DNA of 64,000 nt from the NCBI GenBank assembly GCA_030685065.1, contig JAUXQH010000095.1:206855-270854 (forward strand), read 5' to 3'. Source of the DNA: Pseudomonadota bacterium (lineage in GTDB: Bacteria > Myxococcota_A > UBA796 > SXON01). Made by a program: the position numbers and the translations under genes. This document shows positions 1-64,000 of this stretch, piece after piece; the first letter of the stretch is position 1; each line of letters begins with the position of its first letter. The notes beneath the pieces were generated by a model. That model worked only from the letters and a program-made list of their open reading frames with translations, had not been told where the DNA came from and searched no databases.

Positions 1-906
1 TACTCCTGGGTCGTCGCCGAGGTCACCGCCGAGAGCGGGTACAAGTTCACCGACGGCACGGACTGGAACGCCGACCCCTGGTCGCGCCAGTACGCGTACG
101 ACGACTTCGGCGAGATGAGCCTCGTCCATGCCGCCAGCGCACACCTCGAGCGCCTCTTCGAGGTCGAGAGCGACGCGATGCGTGCCCGCACGGTCCGCGC
201 CTGGGTGCCCGCCGAACCCGCCACGCACGTGCTCTACGTGCACGATGGCCAGAACCTGTTCGATCCCGCCGCGATCTGGGGCGGGTGGCACCTCCAGGAG
301 AGCGCGCCCCCCGCGATGTTGATCGTGGGGCTCGACAACACCGCCGACCGCATGGAGGAGTACACCCACGTCATCGACGTGCGCGGCGGGGAAGAGCAGG
401 GCGGCAATGGCGACGCCTACGCCGCCTACGTGCAGGACACGGTGCGGCCGCTCGTGGCGGACACCTGGGGCGAGCCCGCAACGGTCGGCGTGATGGGCTC
501 CTCGCTCGGCGGGCTCATCAGCTTCCACATCGCGGATCGGTACCCGGGCGAGTACACCTTCGCGGCGAGCCTGTCGGGCACGATGGGCTGGGGCAGCATC
601 GGCACCGAGAACGACACGATGATCGACCGCTACGGCGCCGCCGGCCACCGCGGCACGGCGTTGTACCTCGACTCCGGCGGATCCGGCACCACCTGCGCCG
701 ACTCCGACGGCGACGGCACGAACGACGACGATCCCACCGCCGCCGACAACTACTGCGAGAACGTGCAGCTCCGCGATGTGTTGTCGACCGGGGGCTACAC
801 GTTCGAGACCGACCTCTGGCACTGGCACGCGCCCGACGCCGAGCACAACGAGGCCGCGTGGGCCGAGCGCGTCTGGCGCCCGCTGGAGATCTTCGCGGGG
901 TTGTAG
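1..906 (+). CDS. putative esterase (esterase D/enterochelin-esterase-like alpha/beta hydrolase), 5' truncated by window edge
   Basis: Frame 1 is open from base 1 (YSWVVAEVTAESGYKFTDG...) into the 115..906 ORF; GSSLGG nucleophile elbow; HDGQNLFDP motif typical of the esterase family. Confidence 0.8.
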   Translation, partial: YSWVVAEVTAESGYKFTDGTDWNADPWSRQYAYDDFGEMSLVHAASAHLERLFEVESDAMRARTVRAWVPAEPATHVLYVHDGQNLFDPAAIWGGWHLQESAPPAMLIVGLDNTADRMEEYTHVIDVRGGEEQGGNGDAYAAYVQDTVRPLVADTWGEPATVGVMGSSLGGLISFHIADRYPGEYTFAASLSGTMGWGSIGTENDTMIDRYGAAGHRGTALYLDSGGSGTTCADSDGDGTNDDDPTAADNYCENVQLRDVLSTGGYTFETDLWHWHAPDAEHNEAAWAERVWRPLEIFAGL

Positions 907-970
907 CTCGGGGGTTCTTGGGGCGGGGTCCCCCCGCAACGCCCGGAGGCGCCGGCCGCCAGGCCCGTCC

Positions 971-1417
971 CTACTCGTCCTCGTCCTCGTCCCGCTCCGC
1001 CCGCCGCGCGGCCTTGTGCTCCTGCCGGATCGCGACCAGCGCCTGCCACTGCTCCGGCGTCAGCGCCTTGCGCACCGCGATCACGAGCTGGACGCGGTTC
1101 TTGCGCAGGTCCGCCTCGGCGGCGGAGAGCGTGTCGGTGGCCTTGAGGACCGCCTTCTCGTCGAGCGTGGCCGCGGCGAGCAGGTGCTTGACCTCCAGGC
1201 GCCCCTTCTCGGAGCGAGCCTCGATGTCGATCTTCGCGGCGTTCGCCTGGTACACGGCGTCGGAGACCGAGGCCCGCTGCGTCGCCGAGAGCTTCAGCTG
1301 CTCGGCGATCGCCTCGAACCGGCCGGAAGCGAGCGCGTTGGCCGCGCCCATCGTGTCGTCGGCGTGCGCGGGAGAAACGGCCGAGAGGAGAAGAGTGAGG
1401 ATCAGGGTGGACATCAC
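971..1417 (-). CDS. Spy/CpxP-like periplasmic protein (LTxxQ-type, heavy-metal-sensor-like)
   Basis: Signal peptide, all-helical, 'LSATQRASV' and 'LTPEQWQAL' motifs; directly downstream of anti-sigma gene. Confidence 0.6.
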   Translation of the reverse strand: MMSTLILTLLLSAVSPAHADDTMGAANALASGRFEAIAEQLKLSATQRASVSDAVYQANAAKIDIEARSEKGRLEVKHLLAAATLDEKAVLKATDTLSAAEADLRKNRVQLVIAVRKALTPEQWQALVAIRQEHKAARRAERDEDEDE

Positions 1418-1869
1418 AGACTTCCTTCGCCCAGGAGGGCATCGAGCAGGGGATCGGGCGCGGACGGATCGTCTTCGAAGGGGTCGTCATCAAGGGGGTC
1501 GACGAGCGCGAGCAGGTCCTCGTCGGCAAGCTCGACCGGGGCGACGGCGCGATCGGCGTCGTCGAGCACCGCGAGCAGGTCGATGTCGGCCGCCGCAGGG
1601 GAGCGGAGCCCGAACGCCGCCGCCCCGACGAGCACCAGCAGGGTCCCGACGACAGCGGCGCGACGGGCCGCGCGGACCCGCACCGCGGAGCGAAGCCCCT
1701 CGGCGGTCGGCCCGGGCACGACGCGCTCGACGCGCGTGGGCCCACCCAGCACGCCCACCAGCTCGGCACGAGCGCGGCACGGGGCGCACGTCACGAGGTG
1801 CGCCGGATCGGCGGGCTCGCCCGCGGCGAGCGCGGCGCTGACGGCGTGACAGAGAGGGTCAGGGCGCAT
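1414..1869 (-). CDS. zinc-finger (zf-HC2-like) anti-sigma factor with one TM segment
   Basis: N-terminal CHAVSAALAAGEPADPAHLVTCAPC pattern (H-x3-C-x2-C-like), TM helix, overlaps ECF sigma gene. Confidence 0.65.
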   Translation of the reverse strand: MRPDPLCHAVSAALAAGEPADPAHLVTCAPCRARAELVGVLGGPTRVERVVPGPTAEGLRSAVRVRAARRAAVVGTLLVLVGAAAFGLRSPAAADIDLLAVLDDADRAVAPVELADEDLLALVDPLDDDPFEDDPSAPDPLLDALLGEGSL

Positions 1870-2407
1870 GTACGGCCTCCTGCACCGCGATCAGGGCGCG
1901 GCCGAGGTGGGTCTTGACGGTGTCCGGCGAGAGGCCGGTGGCCGCGGCGATCTCGCCCACGGTCCACCCCTCGTCGAAGCGGAGGCCCCAGCAGAGGCGC
2001 TGGCGCGGGGGGAGCCGCTCGGCGGCGAGGCGCGCCCGGCGGGCCACCTCGGCGGCCGCGAGGGCGGCTTCGGGGCAGGGGTCCGAGGTCGGGAGGTCGG
2101 GCACGGACTCCCCGAACGGAAGCCAGCGGCGCACCGCGCGCCACCGGAGCGTGCGCAGGCACTCCCGCGCGACGATGGCGCGGGTCCACGCGGCGGCGGC
2201 GGCCTCGGTGCGGAGCTGATCGCGGCGCGTCCAGGCGCGGATCCAGGCCTCCTGCACCGCGTCCCGGGCGTCGTCGTTGTCGCCCAGCATCCGCCGCGCC
2301 AGCGCGTGCAGCCGCGGGGCGCCCGCCTCGAGGACCCGCACGAACGCTGCCTCGTCGAGGGCGGGGGTGGCGTGCGGGAGGGTGGCGGCCATCGGGTTCA
2401 CGTCCAT
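1859..2407 (-). CDS. ECF RNA polymerase sigma factor
   Basis: Region 2 (DARDAVQEAWIRAWTRRDQ) and region 4 (LPPRQRLCWGLRFDEGWTVGEIAAATGLSPDTVKTHLGRAL); ORF open to 2521, start chosen at MDVNPMAAT. Confidence 0.85.
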   Translation of the reverse strand: MDVNPMAATLPHATPALDEAAFVRVLEAGAPRLHALARRMLGDNDDARDAVQEAWIRAWTRRDQLRTEAAAAAWTRAIVARECLRTLRWRAVRRWLPFGESVPDLPTSDPCPEAALAAAEVARRARLAAERLPPRQRLCWGLRFDEGWTVGEIAAATGLSPDTVKTHLGRALIAVQEAVHAP

Positions 2408-2471
2408 TGGACCCGCGTCGCGGCCGAAGGGGGGACAAGGGCCGACGAATTTTCGCGAGCGCGTGCCGGAC

Positions 2472-3320
2472 CTATTCGACCAGCCCCACCGTCGTGTCGA
2501 ACCGCAGGGCCACCGTCGCACCGAGCTCCGTCGGGGCGCCCTGGTAGTCGGTCCAGGTCACGTCCTCCATCGGGTGCAGGGGCCCGGTCCACGTGCCGCT
2601 CACGTAGAACGGCCCCGCGAGGGCCGGCCCCTCGCCCTCCGAAATCACCCAGGTCGAACAGAGCGCGTCGGCGCACGTGAGCGGATGCTCACCGTCGTAC
2701 TGCGCGCTCTCGGGCGGGTAGTACCAATTGACCACGGCCAGCGGGAGGGGGAGATCGGCGGGGTCGAGGGCGCCCACCGTCACGACGGGCGCGTCACCCG
2801 GAGTCACGGCCTCCACTCGCTCATCCTCGGCGTGGACCACGGGGGGCACGAGCGCTGGCACCGGCTCGGCGGCGATGCCGTCGTCACACCACATCTGCTC
2901 GGTGTTCACGACGAGGTGCACGATCTGCGCGGACGCGGTGCGTGGCACCACCACCCGCGTCCATGGGCTGTCCCAGGCGAAGCAGGTGAAGCCCGCCTCG
3001 TCGGTCCACGTTCCATCGCCGAACTGCTCGGTAACGACCTGGACGTGCTCCGGAAGCGGACGATCCGACACCCACACGGCACACGGCGGGAGCCCGTCCG
3101 CGCACACCATCGCCGTCACGGCGGGGCGCAGCGGCACCGGGAGCCGGGTGGGGTCGAACCAGCCCACCTGGTCGACGGGCACCCACGCGCCATACCGATT
3201 GACGACGCGCACTTCCAGCGTCCGGACGCCGATCTCACCGGTATCGTCGGGCCCGGCCCCATCGTCGGGGGAGCCCTTGTCCGCGAGCACGCACGCCAGG
3301 AGCTGCACGAGAAAAGCCAT
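2472..3320 (-). CDS. hypothetical secreted/lipoprotein
   Basis: 282 aa ORF; MAFLVQLLAC short lipobox-like N-terminus. Confidence 0.6.
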   Translation of the reverse strand: MAFLVQLLACVLADKGSPDDGAGPDDTGEIGVRTLEVRVVNRYGAWVPVDQVGWFDPTRLPVPLRPAVTAMVCADGLPPCAVWVSDRPLPEHVQVVTEQFGDGTWTDEAGFTCFAWDSPWTRVVVPRTASAQIVHLVVNTEQMWCDDGIAAEPVPALVPPVVHAEDERVEAVTPGDAPVVTVGALDPADLPLPLAVVNWYYPPESAQYDGEHPLTCADALCSTWVISEGEGPALAGPFYVSGTWTGPLHPMEDVTWTDYQGAPTELGATVALRFDTTVGLVE

Positions 3321-3360
3321 GCACTACGATAGTCGCCGCCGGGCTCGGGCACCGCTGAGA

Positions 3361-3767
3361 CTAATGGCCCTCTTTCACCATGTTCCGGTTCCACTCCGGG
3401 ATCTTCAGGTGGAGATCCGCGGTGCCGTCCGGCACGCACTGGCACGCGAGCCGGGACTGCGACGTGAGCGCCGGCGCCTCGTCGAGCATGTCCTCCTCGT
3501 CGTCATTGGCCTCGTTGGTCGAGTCGAGGCCCTTCTTCACGACGATGTGGCAGGTCGAGCACGCGCAGACACCGCCGCACGCGTGGTCGATTTCGATGCC
3601 CTTCGCGAGCAGGGTCGAGAGCAGGCTCCCCGGGAGCCCGGGCTGGTTGTACGGCAGCTCGCTCGGCTCGACCACGATCGGCGCGTCGAGCCCCTCGAGG
3701 AAGATGCGGTAGGACTGCGTCGGCAGCGTGGTCTTGGGCGGCTTGATGTAGGGGTTCTTGCCGGACA

Positions 3768-3768
<1 letters not shown>
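3361..3768 (-). CDS. fdx: [2Fe-2S] ferredoxin of ISC type
   Basis: CGGVCACSTCHIVV...RLACQC cysteine pattern; ATGA overlap with hscA stop; embedded in track ORF 3361..4752. Confidence 0.9.
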
Positions 3769-5654
<1,886 letters not shown>

Positions 5655-6224
5655 CTAAACGTGCTCCCGCACCAGACCGGTGACGTACTTCAGCCGCGCG
5701 AGGCGGTCTTCTACCAGCGTGAGATCCCCGGCGCCCTGCTCCCAGGCCTCGAAGATCGTCTCGAGCTCCGCGCGCAGCTCTCCCTCTCGCGCCCGCGCCT
5801 GCTCGGTGAGCGCGCCGGGCGTCTCTTCATCCTGCTCCCGCCACTCGAAGATTTCGGCGAGGAACGCCGGATCGAGCTTGGGACCACCCCTCTCGCGCGG
5901 CTCGGCCTGGCCCGTGGCCAACAGCCGCGCGCGCTTGTCCGCGTCCTTCAGCACCCGACGCGCTTCGTTGAGCGTGGCGGTCCACTGCAGCGACATGCGC
6001 CGCTCGACGGCCGAACGGCCCGCGAACTTGTCGGGGTGCACGCGCTTGGCGACCACGCGGTAGGCCGCGTCCACGTCGACCGGGTCGATGTGGAAGCGAC
6101 GGGCGAGCCCGAGCAGCGCGAACGGATCGAGGCGCTGGGGGGGCGGCTGGAGGGCAGTGCACCCTACGCAGAGCGGCCCCTTCACCGCCTCGTTGCAGTT
6201 GAAGCAGATCACGATCGTACCCAA
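5655..6224 (-). CDS. hscB: Fe-S assembly J-domain co-chaperone HscB
   Basis: HPDK motif in VAKRVHPDKFAG; N-terminal CFNCNEAVKGPLCVGC zinc-like motif; operon position. Confidence 0.88.
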   Translation of the reverse strand: MGTIVICFNCNEAVKGPLCVGCTALQPPPQRLDPFALLGLARRFHIDPVDVDAAYRVVAKRVHPDKFAGRSAVERRMSLQWTATLNEARRVLKDADKRARLLATGQAEPRERGGPKLDPAFLAEIFEWREQDEETPGALTEQARAREGELRAELETIFEAWEQGAGDLTLVEDRLARLKYVTGLVREHV

Positions 6225-6239
6225 TCCTCTACGAAGCCG

Positions 6240-6587
6240 TCAGACGGAGAACGACTCGCCGCACGAGCACGTGCGGCCCGCCAGCGGGTTGTGGAACTCG
6301 AACCCCGTCTTCATCAGCTCGCTCTTCCAGTCCACCTGGGTCCCGTTGAGGAACAGGTAGGACTTGCGGTCGATCAGCACCTTCACCTTGCCTGTCGGCG
6401 CGTCCGGAGGGCCGAACTCGAAGACCTTGTCCTTCGGGTCGGCCGTCTCGGCGAAGTCGACGAAGTACGACAGGCCCGAGCAGCCGCCGCCGCGGATGCC
6501 GATGCGGAAGAAGGCATCGGGGGTCTGGCGCTTCATCGCCAGCTCCTTGATGCGGGACACCGCGCGTTCGCTGACTTCGATTGCCAT
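6240..6587 (-). CDS. iscA: A-type iron-sulfur carrier (IscA family)
   Basis: GGGCSGLSY ... TCSCGESFSV cysteine pattern; start MAIEVSERAV. Confidence 0.92.
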   Translation of the reverse strand: MAIEVSERAVSRIKELAMKRQTPDAFFRIGIRGGGCSGLSYFVDFAETADPKDKVFEFGPPDAPTGKVKVLIDRKSYLFLNGTQVDWKSELMKTGFEFHNPLAGRTCSCGESFSV

Positions 6588-6588
6588 C

Positions 6589-7005
6589 CTACTTCGCGGC
6601 CTCTTCAGTGGTGGAGGAGAGCTTCGCGGCCTTCTTCTTCTGGTAGTCCGCGATGGCCGCCTTGATGGCGTCCTCCGCGAGCACCGAGCAGTGGATCTTG
6701 ACCGGGGGCAGGTTGAGCTCCTCGGCGATGAGCGAGTTCTCGATCCCCATCGCGTACTCGATCGAGCGGCCCTTGACCATCTCGGTGACCAGCGAGCTCG
6801 ACGCGATGGCCGAGCCGCAGCCGAAGGTCTTGAACTTGGCGTCTTCGATGATGCCGTCGTCATTGATGCGGAGCTGGAGCTTCATCACGTCGCCACAGGC
6901 GGGCGCGCCGACGAGGCCCGTGCCGACATCCTCGGCGTTCTTGTCGAGCGAGCCGACGTTCCGAGGGTTCTCGTAGTGGTCGATGACCTTGTCGCTGTAA
7001 GCCAT
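6589..7005 (-). CDS. iscU: Fe-S scaffold IscU
   Basis: MAYSDKVIDHYENPRNVG, GAPACGDVMKLQ, FGCGSAIASSS, LPPVKIHCSVLAEDAIKAAI. Confidence 0.96.
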   Translation of the reverse strand: MAYSDKVIDHYENPRNVGSLDKNAEDVGTGLVGAPACGDVMKLQLRINDDGIIEDAKFKTFGCGSAIASSSLVTEMVKGRSIEYAMGIENSLIAEELNLPPVKIHCSVLAEDAIKAAIADYQKKKAAKLSSTTEEAAK

Positions 7006-7067
7006 GGGGGACTCCTGTTCCGAATGCGTTCTGAAAGCGGCGGGATTTGTGCGAGATGCGAAGGGGA

Positions 7068-8309
7068 CTAGTGCGCGGTCCAGGACACCGACTTCAAGTC
7101 GATGCCCTCCTTCACCATCTCGTAGAGCGGGCTCATCTCGCGCAGCCAGTTCACCTTGCTGGTGATGAGCGCGACGGCAAAGTCCACGTCGGCGTCCGTG
7201 TTGAAGCGGCCGAGGCCGAACCGGATCGACGTGTGGGCGAGATCCTCGGTGACGCCGAGGGCGCGGAGCACGTAGGAGGGCTCGAGCGAAGCGGACGTAC
7301 ACGCGGAGCCCGAGGACACCGCCAGCTCCTTGATCGCCATCATCATCGCCTCGCCCTCGCAGTACGCAAAGCTGGCGTTGAGGTTGTTGGGGAGGCGGTG
7401 CTCCCAGGAGCCGTTCAGGTACAGCTCGTCGATGTTGGCGCGGAGCTCGTCCCACAGGCGGTCGCGCAGGGCCTTGACCCGCTCGACCTCGCCGTTGGTC
7501 AGGGCGTCCACCGAGAGCTCGGCCGCCATGCCGAGGCCGACGATCTGGTGCACCGCGTGGGTGCCCGAGCGGATGCCGCGCTCCTGCCCGCCGCCGAACA
7601 ACATCGGCTCGAGGCGGATGCGGGGCCGGCCACGGCGCACGTACAGCGCCCCGATGCCCTTGGGCCCGTAGATCTTGTGGCCGGAGACGCTCGCCAGATC
7701 GACGTTCATCGACTTCGCGTCGAACGGGAGCCGGCCGAAGCCCTGCACCGCGTCGGTGTGGAAGAGGACGCCCTTGTCGTGGCACACCGCGCCGATCTCG
7801 GCGATGGGGTTGACCGTGCCGATCTCGTTGTTCGCCCACATGATCGAGACGAGGATGGTGTCGGGGCGGATGGCCTCGCGCACCTGGTCGGCGGAGATCA
7901 GGCCCTGCTGGTCGACCGGCAGGTAGGTGATCTCGAACCCTTCCTTCTCCAAGGCGTGGCACGCGTCGAGCACGGCCTTGTGCTCGATGTTCGACGTGAT
8001 GATGTGCCGGCCCTTGTCCTTGTAGAACCGCGCGACGCCGAGCACCGCGAGGTTGTCGGACTCGGTGGCGCCGGAGGTGAAGACGATCTCCTTGGGGTCC
8101 GCGCCCAGCATCCTGCCGGTCTGCTCGCGGGCGAGCTCGACGCCCTCCTGCGCGGCCCAGCCGTAGGCGTGGTTGCGCGAGCCGGCGTTGCCGTACACCT
8201 CGGTGAGGTAGGGCAACATCACCTCGACCACGCGCGGATCGCAGCGGGTCGTAGCGTGATTGTCGAGGTAGACGGGCATCTTCAGGGAGGGGGCGGACAT
8301 GGAAGTCAT
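7068..8309 (-). CDS. iscS: cysteine desulfurase IscS
   Basis: [50 protein letters not shown]; start could be 8279 (MPVYLDNH). Confidence 0.96.
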
Positions 8310-8812
8310 CCGTTTGAGGAGGGGGACTGAACGGCCGCGACCAGGGCCGGCGCTTCCTTCTCGGCGTGATCGTCTTCACGGCACGCGCGGCAGGCGGACT
8401 TCTGGGTGGCGGGCGCGCAGGTCTTGCAGGTGTCGAGGTAGTCGATGGAGGCGGCCAGCTCGGCCTCGAGCGCCGAGAGGCGAACGAGGGTGGCGCGGGT
8501 GTCGGCGAGCTTGGCGGCGTAGGCCGCCCGGAGGTCACCCATCATGGCCGGGCCATTGGGGTTGCCCTGGATCTCGGTGAGGAAGTCCTTGATCTCGGGC
8601 AGCGAGAACCCGAGCTCCTGGAGGCGGGAGATCCAGTGGATGCGCACGAGCGCCGTGCTGTCGTACAGGCGGAACCCGCCCTTCGTACGCGACGCCGGAA
8701 CGAGCAGCCCGAGCTCTTCATAGAAGCGCAGGGTACGATCGGTACGCCCGCTGATCGTAGAGAGCTCTCCGATCTTCATCTGGCTCGGTTCGGATGACGT
8801 CAGCGCGGACAC
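8306..8812 (-). CDS. MerR-family transcriptional regulator with C-terminal CxxC-x8-CxxC cluster
   Basis: [62 protein letters not shown] start preceded by SD-like GAGG. Confidence 0.9.
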
Positions 8813-8817
8813 GGTTC

Positions 8818-8841
8818 AACCCTCACGTGAACGTAAGGGTT
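8818..8841. promoter_or_regulatory. 24-bp near-perfect palindrome, candidate MerR operator of the isc operon
   Basis: AACCCTCACGT-GA-ACGTAAGGGTT (10/11 arm match), immediately upstream of merR start codon. Confidence 0.8.
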
Positions 8842-8867
8842 ATAGTCTGACCGTTCCGGCGAGTCAA
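8839..8867 (-). promoter_or_regulatory. candidate sigma70-type promoter for merR-isc operon
   Basis: Minus strand TTGACT (8867-8862) - 17 nt - TATAAC (8844-8839). Confidence 0.7.
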
Positions 8868-9004
8868 CGCGTCGGGACCCCGGCCGTTGGATCGGTGGCG
8901 CCGGCTACCAGCGCTCGCCGCACGCCCGGCTTCCGGTGCCGTGCTGGGACCGAGCGTGACATCAACCCGGGTCGGCAGCGCTCCGGCCTGGGTTACCCGT
9001 CCGC

Positions 9005-9688
9005 ATGTTCGTCCTCTTCTCCGCCGCCCTCGCCTCGACCGTGCAGGTCGTCGCTCCGTCCGGTCGTGTGCTCGCCGAGCAGCCGATCACCGACACCGCC
9101 GAGGCGGTGTTCCTGTGGCGCGGGGCGCCGTGGAAGCTGGACGTCGCCGCGCGTGATGGCGGCGGGTGGGAGGGCCAGTTCGAACGGTGGGAAGACGGTC
9201 GCGCGATCGGCGCGTCGATGTTCATGATGTCGCGGAGCGCCGCCGGCTGCAGCGCGATGGGCATGGGGCGGTCCCGCGATGCGCTCACCGTCGTGATCTC
9301 GGAGGGGGTGAGCGCGGAGGGGGCCGCGGACTGCTTCGCCGCGCCCGTGCCCCTTGCGCGCCCCATCGCACGGCTCACGCAGGCCCGGTGGGTGTCCGGC
9401 CAGGCGTCGCCCGACGTGTACGTCGGGGGCACCCGCCACACGATGCTCCAGGAGGGCAGCCAGATGGACTGGCGCGTCGCGGACGCCGACGGCACCGAGT
9501 GGGCCGCCCAGATGGGCGTCGTCACCATCGGCGAGGCCGGCCTGGAGACCGTCGTGGCGTGGCGCCGCGCGGACCCCGTCTTGTTCTGGCGGCCCACGGT
9601 CACCGTCGCGGCCACCCTCCCCTACGGCGAGCCGGTCATGATCGCCGGGCCGGTGGCGCTCGCGTTGCGCGCGGAAGCGCCCCGATAA
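9005..9688 (+). CDS. hypothetical secreted protein
   Basis: 227 aa, short hydrophobic N-terminus MFVLFSAALASTVQ. Confidence 0.65.
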   Translation: MFVLFSAALASTVQVVAPSGRVLAEQPITDTAEAVFLWRGAPWKLDVAARDGGGWEGQFERWEDGRAIGASMFMMSRSAAGCSAMGMGRSRDALTVVISEGVSAEGAADCFAAPVPLARPIARLTQARWVSGQASPDVYVGGTRHTMLQEGSQMDWRVADADGTEWAAQMGVVTIGEAGLETVVAWRRADPVLFWRPTVTVAATLPYGEPVMIAGPVALALRAEAPR

Positions 9689-9705
9689 CGCAGGCGGGAC
9701 GGGCC

Positions 9706-10497
9706 TCAGCCCCGCCGAGCGTCCCACCCCACCATCTGATCCATCACCCAGCCCGGATCGTCGAGCGGCAGATCGTGGCCCGCGTCGGGATGCACGCGAA
9801 CCGGCGCGTCGAGCCGCTTCCCGAGCGCGTGGGACGCGCGGGGGTGACAGAGGCGGTCGCCGTCCGAGCACAGGACGAGGAGGGGCACGGCGAGCGACTG
9901 GGGCGCGACCGCGCGCGACCCCGCCCACAGCTGGCGTACGAGCACGTCGGTGCCGATGGGCGACTCCTTCGAGAGCGCCGCGAAGGCCTCGGCGCGTGCG
10001 CGGCCGTGCTCGGTGTTCGAGACGAGCCCGAGGATGTGCGCCTCGCGGGCGGCGCCGCGAGCGGGGAGCGCGCGGAGGACGGTGCCGAGCGCGGCGGGCG
10101 AGAAGCGATCGAAAAGCGAGGCCACGTCCCGCGCGGAGGTGTTGCAGACCACGACACCCGCGAAGTCGTCGGGGTGTGCCTCGCCCCAGGCGAGCGCGAT
10201 CATCCCGCCGAGCGAGGGCGCGAAGAGCCTCCAGGGGCCCGTGTCCTCGGAGGTGGGCGCCGCGAGGGCCCGCGCGGCCAGCCAGCGCGCGCGCAGGTCC
10301 GCCACGATGGCGGCGATGGACGTGGGCGACGGCCGGTCCCGCTCCGTGCCGACGCCCGGGAGGTCGAGCGTGAGCACCTCGGCGCCGGTGCGCGCGGCGA
10401 GCTGCTCGGGAAAGCCGCCCCAGTGGCGGCGCTCGCGGACCAGGCCGCGGAGAAGGAGCCAGCGAGGCGCGGAGGTGGGCATGCGCCCGGGTAGCAA
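9706..10497 (-). CDS. alpha/beta hydrolase
   Basis: APSLGGMIAL nucleophile elbow, DAGHDLPLDDP catalytic His region. Confidence 0.75.
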   Translation of the reverse strand: MLPGRMPTSAPRWLLLRGLVRERRHWGGFPEQLAARTGAEVLTLDLPGVGTERDRPSPTSIAAIVADLRARWLAARALAAPTSEDTGPWRLFAPSLGGMIALAWGEAHPDDFAGVVVCNTSARDVASLFDRFSPAALGTVLRALPARGAAREAHILGLVSNTEHGRARAEAFAALSKESPIGTDVLVRQLWAGSRAVAPQSLAVPLLVLCSDGDRLCHPRASHALGKRLDAPVRVHPDAGHDLPLDDPGWVMDQMVGWDARRG

Positions 10498-10529
10498 GGA
10501 CGCGCCCGGGTAGCCAGGACGCGCCCGGC
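10483..10529. repeat. 2.4-copy 19-nt tandem repeat upstream of hydrolase gene
   Basis: gcgcccgggtagcaaggac / gcgcccgggtagccaggac / gcgcccggcg. Confidence 0.7.
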
Positions 10530-10626
10530 GAGAGGCTGCCCCTCCGACACCACACGTGCGACCCGCCCGCCCCGGCCCCCGGATCCCAAGTGTCGCAGAG
10601 GATCACGTACAGGCGCGATCTCCGCG

Positions 10627-11331
10627 ATGGCACCGGACGTGCAATGCTCGGCACAGCCCGTGCTTCGCTTCCTCCCCGCCACGATCCTCCTCGGTGCCTG
10701 CGCCGCTCCCGGGGGTCCGTCCGGTGAGAGCGCCGCACCGCGGCCCGGGATCGAAGCGAGCGCGCCCGGCGGGTGGAACCCGGCCGCCCAGGACCGCCTG
10801 CCCGGCCGCCGTACCCTCTCGCCCGGCGGCGCCTGGGAGGCCGTTGTCGCCGAGGGCGGCGCCCTCTCCGTGCGTCCGGCCGGGCGCTTCGGCGCCGAGA
10901 TGGCGATCGACGAGCTCGTGGATCCCCGCGTCGCGATGACCCCGGGGTCGCTCGTGTACGCGCGCCAGGGAGGCCTCGTCGAGACCGACCTCTGGCGGGT
11001 GAGCCTCCCGAACGGCGCCCCGGTGCAGATCACCGCGTGGAACGGCTCCGAAGATCGCCCCGTTCACTCGCCCGACGGCCGCCGGGTCGCCTTCATCTCC
11101 GGCCGCACCGGGATCGCGTCGTGGTGGGTCGTCGATCTCCCCGGCCCCGACGGGCTGCCCGTCCCCGAGGCGTCCGGCCGCCAGGTGACCAACGTGGGCG
11201 TGACGCGCGGCCGCCCGGGCAAGGCGCCCCCCGGCTTCGTGCCGCCGCCCGACGGCACCACCTACGCGTGGACCGACGCGGGCCTGACGTGGGTGGCCGA
11301 GGGGTTGGCCTACACCGCGGTCGTGCCATGA
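10627..11331 (+). CDS. PD40/TolB-like beta-propeller lipoprotein (paralogue of 14669..15247)
   Basis: SPDGRRVAFISGRTGIASWWVVD, QVTNVGV..PGKAPPGFVPPP; LLGAC lipobox; alternative GTG start 10660. Confidence 0.65.
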   Translation: MAPDVQCSAQPVLRFLPATILLGACAAPGGPSGESAAPRPGIEASAPGGWNPAAQDRLPGRRTLSPGGAWEAVVAEGGALSVRPAGRFGAEMAIDELVDPRVAMTPGSLVYARQGGLVETDLWRVSLPNGAPVQITAWNGSEDRPVHSPDGRRVAFISGRTGIASWWVVDLPGPDGLPVPEASGRQVTNVGVTRGRPGKAPPGFVPPPDGTTYAWTDAGLTWVAEGLAYTAVVP

Positions 11332-13448
11332 TCATCGTTATCGCGGGAATGCTCGCGCACGCGCAGAGCTACTCGATGCCGAGCACCGAGGACGACGTCC
11401 ACTACTTCGGCGTGTCGGCCTACAAGGACGAGGGCAGCCGCGACTGGAACTGCGGGGGCAACTACTACTCGGGCCACAACGGCACCGACATGGCGATCGG
11501 CGGCTGGGGCAACATGTCGGCGGGCGTGGACGTCGTCGCGGCGGCCGACGGCACGGTGATCTCGGCGCACGACGGCGAGTCCGACACCTGCTCCACGGGG
11601 ACCTGCGGCACCGCGAACTCGGTGATCCTCGCGCACGCGGACGGGCGGCGCACGCTGTACTGGCACTTCCGCAAGTGGACGGTCACGGTGGGCGCTGGCG
11701 ACACCGTGACGTGCGGCCAGAAGCTCGGCGAGGTCGGCTCCTCGGGCAACTCCACGGGGCCGCACCTGCACTTCGAGCCGCGAACCAGCGGAAACGTGCC
11801 GGTCGAGCCGTTCGCGGGCGGCTGCGGCGCGTCGTCCACCAGCTGGGTGGGCCAGGGGGGCTACAACGGCCTGCCGGATCTCGTGTGCGGCAGCGTGGAC
11901 GCCGACGGCGACGGCTACACCACCACCGATGACTGCAACGACGGCGACGCGAGCGTGCATCCCGGCGCGGCCGAGTATTGTGACGGTGCCGATGACGACT
12001 GCGACGGCACCGTGGACGAGGATGACGCGGTCGACGCCCCAACCTGGTACCGCGACGCCGACGGGGACGGCTACGGCGACCCGGGCGCGGCGCGCCGTGC
12101 GTGTACGCAACCGTCCGGCTACCTCGCCGACAACACCGACTGCGACGACACCAACCGGCTGACCTACCCGGGCGCGTTCGAGCTGTGCGACGGCGAGGAC
12201 AACGACTGCGAAGGGGACATCGACGAGGGCTACGAGGTCGACGGTGACGGCTACCGCACGTGCGACGGCGACTGCGACGACCTCGATCCGACCCGCCACC
12301 CCGGCGCGGACGAGACGATCGACGGCATCGACCAGGACTGCGACTGGGCGGTGGACGACGGAACGGCCGTGTTCGACGACGACAGCGACGGCTGGACCGA
12401 GGTGTCCGGCGACTGCGACGACGCCGACAGCTTCACGTTCCCCGCCGCACCCGAGCAACCGGACGGTGGCGACGACGACTGCGACGGAGCGATCGACGAG
12501 GGCACGACCGCCTCGGACGACGACCGCGACGGCTGGACCGAGCTCGCCGGGGACTGTGACGACTTCGACGCGACGCGCTTCCCCGGCGCGCACGAGACCG
12601 CGGACGGCTTCGACGGCGACTGCGACGGCCTCGTGGACGACGGCTCGACCCTCGGGGACGACGACGGCGACAGCTTCACCTCCGTGGGTGGCGACTGCGA
12701 CGACACCAACCGCCAGGCGTTTCCCGGCGCGCCGGAGATCGCGGACGGCGCGGACAACGACTGTGATGGCCGCATCGACAACGGCACGCGGGTAGCGGAC
12801 GACGACGACGACGGCTTCGCGGAGCAGGACGGGGACTGCGACGACGCCGATCCGGGCGTGTTCCCGCTCGCCCAGGAGGTCGTCAACGGTCGCGACGACG
12901 ACTGCAATTTCCTCGTCGACGACCGCACCGACGTCTACGACGACGACCATGACGGCTGGACCGAGGACGCCGGCGACTGCGACGACGCCGCGCCCCTCAC
13001 CTTCCCGGGCGCCCTCGAACGCATCGACGGTCACGACGAAGACTGCAACGTGCTCGTGGACGACGGAACGGCCGCGTTCGACGACGATGGGGACGGCTAC
13101 ACCGAAGCCGGGCACGATTGCGACGACCTCCGCGCGGAGGCCTGGCCCGGGGCGCCCGAGCTCGAGAACGGCCGCGACGACGACTGCGACGCGATCGTGG
13201 ACAACCACACCCTCGGCTCCGACGACGACCAGGACGGCTGGACCGAGCGCGAGGGGGATTGTGACGACGGCAACGCCCACGCGTTCCCGGGCGCGCTGGA
13301 GACGGTGGACGGACGGGACGGTGACTGCGACGGCGTGCAGGAGATCGCGGAGGGCTGGGGCGCCGCCGTCTGCGGGACGAGCGGCGCGCCGACCTGGCTC
13401 GGCCTGACGGTGGCGCTCCTGCTGGTGCGGCGGCGGCGCTCGAGCTGA
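11328..13448 (+). CDS. secreted M23 (LytM) peptidase with ten MopuT-type DxDxDG/CDD repeats and MYXO-CTERM-like tail
   Basis: HNGTDMAIGG and GPHLHFE Zn ligands; repeats like DDDxDGWTExxGDCDDxDxxxFPGAxExxDGxDxDCDGxVDDGT; C-term AAVCGTSGAPTWLGLTVALLLVRRRRSS. Confidence 0.88.
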   Translation: MIIVIAGMLAHAQSYSMPSTEDDVHYFGVSAYKDEGSRDWNCGGNYYSGHNGTDMAIGGWGNMSAGVDVVAAADGTVISAHDGESDTCSTGTCGTANSVILAHADGRRTLYWHFRKWTVTVGAGDTVTCGQKLGEVGSSGNSTGPHLHFEPRTSGNVPVEPFAGGCGASSTSWVGQGGYNGLPDLVCGSVDADGDGYTTTDDCNDGDASVHPGAAEYCDGADDDCDGTVDEDDAVDAPTWYRDADGDGYGDPGAARRACTQPSGYLADNTDCDDTNRLTYPGAFELCDGEDNDCEGDIDEGYEVDGDGYRTCDGDCDDLDPTRHPGADETIDGIDQDCDWAVDDGTAVFDDDSDGWTEVSGDCDDADSFTFPAAPEQPDGGDDDCDGAIDEGTTASDDDRDGWTELAGDCDDFDATRFPGAHETADGFDGDCDGLVDDGSTLGDDDGDSFTSVGGDCDDTNRQAFPGAPEIADGADNDCDGRIDNGTRVADDDDDGFAEQDGDCDDADPGVFPLAQEVVNGRDDDCNFLVDDRTDVYDDDHDGWTEDAGDCDDAAPLTFPGALERIDGHDEDCNVLVDDGTAAFDDDGDGYTEAGHDCDDLRAEAWPGAPELENGRDDDCDAIVDNHTLGSDDDQDGWTEREGDCDDGNAHAFPGALETVDGRDGDCDGVQEIAEGWGAAVCGTSGAPTWLGLTVALLLVRRRRSS
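11898..13350 (+). repeat. protein-level tandem repeat array (10 units; most are 47 aa) within M23 peptidase
   Basis: Direct reading of translation; acidic calcium-binding-like loops with paired Cys. Confidence 0.85.
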
Positions 13449-13466
13449 GGCGTCAGCGCTGACCCG

Positions 13467-14678
13467 TCAGGTTCGCCGGCGCAGCCGCCCGAGCAGCCCC
13501 ATCCCGAGGAGCACGCCGGCCGCCGAGCCGCCGCAGCCGATGTGGTCGAGCCGCACCCAGTCGGCGGCCCGGGCGCGCGGACGGTCGGTGTCGGGCGCCG
13601 CGGTGTCGGCGCGCGCGGTGTCCCCGGAGGTGTCGGCGACGTCGGTGTCCTCGACCGCGGTGTCGACCGGCACCTCCTCTCCCGGGTACACGCCCGCGCA
13701 GGAGGCGGTGATCGAGAACCCGCTGGTCGCGCCCTCGTAGCCATCCACGACCACGACGTATCGCTGGCCGGCGGTCGCGGTGAAGGCCACGCCCTCGGCG
13801 TCCGCGTTCGGATTGGTGCTGCACCCGACGGCGCCGCTGCCGTCGCACGCCTCCGACGTGAGGACGAACAGGTCGAGGTCGGAGGCGTGCCCGCTCATCG
13901 AGAGGGTCACCCCCTCGGCGAGGTTCGTCGCGAACTCGAAAGCGATCTCGGGCCCGGAGTAGCTGTACTCGCCGCAGCCGTAGGAGGCGTGGCTGCTCGT
14001 CGCGCCGCCGCCGTTGTTGGCGGACGCGATCGTCTGGCCGCAGCGCAGACGGTCGACCACGGCGCACGCGGGCACGTCCTCGCACACGATGGAGGGGAGG
14101 CCGCCCCACGCGCCCTGGTCCACCCAGTAGGACGGCGGCGCGGAGCAGGGCCCGTCGAACGGATCGGACGACGAGCCGGTCGAGTCGCGCACCTCGAAGT
14201 GCACGTGGGGGCCGGTCGAGCTGCCCGAGGAGCCCATCTCGCCGAGCTTCTGGCCGCACGTGACGGTCTGGCCCGTCGTGACCGCCACGCTCCACGTCTT
14301 CATGTGCGCGTAGTAGGTGGCCTTGCCGTCGGCGTGCTGGAGCTTCACGTAGTTGCCGAACCCGCCGCCGCCGTCACAGTCCCCCGTGTCGCATCGATCG
14401 TACGCACCATCGTTCGTGGCCACCACCGTGCCCGGCGCGGACGCGGTGATGTCGCGCCCGGCGTCCATCCCGGTCCAGCTCCCGCCGCCGTAGTCGGAGC
14501 CCCGGTGGCCGTCGTACGAGGTGTCCCCGCAGTTCCAGTCGGTCACGCCGCCGTGGTCGACGTAGGCCGTCGGGTAGAAGTTGCCGTAGTCCTCCGCGGA
14601 GCTCGGGAACGCGTAGTCCTGGGCATGCGCGGCGTGCGCCAGGATCAAGACCGGGATCAAGGCGGGGATCAGCGCCAC
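13467..14678 (-). CDS. secreted M23 (LytM) peptidase with C-terminal PPC-like domain and MYXO-CTERM-like tail
   Basis: HRGSDYGGGS, GPHVHFEVRD; ...IGCGGSAAGVLLGMGLLGRLRRRT. Confidence 0.87.
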   Translation of the reverse strand: MALIPALIPVLILAHAAHAQDYAFPSSAEDYGNFYPTAYVDHGGVTDWNCGDTSYDGHRGSDYGGGSWTGMDAGRDITASAPGTVVATNDGAYDRCDTGDCDGGGGFGNYVKLQHADGKATYYAHMKTWSVAVTTGQTVTCGQKLGEMGSSGSSTGPHVHFEVRDSTGSSSDPFDGPCSAPPSYWVDQGAWGGLPSIVCEDVPACAVVDRLRCGQTIASANNGGGATSSHASYGCGEYSYSGPEIAFEFATNLAEGVTLSMSGHASDLDLFVLTSEACDGSGAVGCSTNPNADAEGVAFTATAGQRYVVVVDGYEGATSGFSITASCAGVYPGEEVPVDTAVEDTDVADTSGDTARADTAAPDTDRPRARAADWVRLDHIGCGGSAAGVLLGMGLLGRLRRRT

Positions 14679-15247
14679 GTCGCCCTCCGCTCGGTGCCTT
14701 CGGCGGTCCAGACCACGCTCGCGCCGTCGAAGCGCACCGGCCCGCGTTCGGGCAGAGGAACGAAGCCGAGCGGGGCTTCCCCCGGCGTCGCCTGCACGCC
14801 GACGTTGGTGAGCTGCCGCGGCACGCCGCCGCGCGTCGGGAGCGCCCAGACGCTGGTGATGCCGGTGTGCCCGCCGACATAGGCGACCGCGCTCCCGTCC
14901 GGCGAGAGCGCGAGGCGATCGGGGCGGCCGCTGGTGACGAGCGGGACGACGGTCACGGCGCCCTCGCGCACCCGGACGACGTAGATGCCACCGTCCCCCT
15001 CGCCGGGGTCCGCCGGGACGTAGAGCGCATCGTCGATGCCGACCGGATCGTCGTAGACGTGCGCGAGGATCGCGGCGCCATCGGCGTAGAGGGTGCCCGC
15101 GGCGAGGGTGAGCACGCGCCCTTCGAGCTCCCAGCGCGCCGCGCCGACGAAGGGACGATCGCGCTCGGACGACAGCTGGGCGGCCGGCTCCGGGGGAACC
15201 TCCGGTGCTGGCCCGGAGGCGCAGGCGAGGAGCAGGAAGAGGTTCAT
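14669..15247 (-). CDS. PD40/TolB-like beta-propeller lipoprotein (paralogue of 10627..11331)
   Basis: LSPDGSAVAYVGGHTGITSVWALP, QLTNVGVQATPGEAPLGFVPLP; MNLFLLLAC lipobox. Confidence 0.65.
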   Translation of the reverse strand: MNLFLLLACASGPAPEVPPEPAAQLSSERDRPFVGAARWELEGRVLTLAAGTLYADGAAILAHVYDDPVGIDDALYVPADPGEGDGGIYVVRVREGAVTVVPLVTSGRPDRLALSPDGSAVAYVGGHTGITSVWALPTRGGVPRQLTNVGVQATPGEAPLGFVPLPERGPVRFDGASVVWTAEGTERRATWR

Positions 15248-15285
15248 GCCACCTACCTACTCCACGCGCGGCGCCTGCGTCGTGC

Positions 15286-17040
15286 CTACGTCGCGCCGAC
15301 CTCGCGCATCCACCCGTCGAGGAACAGGAGGGTCCACAGCCGCGCGTCGGTGCCGGTGCGGTCGACCTCGCCGACGAGGGCGTCGATCGCGGCGGGGAGG
15401 AAGAGCCGGTGCGGATCTTCGCGCAGCGTCGCCACGCGCTCGTCGAGCCACCCGCGCGCGGGGCCGCCGAGCCAGCGGCCCCAGGGCCCGGGCAGCACGC
15501 GCTTGGGCCGATTGACGAGCCCCCACGAGAGCACCGGGCGCAGGATCTCCCGCAGCGGCCACTTCGTCGTGGCGCCGCCCACGCCGGTCCGCACCTTCCA
15601 GGGGCCCGGGATGCCCGCGCAATACGCCACGAGATCGCGATCGAGCAGGGGCTCGCGGATGGCGATGCCGGCGAGCGCCGCGCAGGTGCCGGTGCGCGCG
15701 AGCGCGTCTTCCGGCATGCGGCCGCGCAGGTAGACGTGCAGGATCTCGTTGACCGGGTCGCTCACGACCTCGCGGTAGAGCGGCTCGAGGCACATGCGCC
15801 GCACGCCGTCCCGCACCCACCCCGGATCGCGCATGAGCGCGCCGCGCGTCTCCGCGTCGAACACGTGCACGCCGCCGATCTTGCGGGAGAGGCCGAACGG
15901 CACGCTGGGCTCGTCGATCTCGGGGCGCCGACCGCCGAAGAACCGGCTGGCGGCGTGCCGCGCGGGGGCGGGCATGCGCCCGAGCCAGGTCGACAGGCGC
16001 AGCTGGGAGGCGAGCAGGCCGACCATGCGGCCACCGAAGACCTCGTCCCCGCCATCCCCCGCGAGGATCACGTCGACGTGCTGCGCCGCGGCCTGGGCGA
16101 GGAGGAACTGCGGGATCACCGCGGGATCGGTGATCGGCTCGTCCGACGCGGCGATCACCGAGTCGTACGCGCCGCGGAACTTCTCAAAGTCGACCCGCAC
16201 GACCTCGTGTTTCGCGCGGAGCAGGTGGGCAACGCGACCGGCGTACGGCACTTCGTCGTCATCGGCATCCTGCACGCCGACCGTGAACGTGTGCACCGGC
16301 CCGAGGCGGGATGCGAACAGCGTGATGGCGCTGGAGTCGAGCCCGCCCGACAGGAACACCCCGACGCGCTCCTTGCCGGACGCGCGCGCGGCCACGGCGC
16401 GGTTGAGGCGGCGCTCGATCTCCTCGAGCGTGGGCTTGTCATCCGGCATCGCGGCGTACGGGGGCGCATAACGAAGATGGAACCAGGGCTCCATGCGCGC
16501 GCGACCGTCGAACTTCAGGTGATGGCCCGCCGGGAGCGATCGCACATCCCGCAGGAGCGTGCGGGGGGCGTGCACGTACCGGAACGAGAGGTACTCGGCG
16601 AGGTGCTCCCGGGCGATCTCGCGGCTGACCCACGGCAGGTCGAGCAGCGGCTTGGGGCTCGTGGAAAAGGCGATCCGGCCGCCCTGCTCGGCGAAGTAGA
16701 GGCGGCGGATCCCGAAGGGGTCCCGGAGCAGGTGGATCCGGCGCGATTGGCGCTCGAGCACGGCCGCCACCCAGGCGCCCTCGAGGTGCGCGAGCGCGCC
16801 GACCCCGGAGCGGGTCCACAGATCGAGCAGCGTGTCCGCGGCGGACTGCCCGGTGACCGGCGCGCGATCGAAGTGCCCGGCGACGGCCACCACGAAACGG
16901 TCGTTGCTCGCGAGCGTGGAGCGGGGGCGCGCGCTCACGAACGCGCCCGGTCCGGCGAACTCGGCTCCCCCCGCGAGCGCGCGAGTCTCGGCCTGTTCGG
17001 GCTCGCCGTCGATCGTGAAGATGCCGGCGATTCCGCCCAT
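15286..17040 (-). CDS. asparagine synthetase (AsnB)-like protein lacking the glutaminase Cys
   Basis: MGGIAGIFTIDGE (normally MCGIAG), PP-loop GVFLSGGLDSSAI. Confidence 0.88.
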   Translation of the reverse strand: MGGIAGIFTIDGEPEQAETRALAGGAEFAGPGAFVSARPRSTLASNDRFVVAVAGHFDRAPVTGQSAADTLLDLWTRSGVGALAHLEGAWVAAVLERQSRRIHLLRDPFGIRRLYFAEQGGRIAFSTSPKPLLDLPWVSREIAREHLAEYLSFRYVHAPRTLLRDVRSLPAGHHLKFDGRARMEPWFHLRYAPPYAAMPDDKPTLEEIERRLNRAVAARASGKERVGVFLSGGLDSSAITLFASRLGPVHTFTVGVQDADDDEVPYAGRVAHLLRAKHEVVRVDFEKFRGAYDSVIAASDEPITDPAVIPQFLLAQAAAQHVDVILAGDGGDEVFGGRMVGLLASQLRLSTWLGRMPAPARHAASRFFGGRRPEIDEPSVPFGLSRKIGGVHVFDAETRGALMRDPGWVRDGVRRMCLEPLYREVVSDPVNEILHVYLRGRMPEDALARTGTCAALAGIAIREPLLDRDLVAYCAGIPGPWKVRTGVGGATTKWPLREILRPVLSWGLVNRPKRVLPGPWGRWLGGPARGWLDERVATLREDPHRLFLPAAIDALVGEVDRTGTDARLWTLLFLDGWMREVGAT

Positions 17041-17089
17041 GCGCCCCCTGCAGACGGCCCCTGTTAGCCGGCCCTGGCCCCGGGTGCGA

Positions 17090-17102
17090 TATCCTCGCGC
17101 CC
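17090..17102 (+). promoter_or_regulatory. candidate leaderless -10 element of pilT
   Basis: TATCCT followed by 7 nt and the ATG at 17103. Confidence 0.45.
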
Positions 17103-18185
17103 ATGACGGTCCGCATCCACGACCTGCTCCGGGTGGCCATCGAACAAAAGGCCTCCGACATCCACGTCTCCGCGGGAGAGGTGCCGGCGATCCGGATCGA
17201 CGGGGAGATCTTCCGCCTCGACCTCCCCGTGCTCACGAACGACGACGCCAAGCGCCTCGCCTACTCGATGATGCAGGAGAAGCACCGGACGGCCTTCGAG
17301 AACCAGCTCGAGACCGACTTCGCGCTGTCCTTCCGTTCCTTCGCGCGCTTTCGCGTGAACGTGTTCACCCAGGCGCGCGGCATCGGCTTCGTGATGCGCC
17401 AGATCCCCACCCGCGTGCTGACGATGGCGGAGCTCGGCCTCGCGCCGGTGTTCGAGCGGATCGCCAGCTTCAAGCGCGGCCTCGTGCTGCTCACCGGCCC
17501 CACCGGTTCGGGCAAGTCGACCACGCTCGCCGCCATCATCGACCACATCAACAAGAACCGCCGGGAGCACATCCTCACGATCGAGGATCCGGTCGAGTTC
17601 GTGCACAAGCCCGACAAGTGCCTGATCAACCAGCGCGAGATCGGCGCGGACACCAAGTCGTTCGCCGCCGCGCTCCGGAGCGCGCTCCGCGAGGACCCCG
17701 ACGTCATCCTGGTCGGTGAGCTCCGTGACCTCGAGACCATCTCGCTCGCCATCAGCGCCGCGGAGACGGGCCACCTCGTGTTCGGCACGCTCCACACCAA
17801 CTCCGCGCCCGAGACGGTGGACCGCCTCATCGACGCGTTTCCGCACGAGCAGCAGTCCCAGGTGCGCACGATGCTCTCCACCTCGCTCATGGCCGTGGTG
17901 AGCCAGCTGCTGGTGCGAAAGATGGGCGAGCCGGGCCGCGTCGCGTGCCAGGAGATCATGCTCTGCAACCCGGCCATCCGGAACCTGATCCGCGAGAGCA
18001 AGCTCTACCAGATCCCCAGCATCATGCAGGCGGGCCGGGCCGATGGGCAGGTGTTGATGGAGTCCTCGGCGAAGGACCTCGCCTTGAAGAAGAAGATCTC
18101 CCGCGAGGAGGCCGTGCGCGTCACCAACAACCCGAAGCTGTTCGACGATGTGGCGCGCGCAGGCGCGGTGGGGATGATGCGATGA
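17103..18185 (+). CDS. pilT: type IV pilus retraction ATPase PilT
   Basis: GPTGSGKSTTLAAIIDHIN Walker A, ASDIHVSAGEVPAIRIDGE, TLHTNSAPETVDRLIDAFP. Confidence 0.96.
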   Translation: MTVRIHDLLRVAIEQKASDIHVSAGEVPAIRIDGEIFRLDLPVLTNDDAKRLAYSMMQEKHRTAFENQLETDFALSFRSFARFRVNVFTQARGIGFVMRQIPTRVLTMAELGLAPVFERIASFKRGLVLLTGPTGSGKSTTLAAIIDHINKNRREHILTIEDPVEFVHKPDKCLINQREIGADTKSFAAALRSALREDPDVILVGELRDLETISLAISAAETGHLVFGTLHTNSAPETVDRLIDAFPHEQQSQVRTMLSTSLMAVVSQLLVRKMGEPGRVACQEIMLCNPAIRNLIRESKLYQIPSIMQAGRADGQVLMESSAKDLALKKKISREEAVRVTNNPKLFDDVARAGAVGMMR

Positions 18186-18406
18186 GCACCGAGCCGGGTG
18201 CCGGGGTCGCGGTGCACGTCAACGGGGAGGCGCGGGAGGTGCCCGCCGGCACCACAATCGTGGCGCTGGTGCGGCTCCTGGGGGCGCCACCCGAGGGCGT
18301 CGCGGTGGCGCTCAACGCGGAGGTGATCCCGCGCGCGGAGCACGGCCAACGCGTGATCGTCGCGGGCGATCGGGTGGAGGTCATCCGGGCCGTGGGCGGC
18401 GGCTGA
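18182..18406 (+). CDS. thiS: ThiS/MoaD-like sulfur carrier protein
   Basis: VHVNGEAREVPAGTTIVALVRLLG...AVALNAEVIPRAEHGQRVIVAGDRVEVIRAVGGG; ATGA overlap with pilT. Confidence 0.85.
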   Translation: MSTEPGAGVAVHVNGEAREVPAGTTIVALVRLLGAPPEGVAVALNAEVIPRAEHGQRVIVAGDRVEVIRAVGGG

Positions 18407-18441
18407 CGTAAGCCGTCTGACGTAAGCCGTCTGACGTAAGC
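18403..18441. repeat. 14-nt tandem repeat (2.8 copies) overlapping the thiS stop codon
   Basis: ctgacgtaagccgt x2 + ctgacgtaagc. Confidence 0.9.
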
Positions 18442-18484
18442 GGAGTGTGAGTGTGCGGGCGAAGGCTGCCGTTACAACCCTCCC

Positions 18485-19045
18485 ATGCACATCCTTCTGC
18501 TCCTCGCCAGCCTCGCGTTCGCCCGGCCGGTGGTCGTGGCCCTGGTCGACCCGCCGCTGGTGCGCGCCCTCCAGCTCCCCATCGCCGCACGGGCGGTTCG
18601 GCACGCGGGGGTCCCGCACGCCGAGGTGCTCGTGACCCTCGACGCGGTACGTCTCCACCGGATCCACGCATGGGATCTCGTCGTCGTGTTCGACGAGTCG
18701 GTCGTCGCGATGCGCAGGTATGGACCGGTGCCCGACTACGGCGTGTTCGTGGTGTCGCGCCTGGACCGTGACCTGCACGGGCGCGCGCTCGCCGACGCGA
18801 TCCACGCGGAGCATCGCTCGCACGGGTACGGCAAGGACAGGATCAAGTACAAGGAGAAGGACGGCGGGTATTCTTACAAGGTCAAGCACGACAACGGCCA
18901 CGGGGGACACGACGACGGCTGGGACAGGGGCAGCTCGGGGAAGGGCAGCTCGGGGAAGGGCAACTCGTCGCGCGGGGGCTCGTCGCAGGGTGGCTCGCAC
19001 CACGGCAATGACGACGATCACGGCAAGGGCAAGGGCAAGAAGTAG
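18485..19045 (+). CDS. hypothetical secreted protein with G/S/K/H-rich low-complexity tail
   Basis: MHILLLLASLAFARP signal; C-term GSSGKGSSGKGNSSRGGSSQGGSHHGNDDDHGKGKGKK. Confidence 0.6.
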   Translation: MHILLLLASLAFARPVVVALVDPPLVRALQLPIAARAVRHAGVPHAEVLVTLDAVRLHRIHAWDLVVVFDESVVAMRRYGPVPDYGVFVVSRLDRDLHGRALADAIHAEHRSHGYGKDRIKYKEKDGGYSYKVKHDNGHGGHDDGWDRGSSGKGSSGKGNSSRGGSSQGGSHHGNDDDHGKGKGKK

Positions 19046-19047
19046 CC

Positions 19048-19320
19048 ATGCGGCTCCCCTCTTCGCTGCTTCTGCCGGTGTTCCTGGCGCTCGGCCTCGC
19101 CTGCGCCGTCGGTCCCGCCACGCCCGAACCGCCGGCCACGCCGACGGAGATGGTCGCCCGTGCGCTCGAGCTCGGAGACATCGTTCGCGCCGACCCGGAC
19201 CGGGCCGAAGCCGCCCTGGCCGAGGCGGGATCGTCCGCTGAGGAGCTCGAGGCGCTGCTGGTCGAGATCGCGGCCGACGCCGACATGAGCGACGCGTACG
19301 CCGAGGCGCTCGGGCACTGA
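19048..19320 (+). CDS. small putative lipoprotein
   Basis: MRLPSSLLLPVFLALGLAC lipobox; 90 aa. Confidence 0.55.
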   Translation: MRLPSSLLLPVFLALGLACAVGPATPEPPATPTEMVARALELGDIVRADPDRAEAALAEAGSSAEELEALLVEIAADADMSDAYAEALGH

Positions 19321-19330
19321 CCGGAGCCCG

Positions 19331-19936
19331 CTACATCTCCCGGCGCCCCTCCAACGCGCGCGCCAGGGACACGCGGTCGGCAAACTCGATCTCGGTACCG
19401 ACGCTCACGCCGTGCGCGAGGCGCGTCACGCGCACCCCGAGCGGCTTGAGCAGGCGGGCTACGTAGAGCGCCGTCGCGTCCCCCTCGACGTCGGGGTCCG
19501 TCGCGAGGATGACCTCGGCCACGGGAGGCAGGCCGTCCACGCCGCCGATGCGGGCGAGCAGCTCGCGGACGCGCAGCTCCGCCGGGCCCACGCCGTCGAG
19601 CGGGGAGAGCGCCCCGTGCAGCACGTGGAAGGCTCCCTTGTACGTGCCCGCACCGTCCAAGGCGTTGATGTCCTGTGGGCGCTCGACCACGCAGAGGGTC
19701 GCGGCGTCCCGACGGGTATCGGCGCACCGCCGACACAGCGCGTCACTGGAGAGGTCGCGACAGCGAGAGCATTCGTGCACCGAAGCCCGCAACGACAGCA
19801 CGGCTTCGGCGATGCCCGCGGCGACCTCGGGGGGCTGCCGCAGGAGCCAGTAGGCATAGCGGGTGGCGGTCTTCTCGCCGACGCCGGGGAACCGCGCGAG
19901 GTGCGCCACGGCGCGACGGAAGGGATCGACGCTCAT
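19331..19936 (-). CDS. recR: recombination mediator RecR
   Basis: LARFPGVGEKTATRYAYWLL, CSRCRDLSSDALCRRC, Toprim EVILATDPDVEGDATALYVARLL. Confidence 0.96.
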   Translation of the reverse strand: MSVDPFRRAVAHLARFPGVGEKTATRYAYWLLRQPPEVAAGIAEAVLSLRASVHECSRCRDLSSDALCRRCADTRRDAATLCVVERPQDINALDGAGTYKGAFHVLHGALSPLDGVGPAELRVRELLARIGGVDGLPPVAEVILATDPDVEGDATALYVARLLKPLGVRVTRLAHGVSVGTEIEFADRVSLARALEGRREM

Positions 19937-19958
19937 CGGGGCTCCGGGGCGGGCACGG

Positions 19959-20276
19959 TCAGAGCAGCCCGGGCGGGAGCCCCATCGCGGCGGCGAGCTG
20001 ACCGAGCTTCTTGGCGACCACGTCCTTGCTGCGCCGCACCGCGTCGTTCGTGGCGGCGCGGAGCAGGTCTTCGAGGAGCTCGCGATCGTCCATCGCCTTC
20101 GGATCGATCCGGATGGAGAGGACCTCCTGCGCGCCGTTGATGCGCACGGTCACGAGGCCGCCGGCGGTGGCCTCGACCTCCTCGCGCTCGGCCTCGGCCT
20201 GCAAGTCCTGCATCTGCTTCTGGAAGCCGCCGAGGAGGCCCCCCATCCCACCCATGCCGCCAAACGGATCAGTCAT
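19959..20276 (-). CDS. YbaB/EbfC nucleoid-associated protein
   Basis: GGLLGGFQKQMQDLQAEAEREEVEATAGGLVTVRINGAQEVLSIRIDP; between dnaX and recR. Confidence 0.93.
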   Translation of the reverse strand: MTDPFGGMGGMGGLLGGFQKQMQDLQAEAEREEVEATAGGLVTVRINGAQEVLSIRIDPKAMDDRELLEDLLRAATNDAVRRSKDVVAKKLGQLAAAMGLPPGLL

Positions 20277-20808
20277 CGGAACTCTCCTCGCTGTTCGTTG
20301 ATCTATCTCCCTCGTCGAGCTTCGAGGCCTCGGTGTACTCGACGCGACCGTCGAGCATCGCCACGAGCCTTTTCACGACGGCGGAGGCCGCGACCGCCTC
20401 GCGCGCCGCCGCCGCCCGCCGCTCGTCCGCCTCGTTGCGGAACTCCCGGCCGGTCTGGCCCTCGTCCCCACGGCGGATGTCGAAGCGGCGGAACCCGGGC
20501 AGGACGCTGACGAAGTCGACCTCCTGGAGGTGCTCGCGCACCACCGGACGCCACTGCTCGACGCGCACCACGAGCGCGAGCGTGCCCCCCTCGAAGGAGA
20601 CGAAGGCGGCGTTCTCCTCGACCACGACGCGCTGGTGGGGGGAGAGGACGCCGAGCGCGCACTTCCACGCCTCCGCCGGATCGGCGGGGACCACGGGGGG
20701 CGGCGGCTCCACCGGGATTACCGCCACGACTGGAGCGGGCAGGCGCGGGGCGGGCAGGCTCGGAGCGGCGGGCGCCACGGAGGCCGGCGCCACGGGGGCC
20801 GGCGCCAT
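20269..20808 (-). CDS. separate ORF in the position of the DnaX C-terminal (tau-like) region
   Basis: Pro/Ala-rich linker then AWKCALGVLSPHQRVVVEENAAFVSFEGGTLALVV; starts 27 nt after dnaX stop, overlaps ybaB start. Confidence 0.55.
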   Translation of the reverse strand: MAPAPVAPASVAPAAPSLPAPRLPAPVVAVIPVEPPPPVVPADPAEAWKCALGVLSPHQRVVVEENAAFVSFEGGTLALVVRVEQWRPVVREHLQEVDFVSVLPGFRRFDIRRGDEGQTGREFRNEADERRAAAAREAVAASAVVKRLVAMLDGRVEYTEASKLDEGDRSTNSEESSDD

Positions 20809-20834
20809 CGCTCGTGCGCTCGTGGAGCGGGAGC

Positions 20835-22091
20835 CTACCTCTCACCCTCCGGGTCGTCGGAGGGCTCACGACCGCGCGCCCCGGTGCTGGAGAGCGGCAC
20901 GGTGCGCGGCGGAGGCACGGTCACACCGCTGCCGCGCAGGCGACGCTCGAGCTCGACGAGGCGCTCGACGAGGGGCCCGAGGTTCTGCGCCGGGCGGATC
21001 GCCACGAGCCGCGCCACGGCCATCTCCAGCACCATCCGCGGCCGGTTGGCGCGCGCGACCTGGTCGTGCACCTCGAGCAGGGTCTGGAACGTGCGCGAGA
21101 GGTGCTCCGCGCTCATGCCCTCGACCAGGCCGGTGAGGCGGTCCTTCTCCTCTTCCGGCACGTCGAGGTGCTTCCGCGCGCCCGGGGAGAGCGCCACGAG
21201 CGCCGCGTTGCGCACCAGCTCGAGCAGCTCGCCGGTGAACTGGGCGATCTCGTACCCGCTCTCGTGCACCGACGCGATCGCGTCGAGGCAGCGGTCGGGC
21301 TCGGACTTCACCAGGCCGGTCAACATCTCGTAGAGCACGCCGCGGTCGACCATGCCGAGGATCTCGGCCACCTGCGCGTCGTTCGCGTCGGTGCCGCCGA
21401 AGCTGATCACCTGGTCGAGCAGGCTCTGCGCGTCGCGCATCGAGCCCTCGCCCGCGCGCGCCACCATGCGGAGCGCCGCGTCGGAGATCGCCATGCCCTC
21501 GGCATCACAGATGGTGCGGAGGCGGTTGACCACCACGCTCGCCGCGATGCGCTTGAAGTCGAAGCGCTGGACGCGGGAGAGGATGGTCTCCGGGATCTTG
21601 TTCACCTCCGTCGTGGCGAAGATGAACTTCACGTGCGGCGGGGGCTCCTCGAGCGTCTTCAGGAGCGCGTTGAACGCGCCCTTGGAGAGCATGTGGACCT
21701 CGTCGATGACGTAGACGCGAAACCGCGCGACCGCGGGGAGGTAGCGGATGCCGTCCCGCAGATCGCGGATGTCGTCGACCGAGTTGTTGCTCGCGCCGTC
21801 GATCTCGACCACGTCGGGGCAGGTGCCGGCGAGGATGTCGACGCAGGGGCCGCACACCCCGCAGGGGCTGGCGGTCGGGCCCTCGAGACACTGCAGGGCG
21901 CGCGCGAGCGCGCGGGCCGCCGTGGTCTTCCCGACGCCTCGGGCACCGGTGAACAAGAAGGCGTGGTGGATACGACCGGACGCGAGCGCATTTTTCAGGG
22001 TGCGCGTGACGTGGGTCTGCCCCGCCATGTCCTCGAGCGTGAGCGGACGCCACTTGCGGGCAATCGCTACGTACGCGGGCTGTTCGGCCAC
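20835..22091 (-). CDS. dnaX: DNA polymerase III subunit gamma (DnaX), GTG start
   Basis: YVAIARKWRPLTLEDMAGQTHVTRTLKNAL, GARGVGKTTAARALARAL, CGVCGPCVDI; AGGAGG 7 nt before GTG at 22091. Confidence 0.94.
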   Translation of the reverse strand: MAEQPAYVAIARKWRPLTLEDMAGQTHVTRTLKNALASGRIHHAFLFTGARGVGKTTAARALARALQCLEGPTASPCGVCGPCVDILAGTCPDVVEIDGASNNSVDDIRDLRDGIRYLPAVARFRVYVIDEVHMLSKGAFNALLKTLEEPPPHVKFIFATTEVNKIPETILSRVQRFDFKRIAASVVVNRLRTICDAEGMAISDAALRMVARAGEGSMRDAQSLLDQVISFGGTDANDAQVAEILGMVDRGVLYEMLTGLVKSEPDRCLDAIASVHESGYEIAQFTGELLELVRNAALVALSPGARKHLDVPEEEKDRLTGLVEGMSAEHLSRTFQTLLEVHDQVARANRPRMVLEMAVARLVAIRPAQNLGPLVERLVELERRLRGSGVTVPPPRTVPLSSTGARGREPSDDPEGER

Positions 22092-22251
22092 GGGCGATCC
22101 TCCTCGCACGACGGTTCCGGGGGCTGCCGGTCGAGCACCGGGCATCGCCGCCCCCCGAGCGCCGCGGCCCTGGGGGGAGGCTCCGCCACCGGGGCACGCG
22201 TGCGATGCACGCATGACACGCTCGGCGTGAGACTGGCTACTTCAAGCTGGG

Positions 22252-22270
22252 CTTCAAGGCGGCCTTGAAG
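22252..22270 (-). terminator. perfect hairpin downstream of SRP RNA, candidate terminator without U-tract
   Basis: CTTCAAGGC-G-GCCTTGAAG. Confidence 0.4.
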
Positions 22271-22305
22271 CTGCACTCGAAGCGGCGCACGTGCGCGGGG
22301 GAGAT

Positions 22306-22396
22306 GGCCGGGCACCCCCATGCCTCGGGACGACGACACCGTTGCTACCTTTCGGTCCTGGCGGGGTTCACGGCGCCCAATCATGGGGACCCGACC
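22306..22396 (-). ncRNA. ffs: bacterial (4.5S-like) signal recognition particle RNA
   Basis: Minus strand GGTCGGGTCCCCATG...GTGAACCCCGCCAGGaCCGAAAGGTAGCAACGGTG...CATGGGGGTGCCCGGCC: conserved SRP domain IV-like core and pairing 5'/3' ends; no plausible CDS. Confidence 0.85.
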
Positions 22397-22425
22397 ATCA
22401 CCGCCGCGCACGCGCGAACGATAGA

Positions 22426-22513
22426 TGGCGGAGAGGGCGGGGTTCGAACCCGCGGTACCTTTCGATACACACGATTTCCAGTCGTGCACCTTCGACCACT
22501 CGGTCACCTCTCC
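22426..22513 (-). tRNA. tRNA-Ser (GGA), CCA encoded
   Basis: Minus strand GGAGAGGTGACCGAGTGGTCGAAGG...CTGGAAA anticodon loop, long variable arm, GGTTCGAACC, CTCTCCGCCA. Confidence 0.95.
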
Positions 22514-22520
22514 TAGAAAA

Positions 22521-22608
22521 TGGCGGAGAGGGTGGGATTTGAACCCACGGTAAGTTGCCCTACAATAGATTTCGAGTCTATCGCCTTCGACCACTCGGCC
22601 ACCTCTCC
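22521..22608 (-). tRNA. tRNA-Ser (CGA), CCA encoded
   Basis: Minus strand GGAGAGGTGGCCGAGTGGTCGAAGG...CTCGAAA anticodon loop, GGTTCAAATCC, CTCTCCGCCA. Confidence 0.95.
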
Positions 22609-22612
22609 GCAT

Positions 22613-23200
22613 TCAGTTGGAAACCTTCCCCGCCCGAAGGCGCGCTCGAAGCGTAGCGAAGAAGCCGCGGAGCTGAGCCGCTGCTTCATCCCGACAGACG
22701 CCGCCCGTCACCGCGAAGCGGTGATTGAGGCCGGGCCATGCCGAGAGATCTCCGAGTGTGCCGCAGAAGCCGCCCTTCGGGTCGGCCGCCGCGTACACCA
22801 CCCGCTCGATGCGCGCGAGCACGATGGCTCCAGCGCACATCGCGCAGGGTTCGAGGGTGACGTAGAGCGTGCACCCGTCGAGGCGCCAGTGCCCCCGGGC
22901 CTTCGCGGCCGCGCGGAGCGCGTTGACCTCGGCGTGACCACAAGGGTCGGCGTCACGCTCGCGCGTGTTCACCCCGATCGCGAGCTCGGTTTCGAGCTTA
23001 CTTTCGGCTTTGCTTTCGGCCGTGCTTTCGCACGTGCTCTCGGCAGTGCTGCTGACGCTCGCGCGGCAGACAACCACCGCGCCGACCGGCACTTCGCCCG
23101 CCACCGCGGCTTCCGCCGCGAGCGCGAGCGCCCGCCGCATCCAGCGCTCATCGCGCTCGAGCTGCGTCAACTCTGGAGAATCGCTATTGGAAGGATCCAT
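22613..23200 (-). CDS. tadA: tRNA adenosine deaminase TadA with repeat-derived insertion
   Basis: GHAEVNALRAAAKARG, LYVTLEPCAMCAGAIVLARI; insertion STAESTCESTAESKAESKLETEL. Confidence 0.92.
   Translation of the reverse strand: MDPSNSDSPELTQLERDERWMRRALALAAEAAVAGEVPVGAVVVCRASVSSTAESTCESTAESKAESKLETELAIGVNTRERDADPCGHAEVNALRAAAKARGHWRLDGCTLYVTLEPCAMCAGAIVLARIERVVYAAADPKGGFCGTLGDLSAWPGLNHRFAVTGGVCRDEAAAQLRGFFATLRARLRAGKVSN
23001..23048. repeat. 4 x 12-nt minisatellite inside tadA
   Basis: ctttcggctttg / ctttcggccgtg / ctttcgcacgtg / ctctcggcagtg. Confidence 0.85.
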
Positions 23201-23338
23201 ATTCGTACGTCAAAGAGCCCAACGGCGCGAACGGCTTGCGCACTCGAAGTGCAGCAACCCGCCCCCACGCGAAAGTCCCGCGAGTCTAAGGCAGCAGTGC
23301 GATCGCGTCAACGCGACCGGTCGGAGTAAACTTGGACG

Positions 23339-23812
23339 ATGGCAGGATCGACGGAAGGGCAGACAGCCGACACGGGGCCGGGCGAGGGGATGCGGGAGCG
23401 GATCGAGGCCGGCCTTCGCGCCGGGATCTTCCGGATCAGCCCGGAGCTCGCCCCGCGGGTGCGCGCCTTCCTCGCCCTGCGGGCGCGCGCCCTGCTCGCC
23501 CCGCGCGCCGAGGCCCTGGTGGCGGCGCGCGCCGACGCCGACGCGGTTCGCGCCTCCCTGCTCCTCGCCGAGCGCAGCAGCGCGGCCGCCGTCGCCCGGC
23601 TCGACCGCAGCCCGCTCTCCGCGGCCACCACGGTGCACGCGGCTCACGCCCGCCACCCGGGCGTCACGGGCGTGTTCGCACGCCACGGCCTGCCGCGCTG
23701 CCTGGATTGTGCCGTAGGCGTTGATGAAACCCTCGCGGAGGCCGCCTCGGGTGAGGGCTTCCCTCTCGAAATGTTGCTGGGAGAGCTCAATGCGCTCCTG
23801 GCGTGCCGATAG
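23339..23812 (+). CDS. hypothetical Ala/Arg-rich helical protein
   Basis: 157 aa; TAAACT 6 nt upstream of ATG. Confidence 0.55.
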   Translation: MAGSTEGQTADTGPGEGMRERIEAGLRAGIFRISPELAPRVRAFLALRARALLAPRAEALVAARADADAVRASLLLAERSSAAAVARLDRSPLSAATTVHAAHARHPGVTGVFARHGLPRCLDCAVGVDETLAEAASGEGFPLEMLLGELNALLACR

Positions 23813-23832
23813 AAGCTGTCCGCGGAGCTGTC

Positions 23833-24636
23833 ATGGCCCTCCTGTTCGCTCTCCTCTCGGCCGTCGCGCTGGCGGCCGGTGTCGCCTTTCCGACCTCCGT
23901 CGTGCTCACCACGGCGGATGGGCAGACCCTCCACGCCAACCTCGGCGTCCCCGCCAAGGGGGTGAACGGCGTCGTGTTCGTGCACATGGCCGGGCGCAAC
24001 AAGGAGGACTGGCACGGCGTCGCCGACAAGCTCTATCGGCAGGGGCTGCTCGTGCTCACGGTCGACCTGCGCGGCCACGGCGCGAACGTCACGGGCACCG
24101 CCCCGACGCTCACGGGCGCCGACTGGAGCGCGATGACCGAGGACGTGGCGACGGCCGTCACCGAGCTCCGCAAGCGCGGCGCGCAGAAGGTGGCGCTGGT
24201 CGGCGCGGAGGTGGGCGCCAACCTCGCCCTGCTCTCGGCCGCGAACGACATCACCATCACCAGCGTGGCCCTCCTCTCCCCGGGCCTCGACTACAAGGGC
24301 CTCGCCACGGGCGAGGCGGCGAAGGCGTACGGCGCGCGCCCGGTGTTCTACGCCGCCAGTCGCGACGACACCTACGGCCTCCGCTCCGCGACCGCGCTCG
24401 AGACCGTCGCGACCGGGCCCCACATGCTCCAGGTGTTCGAAAAGGCCGGCAAGGGCACGACCATGTTCAACCGCGAGCCGACGCTCGAGAGCCTCCTCCT
24501 CGGCTTTCTCAACACGAGCTGGACGGCGGTTGCGGCCCCCATCGCCTCGGCCCCGACCGAGATCAAGGTGAAGGCCGAGGACCTGACGACCACCGGGACG
24601 CGGCTCGGCGAGCGCACGCCGGATGCGCCGAAGTAG
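23833..24636 (+). CDS. alpha/beta-hydrolase-fold protein with Ser->Glu at nucleophile position
   Basis: VVFVHMAGRNKEDW, LTVDLRGHG, LVGAEVGANLAL. Confidence 0.7.
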   Translation: MALLFALLSAVALAAGVAFPTSVVLTTADGQTLHANLGVPAKGVNGVVFVHMAGRNKEDWHGVADKLYRQGLLVLTVDLRGHGANVTGTAPTLTGADWSAMTEDVATAVTELRKRGAQKVALVGAEVGANLALLSAANDITITSVALLSPGLDYKGLATGEAAKAYGARPVFYAASRDDTYGLRSATALETVATGPHMLQVFEKAGKGTTMFNREPTLESLLLGFLNTSWTAVAAPIASAPTEIKVKAEDLTTTGTRLGERTPDAPK

Positions 24637-24656
24637 CCATCGTCGGCTCCGGGGCC

Positions 24657-25601
24657 CTACGGAGCGGTGACCTCGATCACGACCGGCACCGTCGCGCCGG
24701 TGGCGTAGAGCGCGGTCTCCGGGACGTAGACGATCACGCTCTCGCCGTACTCTCCCAGGCGCGCCGCCACCCCACCCGCGGTGATCGAGGGAAGCAGGAG
24801 CTTGACCTTGCGGGTGTCGCCGCTCTCCATCGGGTAGGCCTTGAACGGGCGCCCCCGTTCATCGACGAGCTGGCCGCCGAGGGAGGCCGCGAGCATCTCG
24901 AGATCGATGAGGCCGCGGTCGCTGTGGGCGTTGAGCCGGAACTTGAACGTCGCCACCGACTGCACCGTGGGTGGCGCCACCGGCACCTCGGCGCCTTGTT
25001 CCCAGGCGGGGACGAAGGGCTCCTTCTCGTACGCCGCCTTCGCGCTCTTGAGCTTGCTCGCCGCCTTCTTGCTGGCGAGCACCTTCTGGGGCGAGGGTTC
25101 GTCGCCGAGAACGCCGTTGGCAGCGGGCGCCGCCTCGAGGGACGGCGGCGCGAGGGACGGCGGGGTGGCAGCGGGCGCGGCGCCGAGGGAGGGCATCTCC
25201 AGCCCGGGCACGCTCGCCACGTCGATCTTGGGCGCGGGCACGGCGGCGCCGTCCGCTCCGTCGTCCGGGGCTTTCTCCGGCTTCTGGGCCGCGAACACCA
25301 GCACGATCGCGGCCGCCGCGGCGAGCATGCCCGCCTCGATCCGGAAGCCGTGGAGGTGCCGCCGCCAGCCCACGCGGAGGGGCTCCTTGGCGATCCGGGC
25401 GTCGAGCTTGCGGGCGAAGTCACGCGGCGCGGGCACGGGCCCGCCGCGGCGGAGGAGCGCGATCGCGGCCCGCAACCCGTCGAGCTCGGCGCGCAGCTCG
25501 GCGCTCTGGGCCAGGGCGTCCTCGACCTCGCGGGCCTCCCCGGTGGGGAGCTCGCCGTCGAGGTAGGCAGAGAGGCGATTTCGGGCGAAGAAGGGGTCCA
25601 T
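24657..25601 (-). CDS. anti-sigma-factor-like membrane protein
   Basis: MDPFFARNRLSAYLDGELPTGEAREVEDAL, TM segment, ATGA-coupled to ECF sigma. Confidence 0.65.
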   Translation of the reverse strand: MDPFFARNRLSAYLDGELPTGEAREVEDALAQSAELRAELDGLRAAIALLRRGGPVPAPRDFARKLDARIAKEPLRVGWRRHLHGFRIEAGMLAAAAAIVLVFAAQKPEKAPDDGADGAAVPAPKIDVASVPGLEMPSLGAAPAATPPSLAPPSLEAAPAANGVLGDEPSPQKVLASKKAASKLKSAKAAYEKEPFVPAWEQGAEVPVAPPTVQSVATFKFRLNAHSDRGLIDLEMLAASLGGQLVDERGRPFKAYPMESGDTRKVKLLLPSITAGGVAARLGEYGESVIVYVPETALYATGATVPVVIEVTAP

Positions 25602-26320
25602 CAGCGCACGTCCTCCGGCCCGATCTTCCGCGCGAGGATGGCCTGCAGCTCGGCCCGCGCGCGGTGGATGCGGCTTTTCACGGTGCCTCGGGGGAGCTCC
25701 AGGATCTCGGCGATCTCGTCGTAGGAGAGATCCTCGACGTCGCGGAGGAGCAGGATCTGGCGGTGGTCGTCGTCCAACCGGTCGAGCGCCGCGGTCACGA
25801 GCGCCTGCGCTTCTCGCGTGGTCGTGCCCGCGTCGGCGGCGGGCCCGTCGTCCGCGATCTGGCGCTCGGGCGTCTCGCCGTCGGCGCTGGGGCCGAGCGA
25901 CTCGGTGCGGCCCCAGCCGCGACGCGACCGATGCAGCCGCCGGTTGCGACAGTGGTTGAGCGTGACCTTGAAGATCCAGGTCGACAGGCGGGCCTCGCCC
26001 CGGAACGTCCCGAGCGAGCGGAACACCGCCAGGAACACGTCCTGAGCTGTCTCTTCGGCGGTGGGGGCATCCCCCAGCCAGCGGTAGCACAGGGTGTGGA
26101 CACGGTCCTGGTAGCGCAACACGATCTCGCGGAAGGCGTCCCGATCGCCGGCGCGGAAGCGCTCCACGAGCTCCGTGTCCGTGGGGCCGGGCAAACGAAG
26201 GCCGGGAAAGGCCACTGCCGCGAGGAGTACGCCGACCATCCCGCCGCAGTAGTCTTCAAGCATGCGGAGGGCTTCGACACCCGCGTGCAGCAAAGGTTCC
26301 GCGGCGGCGAGGAGCGGCAT
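25601..26320 (-). CDS. ECF RNA polymerase sigma factor (RpoE-like)
   Basis: GDRDAFREIVLRYQDRVHTLCYRWLGDAPTAEETAQDVFLAVFRSLGTF; LLLRDVEDLSYDEIAEILELPRGTVKSRIHRARAEL. Confidence 0.95.
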   Translation of the reverse strand: MPLLAAAEPLLHAGVEALRMLEDYCGGMVGVLLAAVAFPGLRLPGPTDTELVERFRAGDRDAFREIVLRYQDRVHTLCYRWLGDAPTAEETAQDVFLAVFRSLGTFRGEARLSTWIFKVTLNHCRNRRLHRSRRGWGRTESLGPSADGETPERQIADDGPAADAGTTTREAQALVTAALDRLDDDHRQILLLRDVEDLSYDEIAEILELPRGTVKSRIHRARAELQAILARKIGPEDVR

Positions 26321-26326
26321 CCGGGC

Positions 26327-26821
26327 TCAGTCTTCCTCGTCCAGGGGCATCGCCTCCATCTGGACGCGCTTGCCGGTGCGCACCGACTCCTGGATGTCCT
26401 TGAGCGGGACGCGACGGATCGGGAAGATCGCCTTGCGGATCTTGGCGCCGCGGAAGGTCACGCCGTCGAGGTTTGCGTAGTCGAAGTCGGCGTCTTCGAT
26501 GTTCGCCTCCTCCAACGAACAATCCTTCAGGTTGGCGCCGAAGAAGCTGGCGCCGACCAGGTTCGCGCCCTTGAACGTGCACCGGGAGAGGTTCGCCTCG
26601 GCGAACTTGGCGCGCGCGAGGTTCGCGTTGTCGAACGCGATCCCGACCAGATCGCAGCCGCGCAGATCGGCCTCCTCGAACCCTTCCTTGCGGCGGATCA
26701 TCTCCAGCACCTGCTTCCGCGTGAGCGGGCGGCCGGTGGAGAAGTCCTCCTTGTCGGGATCGGTGACCAGCGGATCGGAGGCGGTCGCGGTGGGGGAAGC
26801 GGGGGTCTTACGCCGGGTCAT
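26327..26821 (-). CDS. pentapeptide-repeat protein
   Basis: ADLRGCDLVGIAFDNANLARAKFAEANLSRCTFKGANLVGASFFGANLKD. Confidence 0.88.
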   Translation of the reverse strand: MTRRKTPASPTATASDPLVTDPDKEDFSTGRPLTRKQVLEMIRRKEGFEEADLRGCDLVGIAFDNANLARAKFAEANLSRCTFKGANLVGASFFGANLKDCSLEEANIEDADFDYANLDGVTFRGAKIRKAIFPIRRVPLKDIQESVRTGKRVQMEAMPLDEED

Positions 26822-27795
26822 GAGGCTCTTGTGGGCAGGAGGGAGGGCCGCGCGGCGAGCTCGAGGCTCTGGACGAGGCGAGGCGCGATGTCGGGCTGGC
26901 TGAACTGCTCGGACCAGTAAACCCCGCCGGGGTTGAGCGTGTTGACCTCGATGACGAGGCCCCCGATCACGTCGACCCCGGCAAACCAGACGCCGTCCCG
27001 CGCGAGGTGGGGCGTGAGCGCCGCGGCGAGAGCATGGTCGGCCTCGGTGAGGGGAGAGGGCATCGGGACCGCGCCCGCCTTGAGGTTGTGGCGAAGTTCG
27101 CCCGGCGCACGTTGGCGCAGGTACCCGCCGACAAGCGCTCCGTCGAGCCACAACAGCCGTTTCTCCCCGAAGACCGCGGCCGGCACGTACTCCTGCACGA
27201 CCACGTAGCCATCGCCCGCGCGGGCCGCGGCGTCGATCGCCACGTCGAGGCGTGGGCGGCGGCGGCCGCGCATGACGGACACCCCCTTCCCTCCGCACGA
27301 GCGTGCCGGCTTGATGACGATCCCGGCCGTACAATCGCTGGCGAAGCACTCGATCGTGGCCCGGGAGCGCGTGACGATGGTGCGCGGCCGCGGCACGCCC
27401 TCCAACGTCGCGACCCAGGCCTTGTGGGAGGTGCGCAGCAGCGCACCCGGGTCGTTCCACACCCGCACGCCAGCCGCCTGGGCGAGCTGCGCGAACCCGA
27501 TCACCGCGAGGTCGATCGGGTTCGTGCGGAGAAGGAGCACGTCGAACCGGTCAACCTCGACGTTACGACGGACGGCGGTGCGCCCGTGCAGGGCGGCCAC
27601 GATGGCCTCGCAGGAGGCCGGCTCGTCGAAGAGGTGGGCACGGCCGCGCAGCCGGCCACGAGGGTCGATCTCGAGGTCCCATGGCTCCAGGATCCGCACG
27701 ACGTGGCCCCGCTGGAGGGCCGCGTGCGCGAGCTGGATCGTAGTGTGTGTGAGCGCCGCGGACGCCGCGCTCGAGAGGACGATTCCGATCCGCAC
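26818..27795 (-). CDS. ATP-grasp protein (glutathione synthetase/RimK-like)
   Basis: GIVIKPARSCGGKGVSVM, YVVVQEYVPA, GVWFAGVDVIGGLVIEVNTLNPGGV; GTG start at 27795. Confidence 0.8.
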   Translation of the reverse strand: MRIGIVLSSAASAALTHTTIQLAHAALQRGHVVRILEPWDLEIDPRGRLRGRAHLFDEPASCEAIVAALHGRTAVRRNVEVDRFDVLLLRTNPIDLAVIGFAQLAQAAGVRVWNDPGALLRTSHKAWVATLEGVPRPRTIVTRSRATIECFASDCTAGIVIKPARSCGGKGVSVMRGRRRPRLDVAIDAAARAGDGYVVVQEYVPAAVFGEKRLLWLDGALVGGYLRQRAPGELRHNLKAGAVPMPSPLTEADHALAAALTPHLARDGVWFAGVDVIGGLVIEVNTLNPGGVYWSEQFSQPDIAPRLVQSLELAARPSLLPTRAS

Positions 27796-27931
27796 GCGCC
27801 CAGGTATCCCAGGACGGAGAAAACAGGTCGGCCGAAGAGCGCGAGGCCCGCGGTGCCCGTCGCCCCGAGCGGCGCCGACCGCGGGCCCGGGGGGCTCTCC
27901 CGGGCGGCGAACGATGCGGTACTTTGTGCAC

Positions 27932-28504
27932 ATGCCCGCTTCTCGTCGCCACCACCGCTTCTCGCTCGAGCAGTACCTCGAGTTCGAGTTCGATCACGTG
28001 GAGAAGTTCGAGTTCGTCGACGGGGAGATCGTCGCGATGGCAGGCGCGTCTCCGCAGCACAACGTCGTGGTGTCGAACATCACCGCGGCGCTGCACGGCC
28101 TCTTCGCTGGCCGCGGCCGGGTGCTCGGGTCACAGCAGCGCATCGCGACCGCCGATGGCCTTCACACCTACCCGGACGTGCTCGTGGTCTGCGGGAAGAT
28201 GGTGTTGGTGCAGTACAAATCTACCCACACGCTCCACTTTCCGTCGATGCTGGTGGAGGTCCTCTCGCCTTCCACCCGGGACTACGACCTCGGCGAAAAG
28301 TTGGAGCGCTACCAGACCATCCCCACCTTGCAGGACGTGCTCCTGATCGAGGCCGATCGTCCGGACGTGCGGCACGTCCGCCGCACGGCAGAGGGCTGGG
28401 AGACGCGCCGCTTCAGGGCCATCGAGGACGTGATCGATCTCGCCGGGGTCACGCTTCCGCTCGCGGTCATCTACGCGGACGTGCCCGAGGCCGACCTGGG
28501 CTGA
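27932..28504 (+). CDS. Uma2/DUF820 family nuclease-fold protein
   Basis: RFSLEQYLEFEFDHVEKFEFVDGEIVAMAGASPQHN, YPDVLVVCGK, LVEVLSPSTRDYD; alternative start 27914. Confidence 0.85.
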   Translation: MPASRRHHRFSLEQYLEFEFDHVEKFEFVDGEIVAMAGASPQHNVVVSNITAALHGLFAGRGRVLGSQQRIATADGLHTYPDVLVVCGKMVLVQYKSTHTLHFPSMLVEVLSPSTRDYDLGEKLERYQTIPTLQDVLLIEADRPDVRHVRRTAEGWETRRFRAIEDVIDLAGVTLPLAVIYADVPEADLG

Positions 28505-28544
28505 CCGAGGTGTCCGCCGCCCCCGCGGCAGGGAGGCCGGAAGG

Positions 28545-28687
28545 CGCCACGGGCACGCGACAATCCCAGGCCGAAGGCCATTCCCAGCGCGCCATGCCCG
28601 TGGCGGTCGGCCCGCACGAAGCGGGCCGACGGAGCGGCCCCGCCGCGACCCTGCAGGACACCCGCCGGCGGCCGCCCCGGCCGCCGG
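28545..28687. other. block of three consecutive perfect hairpins, candidate structured RNA
   Basis: CGCCACGGGCA..TGCCCGTGGCG (28545-28605), GTCGGCCCGC-ACGAA-GCGGGCCGAC (28606-28630), CCGGCGGCC-GCCCC-GGCCGCCGG (28665-28687). Confidence 0.6.
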
Positions 28688-28693
28688 GCCGCC

Positions 28694-28720
28694 CACGGTC
28701 ACGGTCACGGTCACGGTCAC
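28694..28720. repeat. (CACGGT)x4 hexamer microsatellite
   Basis: cacggtcacggtcacggtcacggtcac. Confidence 0.95.
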
Positions 28721-28826
28721 CCCACCCTCCAGACTCACGCTCCCGTCCTGATCCTGGAGGGCCCAACGCGTACCCAGCCGCCGCGAAGGATCGGGCTGGC
28801 CCGCCTTGCAGCCGGGTCCGCCGGTG

Positions 28827-28898
28827 GAGCCCGAAGGGCTCGCGGAGTCGGCGTGCGCGAGACTCGCAGCGCCCGGCCCGGCAAGGGCCGGAGCCGAC
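28827..28898. other. second structured block: GAA-loop hairpin plus possible three-way junction
   Basis: GAGCCC-GAA-GGGCTC (28827-28841); GTCGGC 28847-28852 pairs GCCGAC 28893-28898 enclosing GCGAGACTCGC and CCGGCCC-GGCAA-GGGCCGG (28873-28891). Confidence 0.5.
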
Positions 28899-29040
28899 GT
28901 AGCCAGCCCCCGGAGGTGAGCGCGAAGCGAGCCGTGAGGGGGGCCCCCCGGGGGGGGACCGGCGGGGGCCCCGGCTGCGGTTCTGGCGGGCCGGCCCGAT
29001 CCTCTCGCGCCAAGATGAAGGAGCGCGATAACAGGCCCCG

Positions 29041-30519
29041 ATGGACGAGGTTCTCTCCCGCATCCCCCACCTCGTCGCCGCGCGCTACCCCATCCTCTGG
29101 CTCGTCTCGAACGAGGAGGAGCGGGTGGAGCGCGGGCTCGAACGCCTCGCGGCGGCCGAGGACATGGCCCTTCTGCGGTGGCGGCGCACCACCGGGCTCG
29201 TCGCGACCGGCGGCCTCTCGTTTCCGGACACCGAATCGCCCATCGCCGCCTTCGATGCGGTGAACGAGGTGGATGGTCCCGCCCTGTTCCTGTTCGAGGA
29301 CCTCGCGGATGACTTCGACAATCCCCTCGTCGTCCGGCGCCTGAAGGACCTCCAGCGCGAGGTGGCCTCGCGTCGGCAGGCGATCTTGATCCTGTCCCAC
29401 CGCGTGCAGCTGCCGGCCGAGCTCGAGAAGGATGTCGCCATCCTCGACATCCCGCTCCCGAACCGCAACGAGGTGGCCCGGCTCCTAGGCCTGCTCACCC
29501 TCTCGCAGAAGATCGAGCTCCCCCCGGAGCGCTTCGAGCAGTTCGTGACCGCCTCGCTGGGCCTCTCCGAGAAGGAGATCAAGCGCGCCTACGCGCGGGT
29601 CCTGCTCGACGGTACGCGCTTCGGCGCCGGCGACCTCGATCTGCTGCTCGAGGAGAAGGCGCGGCTCCTGCGCAAATCGCGCCACCTGGAATTCGTGCGG
29701 CCCGACGTAGGGATGGGGGACGTGGGCGGGCTCGGCAACCTCAAGGACTGGCTGCGCCAACGCGCCGCCGCGTTCACCGAGAAGGCCCGGATCTACGGGC
29801 TCCCGGAGCCGAAGGGCCTGTTCCTCCTCGGCGTGCAGGGCTGCGGAAAATCGCTGTCCGCCAAGGCGGTGGCCGAGCTGTGGCGCGTGCCGCTCCTGCG
29901 CCTCGACGTCGCCGCGCTGTTCGAAGGGCGCGCGGAGGAGGGCCTGCGGGAGACCATCCGCATCGCCGAGTCGCTCGCACCGGCGGTGCTCTGGATCGAC
30001 GAGATCGAGAAGGCCTTCTTGGGCGATGGGATGGCCACGAGCCGCGTGTTCGGCACCTTCCTGACGTGGATGCAGGAGAAGACCAAGCCGGTGTTCGTGG
30101 TCGGCACCGCCAACGAGGTGCGGGGCCTGCCGCCCGAGCTCCTCCGCAAGGGCCGCTTCGACGAGATCTTCTTCGTCGACCTCCCCAACGTGCACGAGCG
30201 CCTGGAGATCCTCGACATCCACCTGCGTCGTCGCAAGCGGGATCCCGAACGGTACGATCTGCTCGCCGTCGCCGAGGAGACCGACCGGTGGTCCGGCGCC
30301 GAGCTCGAACAGCTCTTGATCTCGGCGATGTTCTACTCCTTCTCCGCCGACCGCGAGCTCGGCCAGGAAGACCTGATCCGCGTCGCCCGGGAGACGATCC
30401 CCCTCGCCGTGACGATGGACGATCGCCTGAAGGAGCTCCGCGAGTGGGCACGCCCGCGCGCGCGCCCGGCGAGCGTCGACACCCGTAGAATCGCGTTCTT
30501 CGAGGACTGGAATGGCTGA
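29041..30519 (+). CDS. AAA+ ATPase, Ycf46-like
   Basis: [68 protein letters not shown]. Confidence 0.9.
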
Positions 30520-31540
30520 ACAGACGCCCTCTCCTCGCCTGCGGTGTGCCGTCATCGGGGCCGGCTCCTGGGGCACGGCCCTCGGCATCCAGCTCGCCCG
30601 CAACGGCCACGAGACCTGGCTGTGGGACCGCGACGCCGACCGCTGCGCGCGGATGGAGATCGACAGGGTCAACGACCGCTATCTGCCCGGCGCCACCTTT
30701 CCCGAGCGGCTCCACGTCTCCCACGACACCGACCGCGTGCTGGACGGCGCGGACCTGGTCGTGGCGGTGGTCCCGAGCCAGGTCATCCGGCCCGTGATGG
30801 GCGCGCTCGCGGACAAGCTCCGCGACGGGGTGCCGATCTGCTGCGCGTCGAAGGGCATCGAGGTCGGGAGCCTGCAGACGATGGACGAGGTGCTCCACGC
30901 CGCGCTCCCCGCGCGCCTGCACCCCTCGCTCTGCGCGCTCTCGGGGCCGAGCTTTGCCCGCGAGGTGGCGCTGGGCCTGCCCACGGCGGTGGTGGTCGCC
31001 GGCGACTCGGAGGACGCCTGCCATCGTGTCGCGAACGCGTTCCACGGCGGCTACTTCCGCGTCTATCACTCCGATGACGTCGTGGGCGTGGAGTACGGCG
31101 CCGCGCTCAAGAACGTGCTCGCGATCGCGTGCGGCGTGAGCGACGGCGCGGGCCTCGGCACCAACGCCCGGGCCGCGCTCATCACCCGTGGCCTGTCCGA
31201 GATCACCCGCCTCGCGGTGGCCCGCGGCGCGAACCCGCTCACGCTGATGGGCCTCGCCGGCCTCGGTGACCTCGTGCTCACCTGCACGGGTGACCTCTCC
31301 CGCAACCGGCGCGTCGGCCTCGGCCTGGGGCAGGGGCGCTCGCTCGCGGCGATCCTCGAGGAGCTCGGGCAGGTCGCCGAGGGCGTCGTGACCGCGCGGA
31401 GCGCCTGGGCGCTCGCGCAGCAGGCGGGCGTCGACATGCCGATCACCGAGCAGGTGTATCGGATGCTCTACGAGGACAAGCCGGTGCGGGACGTGCTCAA
31501 GGACCTGGTGGGGCGGGAGCGGAAGGCCGAGCGGGGGTAG
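30512..31540 (+). CDS. gpsA: glycerol-3-phosphate dehydrogenase [NAD(P)+]
   Basis: VIGAGSWGTALGIQLARNGHETWLWDRD, LSGPSFAREVALGLPTAVVVA, LAGLGDLVLTCTGDLSRNRRVG. Confidence 0.96.
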   Translation: MAEQTPSPRLRCAVIGAGSWGTALGIQLARNGHETWLWDRDADRCARMEIDRVNDRYLPGATFPERLHVSHDTDRVLDGADLVVAVVPSQVIRPVMGALADKLRDGVPICCASKGIEVGSLQTMDEVLHAALPARLHPSLCALSGPSFAREVALGLPTAVVVAGDSEDACHRVANAFHGGYFRVYHSDDVVGVEYGAALKNVLAIACGVSDGAGLGTNARAALITRGLSEITRLAVARGANPLTLMGLAGLGDLVLTCTGDLSRNRRVGLGLGQGRSLAAILEELGQVAEGVVTARSAWALAQQAGVDMPITEQVYRMLYEDKPVRDVLKDLVGRERKAERG

Positions 31541-31599
31541 CCAGTTCCGGGCGGGGCTCGTTCCTTGCACCCCGCCCCCGCTTCTGTCACGATCCCCCC

Positions 31600-32394
31600 G
31601 TGCCGACCGAGCCGGGAACAGAGGGCGGGCGTTTCGGCGCCAGCCTCGACGTCACCATTGACCTGCCGCTCGCCGACGTGGGGAGCCGCGGTCTCGCGCG
31701 CGCGGTCGACGCCGTGGTCTACCTCTTCGTCCAGCTCGCGTTCGCCGTGGTGCTCGCGTTCGCGCTCGGCCTCGGGTACGCCGCGGACATCGCCGGGCTC
31801 GGCCTCCTCGCGGGGGTGTTCTTCATCCTGTACTTCGTGTTCCAGTGGTCGCTCGGCACCACGGTCGAGCTCTGGATGCGCGGCCAGACCCCCGGCAAGA
31901 AGCTGCTCGGCCTGCGTACGGTGCGGGATGACGGCGGCTCGCTCACCCTCGTGCCCGCGCTCCTCCGCAACCTGCTGCGCGTCGACTCGTTTCCGGTGAT
32001 CAGCCTCCTCGACCTGGTCGTGATGTACCTCCACCCGTCGGGAAAGCGGCTGGGCGATCTGGCCGCCGGCACCGTGGTGGTGGACGAGGGGCGGGCCGCG
32101 GAGGCCCGCACGTGGCCGCCGGCGTTGCCCGCCGCCGACGTGGCGCTGCTCCAGATCTGGTTCGCGCGTGCGCCCGACCTCCTGGGGCCGCGGCGCGCGG
32201 CCATCGCGGCCCGCCTCGTCGCGCGGCTCGCCAAGGGCCATCCGGGCCTGCTCGACGCCGCGCTCCTCGAGGCCGGGGGCCAGCCCGTGGGCGCGCTCGA
32301 GCGGCTCGCCCCCCGCGCCGGGACGCCCGTGCCGGTGAAGCCCCCGGTCTCCCTCGTGAAGCCCGCGTCCGTGCCCCCCGCCCCGGCTGGCTGA
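31600..32394 (+). CDS. RDD-family membrane protein (GTG start)
   Basis: LGTTVELWMRGQTPGKKLLGLRTVRDDGG, LDLVVMYLHPSGKRLGDLAAGTVVV. Confidence 0.88.
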   Translation: MPTEPGTEGGRFGASLDVTIDLPLADVGSRGLARAVDAVVYLFVQLAFAVVLAFALGLGYAADIAGLGLLAGVFFILYFVFQWSLGTTVELWMRGQTPGKKLLGLRTVRDDGGSLTLVPALLRNLLRVDSFPVISLLDLVVMYLHPSGKRLGDLAAGTVVVDEGRAAEARTWPPALPAADVALLQIWFARAPDLLGPRRAAIAARLVARLAKGHPGLLDAALLEAGGQPVGALERLAPRAGTPVPVKPPVSLVKPASVPPAPAG

Positions 32395-32395
32395 C

Positions 32396-33418
32396 GTGAC
32401 CGTGGCCGAGCCGCTCCCCGCCGAGCCCGCCAGCGTCGAACCCCTCCCCGTGGAGCCGGGCACGTCGACGTACGCGCGCTTCGTCGTCGCGGGGGAGCGG
32501 GAGTGGGACGAGGTGGAGCGGCGGCTCGGGACGATGGCGAAGCGCGGCCCCGCCGGCCTCGACCACGCCGCGCTGGACGGGCTCGCGGCGGCCCACCGCC
32601 GCGTCGTGGCCGACTTCGCCTGGGCCCGCACCGCCTTTCCCGGCACCCCCGCCGAGGCCCGCCTCCGTCGCATCGCATTCGCGGGCCACCAGCTCCTGGC
32701 CGCGCGCGACGCGCCGCTCGGCGAGCGGGCGCGCGCGTACGTCCTCGACACCTTCCCCCGCGCGTTCGCGGACACCGCGCCCGAGCGCGCCGTCGCCCTC
32801 GCGGTGATGGTGGGCGCGGGCCTGCTCGGCCTCGTGCTGGGCACCCTCGACGAGGGCGCCGCCGCCTGGTTTCTCGGCGAGGACCAGCTCGCCGGGATGC
32901 GGCGCGGCGACATGTGGACCGACCACCTCACGTCCGTGACGCCCGGCGGCACCCTCTCCGGGTTCATCGCCCGCAACAACATGACGGTGGCGCTGGTCGC
33001 CTGGATCGGCGGCATCGCGGGGGGGCTCGGCTCGCTCTACGTGCTCGTCCTGAACGGGCTCATGCTCGGCGTGATCGTCGCCGCGTGCGTGCGCTTCGGC
33101 ACCCTCGACCGGCTGCTCGCCTTCGTGCCCGCGCATGGGCTGCTGGAGCTCTACCTCATCTCCGTGGCCGCGGGCGCCGGCCTGAAGCTGGCCTCGGGGC
33201 TCGTCGTCGCGTCTCCTCGCCCGCGCGCGATCACCGCCCCCGAGGCCGCCCGCGCCTCCCTCGCGCTCGCGACGGGCACCCTGCCCTGGTTCCTGCTCCT
33301 CGGCGCGATCGAGGGCTTCGTCTCGCCGCTCGACCTGCCCCTGATCCTCGACGTCGGGATCGGCGCCGCGCTCCTCCTCCTGTTTTTCGGCGCCACCCGT
33401 CTGCGGAGAGCCTCCTGA
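32396..33418 (+). CDS. SpoIIM/DUF95-like membrane protein (GTG start)
   Basis: LTSVTPGGTLSGFIARNNMTVALVAWIGGIAGGLGSLYVLVLNGLMLG, FVPAHGLLELYLISVAAGAGLKLA. Confidence 0.88.
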   Translation: MTVAEPLPAEPASVEPLPVEPGTSTYARFVVAGEREWDEVERRLGTMAKRGPAGLDHAALDGLAAAHRRVVADFAWARTAFPGTPAEARLRRIAFAGHQLLAARDAPLGERARAYVLDTFPRAFADTAPERAVALAVMVGAGLLGLVLGTLDEGAAAWFLGEDQLAGMRRGDMWTDHLTSVTPGGTLSGFIARNNMTVALVAWIGGIAGGLGSLYVLVLNGLMLGVIVAACVRFGTLDRLLAFVPAHGLLELYLISVAAGAGLKLASGLVVASPRPRAITAPEAARASLALATGTLPWFLLLGAIEGFVSPLDLPLILDVGIGAALLLLFFGATRLRRAS

Positions 33419-34269
33419 TGAACCTCCGCACGCCCGCCACCAGCTTCGTCGCCGCCCTGGACGAGCCGTGGCGCTTCCTCCGCACGCGCTTCTCGATGTG
33501 GGCGCCCGCCGCGTTCGCCCTCGCCGCGATGGGCGTCGTACCGGCAGTGCTCGTCCAGTGGTTCATGGCCCGCCTCACCCACGTGACGCCGGGCGCGATG
33601 CCGGACCTCGTGAGCCTCGTCGCGCTGTTTCCCGCACTCTTCTTCTTCATGCTCGCCTACGTGGCCACGCAGCTCGGCGCCTTCGTCATCGCGACGCGCG
33701 TGCTCGCGGGCGAGCGCCCGAACGTAGGTGACGTGCTCGCGACGGCGCTCTCGCCCCGGATGCTGCTGGTGGGTGGCGTCCCGCTCCTCCTCGTGCTCGC
33801 CGGCTTCGGATGCGTCGTGGGGGGGCCCGTCGCGGCGGCGCTCGTCGGGTTCGCTCCGGCGGCCGTGCTCGCGCGCCCCGGAGTGTGGTTCAGCACGTGG
33901 GGGGAGGCCTTCGCGGCCGCCACCGTTCGGGCGAGCCCCCGCGACGCCGGCCCGCCGGGCCTCAAGCTCGCGGCCATCACGCTCGTCTGGTACGGGGTCA
34001 ACTCGGTCGCGGGCCAGCTCGCGGCCATCCCGTCGCTCGGGTGGTTCGTGTGGAGCGGGATCAACGCGCTCGGCTCGGGCGACATCCTCGGCGCGCTCCA
34101 GTCGAACCCTCCCTTCGCGATCGGCGCGACCGGTGTGATCCTCGGCGCGGCGCTGCGCCCGTTCGCGGACATCTTCCTCGCGGCCGGCGTGGTCCTGTTG
34201 TGGCGTGACCTCGAGCGCGTGCGCGGCGGGGAGGACCTCGAGGCGCTCGTGGACGGGCGCGCGACGTGA
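33418..34269 (+). CDS. multi-pass membrane protein of RDD/SpoIIM/MoxR operon
   Basis: MNLRTPATSFVAALDEPWRFLRTRFSMWAPAA; several TM segments; ATG overlaps previous stop. Confidence 0.75.
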   Translation: MNLRTPATSFVAALDEPWRFLRTRFSMWAPAAFALAAMGVVPAVLVQWFMARLTHVTPGAMPDLVSLVALFPALFFFMLAYVATQLGAFVIATRVLAGERPNVGDVLATALSPRMLLVGGVPLLLVLAGFGCVVGGPVAAALVGFAPAAVLARPGVWFSTWGEAFAAATVRASPRDAGPPGLKLAAITLVWYGVNSVAGQLAAIPSLGWFVWSGINALGSGDILGALQSNPPFAIGATGVILGAALRPFADIFLAAGVVLLWRDLERVRGGEDLEALVDGRAT

Positions 34270-34898
34270 GCCCGGTCGACCCGAGCGCGGGCCAGCAGGC
34301 GACAGCCGACGCCGCGCGGCTCGCGGAGATCCTCGACGCCGAGGGGATCGCGACCTCCACCTCCGAGCCGACAGCCACCAGCTGGCTCTCCGCCGTCGTC
34401 GATCGCGGCCTGCGCGAGGCCTTCGAGGCGTCGCTGCCCGCGATGGGCGCGTCCGCGCCGTGGCTCGCGGGGCTGGTGCTCGGCGTGTCGGGGCTGCTCG
34501 CGACGGCCGTGGTCGTGGCCCTGCTCGTCGGGTGGCGGCGGCGAGCGACGGGCGCCGGCGCCGCCCCCGAGGTGACCGCCCTCGTCACGCCCGCGGCGCC
34601 GCCTTCGTCGAACGACATCGAGCGCCTCCTGGGCCTCGACGACGCGCCCGGGGCGCTCCGCGCGTTGTGGCGGTGGGTCGCCGCGGGCATCGAGGCGCGC
34701 GGCTTCGCCCACCCTTCGGCCGACCGCACCAACCGCGAGCTGCTCGCCGAGGTGCGCCGCGCGGCCCCGGGCTGGGAGCGGCTCCCGACCTTCACGCGCC
34801 TCACCAACGCGGTGGACGGCCATCTCTACGGCGGCGTGCCCCTCGATACCGCGGCCGTTCGCGCGCTCCTCCCCCTCGCCGAGCAGGTGGCCCGGTGA
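34266..34898 (+). CDS. DUF4129-like protein
   Basis: ALRALWRWVAAGIEARGFAHPSADRTNRELLAEVR; operon context. Confidence 0.65.
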   Translation: MSPVDPSAGQQATADAARLAEILDAEGIATSTSEPTATSWLSAVVDRGLREAFEASLPAMGASAPWLAGLVLGVSGLLATAVVVALLVGWRRRATGAGAAPEVTALVTPAAPPSSNDIERLLGLDDAPGALRALWRWVAAGIEARGFAHPSADRTNRELLAEVRRAAPGWERLPTFTRLTNAVDGHLYGGVPLDTAAVRALLPLAEQVAR

Positions 34899-35977
34899 AG
34901 GCGCGCCTCTGGATCCTCCTCCTCTTCGCGGCGCTCGGGCTCCTCGCCGCCATGGTCCTCCTCACCGCGCCGGCGGGAGGCCGCCGAAGCGTCACCGACC
35001 GCACCCCGCGTGGATACCGCGCCGCGTTCGCGTATCTCGAGGCCACGGGCGGCGAGATCGGCACGTGGGACGCGCCGTTCGACGCGTTGGACGCCCCCCT
35101 CGGCACGACGCTGGTGACCGCCTGGCCCGTGTCGCGCGGCTTCGACGGCAGCGGCGACGCCGCCTCGTTGGTGACCTGGGTCCGGAACGGCGGCCGCACG
35201 GTGCTCCTCCTCGACCTGTCCGCGGAGGACGGCCACCCGTACACCCTCGTGGAGGGCACCCTCAAGGGCCTCCTCGTCCGGGACGAGCCCATCGCGCCGT
35301 GGTCCTGGGAGGAGTGGCGCACGTGGTCCGCGATGCGACGCACCGCGACGATGCGCATGCCCGACGGCCCCTCCGGGACCCTCGCCCTGGCCGATCCGCT
35401 CTGGAACCTGACCTGCCCCGCCAACGCCGAATTCCTCGCGACGGACGCGTCGGGCGTGCCAAGCGTCTGCCGGCTCGCCTGGGGCAAGGGCGAGATCGTG
35501 CTCGTCTCGGACGCGACGGTCTGGCAGAACGACCATCTCGGCCGCGCCGACAACCTCGCGCTGCTCGACGGCCTCCTCGCCGGGCGCACGGTCCGGTTCG
35601 ACGAGTGGCATCACGGGGTGGCCACGGTGGTGAGCGCCGTCCCCCCCTACGTCCCCGGGCTGTTCGCGGTTCACCTCGGCGTGCTCTGGCTCGTCAGCCT
35701 CCTGGCCCTCGCGCGCCGCTTCGGCGATCCGCTCCCGCCGCCGGGACTCGCGGGGCCGTCCATGGCCCGCGCGCTCCACGCGCTCGCGACGCTTCACGAG
35801 GGAAGCGGCCACGCGGGCTCGGCCGCCGCCCGCCTCTACGCCCTCGCGCGCGCCCGGAGCGACCGGAAGGGGCTCGACCCCGCCCTCCTTCCGCCGCCGC
35901 CCTCCGCCCCCTCCGACACCCGCTTCGCCGCGTGGGCCGCGCGCATCGGCGCCGCCCAACGCGACCAACGCTTCTGA
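34895..35977 (+). CDS. DUF4350-like protein (GTG start)
   Basis: [47 protein letters not shown]; operon context. Confidence 0.75.
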
Positions 35978-35993
35978 CTCCTCGAGGCCCCCC

Positions 35994-37015
<1,022 letters not shown>

Positions 37016-37019
<4 letters not shown>

Positions 37020-38326
37020 TCCAGCCGAGCGCGCGCGCCTTCTGGTTGTGGGGTGCCGTCACGCTGCTCTTCGTCGCGGCGTGGCTCGTGCCGTCCCTCG
37101 CCTGGGTGGCGCTCGGGCTCGACGCGGCCATCGCCGTGCTCGTCCTCCTCGACGGGCGCGACGCGCGGCGGCGCCCGATGGAGCTGGTGCGGACCCTGGC
37201 GCCCACCGTGTACCAGGGCGAGCCCACGGTCCTCACCGTGGCCGTGACGAACCCATCCGCGCGCCCGCTCCGCGTCCGTGTCCGCGAGGTGCTGCCCGCC
37301 GCGCTCTCCGACGAGAGCGTGGAGCTCCTCCTCACCGTGCCCCCGATGTCGACGATCACGCAGCCCGTCACGCTCGTCCCGCGCGTGCGCGAGCGGGTTG
37401 TCCTCACGACGGCCGCGGTGCGCCTCGCCGGCCGCTGGGGCCTCGCCTGGGCCGAGCGTCGCCTCGGCGCCCCCGTCGCCGTGAAGGTGTATCCCAAGGT
37501 CCACCACGAGGGCGAGACCGGGATGGTGCTGCGTCAAGCGCTCGAACGTCGCGACGGGGCGCACGCGCGCAACCTGCACGGCCCCTCGACCGAAGTGGCC
37601 TCCCTGCGCGACTACCAGCCCGGCGACGACTTCCGCACCGTGCAGTGGAAGGCCACCGCCCGACGTGGCAAGCCGGTGACCGCCGAGCGCACCTGGGAGC
37701 AGCGCCAACGCCTCGCGATCCTGCTCGACATCGGCCGCCCGATGGCGGGCACGGACGGCGTCTGGACCCGCTTCGACCACGCCCTCGCCGCCGCCATCGC
37801 CCTCTCCCGCGTGGCGTCGACCTGGGGCGACGAGGTCACCATCGTCCTGTTCTCGCGGACCATCCGCCGCGTCGTACGCACCGGCGGGCGCACGCGCGAC
37901 TTCGCCGCGGTGTTCGAGGCCCTCCATCGGGAGCAGGCCGACACGCTCGAGCCCGACTGGGACGCGCTCGTCCGGTGGTGCGCCGTCGGGCTGCCCCGCC
38001 GCACGCTCGCGGTGGTGTGCACGTCGGTGGTCGACCCCGGCACCGCCGATCGGCTCACCGGCAGCCTCATCGCGCTCGCCCGGCGCCACCGCCCGCTCCT
38101 CGTCAACCTCGCGGACCCCGCCGTCGCCCAGAACGCGCGCGCGGTGCCGTCGGATGCGCTCGGTGCGTTCGCCAAGGTCACGGCGATGGGCATCGAAGAG
38201 GACATCCGGGCGCTCGAGGTGCGCTTGCGCGGGGCGGGGGTCGCGACGGTCACGACGCCGGCGGACCGGCTCACGCTCGGGATGTTGCGGGGGTGGATGG
38301 AGTTGAAGGCGAAGCGGGGGGGGTAG
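37016..38326 (+). CDS. DUF58 protein
   Basis: [50 protein letters not shown]. Confidence 0.94.
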
Positions 38327-38357
38327 GGGTTCGGGGGCCCGGGTTAGCATCCCGCCC

Positions 38358-39227
38358 ATGTCCTACGTCCCGGAACGTCGCCTCCGCGAAGAGATCATCA
38401 AGTTCGCCCACCTCTGCTACGAGCGGCACCTGCTCGTCGCGATGGACGGCAACCTCTCCGCGCTCCTGCCCGACGGGAACGTGTTGTGCACGAAGGCCGG
38501 GTGTCACAAGGGGTTCCTCGTCGATGACGACCTGGTCGTCATCGACCGGAGCGGCAAGAAGCTCCGGGGCCAGGGCAGCCCCACGTCCGAGATGGCCATG
38601 CACCTGGCCTGTTACGACGAGCGGCCCGACGTGCGCGCGGTCATCCACACGCACCCACCCATCTCCATCGCGTTCACGATCGCCGGCGTGAGCATGGCGC
38701 GGTGTGTCCTGCCCGAGGTCGTGCTCACCCTCGGCACCGTCCCCACCGTGGAGTATGCGACCACCGGCACGCGGTCCCTCGCCGACGGCATCCGTTCGTA
38801 CGTACGCAACCACGATGCCATCTTGATGGATCGCCACGGCGCGGTGTGTCTGGGGAAGGATCTGCTCACCGCGTTCTGCAACCTCGAGACGATGGAGCAC
38901 ACCGCGCTCATCACGAAGACCGCGCGAGACTTGGGTGGCATCAAGGAGCTCCCCCCCGAGGAGGCCGTGAAGCTGCGCTCCATGGGGCTCAAGCGCTACG
39001 GCGGGCCGCCGTCCGCGGTCGCCAAGGCCGACCACCCGCACGCCGACCTTCCGGACGCATGCAAGTCCTGCTCGGGGTGCGCGCACCCGACGCCCTCCGG
39101 TGTGGCACCCAAGAGCGAGCTCAAGCTGGCGCGCGTGGTGAGCGCTCCGCTCATGGGAGCTTCGGGCGGGTCATCCGTAGAGGACGCCCTGGTGAACGAG
39201 GTGCTCAGGGCGCTGGGACGGGGGTAG
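38358..39227 (+). CDS. class II aldolase/adducin-family protein with C-terminal CxxCxxC extension
   Basis: DGNLSALLPDGNVLCTKAG, AVIHTHPPISIAF, LMDRHGAVCLGKDLLTAF; CKSCSGCAH. Confidence 0.9.
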   Translation: MSYVPERRLREEIIKFAHLCYERHLLVAMDGNLSALLPDGNVLCTKAGCHKGFLVDDDLVVIDRSGKKLRGQGSPTSEMAMHLACYDERPDVRAVIHTHPPISIAFTIAGVSMARCVLPEVVLTLGTVPTVEYATTGTRSLADGIRSYVRNHDAILMDRHGAVCLGKDLLTAFCNLETMEHTALITKTARDLGGIKELPPEEAVKLRSMGLKRYGGPPSAVAKADHPHADLPDACKSCSGCAHPTPSGVAPKSELKLARVVSAPLMGASGGSSVEDALVNEVLRALGRG

Positions 39228-40059
39228 CCAAGGCCAGGCGCTCCGGCTCCTCCAACAGCTGCCGCAATTCCCTGGCAACCAGGCCCGCGTGCAGGCCGTC
39301 GACCAAACGGTGATCGAACGTGCCATTCACGTGCAGCACGCGCCCGACCACGATGCGATCCCCTTCCACACACGGCCGCACCTCGATGGCGCCGAGCGTC
39401 ACGATCATCGACGAGCGCGCCAACGGAAAGAACGGCGCCCACGCCTTGGTGAGCCCGAACACGCCCACGTTGGTGACCATCGCCGAGCCGAAGGGGTCCG
39501 GCGGGCTGCCGAGGAGGGCCGGGCTCATGTTGAGCGTCCACGACGTCCAATCGAAGAACGCGAGCAGGGGACCCAACAGGAAGCCGGGGAGCATGTCGAG
39601 CAGGCCCTTGGTACGTTCGAAGTCGGCGTCCTGCCGAGCCCGGATCTTCGCCGCACGCTCCCGGATCTGGCGGGCGATGCCGACGGTGTCCAGTGTGTCC
39701 GCGCAAAGGATCTTCACGCCGGATAGATCGGCGGTCGCCGCCTTGCCGTCGTCCCCTTCCACCGCCACCTGAACGAAGATGTCGACGTCGCGGCGCAGGT
39801 AGATGGAGCCGAAGCGCACGACGCCGTTCACGTCGCGATGGTTGGCGAGCACCATCGCGAGCGCACGCGTGACCGCGTGGGTGACCGTGATCTTCTCTCC
39901 CGAGCGGGCCCGCTCCGCCGCGATCCAGGCCTCGAGCGCCTCGACGCGGATCTCCATCGAGCCGTACATGTGCGGATCGCGGGGCTCCGGCCACGCCACC
40001 GCGGCGATGCGGCGGAACGACGAGAGCGACGTGAGGCGCTCGAGGTGGACATTGGGCAT
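39205..40059 (-). CDS. stand-alone 2-oxoacid dehydrogenase E2-type acyltransferase catalytic domain
   Basis: ITVTHAVTRALAMVLANHRDVNG, NGTFDHRLVDGLHAGLVARELRQLLEEPERL. Confidence 0.85.
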   Translation of the reverse strand: MPNVHLERLTSLSSFRRIAAVAWPEPRDPHMYGSMEIRVEALEAWIAAERARSGEKITVTHAVTRALAMVLANHRDVNGVVRFGSIYLRRDVDIFVQVAVEGDDGKAATADLSGVKILCADTLDTVGIARQIRERAAKIRARQDADFERTKGLLDMLPGFLLGPLLAFFDWTSWTLNMSPALLGSPPDPFGSAMVTNVGVFGLTKAWAPFFPLARSSMIVTLGAIEVRPCVEGDRIVVGRVLHVNGTFDHRLVDGLHAGLVARELRQLLEEPERLALATPVPAP

Positions 40060-40084
40060 CGGGCCGGCCGGGGAAGGGTGCGTT

Positions 40085-41335
40085 CTACAATGGGCCCGTG
40101 CGGGAAGGCAAGCGCGCGCCCGCCCGCCGACGCACGGCGAGGAGCCCCAGGCCGACACCCAACCACCCCCCGCCGAATCCTCCGCCGCACCCACACGCCG
40201 CCACCGGCACCTCTTCTTCTTCCTCCACCGGCCGCGCCAACCCGTACGCGACCTCCCCATTCTCCGACAGGGCGGTGACCACGAGCGTGTAGGGCCCGTC
40301 GGCTGGCATCTCCCCGAGCTCGCCCGCGATGACATAGGCGAGCGCTACATCTCCCTCGACCGTCACCTCTCCGCTCCCGACATCGATCAGATGGCTCCCA
40401 TACAGCTCGGGCGCGTCGATGACCTCCCACTCCGGCGCCTGGTCGTGCGTCGCCACCCGGATGGGTGTGTCATAGAGGTTGCTCTCGCGGAGCGTCCGCG
40501 CCGCCACCTCCCCCGCCATGCCCGCCATCAGCTCGCCGAAGTCACGCCCGGCCACCCCCTCGATCAGCACGTCCCAGGTCGTGACATTTCCTTCGCCCGC
40601 GATCCACACGTCGCGGATCCCCTCGAGCCCGAACACCCGCTCGTCCAGGTAGGCGTTCAACAGGAGCATCCCATACCCGTGGTATCGCTCCACCCGATCG
40701 AAGCGCGCGTCGGGCCACTGGGCGTACCAATACGACGACTCGGCGTAGGTATCGAGCGTCGGCGCCGCGCGCTCCGCGACCCACTCGCTCGTGGCCTCCC
40801 AGTACCAACTGTCCGCGCGCCCCCCCTGCCAATCGCGCAAGCGGTACTGCAGCATGTGGCCGAATTCGTGCACCGCCACGGACAGGCCGAACTCGGGGTC
40901 CGCTATGTCATAGGCGGGGTTTAGATACGATACGGGGTATCCCTCCGGGTAGTCGTCCGTCGGGTACACGGTGGTGTAGCCCGAGCCGCCCAGCTCGGGG
41001 TCGAGCACCACGCGCAACAGGTACGTGTCTGACGACACGGGCGCCGGCCACCCCCCGTCGTCCACGAGCACGGGCCACGCGGCTTCCAATTGGGCGAGGA
41101 TGGCGTCGGCGCGTGCCGGATCGACCGTGGCATCCTCCCACTGGACGGTAAAGTTGGCTCCGTCCACATGGAACGCGAGGTCCGTGCCGTACGCGCCCTT
41201 TCCCACCGCGCGCGCGCTCCCCGGGGATCTCCCGGAGGCCCCGGCCGTGAACGCCGCCGGGGGCACCACCATCCGCGTGTCCGCGGGCGCCTCTCCCGAG
41301 AGCGCGGCGAGGACATCGGGGAGCAGGCAGTCCAT
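40085..41335 (-). CDS. secreted HExxH metallopeptidase-like protein with MYXO-CTERM-like tail
   Basis: AVHEFGHMLQYRLRDW...EATSEWVAERA; C-term [30 protein letters not shown]. Confidence 0.8.
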   Translation of the reverse strand: MDCLLPDVLAALSGEAPADTRMVVPPAAFTAGASGRSPGSARAVGKGAYGTDLAFHVDGANFTVQWEDATVDPARADAILAQLEAAWPVLVDDGGWPAPVSSDTYLLRVVLDPELGGSGYTTVYPTDDYPEGYPVSYLNPAYDIADPEFGLSVAVHEFGHMLQYRLRDWQGGRADSWYWEATSEWVAERAAPTLDTYAESSYWYAQWPDARFDRVERYHGYGMLLLNAYLDERVFGLEGIRDVWIAGEGNVTTWDVLIEGVAGRDFGELMAGMAGEVAARTLRESNLYDTPIRVATHDQAPEWEVIDAPELYGSHLIDVGSGEVTVEGDVALAYVIAGELGEMPADGPYTLVVTALSENGEVAYGLARPVEEEEEVPVAACGCGGGFGGGWLGVGLGLLAVRRRAGARLPSRTGPL

Positions 41336-41397
41336 CGTCGGTGCAGGATAACCGGGCGGGATAAGCGGGCGGGGGAGCCCGCAGGAGAGTCCCGCGC

Positions 41398-42396
41398 ATG
41401 TTCTCCCTCGACGATCTCCCGCTCGCCCGCGTCCCGCTGCTCGGCGGGCCCACCGCCGTCGAGCCCCTCGGCGCGGACGGTGCGTGGGTCAAGCGCGAGG
41501 ATCGCGCGGGCACCCGCTACGGCGGCAACAAGGTGCGCAAGCTCGAATGGCTCCTGGGCGAGGCGCTCGAATCGGGCCTCGACGTGCTCACCCTCGGCAC
41601 GGTGGGCAGCAACCACCTCGTCGCGACGGCGGTGTACGGCCAGGCGGTCGGCATCCACGTCACGGCCGTGGTCGCACCCCAGCCCGACACCCCCACCGCG
41701 CGTCGGAACGCACGCATCCTCCACGCGCACGCCGAGAGGCTGTACGTCGCCGGGACCGAGGCCTCCATCCCCTTCGTGTTCGCCCGCGCGTGGGCGGCCA
41801 TCCGCCTCTTCGGCGGCCACGCGCCCGCGGTGTTTCCGGTGGGGGGCTCCAACACGCTCGGTTGTATCGGCTGGGTCGGCGGTGGCCTCGAGATCGCCGC
41901 GCAGGTGGCGGCGGGGGAGCTCCCCGCGCCCGACCGCATCTACGTCGCGCTCGGCTCGGGCGGCACCGCCGCGGGGCTGTTGGTCGGGCTCCGGCTCGGC
42001 GGCCTGATGAGCGAGGTCGTCGCCGTCCGCGCCGCCCCGAGCTGGCTCGCCTCTCCCGTGCGCGTGCGCCGCCTCGCCGCGAACACCCTCGCGCTCCTCC
42101 GCCGCCACGGCGCCCCCGCGGCGCGCCTGACCGATCTGCGCATCGTGCACGGCGAGTATGGCCCCGGCTACGCGCGCCCCACCGCCGCCGCGGAAGAGGC
42201 GAGCGCCCGCGCCGAGGGCCTCGGCCTCACGTTGGAGAGCACCTACACCTCCAAGGCCTACGCCGCGATGTTGGCCGAGCCCGGCGGCACGCGCCTGTTC
42301 CTCCACACCGCCAACAGCCGCCCGCTCGAGCCGCTGCTCGCGACGGCGTTGGACGAGGTGCCGGCTTCGCTCGTTGGGCTGTTGCGCAGATCTTAG
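41398..42396 (+). CDS. PLP-dependent ACC deaminase/D-cysteine desulfhydrase family protein
   Basis: VKREDRAGTRYGGNKVRKLEWLLGEAL, LGTVGSNHLVATAVYG, LGSGGTAAGLLVGLRLGG. Confidence 0.88.
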   Translation: MFSLDDLPLARVPLLGGPTAVEPLGADGAWVKREDRAGTRYGGNKVRKLEWLLGEALESGLDVLTLGTVGSNHLVATAVYGQAVGIHVTAVVAPQPDTPTARRNARILHAHAERLYVAGTEASIPFVFARAWAAIRLFGGHAPAVFPVGGSNTLGCIGWVGGGLEIAAQVAAGELPAPDRIYVALGSGGTAAGLLVGLRLGGLMSEVVAVRAAPSWLASPVRVRRLAANTLALLRRHGAPAARLTDLRIVHGEYGPGYARPTAAAEEASARAEGLGLTLESTYTSKAYAAMLAEPGGTRLFLHTANSRPLEPLLATALDEVPASLVGLLRRS

Positions 42397-42536
42397 CGGT
42401 GTTCAATGCGGAGCTGGGCGCCCCCGCTCGCGGACTCGCGGTCGGCCCCTTCCCGGCTCGCTCCGCTCGGTCCGCCGGGCCAGAGCGCCCGTCGAGACCG
42501 GCCGCGCGGACGCGGCCGCCGTCCAGGCGCCTGGCG

Positions 42537-43826
42537 CTACAAATCCCCCGTCGCCGCCAACAACGTCAGCGCCGCCAGATCCCGCTTGGTCCGCTCCTGG
42601 AGCGCCCCCAATTCCGCCGAGAGCAGGCCCACGCGGGCGTCCTCGACCTCGAGGAAGGAGAGGCTGCCCGACGCGAAGCCGACCTCGGCGAGGCGCAGGT
42701 TCTCGCGGGACAGCTCGACCTCGCGCTCGACCGACCCGAGCGCCACCCGCGCGCTCTCGTAGGTGCCCCAGGCGCCGCGCACGGCCTCGTTCGTCGTCTC
42801 CCGCACGCGCTCGGCGGCGAGGCCCGCCATGCGCGCTTCGCTCGCGCGCTTCTGCTGCTGGGCGATGCGGGCGCCGCCGTCCCAGAGCACCCAGTCCGCC
42901 ATGAAGACGACCTGCCACATGTCCTTGTCGTCCGAGAACCCCGTGTTCTCGGTGTAGCTCCACGTAAAACGCCCATCGAGCGTGGGCAGCCACGCGAGGT
43001 TCGCGGCGGTGCGGCCGTACTTCGCGGCGCGCGCCATGTGCTCGGCGGAGAGGATCTCGGGGCGGTGGCCCTGGGCGCGCGCCTCGGCGGCGTCCCGGTC
43101 GGCGTAGGGGAGGGCCCGCTCTTCCGGCAAGGCGACGGGCGTGTCGATCGGCCACCCGGTGAGCCGCGCGAGCGCTTCTTCCGCCGCGCCCTTGCCCTGG
43201 CGAGCCGCCGCGAGCGAGCGCTCGGTGCGCGACACGCCGATCTCGGCCTGGAGCTTCGCCGTCGGCGGGGCGAGCCCCACGTCGACCTGCTGGATCGCGA
43301 GCGCCTCGTGCTTCTTGGCGTGCAACAGAGCGCGCTCCGCGAGGTCGACCGCCTCCCGCGCGACGACCACGCCGTAGTAGGCCTGGGCGATCCCGGAACG
43401 TACGGTCGTGCGTTGCGCCGACTCGTCCAGCCGGCTCGCCTTCACCGCGAGGGTGGCGGCCGAGAACAAGGGGAGCGCCTGCCCGGAGAACAGCGGCTGG
43501 ATCACGCTCGCGTTCCAAGCGAGGTACTCCTTCTTGTTCACGACGATGGGCTCGCCGTCCTCGAAGAAGGACTGGAACTCCTCCGGGATCATCTCCGCGA
43601 AGTCGAGCGCGATCTCGTACTCGTTGATGGTGTAGGTGCCGCCGAGGACGAGCTTGGGCGACAAGAGCGACCATGCCTGCACCTTCACGGTCTCCGCCTG
43701 GACGCGCTGCTCGCGGACGATGCGGAGCTCGGTGCCCCCGCCCTCCGCGGCGGCCCACGCCTCCTCGAGGGTGGCGGCCGAGGCGGCGGGGAGCGAGAGA
43801 AACAGCGAGAACACCATCGGGAACAT
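42537..43826 (-). CDS. TolC-family outer membrane efflux protein
   Basis: MFPMVFSLFLSLPAASAATLEEAWAAAE; coiled-coil repeats; RENLRLAEVGFASGSLSFLEVEDARVGLL; start chosen at 43826 with GGGGGAGG upstream. Confidence 0.85.
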   Translation of the reverse strand: MFPMVFSLFLSLPAASAATLEEAWAAAEGGGTELRIVREQRVQAETVKVQAWSLLSPKLVLGGTYTINEYEIALDFAEMIPEEFQSFFEDGEPIVVNKKEYLAWNASVIQPLFSGQALPLFSAATLAVKASRLDESAQRTTVRSGIAQAYYGVVVAREAVDLAERALLHAKKHEALAIQQVDVGLAPPTAKLQAEIGVSRTERSLAAARQGKGAAEEALARLTGWPIDTPVALPEERALPYADRDAAEARAQGHRPEILSAEHMARAAKYGRTAANLAWLPTLDGRFTWSYTENTGFSDDKDMWQVVFMADWVLWDGGARIAQQQKRASEARMAGLAAERVRETTNEAVRGAWGTYESARVALGSVEREVELSRENLRLAEVGFASGSLSFLEVEDARVGLLSAELGALQERTKRDLAALTLLAATGDL

Positions 43827-43835
43827 CCGGCCTCC

Positions 43836-43869
43836 CCCTTGCGTGCGGTCTGCCCTTGCGTGCGGTCTG
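43836..43869. repeat. exact 2 x 17-nt tandem duplication upstream of tolC-like gene
   Basis: cccttgcgtgcggtctg cccttgcgtgcggtctg. Confidence 0.9.
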
Positions 43870-43920
43870 CGCTGGCGGCGCGGCCCCATCTATCTCCCTT
43901 GCTCGGATAGAGCGGCCGGA

Positions 43921-44335
43921 TGTCCGACCAGCCCGCGCCAGGGCCCTCCTCCCTCGACAAGCTGATCGATCTGTCCGACTCGCACGGTCACATGCCGCGC
44001 GGCGTCGGCATGGTCTCGGGCGTGTTCGCCCTGGTGCTGGGCTGGGCCTCCAGGCGGTGCTCAACCACTGCAACGTGAACATCCGGCTCGGTCCGTTGCG
44101 GTACGTCATCGTCACGCCCAACTTCCACCACTGGCACCACTCGCAGGACGCCGAGGCGATCGACAAGAACTACGCCGCGCACTTCGCGTTCATCGACCAC
44201 CTGTTCGGCACCGCGGTGCAGGCGGAGCGTGCGTGGCCCGATCGGTATGGGGTCAAGGGGGACTACGTGCCCGAGGGGTTCTGGCGGCACCTCCTGTTCC
44301 CGTTCTTCGGCCCGAAGACGGACATGGACCGGTAG
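43921..44335 (+). pseudogene. sterol desaturase/fatty-acid hydroxylase remnant (internal deletion plus frameshift)
   Basis: N-term MSDQPAPGPSSLDKLIDLSDSHGHMPRGVGMVSGVFALVLGWA in frame 1; C-term LQAVLNHCNVNIRLGPLRYVIVTPNFHHWHHSQDAEAIDKNYAAHFAFIDHLFGTA in frame 2; central His-rich region missing. Confidence 0.75.
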
Positions 44336-44368
44336 CGGCGCACGGCGGCGGGCGGTAGCTTGCGGGCG

Positions 44369-45448
44369 ATGTGGCTCTTGCTCCTCCTGGGTTGCTGGGA
44401 CGTCGAACCGGCGGATCGCTCCCAGTGCGAGCTGGCGCACACCACGCGCGTCCTCACGGAAGACGGCGCCACCATCGCCCTCCACCGCCACGCGGCCAGC
44501 GGGCCCCCGGTGGTGCTGGTTCACGGCATCTCGAGCAACCACACCTTCTGGGACCTCGATCCGGCGCACTCCCTGGCGGCCTGGCTCCAGGCGCGCGGGC
44601 ACGACGTGTGGCTGCTCGACCTGCGCGGCCACGGCGCGGCGACGGTGAAGAAGAACGGCCAGCCCCAGCTCATGGGCTGGCGGGTGGACGACTACGGGCG
44701 CCACGACATGAAGGCCGCCGTCAATCACGTGCGCGCCTGCACCGGGTACGACCAGGTCGCGCTCGTGGGCCACTCCATGGGCGGGATGGTGGGGGCCATC
44801 TACGCCGCGACGGGCGGCGCCGACTCGCTCTCGGCGATGGTGCTCGTCGGCAGCCCGGGCACGTTCACCAAGGGCGATCCGATCCTGGGCCTCGCCCAGG
44901 CCGGCCTCGCGGCGGGCGGGTTCGCGCTCGCGTCGGTGGACAGCGCCTCGTTCAGCGCGCTCGCCGCCGACATGAGCCGCGGCCCGCTGAAGCTGACCAT
45001 CCAGGAGCGGCTCTACAACCCGAAAAACTTCGAGCCGGGCACGATCGACCGCATGCTCCGCTCGATCGTGAGCCCGATGTCGCGCGGCGAGATGCGCCAC
45101 TTCTTCCGCATGCTGCGCGACGAGCGGTTCCAGAGCTGGGACGGCACGATCGGCTACCTCGACGCGCTCGCGGACGTGAAGGTGCCCGCCTACCTCATCG
45201 TCGGCGCGGGCGATCGTCTCGTCGCGCCGGCGTGGGTCGAGGCCTACGCGCCCGCGTTCGGCGGCCCCGTCGAGGTGTTCCACGCGGGCATCGCGTCGGG
45301 CCTCGGAGAGGACTACGGCCACCTCGACCTCGGGCTCGGCGAGCGCGCCCCCACCGAGATCTTCCCCCGCATCGACGCCTGGCTCGACCGCTACCCGCCC
45401 GCGCGCGACGGCCAGCCGCCGACGCCCTTCGTCCATCCGGATCCGTAG
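44369..45448 (+). CDS. alpha/beta hydrolase lipoprotein
   Basis: MWLLLLLGC lipobox, VVLVHGISSNHTFW, LVGHSMGGMVG, LIVGAGDRLVAP. Confidence 0.85.
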   Translation: MWLLLLLGCWDVEPADRSQCELAHTTRVLTEDGATIALHRHAASGPPVVLVHGISSNHTFWDLDPAHSLAAWLQARGHDVWLLDLRGHGAATVKKNGQPQLMGWRVDDYGRHDMKAAVNHVRACTGYDQVALVGHSMGGMVGAIYAATGGADSLSAMVLVGSPGTFTKGDPILGLAQAGLAAGGFALASVDSASFSALAADMSRGPLKLTIQERLYNPKNFEPGTIDRMLRSIVSPMSRGEMRHFFRMLRDERFQSWDGTIGYLDALADVKVPAYLIVGAGDRLVAPAWVEAYAPAFGGPVEVFHAGIASGLGEDYGHLDLGLGERAPTEIFPRIDAWLDRYPPARDGQPPTPFVHPDP

Positions 45449-45452
45449 CGGA

Positions 45453-46358
45453 TCAGAGCCGCGGCGCGGAGGCTGTCTCGGGCTCGTCTTCGGGGCGGAA
45501 CGGGGTCTCCGGGGAGACGCCCTTGCGAAACTGCAGCAGGACGATGATCACGCCCGCGACCGCGACCGGGATCGAGATGAGCTGGGAGGTCGTGAACAGG
45601 CCGAAGTAGTCGAGCCCACGCACCTCGTCGCCGCGCATCGACTCGTTGATCGGCCGCCACATCGAGTAGAGCAGGAGCACGGACGCGATGACCTGCCCGT
45701 CGAACTTCCGGTAGCGCCAGATCACGGACGTGATGGCGAAGATCGTCAGCGCGGCGGCGGACTCCCAGAGCTGGGTCGGGTACACGACCACGTTGTTGTG
45801 GCCCACGCCGTGGCGGGTCATCTCGCCGAGGAAGGGGAAGTGCCCGAAGGCGAAGAGCTGCCCGCCGCTGAAGGTGTCGGGAAACAGCGGCGTGGCGTTC
45901 GTCGGCAGGCTGAACTCCGCGCCGTGGCAGCACCCGGCGAGAAAGCAGCCGATCCGGCCGAAGGCGAGCCCCAGCATCACGGTCGGGCCGATGACGTCGG
46001 CGAGCTTCCACGCGTCGATGCCCTTGCGCGTCGCGTACAGGACGGTCCCGATGCCCGCGAGGATGAACCCGCCGTAGAACGCGAAGCCCCCCTGCCACAG
46101 CCGGAAGAAGATCATCGGGTCAGCGAAGAACACGTCCGGCGTGGCCATCAGGAAGTGGAGGAGCCGCGCGCCCGCGAGCCCGAGCGAGATCGCGACGAGG
46201 TACACGCCCACCATCTTGTCGGGGTCGATGCCCACACGGGCCGCGCGCCGGTGCGACACGATCACCGCCGCGAGGAAGGCGAGCGTGATCATGAGGCCCC
46301 AGCTGTTGTAGGGGACCTCGCCGAAAGCCGTCTGCTGCGTGTGGAGGGTCGGGTACAT
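45453..46358 (-). CDS. lgt: prolipoprotein diacylglyceryl transferase
   Basis: GRIGCFLAGCCHGAE signature; MYPTLHTQQTAFGEVPYNSWGLMITLAFLAA. Confidence 0.93.
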   Translation of the reverse strand: MYPTLHTQQTAFGEVPYNSWGLMITLAFLAAVIVSHRRAARVGIDPDKMVGVYLVAISLGLAGARLLHFLMATPDVFFADPMIFFRLWQGGFAFYGGFILAGIGTVLYATRKGIDAWKLADVIGPTVMLGLAFGRIGCFLAGCCHGAEFSLPTNATPLFPDTFSGGQLFAFGHFPFLGEMTRHGVGHNNVVVYPTQLWESAAALTIFAITSVIWRYRKFDGQVIASVLLLYSMWRPINESMRGDEVRGLDYFGLFTTSQLISIPVAVAGVIIVLLQFRKGVSPETPFRPEDEPETASAPRL

Positions 46359-46426
46359 CGCCGGACGTCTATCGCGCCACCCGGGCGGAAGATTCCGCGC
46401 GCCCGGGAGGACGTGCGGCGCCCCCC

Positions 46427-47200
46427 TTGACGCCACCCCGCCGACGAGGGTCCGGCACCCCGCGACGGACGTCGGCGCTCTCCATCACCAAAGCCGGCGT
46501 TCTACCATTGGCACACCGCGTGCTCGGGGCCCCGCCGGGAGGTCGGATGCGACCAAGAGAACGGTACCTGCTCGCGGGCCCGGACGGCGCCGGGGCATCG
46601 GATCTGGTGGCGTTGGTGCTCGGCACCGGCGCGGGCGGGCGAACCGCGCGGGCCATCGCGACCGATCTGCTCGACAAGTTCGGGGGGCTCCGCGGCATCG
46701 CCACCGCGCCGCCGGCGGCGCTCGCGGCGGTTCGCGGGGTCGGCCCGGTTCGCGCCGTGCGCCTCCACGCCGGGATCACGCTCGGTCAGCGCGCGCGCGC
46801 CGACGTGGCGCCCACCCTCAGCGCCATCTCCGACGCCACCGACGCCGCGACGTGGTTCACGCCGGCGCTCGAGGGGCTCGACCACGAGGAGCTCCACGCG
46901 CTCTACCTCGACCGTCGCGGCCGGCCGCTCGCCTACCGCCGGCTCACCACGGGCAGCGACGCCGCCACGATCATCGATCCCCGCCAGATCCTCCGCCCCG
47001 CGATCGAGCTCGGCGCCACCTACGTCATCCTCGGCCACAACCACCCGAGCGGTGACCCCGAGCCGTCGGTAGAGGATGTACGCACGACCCGCATCGTCGC
47101 GTCGGCGGGAAAGACCCTCGGCGTCACCCTGCGCGACCACCTCGTGGTCGGCGGCGGGCGGTGGGTGTCGATGGGGAGCCGGGGGGAAGTGGGGGTTTAG
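46427..47200 (+). CDS. radC: RadC-family JAB-domain protein
   Basis: GATYVILGHNHPSGDPEPSVEDVRTTRIV JAMM motif; HhH-like region; start may be 46547 (MRPRERYLL). Confidence 0.88.
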   Translation: MTPPRRRGSGTPRRTSALSITKAGVLPLAHRVLGAPPGGRMRPRERYLLAGPDGAGASDLVALVLGTGAGGRTARAIATDLLDKFGGLRGIATAPPAALAAVRGVGPVRAVRLHAGITLGQRARADVAPTLSAISDATDAATWFTPALEGLDHEELHALYLDRRGRPLAYRRLTTGSDAATIIDPRQILRPAIELGATYVILGHNHPSGDPEPSVEDVRTTRIVASAGKTLGVTLRDHLVVGGGRWVSMGSRGEVGV

Positions 47201-48814
47201 TCAGTCCTCGATCCCCCACCGGCGCAGCTTGTACAACAGGCTCGACCGCGCCACCCCGAGCATCCGCGCCGCCTGCGACCGGTTGCCGTTCGCCTTGCGC
47301 AGGGCTTCTACGATGACCTCCCGCTCGGCCTCCTCGATGGCGTTCCGGTTGGTCCACACCGCGGTCGTGCCGCTGTCGCGCTCGAGCGGGTTGAAGACGA
47401 GGCTCGCCGCGTCGATGGCGGGGCCGTAGAGCACGAAGGCCCGCGTCAACACGTTGCGCATCTCGCGGGCGTTGCCGGGCCACGGGTAGGCCTTGAGCGC
47501 CTCGTGCGCGTCGGGAGAGAGCGTGATGTTGGGGGAGATGCGCTTCGCGAGGGTCTCCGCGACGATGGGGATGTCGTCGGGGCGCTCGCGGAGGGTCGGG
47601 AGGCGCACGGCGAGCACGGCGAGGCGGAAGTAGAGGTCGGTGCGGAAGGTCCCCTTCTTCGAGTCCTCCATGAGGCTGCGGTTCGTGGCCGCGATCACCC
47701 GCACGTCGGGAAAGGTGGGCTCGCTCCCGCCGACGCGGCGCACCTCCCCGCTCTCGAGCGAGCGCAGGAGCTTGCTCTGGGCCTCCTCGGGCAGCTCGCC
47801 CACCTCGTCGAGGAACAGCGTTCCGGCGTCCGCGCGTTGGAACGCGCCGTCCCGACGCTCGGTGGCGCCGGTGAACGCCCCCTTCTCGTGTCCGAAGAGC
47901 TCCGACTCGAACAACGACGCGGTGATCGCCCCGCAGTTGAGCGCGACGAACGGCCGCCCGGCCCGCGGGCTCGCGTCGTGGAGGGCGCGCGCCGCGAGCT
48001 CCTTGCCGGTGCCCGACTCGCCGATGAGCAGCACGGGCGCGTGGTGCGCCGCCATCCGTCGCAACATCCCGAACGCACGCCGCATCGGCTCGGAGACGCC
48101 CACCATCTCGCCGAAGCGGTCGGCCATGGGGGCGTCCTCGCGCACGTCCCATCCCACGGCGAACTCGGTGTTTCCGATGCGGATCTCCTCGCCGGGAAAC
48201 ACCGGGAGGATGTCGCGGATGCGGGCCGGCCCGAGGAACGCCGCGCCCAGCCCGGGCTCGATCATCGTCCGCCCGTTGAGGAGCCGCACCCGCACGTGAT
48301 CCTTGACGAGCCCGGGGTCGGGCAGGACCACCCGGCTGCCGAACCCGCCCACCGCCACGCGCCCGCCGCGAAGCCGGAACCGCCGCCCCTCACCGGGGCC
48401 GCTCGCGATGGTGAGCCACGCCTCGGCGATCGTGAGCTGCTCGCCCCCGGAGGAGACGATCTCCTCCGCGCGCTGCTCGGTCTGCGCCTCCTCGGTCGGG
48501 GCGGCGAGCACGTCGGTGTGGATGTCGACCCGCGCGGTGAAGGGGCCGAAGCGCAACAGATCGCCGTGCTCGAGCTCGCACCGCGACACGCGCTCGCCGT
48601 TGCGAAAGGTGCCGTTGCTCGATCGGTCCACCAGCGACCAGCCACCGTGGTGCGGATCGATGAGGCAGTGCGAGCGGCTCACCTCGTCGTCGGGGAGCAC
48701 GACGTCGCAGTCGTCGACGCGTCCGATGCGGGTTCGGCCCTCGCGCAGGCGGGCGACGAACAACGGAGGATCCCCGGCCGCGTAGGGGCCTCGGTAGAAT
48801 TCGAGTCGCGCCAT
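47201..48814 (-). CDS. sigma54-dependent activator with N-terminal FHA (probably two) and Fis HTH
   Basis: [106 protein letters not shown]. Confidence 0.95.
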
Positions 48815-48848
48815 GCGCGGATGTTACCACCAGTGCGATGAGACGCGG

Positions 48849-49376
48849 ATGATCCCGATCGTTGCGCTGCTTGGCTGCGTGGCCGCCTGGCGCCCGGACG
48901 CGCCGGGGCGGTTCGACCTCGTGGTGCCCGACGGGTGGACGATCACCCAGAACCGCCGTTGGCTCGGCAACGACGTGTTCGTCCTGGTCGAACCCGCCGC
49001 GCGCGCCACCATCACGATCCAGCTCCTCCGGGTCGACGCGGCCTCGGCCGACGTGCCCCTCGATCTGCTCGCGGAGACCCGCGCCCTGTCCATGGGCCGC
49101 ACCCTCGGCGTGGTGAACTCCCGCTCGGAGATGCACCACATCGCGCTCGACGACCACGAGGCCTGGGCGGTGACCGGGCGGCGGAAGTGGCAATTCGTGG
49201 AGGGCGACTACACCGCGGTGTTCGCACGCGTCGGGCCGCACGTGGCCGCGATCACGCTCCAGGCGCCGGCCGGCCAGCTCGACACCGTCCTGCTCGGCTG
49301 GTCCATCGTCCTCCAGACCCTGCGCTTCCCCCGCGATCCGATCTCCCCCGACGCGCCCCAGTTCGAGGTGGACTGA
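48849..49376 (+). CDS. hypothetical lipoprotein
   Basis: MIPIVALLGCVAAW short lipobox N-terminus. Confidence 0.65.
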   Translation: MIPIVALLGCVAAWRPDAPGRFDLVVPDGWTITQNRRWLGNDVFVLVEPAARATITIQLLRVDAASADVPLDLLAETRALSMGRTLGVVNSRSEMHHIALDDHEAWAVTGRRKWQFVEGDYTAVFARVGPHVAAITLQAPAGQLDTVLLGWSIVLQTLRFPRDPISPDAPQFEVD

Positions 49377-50203
49377 TGGCGCGGCTCCGCTGCGAGGTCC
49401 TCGAGCGGGAGGGCGCCCTCCCCCGGATCGTGCGGGACGAGGCGGGCAGGGTCCTGCGCCTCCACCGCGACGCGCCGCCCGCGGGCGCCGACTGGCTCGG
49501 GCACATCGGTGGCATCGGGGTCTGGGCGACCCCGAACGAGGGTGCCGACACGATGGATGCGCTCGAGGTGGTCTGGCTCGACACGCCGGCCCTCGACGAG
49601 GTGGGCGTCGTCGTCGGCCCCGATCGCGGCGACGCCCTGGGCTTGTTCGACTCCCCGACCAGCGCGGCGACCGGCGAGCACACCGAGGGCGCGCCTTCGG
49701 GGTTCGACCGCGCGGGCGAGCAGCGCCGCACCTCAGTGCTCGCGTGGATCGCCGCCGAGGAGGGCCATGCCCTCGCCCCGCCGCAGGGAGACGAGCCCGT
49801 CCAGGGACCTCCGTGCCAGCCCCTCAAGCGCCTGGTGGCCGACGAGCCGCTCGATCCGCTCCCGGCGCTCGAGGGCGTGCCTCGGCCCCGCCCGACTGCG
49901 CTCGCCTCGGCCCCGCGGCGCGAGCTGGCGCCCGAGCGCGAGGACACGGCCACCCAGATCGAAGGGCTCGAGGGCATGCTCGACCGACGCTACGAGGCCG
50001 ACGCGACCTCGCCGGACGGCGCCCCCCCGCTCGACACCCTCCCGCGGCGAGACAGCCTGGCTGGCGCGCGGGCACCCGACGCGCGCGACTCGGACGGTGG
50101 CCCGCCCGACGCGACCCTCTCAGGCGCGACGGCCCCACGGCTCGCGCTGCTGTTCGCGCTGGCGGCCGCGGTGATCGCCTGGGCGCTGCAAGCGGCCGGG
50201 TGA
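49376..50203 (+). CDS. hypothetical protein with C-terminal TM anchor
   Basis: ATG overlaps previous TGA; acidic/Pro-rich linker then APRLALLFALAAAVIAWALQAAG. Confidence 0.6.
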   Translation: MARLRCEVLEREGALPRIVRDEAGRVLRLHRDAPPAGADWLGHIGGIGVWATPNEGADTMDALEVVWLDTPALDEVGVVVGPDRGDALGLFDSPTSAATGEHTEGAPSGFDRAGEQRRTSVLAWIAAEEGHALAPPQGDEPVQGPPCQPLKRLVADEPLDPLPALEGVPRPRPTALASAPRRELAPEREDTATQIEGLEGMLDRRYEADATSPDGAPPLDTLPRRDSLAGARAPDARDSDGGPPDATLSGATAPRLALLFALAAAVIAWALQAAG

Positions 50204-50213
50204 ACGACCGCCA

Positions 50214-53115
<2,902 letters not shown>

Positions 53116-53155
53116 TACGGGGTTAGCTCCCGCTCGGGCGGGGGCGAGCGGGCCG

Positions 53156-53737
53156 TCAGTCCGTCAGGAACGGCGCCAACAGCACCTCGAGGCTCGCCTC
53201 GAGGTCCTCCTTGGGGGCGCCGAGCGCCTCGATGTCGCCCGACGCGTTCACCACCACGGTGAGCGGGAATTGACGCGCCCCATACCGATCGATCACCACC
53301 CGATGGGCGTCCCGCAGCACCGGGAATTCGAGCCGCTGGCCCTCGACCCACGCCGAGAGCGTGGCCAATTCGCCGCCATCGGCGACGATCGCCAGGAAGC
53401 GCGCGCCTCGATTGCCGTACTTGCGGTGCAGGCGGTTGAGGGCCTGGAGCTGGCCCTCGGATCCGCTCTTCTGGACGAAGTGGATGACCACCACGCGAGC
53501 CGGGAAGCCGGGAAGCACGCCCGTGAAGTCCGAGAGCGCCACGGTCGGCCGGGCGACCGCGCGAAGCGACGCCTCCTCGTTCAATGCGGGGAGGGAGAAC
53601 AACAAGGCGGCATCGCCGACGTGGACGTTCGGCCCTGGGAGGGGCGCGGCGGTGGCGGGCGCGATCAGGGCCAGGGCGAACAGGAGCGAGGTGAGCACGG
53701 AGCCTCCCAGGTGGAATCGGCTAACCACGACGCGCAC
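53156..53737 (-). CDS. thioredoxin/peroxiredoxin-fold secreted protein lacking active-site Cys
   Basis: VVVIHFVQKSGSEGQLQALNRLHRKYGNRGARFLAI; FPLTVVVNASGDI. Confidence 0.65.
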   Translation of the reverse strand: MRVVVSRFHLGGSVLTSLLFALALIAPATAAPLPGPNVHVGDAALLFSLPALNEEASLRAVARPTVALSDFTGVLPGFPARVVVIHFVQKSGSEGQLQALNRLHRKYGNRGARFLAIVADGGELATLSAWVEGQRLEFPVLRDAHRVVIDRYGARQFPLTVVVNASGDIEALGAPKEDLEASLEVLLAPFLTD

Positions 53738-53814
53738 GGGGCGCCCTGGTGATCCCTGCTTGGGGCGAAACTCCGGCGACTCCTGCGGTGGGCGGGGCGA
53801 TAGGAGCCCATCCG

Positions 53815-55014
53815 ATGATCCCCGAACCGCTGCGCGACCTGTTCGTCCGCTTCCACGACGCGGGGGGGCGCGCCCTCGTCGTGGGCGGCTCCGTGCGCGA
53901 CTCGCTGCTCGGCCAGCCCGGGAAGGACCTGGACATCGAGGTGCACGGGCTCCCCCTCGACGACGTGCTGCGCATCCTGCGGCGCCTGGGGCCCGTGAAC
54001 GAGGTCGGGCGCGCGTTCGGGGTGCTCAAGGTGCGCTACGACGGCACCGAGCTGGACGTGAGCCTGCCCCGACGCGACCAGCGCGAGGGCGTAGGCCACA
54101 CCGGGATCCGCGCCACGTGTGACCCCGACCTGGGCGTCAAGGAAGCCGCCCGTCGTCGCGATCTCACGATCAACGCCATCGCCTACGACCCGCTCACGGG
54201 CGCCTACGAGGATCCCTTCGGCGGCCGCGAAGACCTCGCTCGGCACCTGCTTCGCGCGGTCGATCCGCGCACCTTCGGGGAGGACCCGCTCCGCGCGCTC
54301 CGCGTCGCGCAGTTCGCCGCCCGGTTCGACTACGCGGTGGATCCCGAGCTCGAGGCCCTCTGCGCGGCCATGCCGCTTCAAGAGCTCCCGCCGGAGCGCA
54401 TCCGCGGCGAGGTCGAAAAGCTGCTGCTCAAGGGGCGGGCGCTCGCGGCCGGATGGGCCTTCGCGCAGCGCGCCGGCATCTGGAAAAAGGTGCTCCCGGA
54501 GTGGGAGGACGCCCCCGAAGCCCTCGACCGCATCGCGCGAGTGCCGGTCGAGGAGCCGTTTCGTCGGCTCGCGTTGCTGTATGCGGCCGCGTGCGCGCAC
54601 AATACACCGGCGGAGGTCGAGCGCGTCCTCGACCGACTCCGGGTGTTCCGCGTCGCCGGCTACCCCGTGCGCCGCATGGTGCTCTCCCTGGTTTCCCGCC
54701 GCGATCTCGCCCGCGGCACCCCCGACGATGCGACGGTTCGACGCCTCGCCGAGGAGGGCGACATGGACCTCCTCGCCGCGCTCGTCGAGTCCCCGGCGCT
54801 GCTCGACGCGGCCTCCCGGCTCGGAGTGCGCCACGCCCCGCTCCCGACGCTGCTCTCCGGCGCGGAGCTCACCGCGCTCGGCGTGCCGCCGGGCCCCGAG
54901 ATGGGCCGGCTGCTCGCGGCCCTGCGCGCGCGCCAGCTCGAGGGGGCGATCTCCACCTCGGCGGAAGCGCGCTGCGAGCTCGCGCGTTTGTTGGAAGCCG
55001 AACGGAGCCCGTGA
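53815..55014 (+). CDS. cca: CCA tRNA nucleotidyltransferase/poly(A) polymerase family
   Basis: RALVVGGSVRDSLLGQPGKDLDIEVHG, RRDLTINAIAYDPLTG, DPFGGREDLARHLLRAVDPRTFGEDPLRALRVAQFAARF. Confidence 0.93.
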   Translation: MIPEPLRDLFVRFHDAGGRALVVGGSVRDSLLGQPGKDLDIEVHGLPLDDVLRILRRLGPVNEVGRAFGVLKVRYDGTELDVSLPRRDQREGVGHTGIRATCDPDLGVKEAARRRDLTINAIAYDPLTGAYEDPFGGREDLARHLLRAVDPRTFGEDPLRALRVAQFAARFDYAVDPELEALCAAMPLQELPPERIRGEVEKLLLKGRALAAGWAFAQRAGIWKKVLPEWEDAPEALDRIARVPVEEPFRRLALLYAAACAHNTPAEVERVLDRLRVFRVAGYPVRRMVLSLVSRRDLARGTPDDATVRRLAEEGDMDLLAALVESPALLDAASRLGVRHAPLPTLLSGAELTALGVPPGPEMGRLLAALRARQLEGAISTSAEARCELARLLEAERSP

Positions 55015-55027
55015 CATAGTGCCCCCG

Positions 55028-56563
55028 ATGAATCCCCGGACCGTCTTCCACTGCACGTGCGCCCTTGCCCTGCTCGTCCTCCACGCGCCGGCGCTCGCGG
55101 CCCCTGCCGCCTCCCCGCCGCCGCCTCCCGCGCCATCCCCGGCCCCTTCGGGTGTCGCCGGGGCCGAGGCCGCTACAGCGGCGGGGCTGCGCGTCTCCGC
55201 GGACGTGCACGACGAGTACCTGGCCGGGTTTCCGATGCTCGTCACGGTGACCGTCCGGAACGACACCGACAAGCCGCTCCCGTTCCCCGATCTCGGCGCG
55301 CGGCCCCACCTCGTGCGCTTCACGATGAAGAGCGGCGGCACGCGCTGGGAGCGCTACACGACGCCCCCGGCGGTCGAGCCGACCACGATGTGGGCCATCC
55401 CGGCGCGCGCTCAGCGAAAGGTCACGCTCGAGATCCCCTCCTCGAGCGGGCTCGCCGCGGGCGCCTGGGAGCTGGGCGTCGCGGTGCACGACAGTGCGGT
55501 CGTCACCCTCCCCTCCCAGCGCGTGCGCCTCGCCCCCGCCGCCCCCGTCGGGGGCTCGTACTCCTGGGAGGCCGCCATCCAGCAGTCCGTGGGGGCCATG
55601 GTGCCCTGGGTGCACCAGGCCGCGGGCGGCTTCGACCTGTACTTGATGCAGCTCGACCCCAAGGCGCCCACGCGCGTGGTGGGGCAGTTCTTCCTCGCGC
55701 GGCTCCCGGCCCGCATGGAGCCCACGCTCTCCCGCGCGCGCCCGGCGGACGCGCTCTCCCGCTACCTCTACTGGCAGTCCGGCCCGCAAACGTACACGTT
55801 CGCCCGGCTCGAAGGGCCGACGCTCCGGGGCAAGCCCCGCGCGGTCTCCATCCCGTACCCCACGTCCGAGCTCCTCGGCCGCGGCGGCACGGACGCGCGG
55901 GGCGGCGTCGTGATCCCGATGTGGGTGCCGGACCCCGCGGGCACCAGCGGGACCGTATTCGCGCTGTGTGTCGATGATCGCGGTAGCCAGATCCTCCGCA
56001 AGGTGGCCCACCTCCCCGCGCGCCCCAGCGCGGTCAACACCGCGGTCGACGCGGGCTCCAACCTCGTGCTCGCGGTGGGACACGCCGCAGGCGTCGATGT
56101 GTACCGCATCGATCCGGCGCTGCCCGCGGAGATCGGCGTGCGCGGCAGCCGCGTCACCCCCCTCACCGACGGGTGGACCGCCGCCGCGCTGGCGTTCGAC
56201 ACCCTCCCCGATCGCGGCGACCACGCCGGTGGCCTCGCGCTGCTCTCCGTCCTCACGCACGGGGACACCTACCGCTCCGTGTGGTCCGACCTGTCGGGCA
56301 AGGTGGTCGAGGAGTCCCCGCCGCTCCCCTGGACCGCGCCCGGAAGCGTGGTGTCGCTCCTCCCCGCTGGATTCGGACCGTTCTACTACCTCACCCAGGA
56401 AGCGGGCGGCGCGGTCTGGTACGGCGTTCAGGGCGCCGCGCCCCAGAAGCTCGACGGCGCGAAGCCGGGTACGCTCTGGCCGGGCGCCGAGGCCGTGCAG
56501 CTCCGGCGCATCGTCCCGGGGACCGTGATCGAGGATCGCACCGTCGGGACGCTGGCCCAGTAG
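55028..56563 (+). CDS. hypothetical secreted protein with N-terminal Ig/CARDB-like domain
   Basis: signal peptide; PMLVTVTVRNDTDKPLPFPDLGARPHLVRFTM. Confidence 0.6.
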   Translation: MNPRTVFHCTCALALLVLHAPALAAPAASPPPPPAPSPAPSGVAGAEAATAAGLRVSADVHDEYLAGFPMLVTVTVRNDTDKPLPFPDLGARPHLVRFTMKSGGTRWERYTTPPAVEPTTMWAIPARAQRKVTLEIPSSSGLAAGAWELGVAVHDSAVVTLPSQRVRLAPAAPVGGSYSWEAAIQQSVGAMVPWVHQAAGGFDLYLMQLDPKAPTRVVGQFFLARLPARMEPTLSRARPADALSRYLYWQSGPQTYTFARLEGPTLRGKPRAVSIPYPTSELLGRGGTDARGGVVIPMWVPDPAGTSGTVFALCVDDRGSQILRKVAHLPARPSAVNTAVDAGSNLVLAVGHAAGVDVYRIDPALPAEIGVRGSRVTPLTDGWTAAALAFDTLPDRGDHAGGLALLSVLTHGDTYRSVWSDLSGKVVEESPPLPWTAPGSVVSLLPAGFGPFYYLTQEAGGAVWYGVQGAAPQKLDGAKPGTLWPGAEAVQLRRIVPGTVIEDRTVGTLAQ

Positions 56564-56707
56564 CCAGGTCCGCGGTCAGGATGGGCGCGGCGGGGCCCGT
56601 CGCCTCGGGGACGGGGCCACGTCGCTCGGAGACAGCGGCCAAAACGCGAAACGGGGATGGTTTCCCACCCCCGCGCGCTGATCCCCGGTTGAACGAGGGA
56701 CCTCGGA

Positions 56708-57613
56708 CTACTCGTCCAGCGGCTGGCAACCCGCGTCGGGGTTGTCCTTGCAGAACGTGTTCACCTTGCCCTTTCCAGTGCACAAGGCGGCTTCCAGCTC
56801 GGGGAACCACGCCTTGTCCTCGGCGAGCCCGTTCGGGTCGGCGTTGCCGACCTCGTTCGGGATGACGCACTCGGCGGGGCCAGCCTGGTTCGCGCCGTTC
56901 GCGTCGACCCAGGGAAGCTCGGCGCACGGACCGTCGAACGCCATCGTGCCGAAGGCGAGCTTGCTGTCGTCGATGGGGAGCGCGAAGGTCTCGAGGACCG
57001 CCGTGTAGAGGATGCCCTCACGGAGGGAGGTGTCGATGTCGCAGTACTCTACCGTGCCGCGCCCGGCATTCACCGGGGTCACCCCTTGGTAGCCGGCCTG
57101 CACGCACTCGTTGAACGCGAGGTTGTGCTCGACGCCCGAAGGATCGTCATAGACCGCGTTGAAGTCGCCAATCTCGGTGCCGGGAGACCCGGTGTAGTAG
57201 GCGGTGAGCCCCACGGAGAGGTCGAGATCGCCGTCGTCCGTGAACACGTCTTCGTAGTTGTACTGGACCGAGCCCGCCTGGGTGGAGATCTCCTTGTTCC
57301 AGAACATCGCCTCCGGATCGACCACGACGCACACGTCGCGCCCGGTGCCGCGGAACTGGAACGTGGCGCCGCCGTAGATGCCCGGGTTCTCCGAGGCACC
57401 GAGCTGCCCGAAGTGCAGTGCGTCCGGGATGTCGAGCGGAGCGGCCGCCGCGAACTCGTCCGCGTCGATGACGCGCAGCTCGCCGATGTCGTAGACGAAC
57501 GGCGCGTCCGTCAGGACGGGCCGGAAGGCGTCCCGCGTGTTGGAGCAGCCCGACGCGAGGCCAGACAGACCGACGAGCGCACCGAGCGCAAGGATTCCGT
57601 GGATACGCATCAC
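56708..57613 (-). CDS. putative lipoprotein downstream of TonB-dependent receptor
   Basis: MMRIHGILALGALVGLSGLASGCSN lipobox; Cys-rich C-terminus. Confidence 0.75.
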   Translation of the reverse strand: MMRIHGILALGALVGLSGLASGCSNTRDAFRPVLTDAPFVYDIGELRVIDADEFAAAAPLDIPDALHFGQLGASENPGIYGGATFQFRGTGRDVCVVVDPEAMFWNKEISTQAGSVQYNYEDVFTDDGDLDLSVGLTAYYTGSPGTEIGDFNAVYDDPSGVEHNLAFNECVQAGYQGVTPVNAGRGTVEYCDIDTSLREGILYTAVLETFALPIDDSKLAFGTMAFDGPCAELPWVDANGANQAGPAECVIPNEVGNADPNGLAEDKAWFPELEAALCTGKGKVNTFCKDNPDAGCQPLDE

Positions 57614-57615
57614 GC

Positions 57616-58467
57616 CTAACCCCCCACGCCGAAGCCGATGTCGAGCCGGACGACCGGCCGATCATCGGGGCTGTTGACCACAGACTCTTCCCCGCCGGTG
57701 GCGACCCAATCACCCGAGTAGATGTACCGGCTCGGGGTGTTGAGCGCGTCGTAGTACACGCGCCCCTCGAAGAACTCGCTGTTGTATTCCTCGAACTCCC
57801 GGCCCGCGCCCTCCTCGCAGGTCGAGAAGTCTCCGTTCGCGGAGGGGTTCGCGGCCACGATCTCGGGGGCGTCCATCCAGCCCCAGATCGTCATGCCCTC
57901 GACGAACACCGTGTGCGGCATCGTGAACGCGGCCTCGAAGTCACCGTCCGCGTTCTCGGAGAACTGGAGATCGCCGAGAAACGCCATCTCGTCGTCGGAG
58001 GTGGCGTAGAAGTGGTCGAAGCAAGCCTGCTGGAACGTGCTCGCGTTCGCCACGTCCTCCCCGCTCTGGTCCTTGACGGGATTTCCCAGGACGGTCCCGA
58101 AGTAGTCCAGGATGTCCTGGTAGTCCGTGAATCGACCCGTCACGACCTTGCATGCGAGCGACTCGTAGCAGGCGAAGTCGTACCGGCCGACCGTGGTGCC
58201 ACCGAACGGGAACGTGTCGCCCGGCGTGTCCGCCGTGACGATGGGGCCCATCGAGGGGTGCGGGTAGCCGAAGCTCACCGAGTCGATGCCGGCGTACGCG
58301 CCAAGGAAGATCGGCCCGATGAAGCGCGCATCCTTGAGCTCGGTGCCGTCGGCCTGCGTACGCGTTGCCGCGGCCGCAGGCACGATGACCGTACCAAAGA
58401 TGTCCTTCTCGGGGAGGGCTTCATTGTAGGCGCAGCCAAGCGCCAGGATCAGAATCGAGGTGCTCAT
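57616..58467 (-). CDS. putative lipoprotein downstream of TonB-dependent receptor
   Basis: MSTSILILALGCAYN lipobox; 11-nt gap to receptor gene. Confidence 0.75.
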   Translation of the reverse strand: MSTSILILALGCAYNEALPEKDIFGTVIVPAAAATRTQADGTELKDARFIGPIFLGAYAGIDSVSFGYPHPSMGPIVTADTPGDTFPFGGTTVGRYDFACYESLACKVVTGRFTDYQDILDYFGTVLGNPVKDQSGEDVANASTFQQACFDHFYATSDDEMAFLGDLQFSENADGDFEAAFTMPHTVFVEGMTIWGWMDAPEIVAANPSANGDFSTCEEGAGREFEEYNSEFFEGRVYYDALNTPSRYIYSGDWVATGGEESVVNSPDDRPVVRLDIGFGVGG

Positions 58468-58478
58468 GCCGTCCTCCC

Positions 58479-61232
58479 CTAGAACTCGTACTTGGCGCCG
58501 ACTTGAGCCTGGATCGTGTCCTGGCGGTAGCCGATGATGTACCGGTTCTGGGTGTCGATGTAGTATTCGTAGCTGTCAGCGAGGTAGTACGGGTACTGGT
58601 TGTTCGTGAGGTTGTCGATCTGCGCCGTCGCGGACAGCTTGCCCTTGCGGACGGGGATGTCCTGCTCGATGAGGATCGACACGTCCCACGTCGCCCCGGC
58701 GCGGGCATACTCGCCACGGGGCTCCTTGAGGAGGCTGTAGGAGTCGCCACCCGCCGAGAGGCTGTCCGCGCCCGAGTAGTAGAACCGCGAGAGCGGCCCG
58801 CCGGAGTAGAGCTGGCCGCTCATGCCGATGGTGGTCGTCCACGGGTCGATGGGAAGATCCCACGCGGCCTGGACCTTGAGCTGGTGCCGGAAGTCGTACG
58901 GCAGATTGCCGTACCAGAGGTCGAGCTGCGCGGGGTTCGACAACACCGAGGACGTGCCGTTCTGCACGCGGCCCCGGCTCACGACGTAGGAGTAGGTGGC
59001 CGAGAGGAGCCAGCGATCCGCCCAGTTGCGGCGGATGGTCACGTCGGTCTGGTAGAAGTCGCGCAGCGCGATCGAGGGCGTGCGGAGGCGGTAGTACGCG
59101 TCGAGCGTGCCGTCCCCGGAGCCGATGTAGGAGTAGCCGTCCTCGTCGTGAACGAGGTTGGTCTCGTCGAAGTTGTAGATGTTGCGGGTGAACTTTCCGG
59201 TGAAGTCCACGCCTACCGCGATGTCGGTGATGACCTCGCGCTCGGCGCCGAGGCTGAACTCGTCCGAGTGGGGCGCCGTCGTGCCGTCGAGCACGGTGAC
59301 CGAGTTGTCGGTTCCGTAGCTACCCGCGTTGGCGGCCGCGACCGACTCCGAGTTGCCGAAGTACTCGCCCGTCACGACCTTCTGACCGAGGTTCGACTGG
59401 GAGAGGTACGAGGCGACCGACAGGCGGCCCGTGTCGTTGAAGCGCCCGTAGCCGCCGTAGATCTTGGTCTTGGAGTTGGCCCAGGGGTCCCAGACCGCGT
59501 AGGCGCGTGGCCCGAAGAGGCCCACGTCGATGACGGGCACGCCCGCGTCGTTGCGGTGCACGGCGCGGTCGTAGCGAATGCCGTAGCGCACGGTCAGGTT
59601 CTCGACCGGCTTGTACACGTCCTGAATGAAGGCGCCGACGTGGTACCCGGTCGACCGGTAGATCGACGGGCCCGAGGTCTCGATCCAGTAGAAGTTCTTC
59701 AACGTGTCCGGATCGAAGGCGTTCTCGTACATGTCGTAGAAGATCAGGTTGCCGTTGTAGCCCTGGATCTGGTCCCACAACAGGTAGCTGCCGTCGACGC
59801 CGGCCTTCAGATCGTGCTTCCCGAGAAAGTTGACCTGGAGGAGCGAGTACTTGGTCGAGAGCTGGCCGCGGTACCGATCGTCGAAGTAGTACCCGGGGTT
59901 GTTCGCGCTGTCGTACGCGCCGTACAGGCCGACGTGTCCGGGCGTCTCGTAGTCGGTGTAGTTCTCTTCTTCCGTCGGCTCGCAGGGGTGGTAGCCGAGG
60001 GAGCCGTCATGCGTGCAGGGCACACCGGCGGACTCGATGAAGGTCTTCTGGAAGGAGGCCGCCGTCTCGAGGTTGGTCTCGGGATTGATGAACCAGTTCC
60101 ACTTGAGGGACGTGAGGTAGCCGCCCTGCGCCTGGCGAGACTGCGCCTCGGCGTAGATGCGCGTGTCCGACTGGTCGGTGTTGTCGATCGTGGTCGGGTT
60201 CGTCGCGAACTGCACCGTGAAGCGGTGCGCGCTGGAGGGCTGGGCGGTGAGCTTCGAGAAGAAGTAGTGCCCCTCGAAGTCGCGCGGGAGCTGGACGCCC
60301 ACGTTCGCGTACAGGCTGCGCTCGAAGGTGTAGCTGCCGAGGAACCAGATCTTGTCCTTCACGATGGGACCCGACACGACCACGCCCATCGAAGCGGTCT
60401 GCGCGGTCTCGTCGAACCCGGTCGGGGACAGCGGCAGGCCGTCGGTGGTGTAGCGGGCGTCCATCTTCGGACCCCAATCACCGTTGGAGTAGAAGACGTT
60501 CGCCACGACCTCGAGCGAGTTGCCGCCGGACTTCGTCACGACCGACACCACCGCGCCGAGGCTCTCGCCGTACTCCGGGTCGAACCCGCCGGTGATGACC
60601 TCGATCTCTTCGATCGCGTCGAAGTTGAAGTTGAGCGAGAACGTGCCCGTGACCGGGTCGGTGATGTTCGTGCCGTCGAGCATGAACGTGTTCTCGTTCG
60701 TCGCCGCGCCGCCGGACGAGGGGTTGCCGCCGCCGACGACGCCGGCCGTCTGGCCGACCACGTCCTGGTAGCTGCGGCCGCTCGGGATGCGGGAGAGGAA
60801 CTCCTTGCTGAAGGTGTCCCCCTTGCTGGCCTTCTCGGTGTCGACCGTGGGCTTCTTCGCCACGACGGTGAGCTCCTCGGCGCCGACCTTCATCTCCATC
60901 ACGAGCTGGGTCGTGCGGCCGAGGGCGACCTCGATGTTGGTCTTGCGGACCTGGCCGAAGCCCTGCTTCTGGGCCACGGCCTCGTACGTGCCCGGGGCGA
61001 GCTCGACGAAGATGAACCGCCCCTCTTCATCCGCCGTCAGCTGCTGCGCGCCGCCGATGAGCGCGGGAGACGACAGCGTGATGAGCACGCCGGGGATGGA
61101 CAGGTTTCCGTCATCGATCACCTGGCCCTTGATGGTGCCTGAGGTGGCCGACGCGTAGGCCAGGCCCGACAGGGCGAGCAGAGCGCCGAACAGCCCCATC
61201 AAGCGGGGGGTCAGGGTGCGCACAGTCAACAT
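58479..61232 (-). CDS. TonB-dependent receptor with carboxypeptidase-regulatory-like N-domain (Oar-like)
   Basis: GTIKGQVIDDGNLSIPGVLITLSSPAL...GTYEAVAQKQGF; plug SGRSYQDVVGQTAGVVGG..ENTFMLDGTNITDPVTG; C-terminal barrel ending QAQVGAKYEF. Confidence 0.9.
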   Translation of the reverse strand: MLTVRTLTPRLMGLFGALLALSGLAYASATSGTIKGQVIDDGNLSIPGVLITLSSPALIGGAQQLTADEEGRFIFVELAPGTYEAVAQKQGFGQVRKTNIEVALGRTTQLVMEMKVGAEELTVVAKKPTVDTEKASKGDTFSKEFLSRIPSGRSYQDVVGQTAGVVGGGNPSSGGAATNENTFMLDGTNITDPVTGTFSLNFNFDAIEEIEVITGGFDPEYGESLGAVVSVVTKSGGNSLEVVANVFYSNGDWGPKMDARYTTDGLPLSPTGFDETAQTASMGVVVSGPIVKDKIWFLGSYTFERSLYANVGVQLPRDFEGHYFFSKLTAQPSSAHRFTVQFATNPTTIDNTDQSDTRIYAEAQSRQAQGGYLTSLKWNWFINPETNLETAASFQKTFIESAGVPCTHDGSLGYHPCEPTEEENYTDYETPGHVGLYGAYDSANNPGYYFDDRYRGQLSTKYSLLQVNFLGKHDLKAGVDGSYLLWDQIQGYNGNLIFYDMYENAFDPDTLKNFYWIETSGPSIYRSTGYHVGAFIQDVYKPVENLTVRYGIRYDRAVHRNDAGVPVIDVGLFGPRAYAVWDPWANSKTKIYGGYGRFNDTGRLSVASYLSQSNLGQKVVTGEYFGNSESVAAANAGSYGTDNSVTVLDGTTAPHSDEFSLGAEREVITDIAVGVDFTGKFTRNIYNFDETNLVHDEDGYSYIGSGDGTLDAYYRLRTPSIALRDFYQTDVTIRRNWADRWLLSATYSYVVSRGRVQNGTSSVLSNPAQLDLWYGNLPYDFRHQLKVQAAWDLPIDPWTTTIGMSGQLYSGGPLSRFYYSGADSLSAGGDSYSLLKEPRGEYARAGATWDVSILIEQDIPVRKGKLSATAQIDNLTNNQYPYYLADSYEYYIDTQNRYIIGYRQDTIQAQVGAKYEF

Positions 61233-61479
61233 TCGCGGGATCCTCGCGGGGGTGGCGCTCCGGGCGGCGGTGCCTGGGGACAGCCAGTCTGACGAACGGG
61301 AAGGAATAGTTGAGCCGGAGCAGGAAGTCAACCGGATGGATCCGGTGGGCTCGCATCAACGCTTGTCGCGCGCCCCTTTCGCCCGCGTGCACCGGCTCCG
61401 GTCGCCGCCCTGCATCTTGACGGGGGTAGGCGCGATCGGCTACCGTGCGGCGCTACTGCCCTGGGAACAGAGGTTGACC

Positions 61480-62121
61480 ATGCCCCTTCTTGTCCGCCTC
61501 GCGCTCGCCGCGATGCTCACCGTCTCCGTAGTCGGCGTGGCGCCGGCCTCCGCGACCTCGGTCGCGCCGATGACCCTTGACCAGATGACCGACGCGTCCG
61601 ACCTCGTCGTCCGCGGCACGGTCGAGTCCGTTTGGGTCGAGGAAGACGCGAAGGGCGTCATCTGGACCCGCGCCCTCGTCCGCGTGGACGAGGGGATGAA
61701 GGGCAACGCCGATCCGGGCGACTACGTGACCGTCGAGGCCGCAGGCGGCACGATCGGCACGAAGGCGTCGATCGTGGCGGGCTCCGCCCGGTACAGCGTC
61801 GGGGAAGAAACGTTGCTCTTCCTCTCTGACAAGCCCAGCAAGGGCGTGTACGGCACCATCGGGATGGGCGTCGGCAAGTTCACGGTGCGGCCGAGCCCGA
61901 TCGACGGCACGCCGCTCCTCGTTCGGTTCATGCTCTCGCAGGACAAGGCGTACGACGCCCGCTTCCTCCCCGTCCCGCCAATCGACCAGCAGGTCACCCT
62001 CGCCTCGGTCGAGACCAGCGTACGCGCTCGGGCCGCCCTCGGATGGGACGGCAAGTCGATCCCCGGCATCAGTGACGCCCAGCTCCGCACGATCAACCGT
62101 CTCCAGCCGGGAGTGCGCTGA
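61480..62121 (+). CDS. hypothetical secreted protein coupled to metzincin
   Basis: ASDLVVRGTVESVWVEEDAKGVIWTRALVRVDEGMKG; ATG of next gene overlaps its stop. Confidence 0.7.
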   Translation: MPLLVRLALAAMLTVSVVGVAPASATSVAPMTLDQMTDASDLVVRGTVESVWVEEDAKGVIWTRALVRVDEGMKGNADPGDYVTVEAAGGTIGTKASIVAGSARYSVGEETLLFLSDKPSKGVYGTIGMGVGKFTVRPSPIDGTPLLVRFMLSQDKAYDARFLPVPPIDQQVTLASVETSVRARAALGWDGKSIPGISDAQLRTINRLQPGVR

Positions 62122-63464
62122 TGATTACCCTTCTTCTGCTCGCTCTCCCCTCGGCGCACGCCTGGGAGCACCTCGGTGGCGCCTGGGCCGAGAACGACTT
62201 TCCTCTCCAGTGGTACACCGGCCAGGCCCTCGAGGAGGACAGCCTCGCCGAAGGGTACGGCCGCGAGGTCATCGAGCTCTCCTGGGACAACTGGTACGAC
62301 GCCGAGTGCGCCGCCATCAGCCATGCGTACCAGGGGGACGACGCGTTCCAGTCCACGCGTAATTCCTCCGATGGCGTCATCACGTTCCACTGGGACGACC
62401 CGGGGGACGAGCTGGAGCCCGGCGTGCTCGGCGTCACCTTCTCCCAGACCGAGAACGTGATCGTGAAGGAGATCGGCGGGAAGATCTACCGGCACCTCAC
62501 GGACGCCGACATCGTCTTCAACGACAGCGTCGACTTCGGCTCGGTCGAAGACATCGAGCAGGATTGCGCTGGGCAGACCTCGATCGAGGGCGTCGCGACG
62601 CACGAGATCGGGCACCTCTATGGCCTCGAGCACTCCTGTCAGGACGGCGATCCGTGCACGGACATCGACCTGCAGGACGCCACCATGTTCTGGTCCGTCG
62701 GCTCCTGCGACACGACGCAGGCCGACATCAACGCCGACGACATCCTCTCGATCACCACGCTCTACGGGAGCTCGGCGTTCTTCGAGGCCACCACCGACCG
62801 CATCGGCGCGAACCCGCTCGCGGTCGGCTTCGAGATCGTGAGCGACTCCGAGGTCATCGGGGTCAACTGGTCCTTCGGCGACGGCGAGACCAGCACCGAG
62901 CTGGCCCCGACGCACTCCTACCTCTCGGCTGGGCAGTTCACGGTCGAGGCCGTGATCGATCTCGAGGATCCCGTCTGCGGGACGAGCCAGTACACCTACG
63001 ACCAGCTCGGCTTCGTGCTCGCGTGTGACGCCCCGCGCCCCACCGACGGCACGGACGGCTTCTTCACGATCGGCCACTCCGACGGCCTCACCTACAGCAC
63101 GGTCAACCACACCGACGTGTCGGTGTACGGCTGTGTCGACACCATCGTGTGGGAGATCTACACGGGTACGAGCGCCGCGGACATCAAGCCGGAGAACCTG
63201 GTCGACCTCGACGGGGACGGCGACACCGACACCCTCGGCGCCTGGTCGCCGGACATCACGTTTCCCGCCGCCGGGAACTACGTCGTGATGATGAACATCG
63301 GCGGCCCCGGCGGGCTCAAGGGCAGCTTCCTCGCCGTGACGGTCGAGGATCGCGCCGCCGAGGGCGGCGGTGGTGGCTGCGACACGGGCGGCTCCACGGG
63401 CGGCTTCGGCCTCATCGGCGGCCTGCTCGCAGCGGTGGCCGGCGTTCGTCGTCGTCGGGCGTAG
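62121..63464 (+). CDS. secreted matrixin-like metzincin protease with PKD-like domain and MYXO-CTERM-like tail
   Basis: VATHEIGHLYGLEHS; VNWSFGDGETSTELAPTHSYLSAGQFTVEAVI; GGGGCDTGGSTGGFGLIGGLLAAVAGVRRRRA. Confidence 0.88.
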   Translation: MITLLLLALPSAHAWEHLGGAWAENDFPLQWYTGQALEEDSLAEGYGREVIELSWDNWYDAECAAISHAYQGDDAFQSTRNSSDGVITFHWDDPGDELEPGVLGVTFSQTENVIVKEIGGKIYRHLTDADIVFNDSVDFGSVEDIEQDCAGQTSIEGVATHEIGHLYGLEHSCQDGDPCTDIDLQDATMFWSVGSCDTTQADINADDILSITTLYGSSAFFEATTDRIGANPLAVGFEIVSDSEVIGVNWSFGDGETSTELAPTHSYLSAGQFTVEAVIDLEDPVCGTSQYTYDQLGFVLACDAPRPTDGTDGFFTIGHSDGLTYSTVNHTDVSVYGCVDTIVWEIYTGTSAADIKPENLVDLDGDGDTDTLGAWSPDITFPAAGNYVVMMNIGGPGGLKGSFLAVTVEDRAAEGGGGGCDTGGSTGGFGLIGGLLAAVAGVRRRRA

Positions 63465-63480
63465 CGCCAAGGCATCCCGA

Positions 63481-64000
63481 TGTTCCTGGGTGGGGTCACC
63501 GTTGCGCTGATTGGCGGGGCGCTGGCCCAGCAGTCGGCTGCGGCGGGGATCGGGCTCGCGGACCAGCGGTTCGCCGAGCTGGCGGTCGGCCGCCCGGAAG
63601 CTCCGTCGGCGGCGGGCACGTCGGCCTCTCTCGCGGAGGACGCGGTCGCCGTGCTGGGGCCGTTCCGGCTCGTCGGGGTCGTGGGCGGGGTGCGCGCCTA
63701 TGAGGCGCCGATCCCCGTGCGCCCGCGCGCCCTCTTTTTCGACTCGCCGCCCCAGGGAATGAGGCTCGTGCGCGGCACCGCGCCGCTGCGTTTCGCGGGG
63801 GACGCGGAGGACGCGGAGCTCCCGGGCACCTGGGACTTCAGCGCAGACGCGCTGACCGTGCGCATCCGCGGCGATGCCCCGGCGCCCGCTCCCGGCGAAT
63901 TCTTCCTCACCTACCCCGCGGCGCGCGACCGGGAAGATGCCTTGTGGCGCGCGCGGGACGAGGCCCCCGCGGGCCTCGAGGGGGACACCGCGTTCGTCGT
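63481..64000 (+). CDS. hypothetical protein, truncated at window edge
   Basis: Open frame from ATG 63481 (MFLGGVTVALIGGALAQQSAAAGIGLADQRFAELAVG...) to window end. Confidence 0.5.

Follow-up and report, generated by a model that had tools for sequence, protein, structure and literature searches.

A gap filled by dispersed repeats

The window, the whole stretch of 64,000 nucleotides that we analysed, contains at 28505-29040 a gap of 536 bp between a Uma2 gene (PF05685, 27914-28504) and an AAA ATPase gene (PF00004, 29041-30519), both correctly recognized in an earlier note made from the sequence alone. The GC content is 78% in the gap versus 71% in the window. We compared the gap by blastn with the window's own genome (G000) and its relatives, which are draft assemblies, mostly metagenome-assembled. 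The partial matches sort into separate blocks: A at about 28511-28698, B at about 28822-28950, and C, consisting of two arms that enclose B. The gap is a mosaic of at least three dispersed repeat families and not a single structured RNA. Of the options in the earlier note, the repeat-type element is the one that applies. The features are as follows.

27914-28504, + strand: Uma2 gene (PF05685); the orthologous G001 junction lacks both this gene and the repeats
28511-28698, + strand: family A, about 180 bp, a closing helix around P1, P2 and P3, then P4 (match of 118 bits to covariance model R1, covariation, copies)
28532-28544 with 28650-28662, + strand: closing helix of A (covariation-supported consensus fold)
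28545-28605, + strand: hairpin P1 of A, 11 bp, with an inner GGCC-GAA-GGCC at 28569-28579 (sequence, inverted repeats, covariation)
28606-28630, + strand: hairpin P2 of A, 10 bp, directly abutting P1 (inverted repeats, covariation)
28634-28646, + strand: hairpin P3 of A, GCGGC-CCC-GCCGC (sequence; helix 6 in the covariation count)
28665-28687, + strand: 3' hairpin P4 of A, 10 bp (inverted repeats, covariation)
28694-28720, no strand assigned: 4.5 tandem copies of CACGGT, which overlap A at its end (tandem-repeat search)
28787-28827, no strand assigned: left arm of palindrome C (long inverted repeat, other C copies, joined-arm fold)
28828-28943, + strand: family B, ends approximate, at the tip of C (match of 120 bits to covariance model R2, covariation, nesting)
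28827-28841, + strand: 5' hairpin of B (sequence, covariation)
28847-28898, + strand: three-way junction of B (covariation)
about 28906-28944, + strand: second, long 3' hairpin of B (covariation-supported consensus fold)
28944-29003, no strand assigned: right arm of palindrome C, boundary approximate (long inverted repeat, C copies, joined-arm fold)

An inverted-repeat search recovered every hairpin listed in the earlier note at its place. The perfect 11 bp stem (28545-28555 with 28595-28605) indeed abuts a perfect 10 bp stem (28606-28615 with 28621-28630), and the two are P1 and P2 of A. The GAGCCC-GAA-GGGCTC hairpin can be read from the sequence at 28827-28841. One small detail needed correction: the stem at 28665-28687 is correctly located but measures 10 bp with a 3-nt loop rather than 9 bp. 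The CACGGT repeat runs to 4.5 copies. A long-range inverted repeat that had been overlooked (28787-28805 with 28985-29003, 19 bp, 95% complementary) belongs to C. Folding places the gap beyond the range of dinucleotide shuffles on both strands (z -5.05 on the + strand and -2.95 on the - strand, with 0 of 100 shuffles as good), while 28699-28786, between A and C, shows no clear structure when folded alone. Neither A nor B had any match in an Rfam search at gathering and relaxed thresholds. Taken together, what the earlier note observed is confirmed and its interpretation is only partly supported.

In G001, the orthologous junction between gshB and the AAA gene spans about 360 bp and contains no Uma2, A, B or C, and other relatives with this gene pair have short junctions. 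None of the AAA orthologues examined has Uma2 beside it. A link between Uma2 and the repeats was rejected, as G000 has only three Uma2 matches, none tied to A or B.

Elsewhere in the window, two adjacent tRNA genes lie beside a bacterial small SRP RNA (22302-22608, - strand, Rfam), and a diverged tandem repeat with units of 141/282 bp occupies 12263-13105. The consensus of this repeat looks like coding sequence, presumably for DGDCDD-type acidic cysteine repeats.

Covariation supports branched folds in A and B

We gathered 16 copies of A and 10 copies of B by sequence similarity, aligned them on sequence alone and then folded the consensus. In A, 95.3% of the paired cells are occupied by pairs, against 83.1% in shuffled alignments and 39-48% with slid structures; the corresponding values for B are 94.9%, 80.1% and 34-47%. 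The covariation score is 0.278 for A (0.070 shuffled) and 0.336 for B (0.083 shuffled). The shuffled controls ignore the relatedness of the copies, which the slid-structure controls preserve, and 0 of 500 shuffles attained any of the observed pairing or covariation values. Compensatory pairing is strong in both families, and the covariation among homologues supports the three-way junction at 28847-28898 that the earlier note had put forward as possible.

The pair changes are almost only complete swaps and wobble pairs are few: 59 cells changed on both sides versus only a handful on one side in A, and 43 versus 3 in B. Such sparseness of wobbles would be unusual for RNA evolving by single steps; the covariation therefore reveals a constraint on hairpins that is not necessarily a constraint on RNA. 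A constraint on DNA hairpins fits the substitution pattern at least as well as RNA does, and the high GC content may contribute to the sparseness. On model-fitted alignments, G-U exceeds A-C in A (21 versus 6) and in B (53 versus 9), favouring the + strand. Fold energies favour the + strand for B and the - strand for A, the latter opposite to the wobble count.

Family A accumulates downstream of genes

Covariance model R1 identifies at least 15 copies of A in G000 and, in its congeners, at least 14 (G002) and at least 12 (G001), with sparse copies in another two genomes of the family; the counts for both A and B are minima, obtained from the fraction of first-look candidates that was scored. 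We called the genes around A with a codon-usage caller trained on these genomes (coding density 0.89). Of 36 copies of A, 27 have a convergent neighbouring gene on their 3' side (distance up to 166 nt, p 0.004); read as its reverse complement, A thus comes after a stop codon in most cases. The gene 5' of A has a random orientation (17 versus 15). A accumulates on the downstream side of genes with a preferred orientation, and it may influence the 3' ends of mRNA there.

At every junction comparable between species, A is absent from the matching position. The exact ends of A are approximate, and the junctions compared included no clean base-level empty site. The flanks of A are no more complementary than the random control, giving no sign of A inside palindromes. 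One intergenic expansion of 1.8 kb in G000 (L175, 3730-5567) holds one strong and one weak copy of A; G001 has about 106 bp there.

Family B lies at or beside palindrome tips

Covariance model R2 finds B in 16 of the 22 genomes of the family, with up to 20 copies in one genome, and in 0 of 49 other genomes of the same class. A DNA-pattern scan of named genomes detected B in genomes assembled from metagenomes, with the labels uncultured proteobacterium, Deltaproteobacteria or Sandaracinus, along with a few further records that bear implausible organism labels. Judging from the labels of the carrying genomes, the host group is probably Myxococcota. The viral contigs, plasmids and phages that we searched contained no copies of A or B. 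Several repeat copies lie at contig ends, presumably because near-identical repeats break the assembly. B-like units also form short tandem arrays in G010 (L155, 5526-6030) and G021 (L167, 8-304), an arrangement suggestive of amplification in situ.

The window copy of B occupies the tip of C. By blastn, G000 also contains C at other places without B, and the arms of C joined in silico with B omitted fold into one long hairpin (z -7.4). Each of the 11 genus copies of B that we examined has a palindrome arm on either side. The arms belong to palindrome D in eight copies (one orientation in six and the opposite one in two), to C in two, the window copy included, and to another palindrome in one. 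D and C were recognized solely from motifs and blast hits. These recurring arms are the basis for placing B in palindromes, since a test of flank complementarity is weak at this GC content and its random control is partly invalid.

A methyltransferase gene illustrates the nesting. In G001 and G002 it carries a short palindrome D (GGGGCG..CCCCGCAACGCCCC, coding strand), and in G000 that same D is split at its tip by B. An intergenic D-type palindrome without B (CGGGCGTTGCGGGG..CCCCGCCCCAAGAA) lies at position 945 of the window, on the - strand. The linker of PrmC holds both B and D in G001 (L046, 8866-10026) and apparently D alone in the G000 orthologue (L236); from these sequences, the linker looks like a hotspot for palindrome insertion.

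B lies in frame within at least three conserved genes, encoding PrmC (G001), the methyltransferase (G000) and a HEAT-repeat protein (G002), whose orthologues in the sister genomes are without B. A fourth open reading frame with an in-frame copy is found at L033. An RHS gene of G021 has three near-identical copies of B and a broken reading frame. Read on the reverse strand, the B copies inside genes of the genus contain no stop codon, which would allow such copies to survive. The empty sites could be aligned and gave no exact junction; no target-site duplication is readable, because the insertion sites are themselves palindromes. B is demonstrably mobile, and it has moved recently enough that sister species differ in whether a given gene site is filled or empty.

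Mobile hairpins or structured RNA

A and B are separate families, dispersed, lineage-restricted and conserved in their base pairs, with positions that differ between sister species. We consider it likely that non-autonomous mobile elements have piled up in the gap, and that they need their folded form, a hairpin or a multibranch structure, both to move and to persist.

The strong covariation, the long-range closing helix and the junctions would also suit functional structured ncRNAs, either multi-copy sRNAs or mRNA 3' elements, selected for an RNA function and dispersed only secondarily. The unpaired stretches conserved in the alignments, the orientation bias of A just 3' of genes and the excess of G-U over A-C speak for such a role. 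However, sister species, where compared, do not share positions, B occurs within coding genes and within other repeats, nearly all pair changes are two-sided with few wobbles, and the strand preference of A by fold energy contradicts its wobble count. On this sequence evidence, selection for RNA function seems unlikely to be the explanation.

The long 5' leader suggested in the earlier note, or another structured cis-regulator serving the AAA (Ycf46-like) gene, would agree with the location of the gap upstream of the start codon and with an AAGGAG at about 29017. Yet in sister species and other genomes of the family, the AAA orthologues have a short, divergent gshB junction or other upstream sequence without this region, and the same elements adjoin unrelated genes. 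A conserved leader was rejected on these grounds, and we regard any leader as very improbable. Chance folding of GC-rich intergenic DNA could appeal to the composition of the gap and to the stretch at 28699-28786, which is not clearly structured alone, but it is hardly credible given the shuffle z-scores and the covariation in homologues, whose counts refute it.

For the mobile elements that we favour, a trans-acting enzyme would recognize the folded single strand and join it to the tips of extruded hairpins. By analogy with insertion sequences targeting REP hairpins and with HUH transposases, the likeliest route appears to be that a folded single strand is mobilized in trans and enters a hairpin that has been extruded. 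The enzyme genes present are single Y1 (RAYT-like) genes, a few IS110 and reverse transcriptases. Among the Y1, IS110 and reverse transcriptase loci checked, we found no transposase linked to A or B: the Y1_Tnp genes have neither repeat in the surrounding 1.5 kb or so, the IS110 loci of G000 and G002 have no A or B, and no insertion sequence with B-like ends was found. An association with RAYT, IS110 or reverse transcriptase was rejected, as none of these loci has A or B nearby. We give little credence to a bolder version, in which B (perhaps also A) would be an RNA-like element, possibly copied through RNA, that spreads as a folded single strand by means of a novel enzyme with insertion specific to the tips of extruded hairpins; in this version B would be a hyperparasite of palindromes.

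At least two of these repeat families are new to Rfam, and covariation backs their branched folds. In-frame palindromic insertion, best known from Rickettsia, is now seen in the large GC-rich genomes of uncultured bacteria, probably Myxococcota. The nesting of palindrome within palindrome offers a direct handle on the target choice of structure-dependent elements. The findings as a whole also call for caution, as strong intergenic covariation can mark mobile hairpins instead of regulatory RNA.

Comparison with known repeat systems

REP/BIME sequences associated with RAYT (GTAG- or CGTC-tagged) are dispersed palindromes located mostly downstream of genes, and some lie within genes (PMC3733652). 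A is likewise placed 3' of genes, as are REPs and some MITEs. Unlike REPs, which are single stem-loops of 20-40 bp, A and B are 115-190 bp long and have junctions, and neither of them borders a RAYT gene in these genomes; D and C are nearer to REPs in size. ISPsy8 enters the REP hairpin at its symmetry axis (PMC1525189), and HUH transposases recognize folded single strands (PMC3733652). B resembles the REP-targeting insertion sequences (ISPsy8, IS1397, IS621) in being inserted within a palindromic repeat, here D and C, but it is about 120 bp long and has no gene.

Bacterial MITEs, such as QMITE2 of Coxiella, are non-autonomous elements of 100-200 bp that form stem-loops and often lie in 3' untranslated regions (PMC10969869). 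A and B share with them a small size, the lack of coding sequence, multiple copies and mobility. Terminal inverted repeats bordered by target duplications are not clearly seen in A and B, and among the IS110, Y1 and reverse transcriptase loci no candidate parent insertion sequence emerged. They differ from IS110 bridge-RNA elements in having no linked DEDD transposase, and the resident IS110 loci of G000 and G002 are without A or B.

Rickettsia palindromic elements are palindromic repeats of about 100-150 bp that occur between genes and, as in-frame insertions, within unrelated protein genes (PMC10969869). B is similar in its in-frame insertion within unrelated genes (PrmC, methyltransferase, HEAT). 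Unlike them, it occurs in unrelated bacteria, has an 82% GC, branched and covarying fold, and lies inside other palindromes. We draw the parallel by analogy only. Size, branched fold and the absence of linkage to RAYT or a parent insertion sequence keep A and B out of the REP, MITE and Rickettsia families as defined. Our best reading is that A and B are new families that work like these three.
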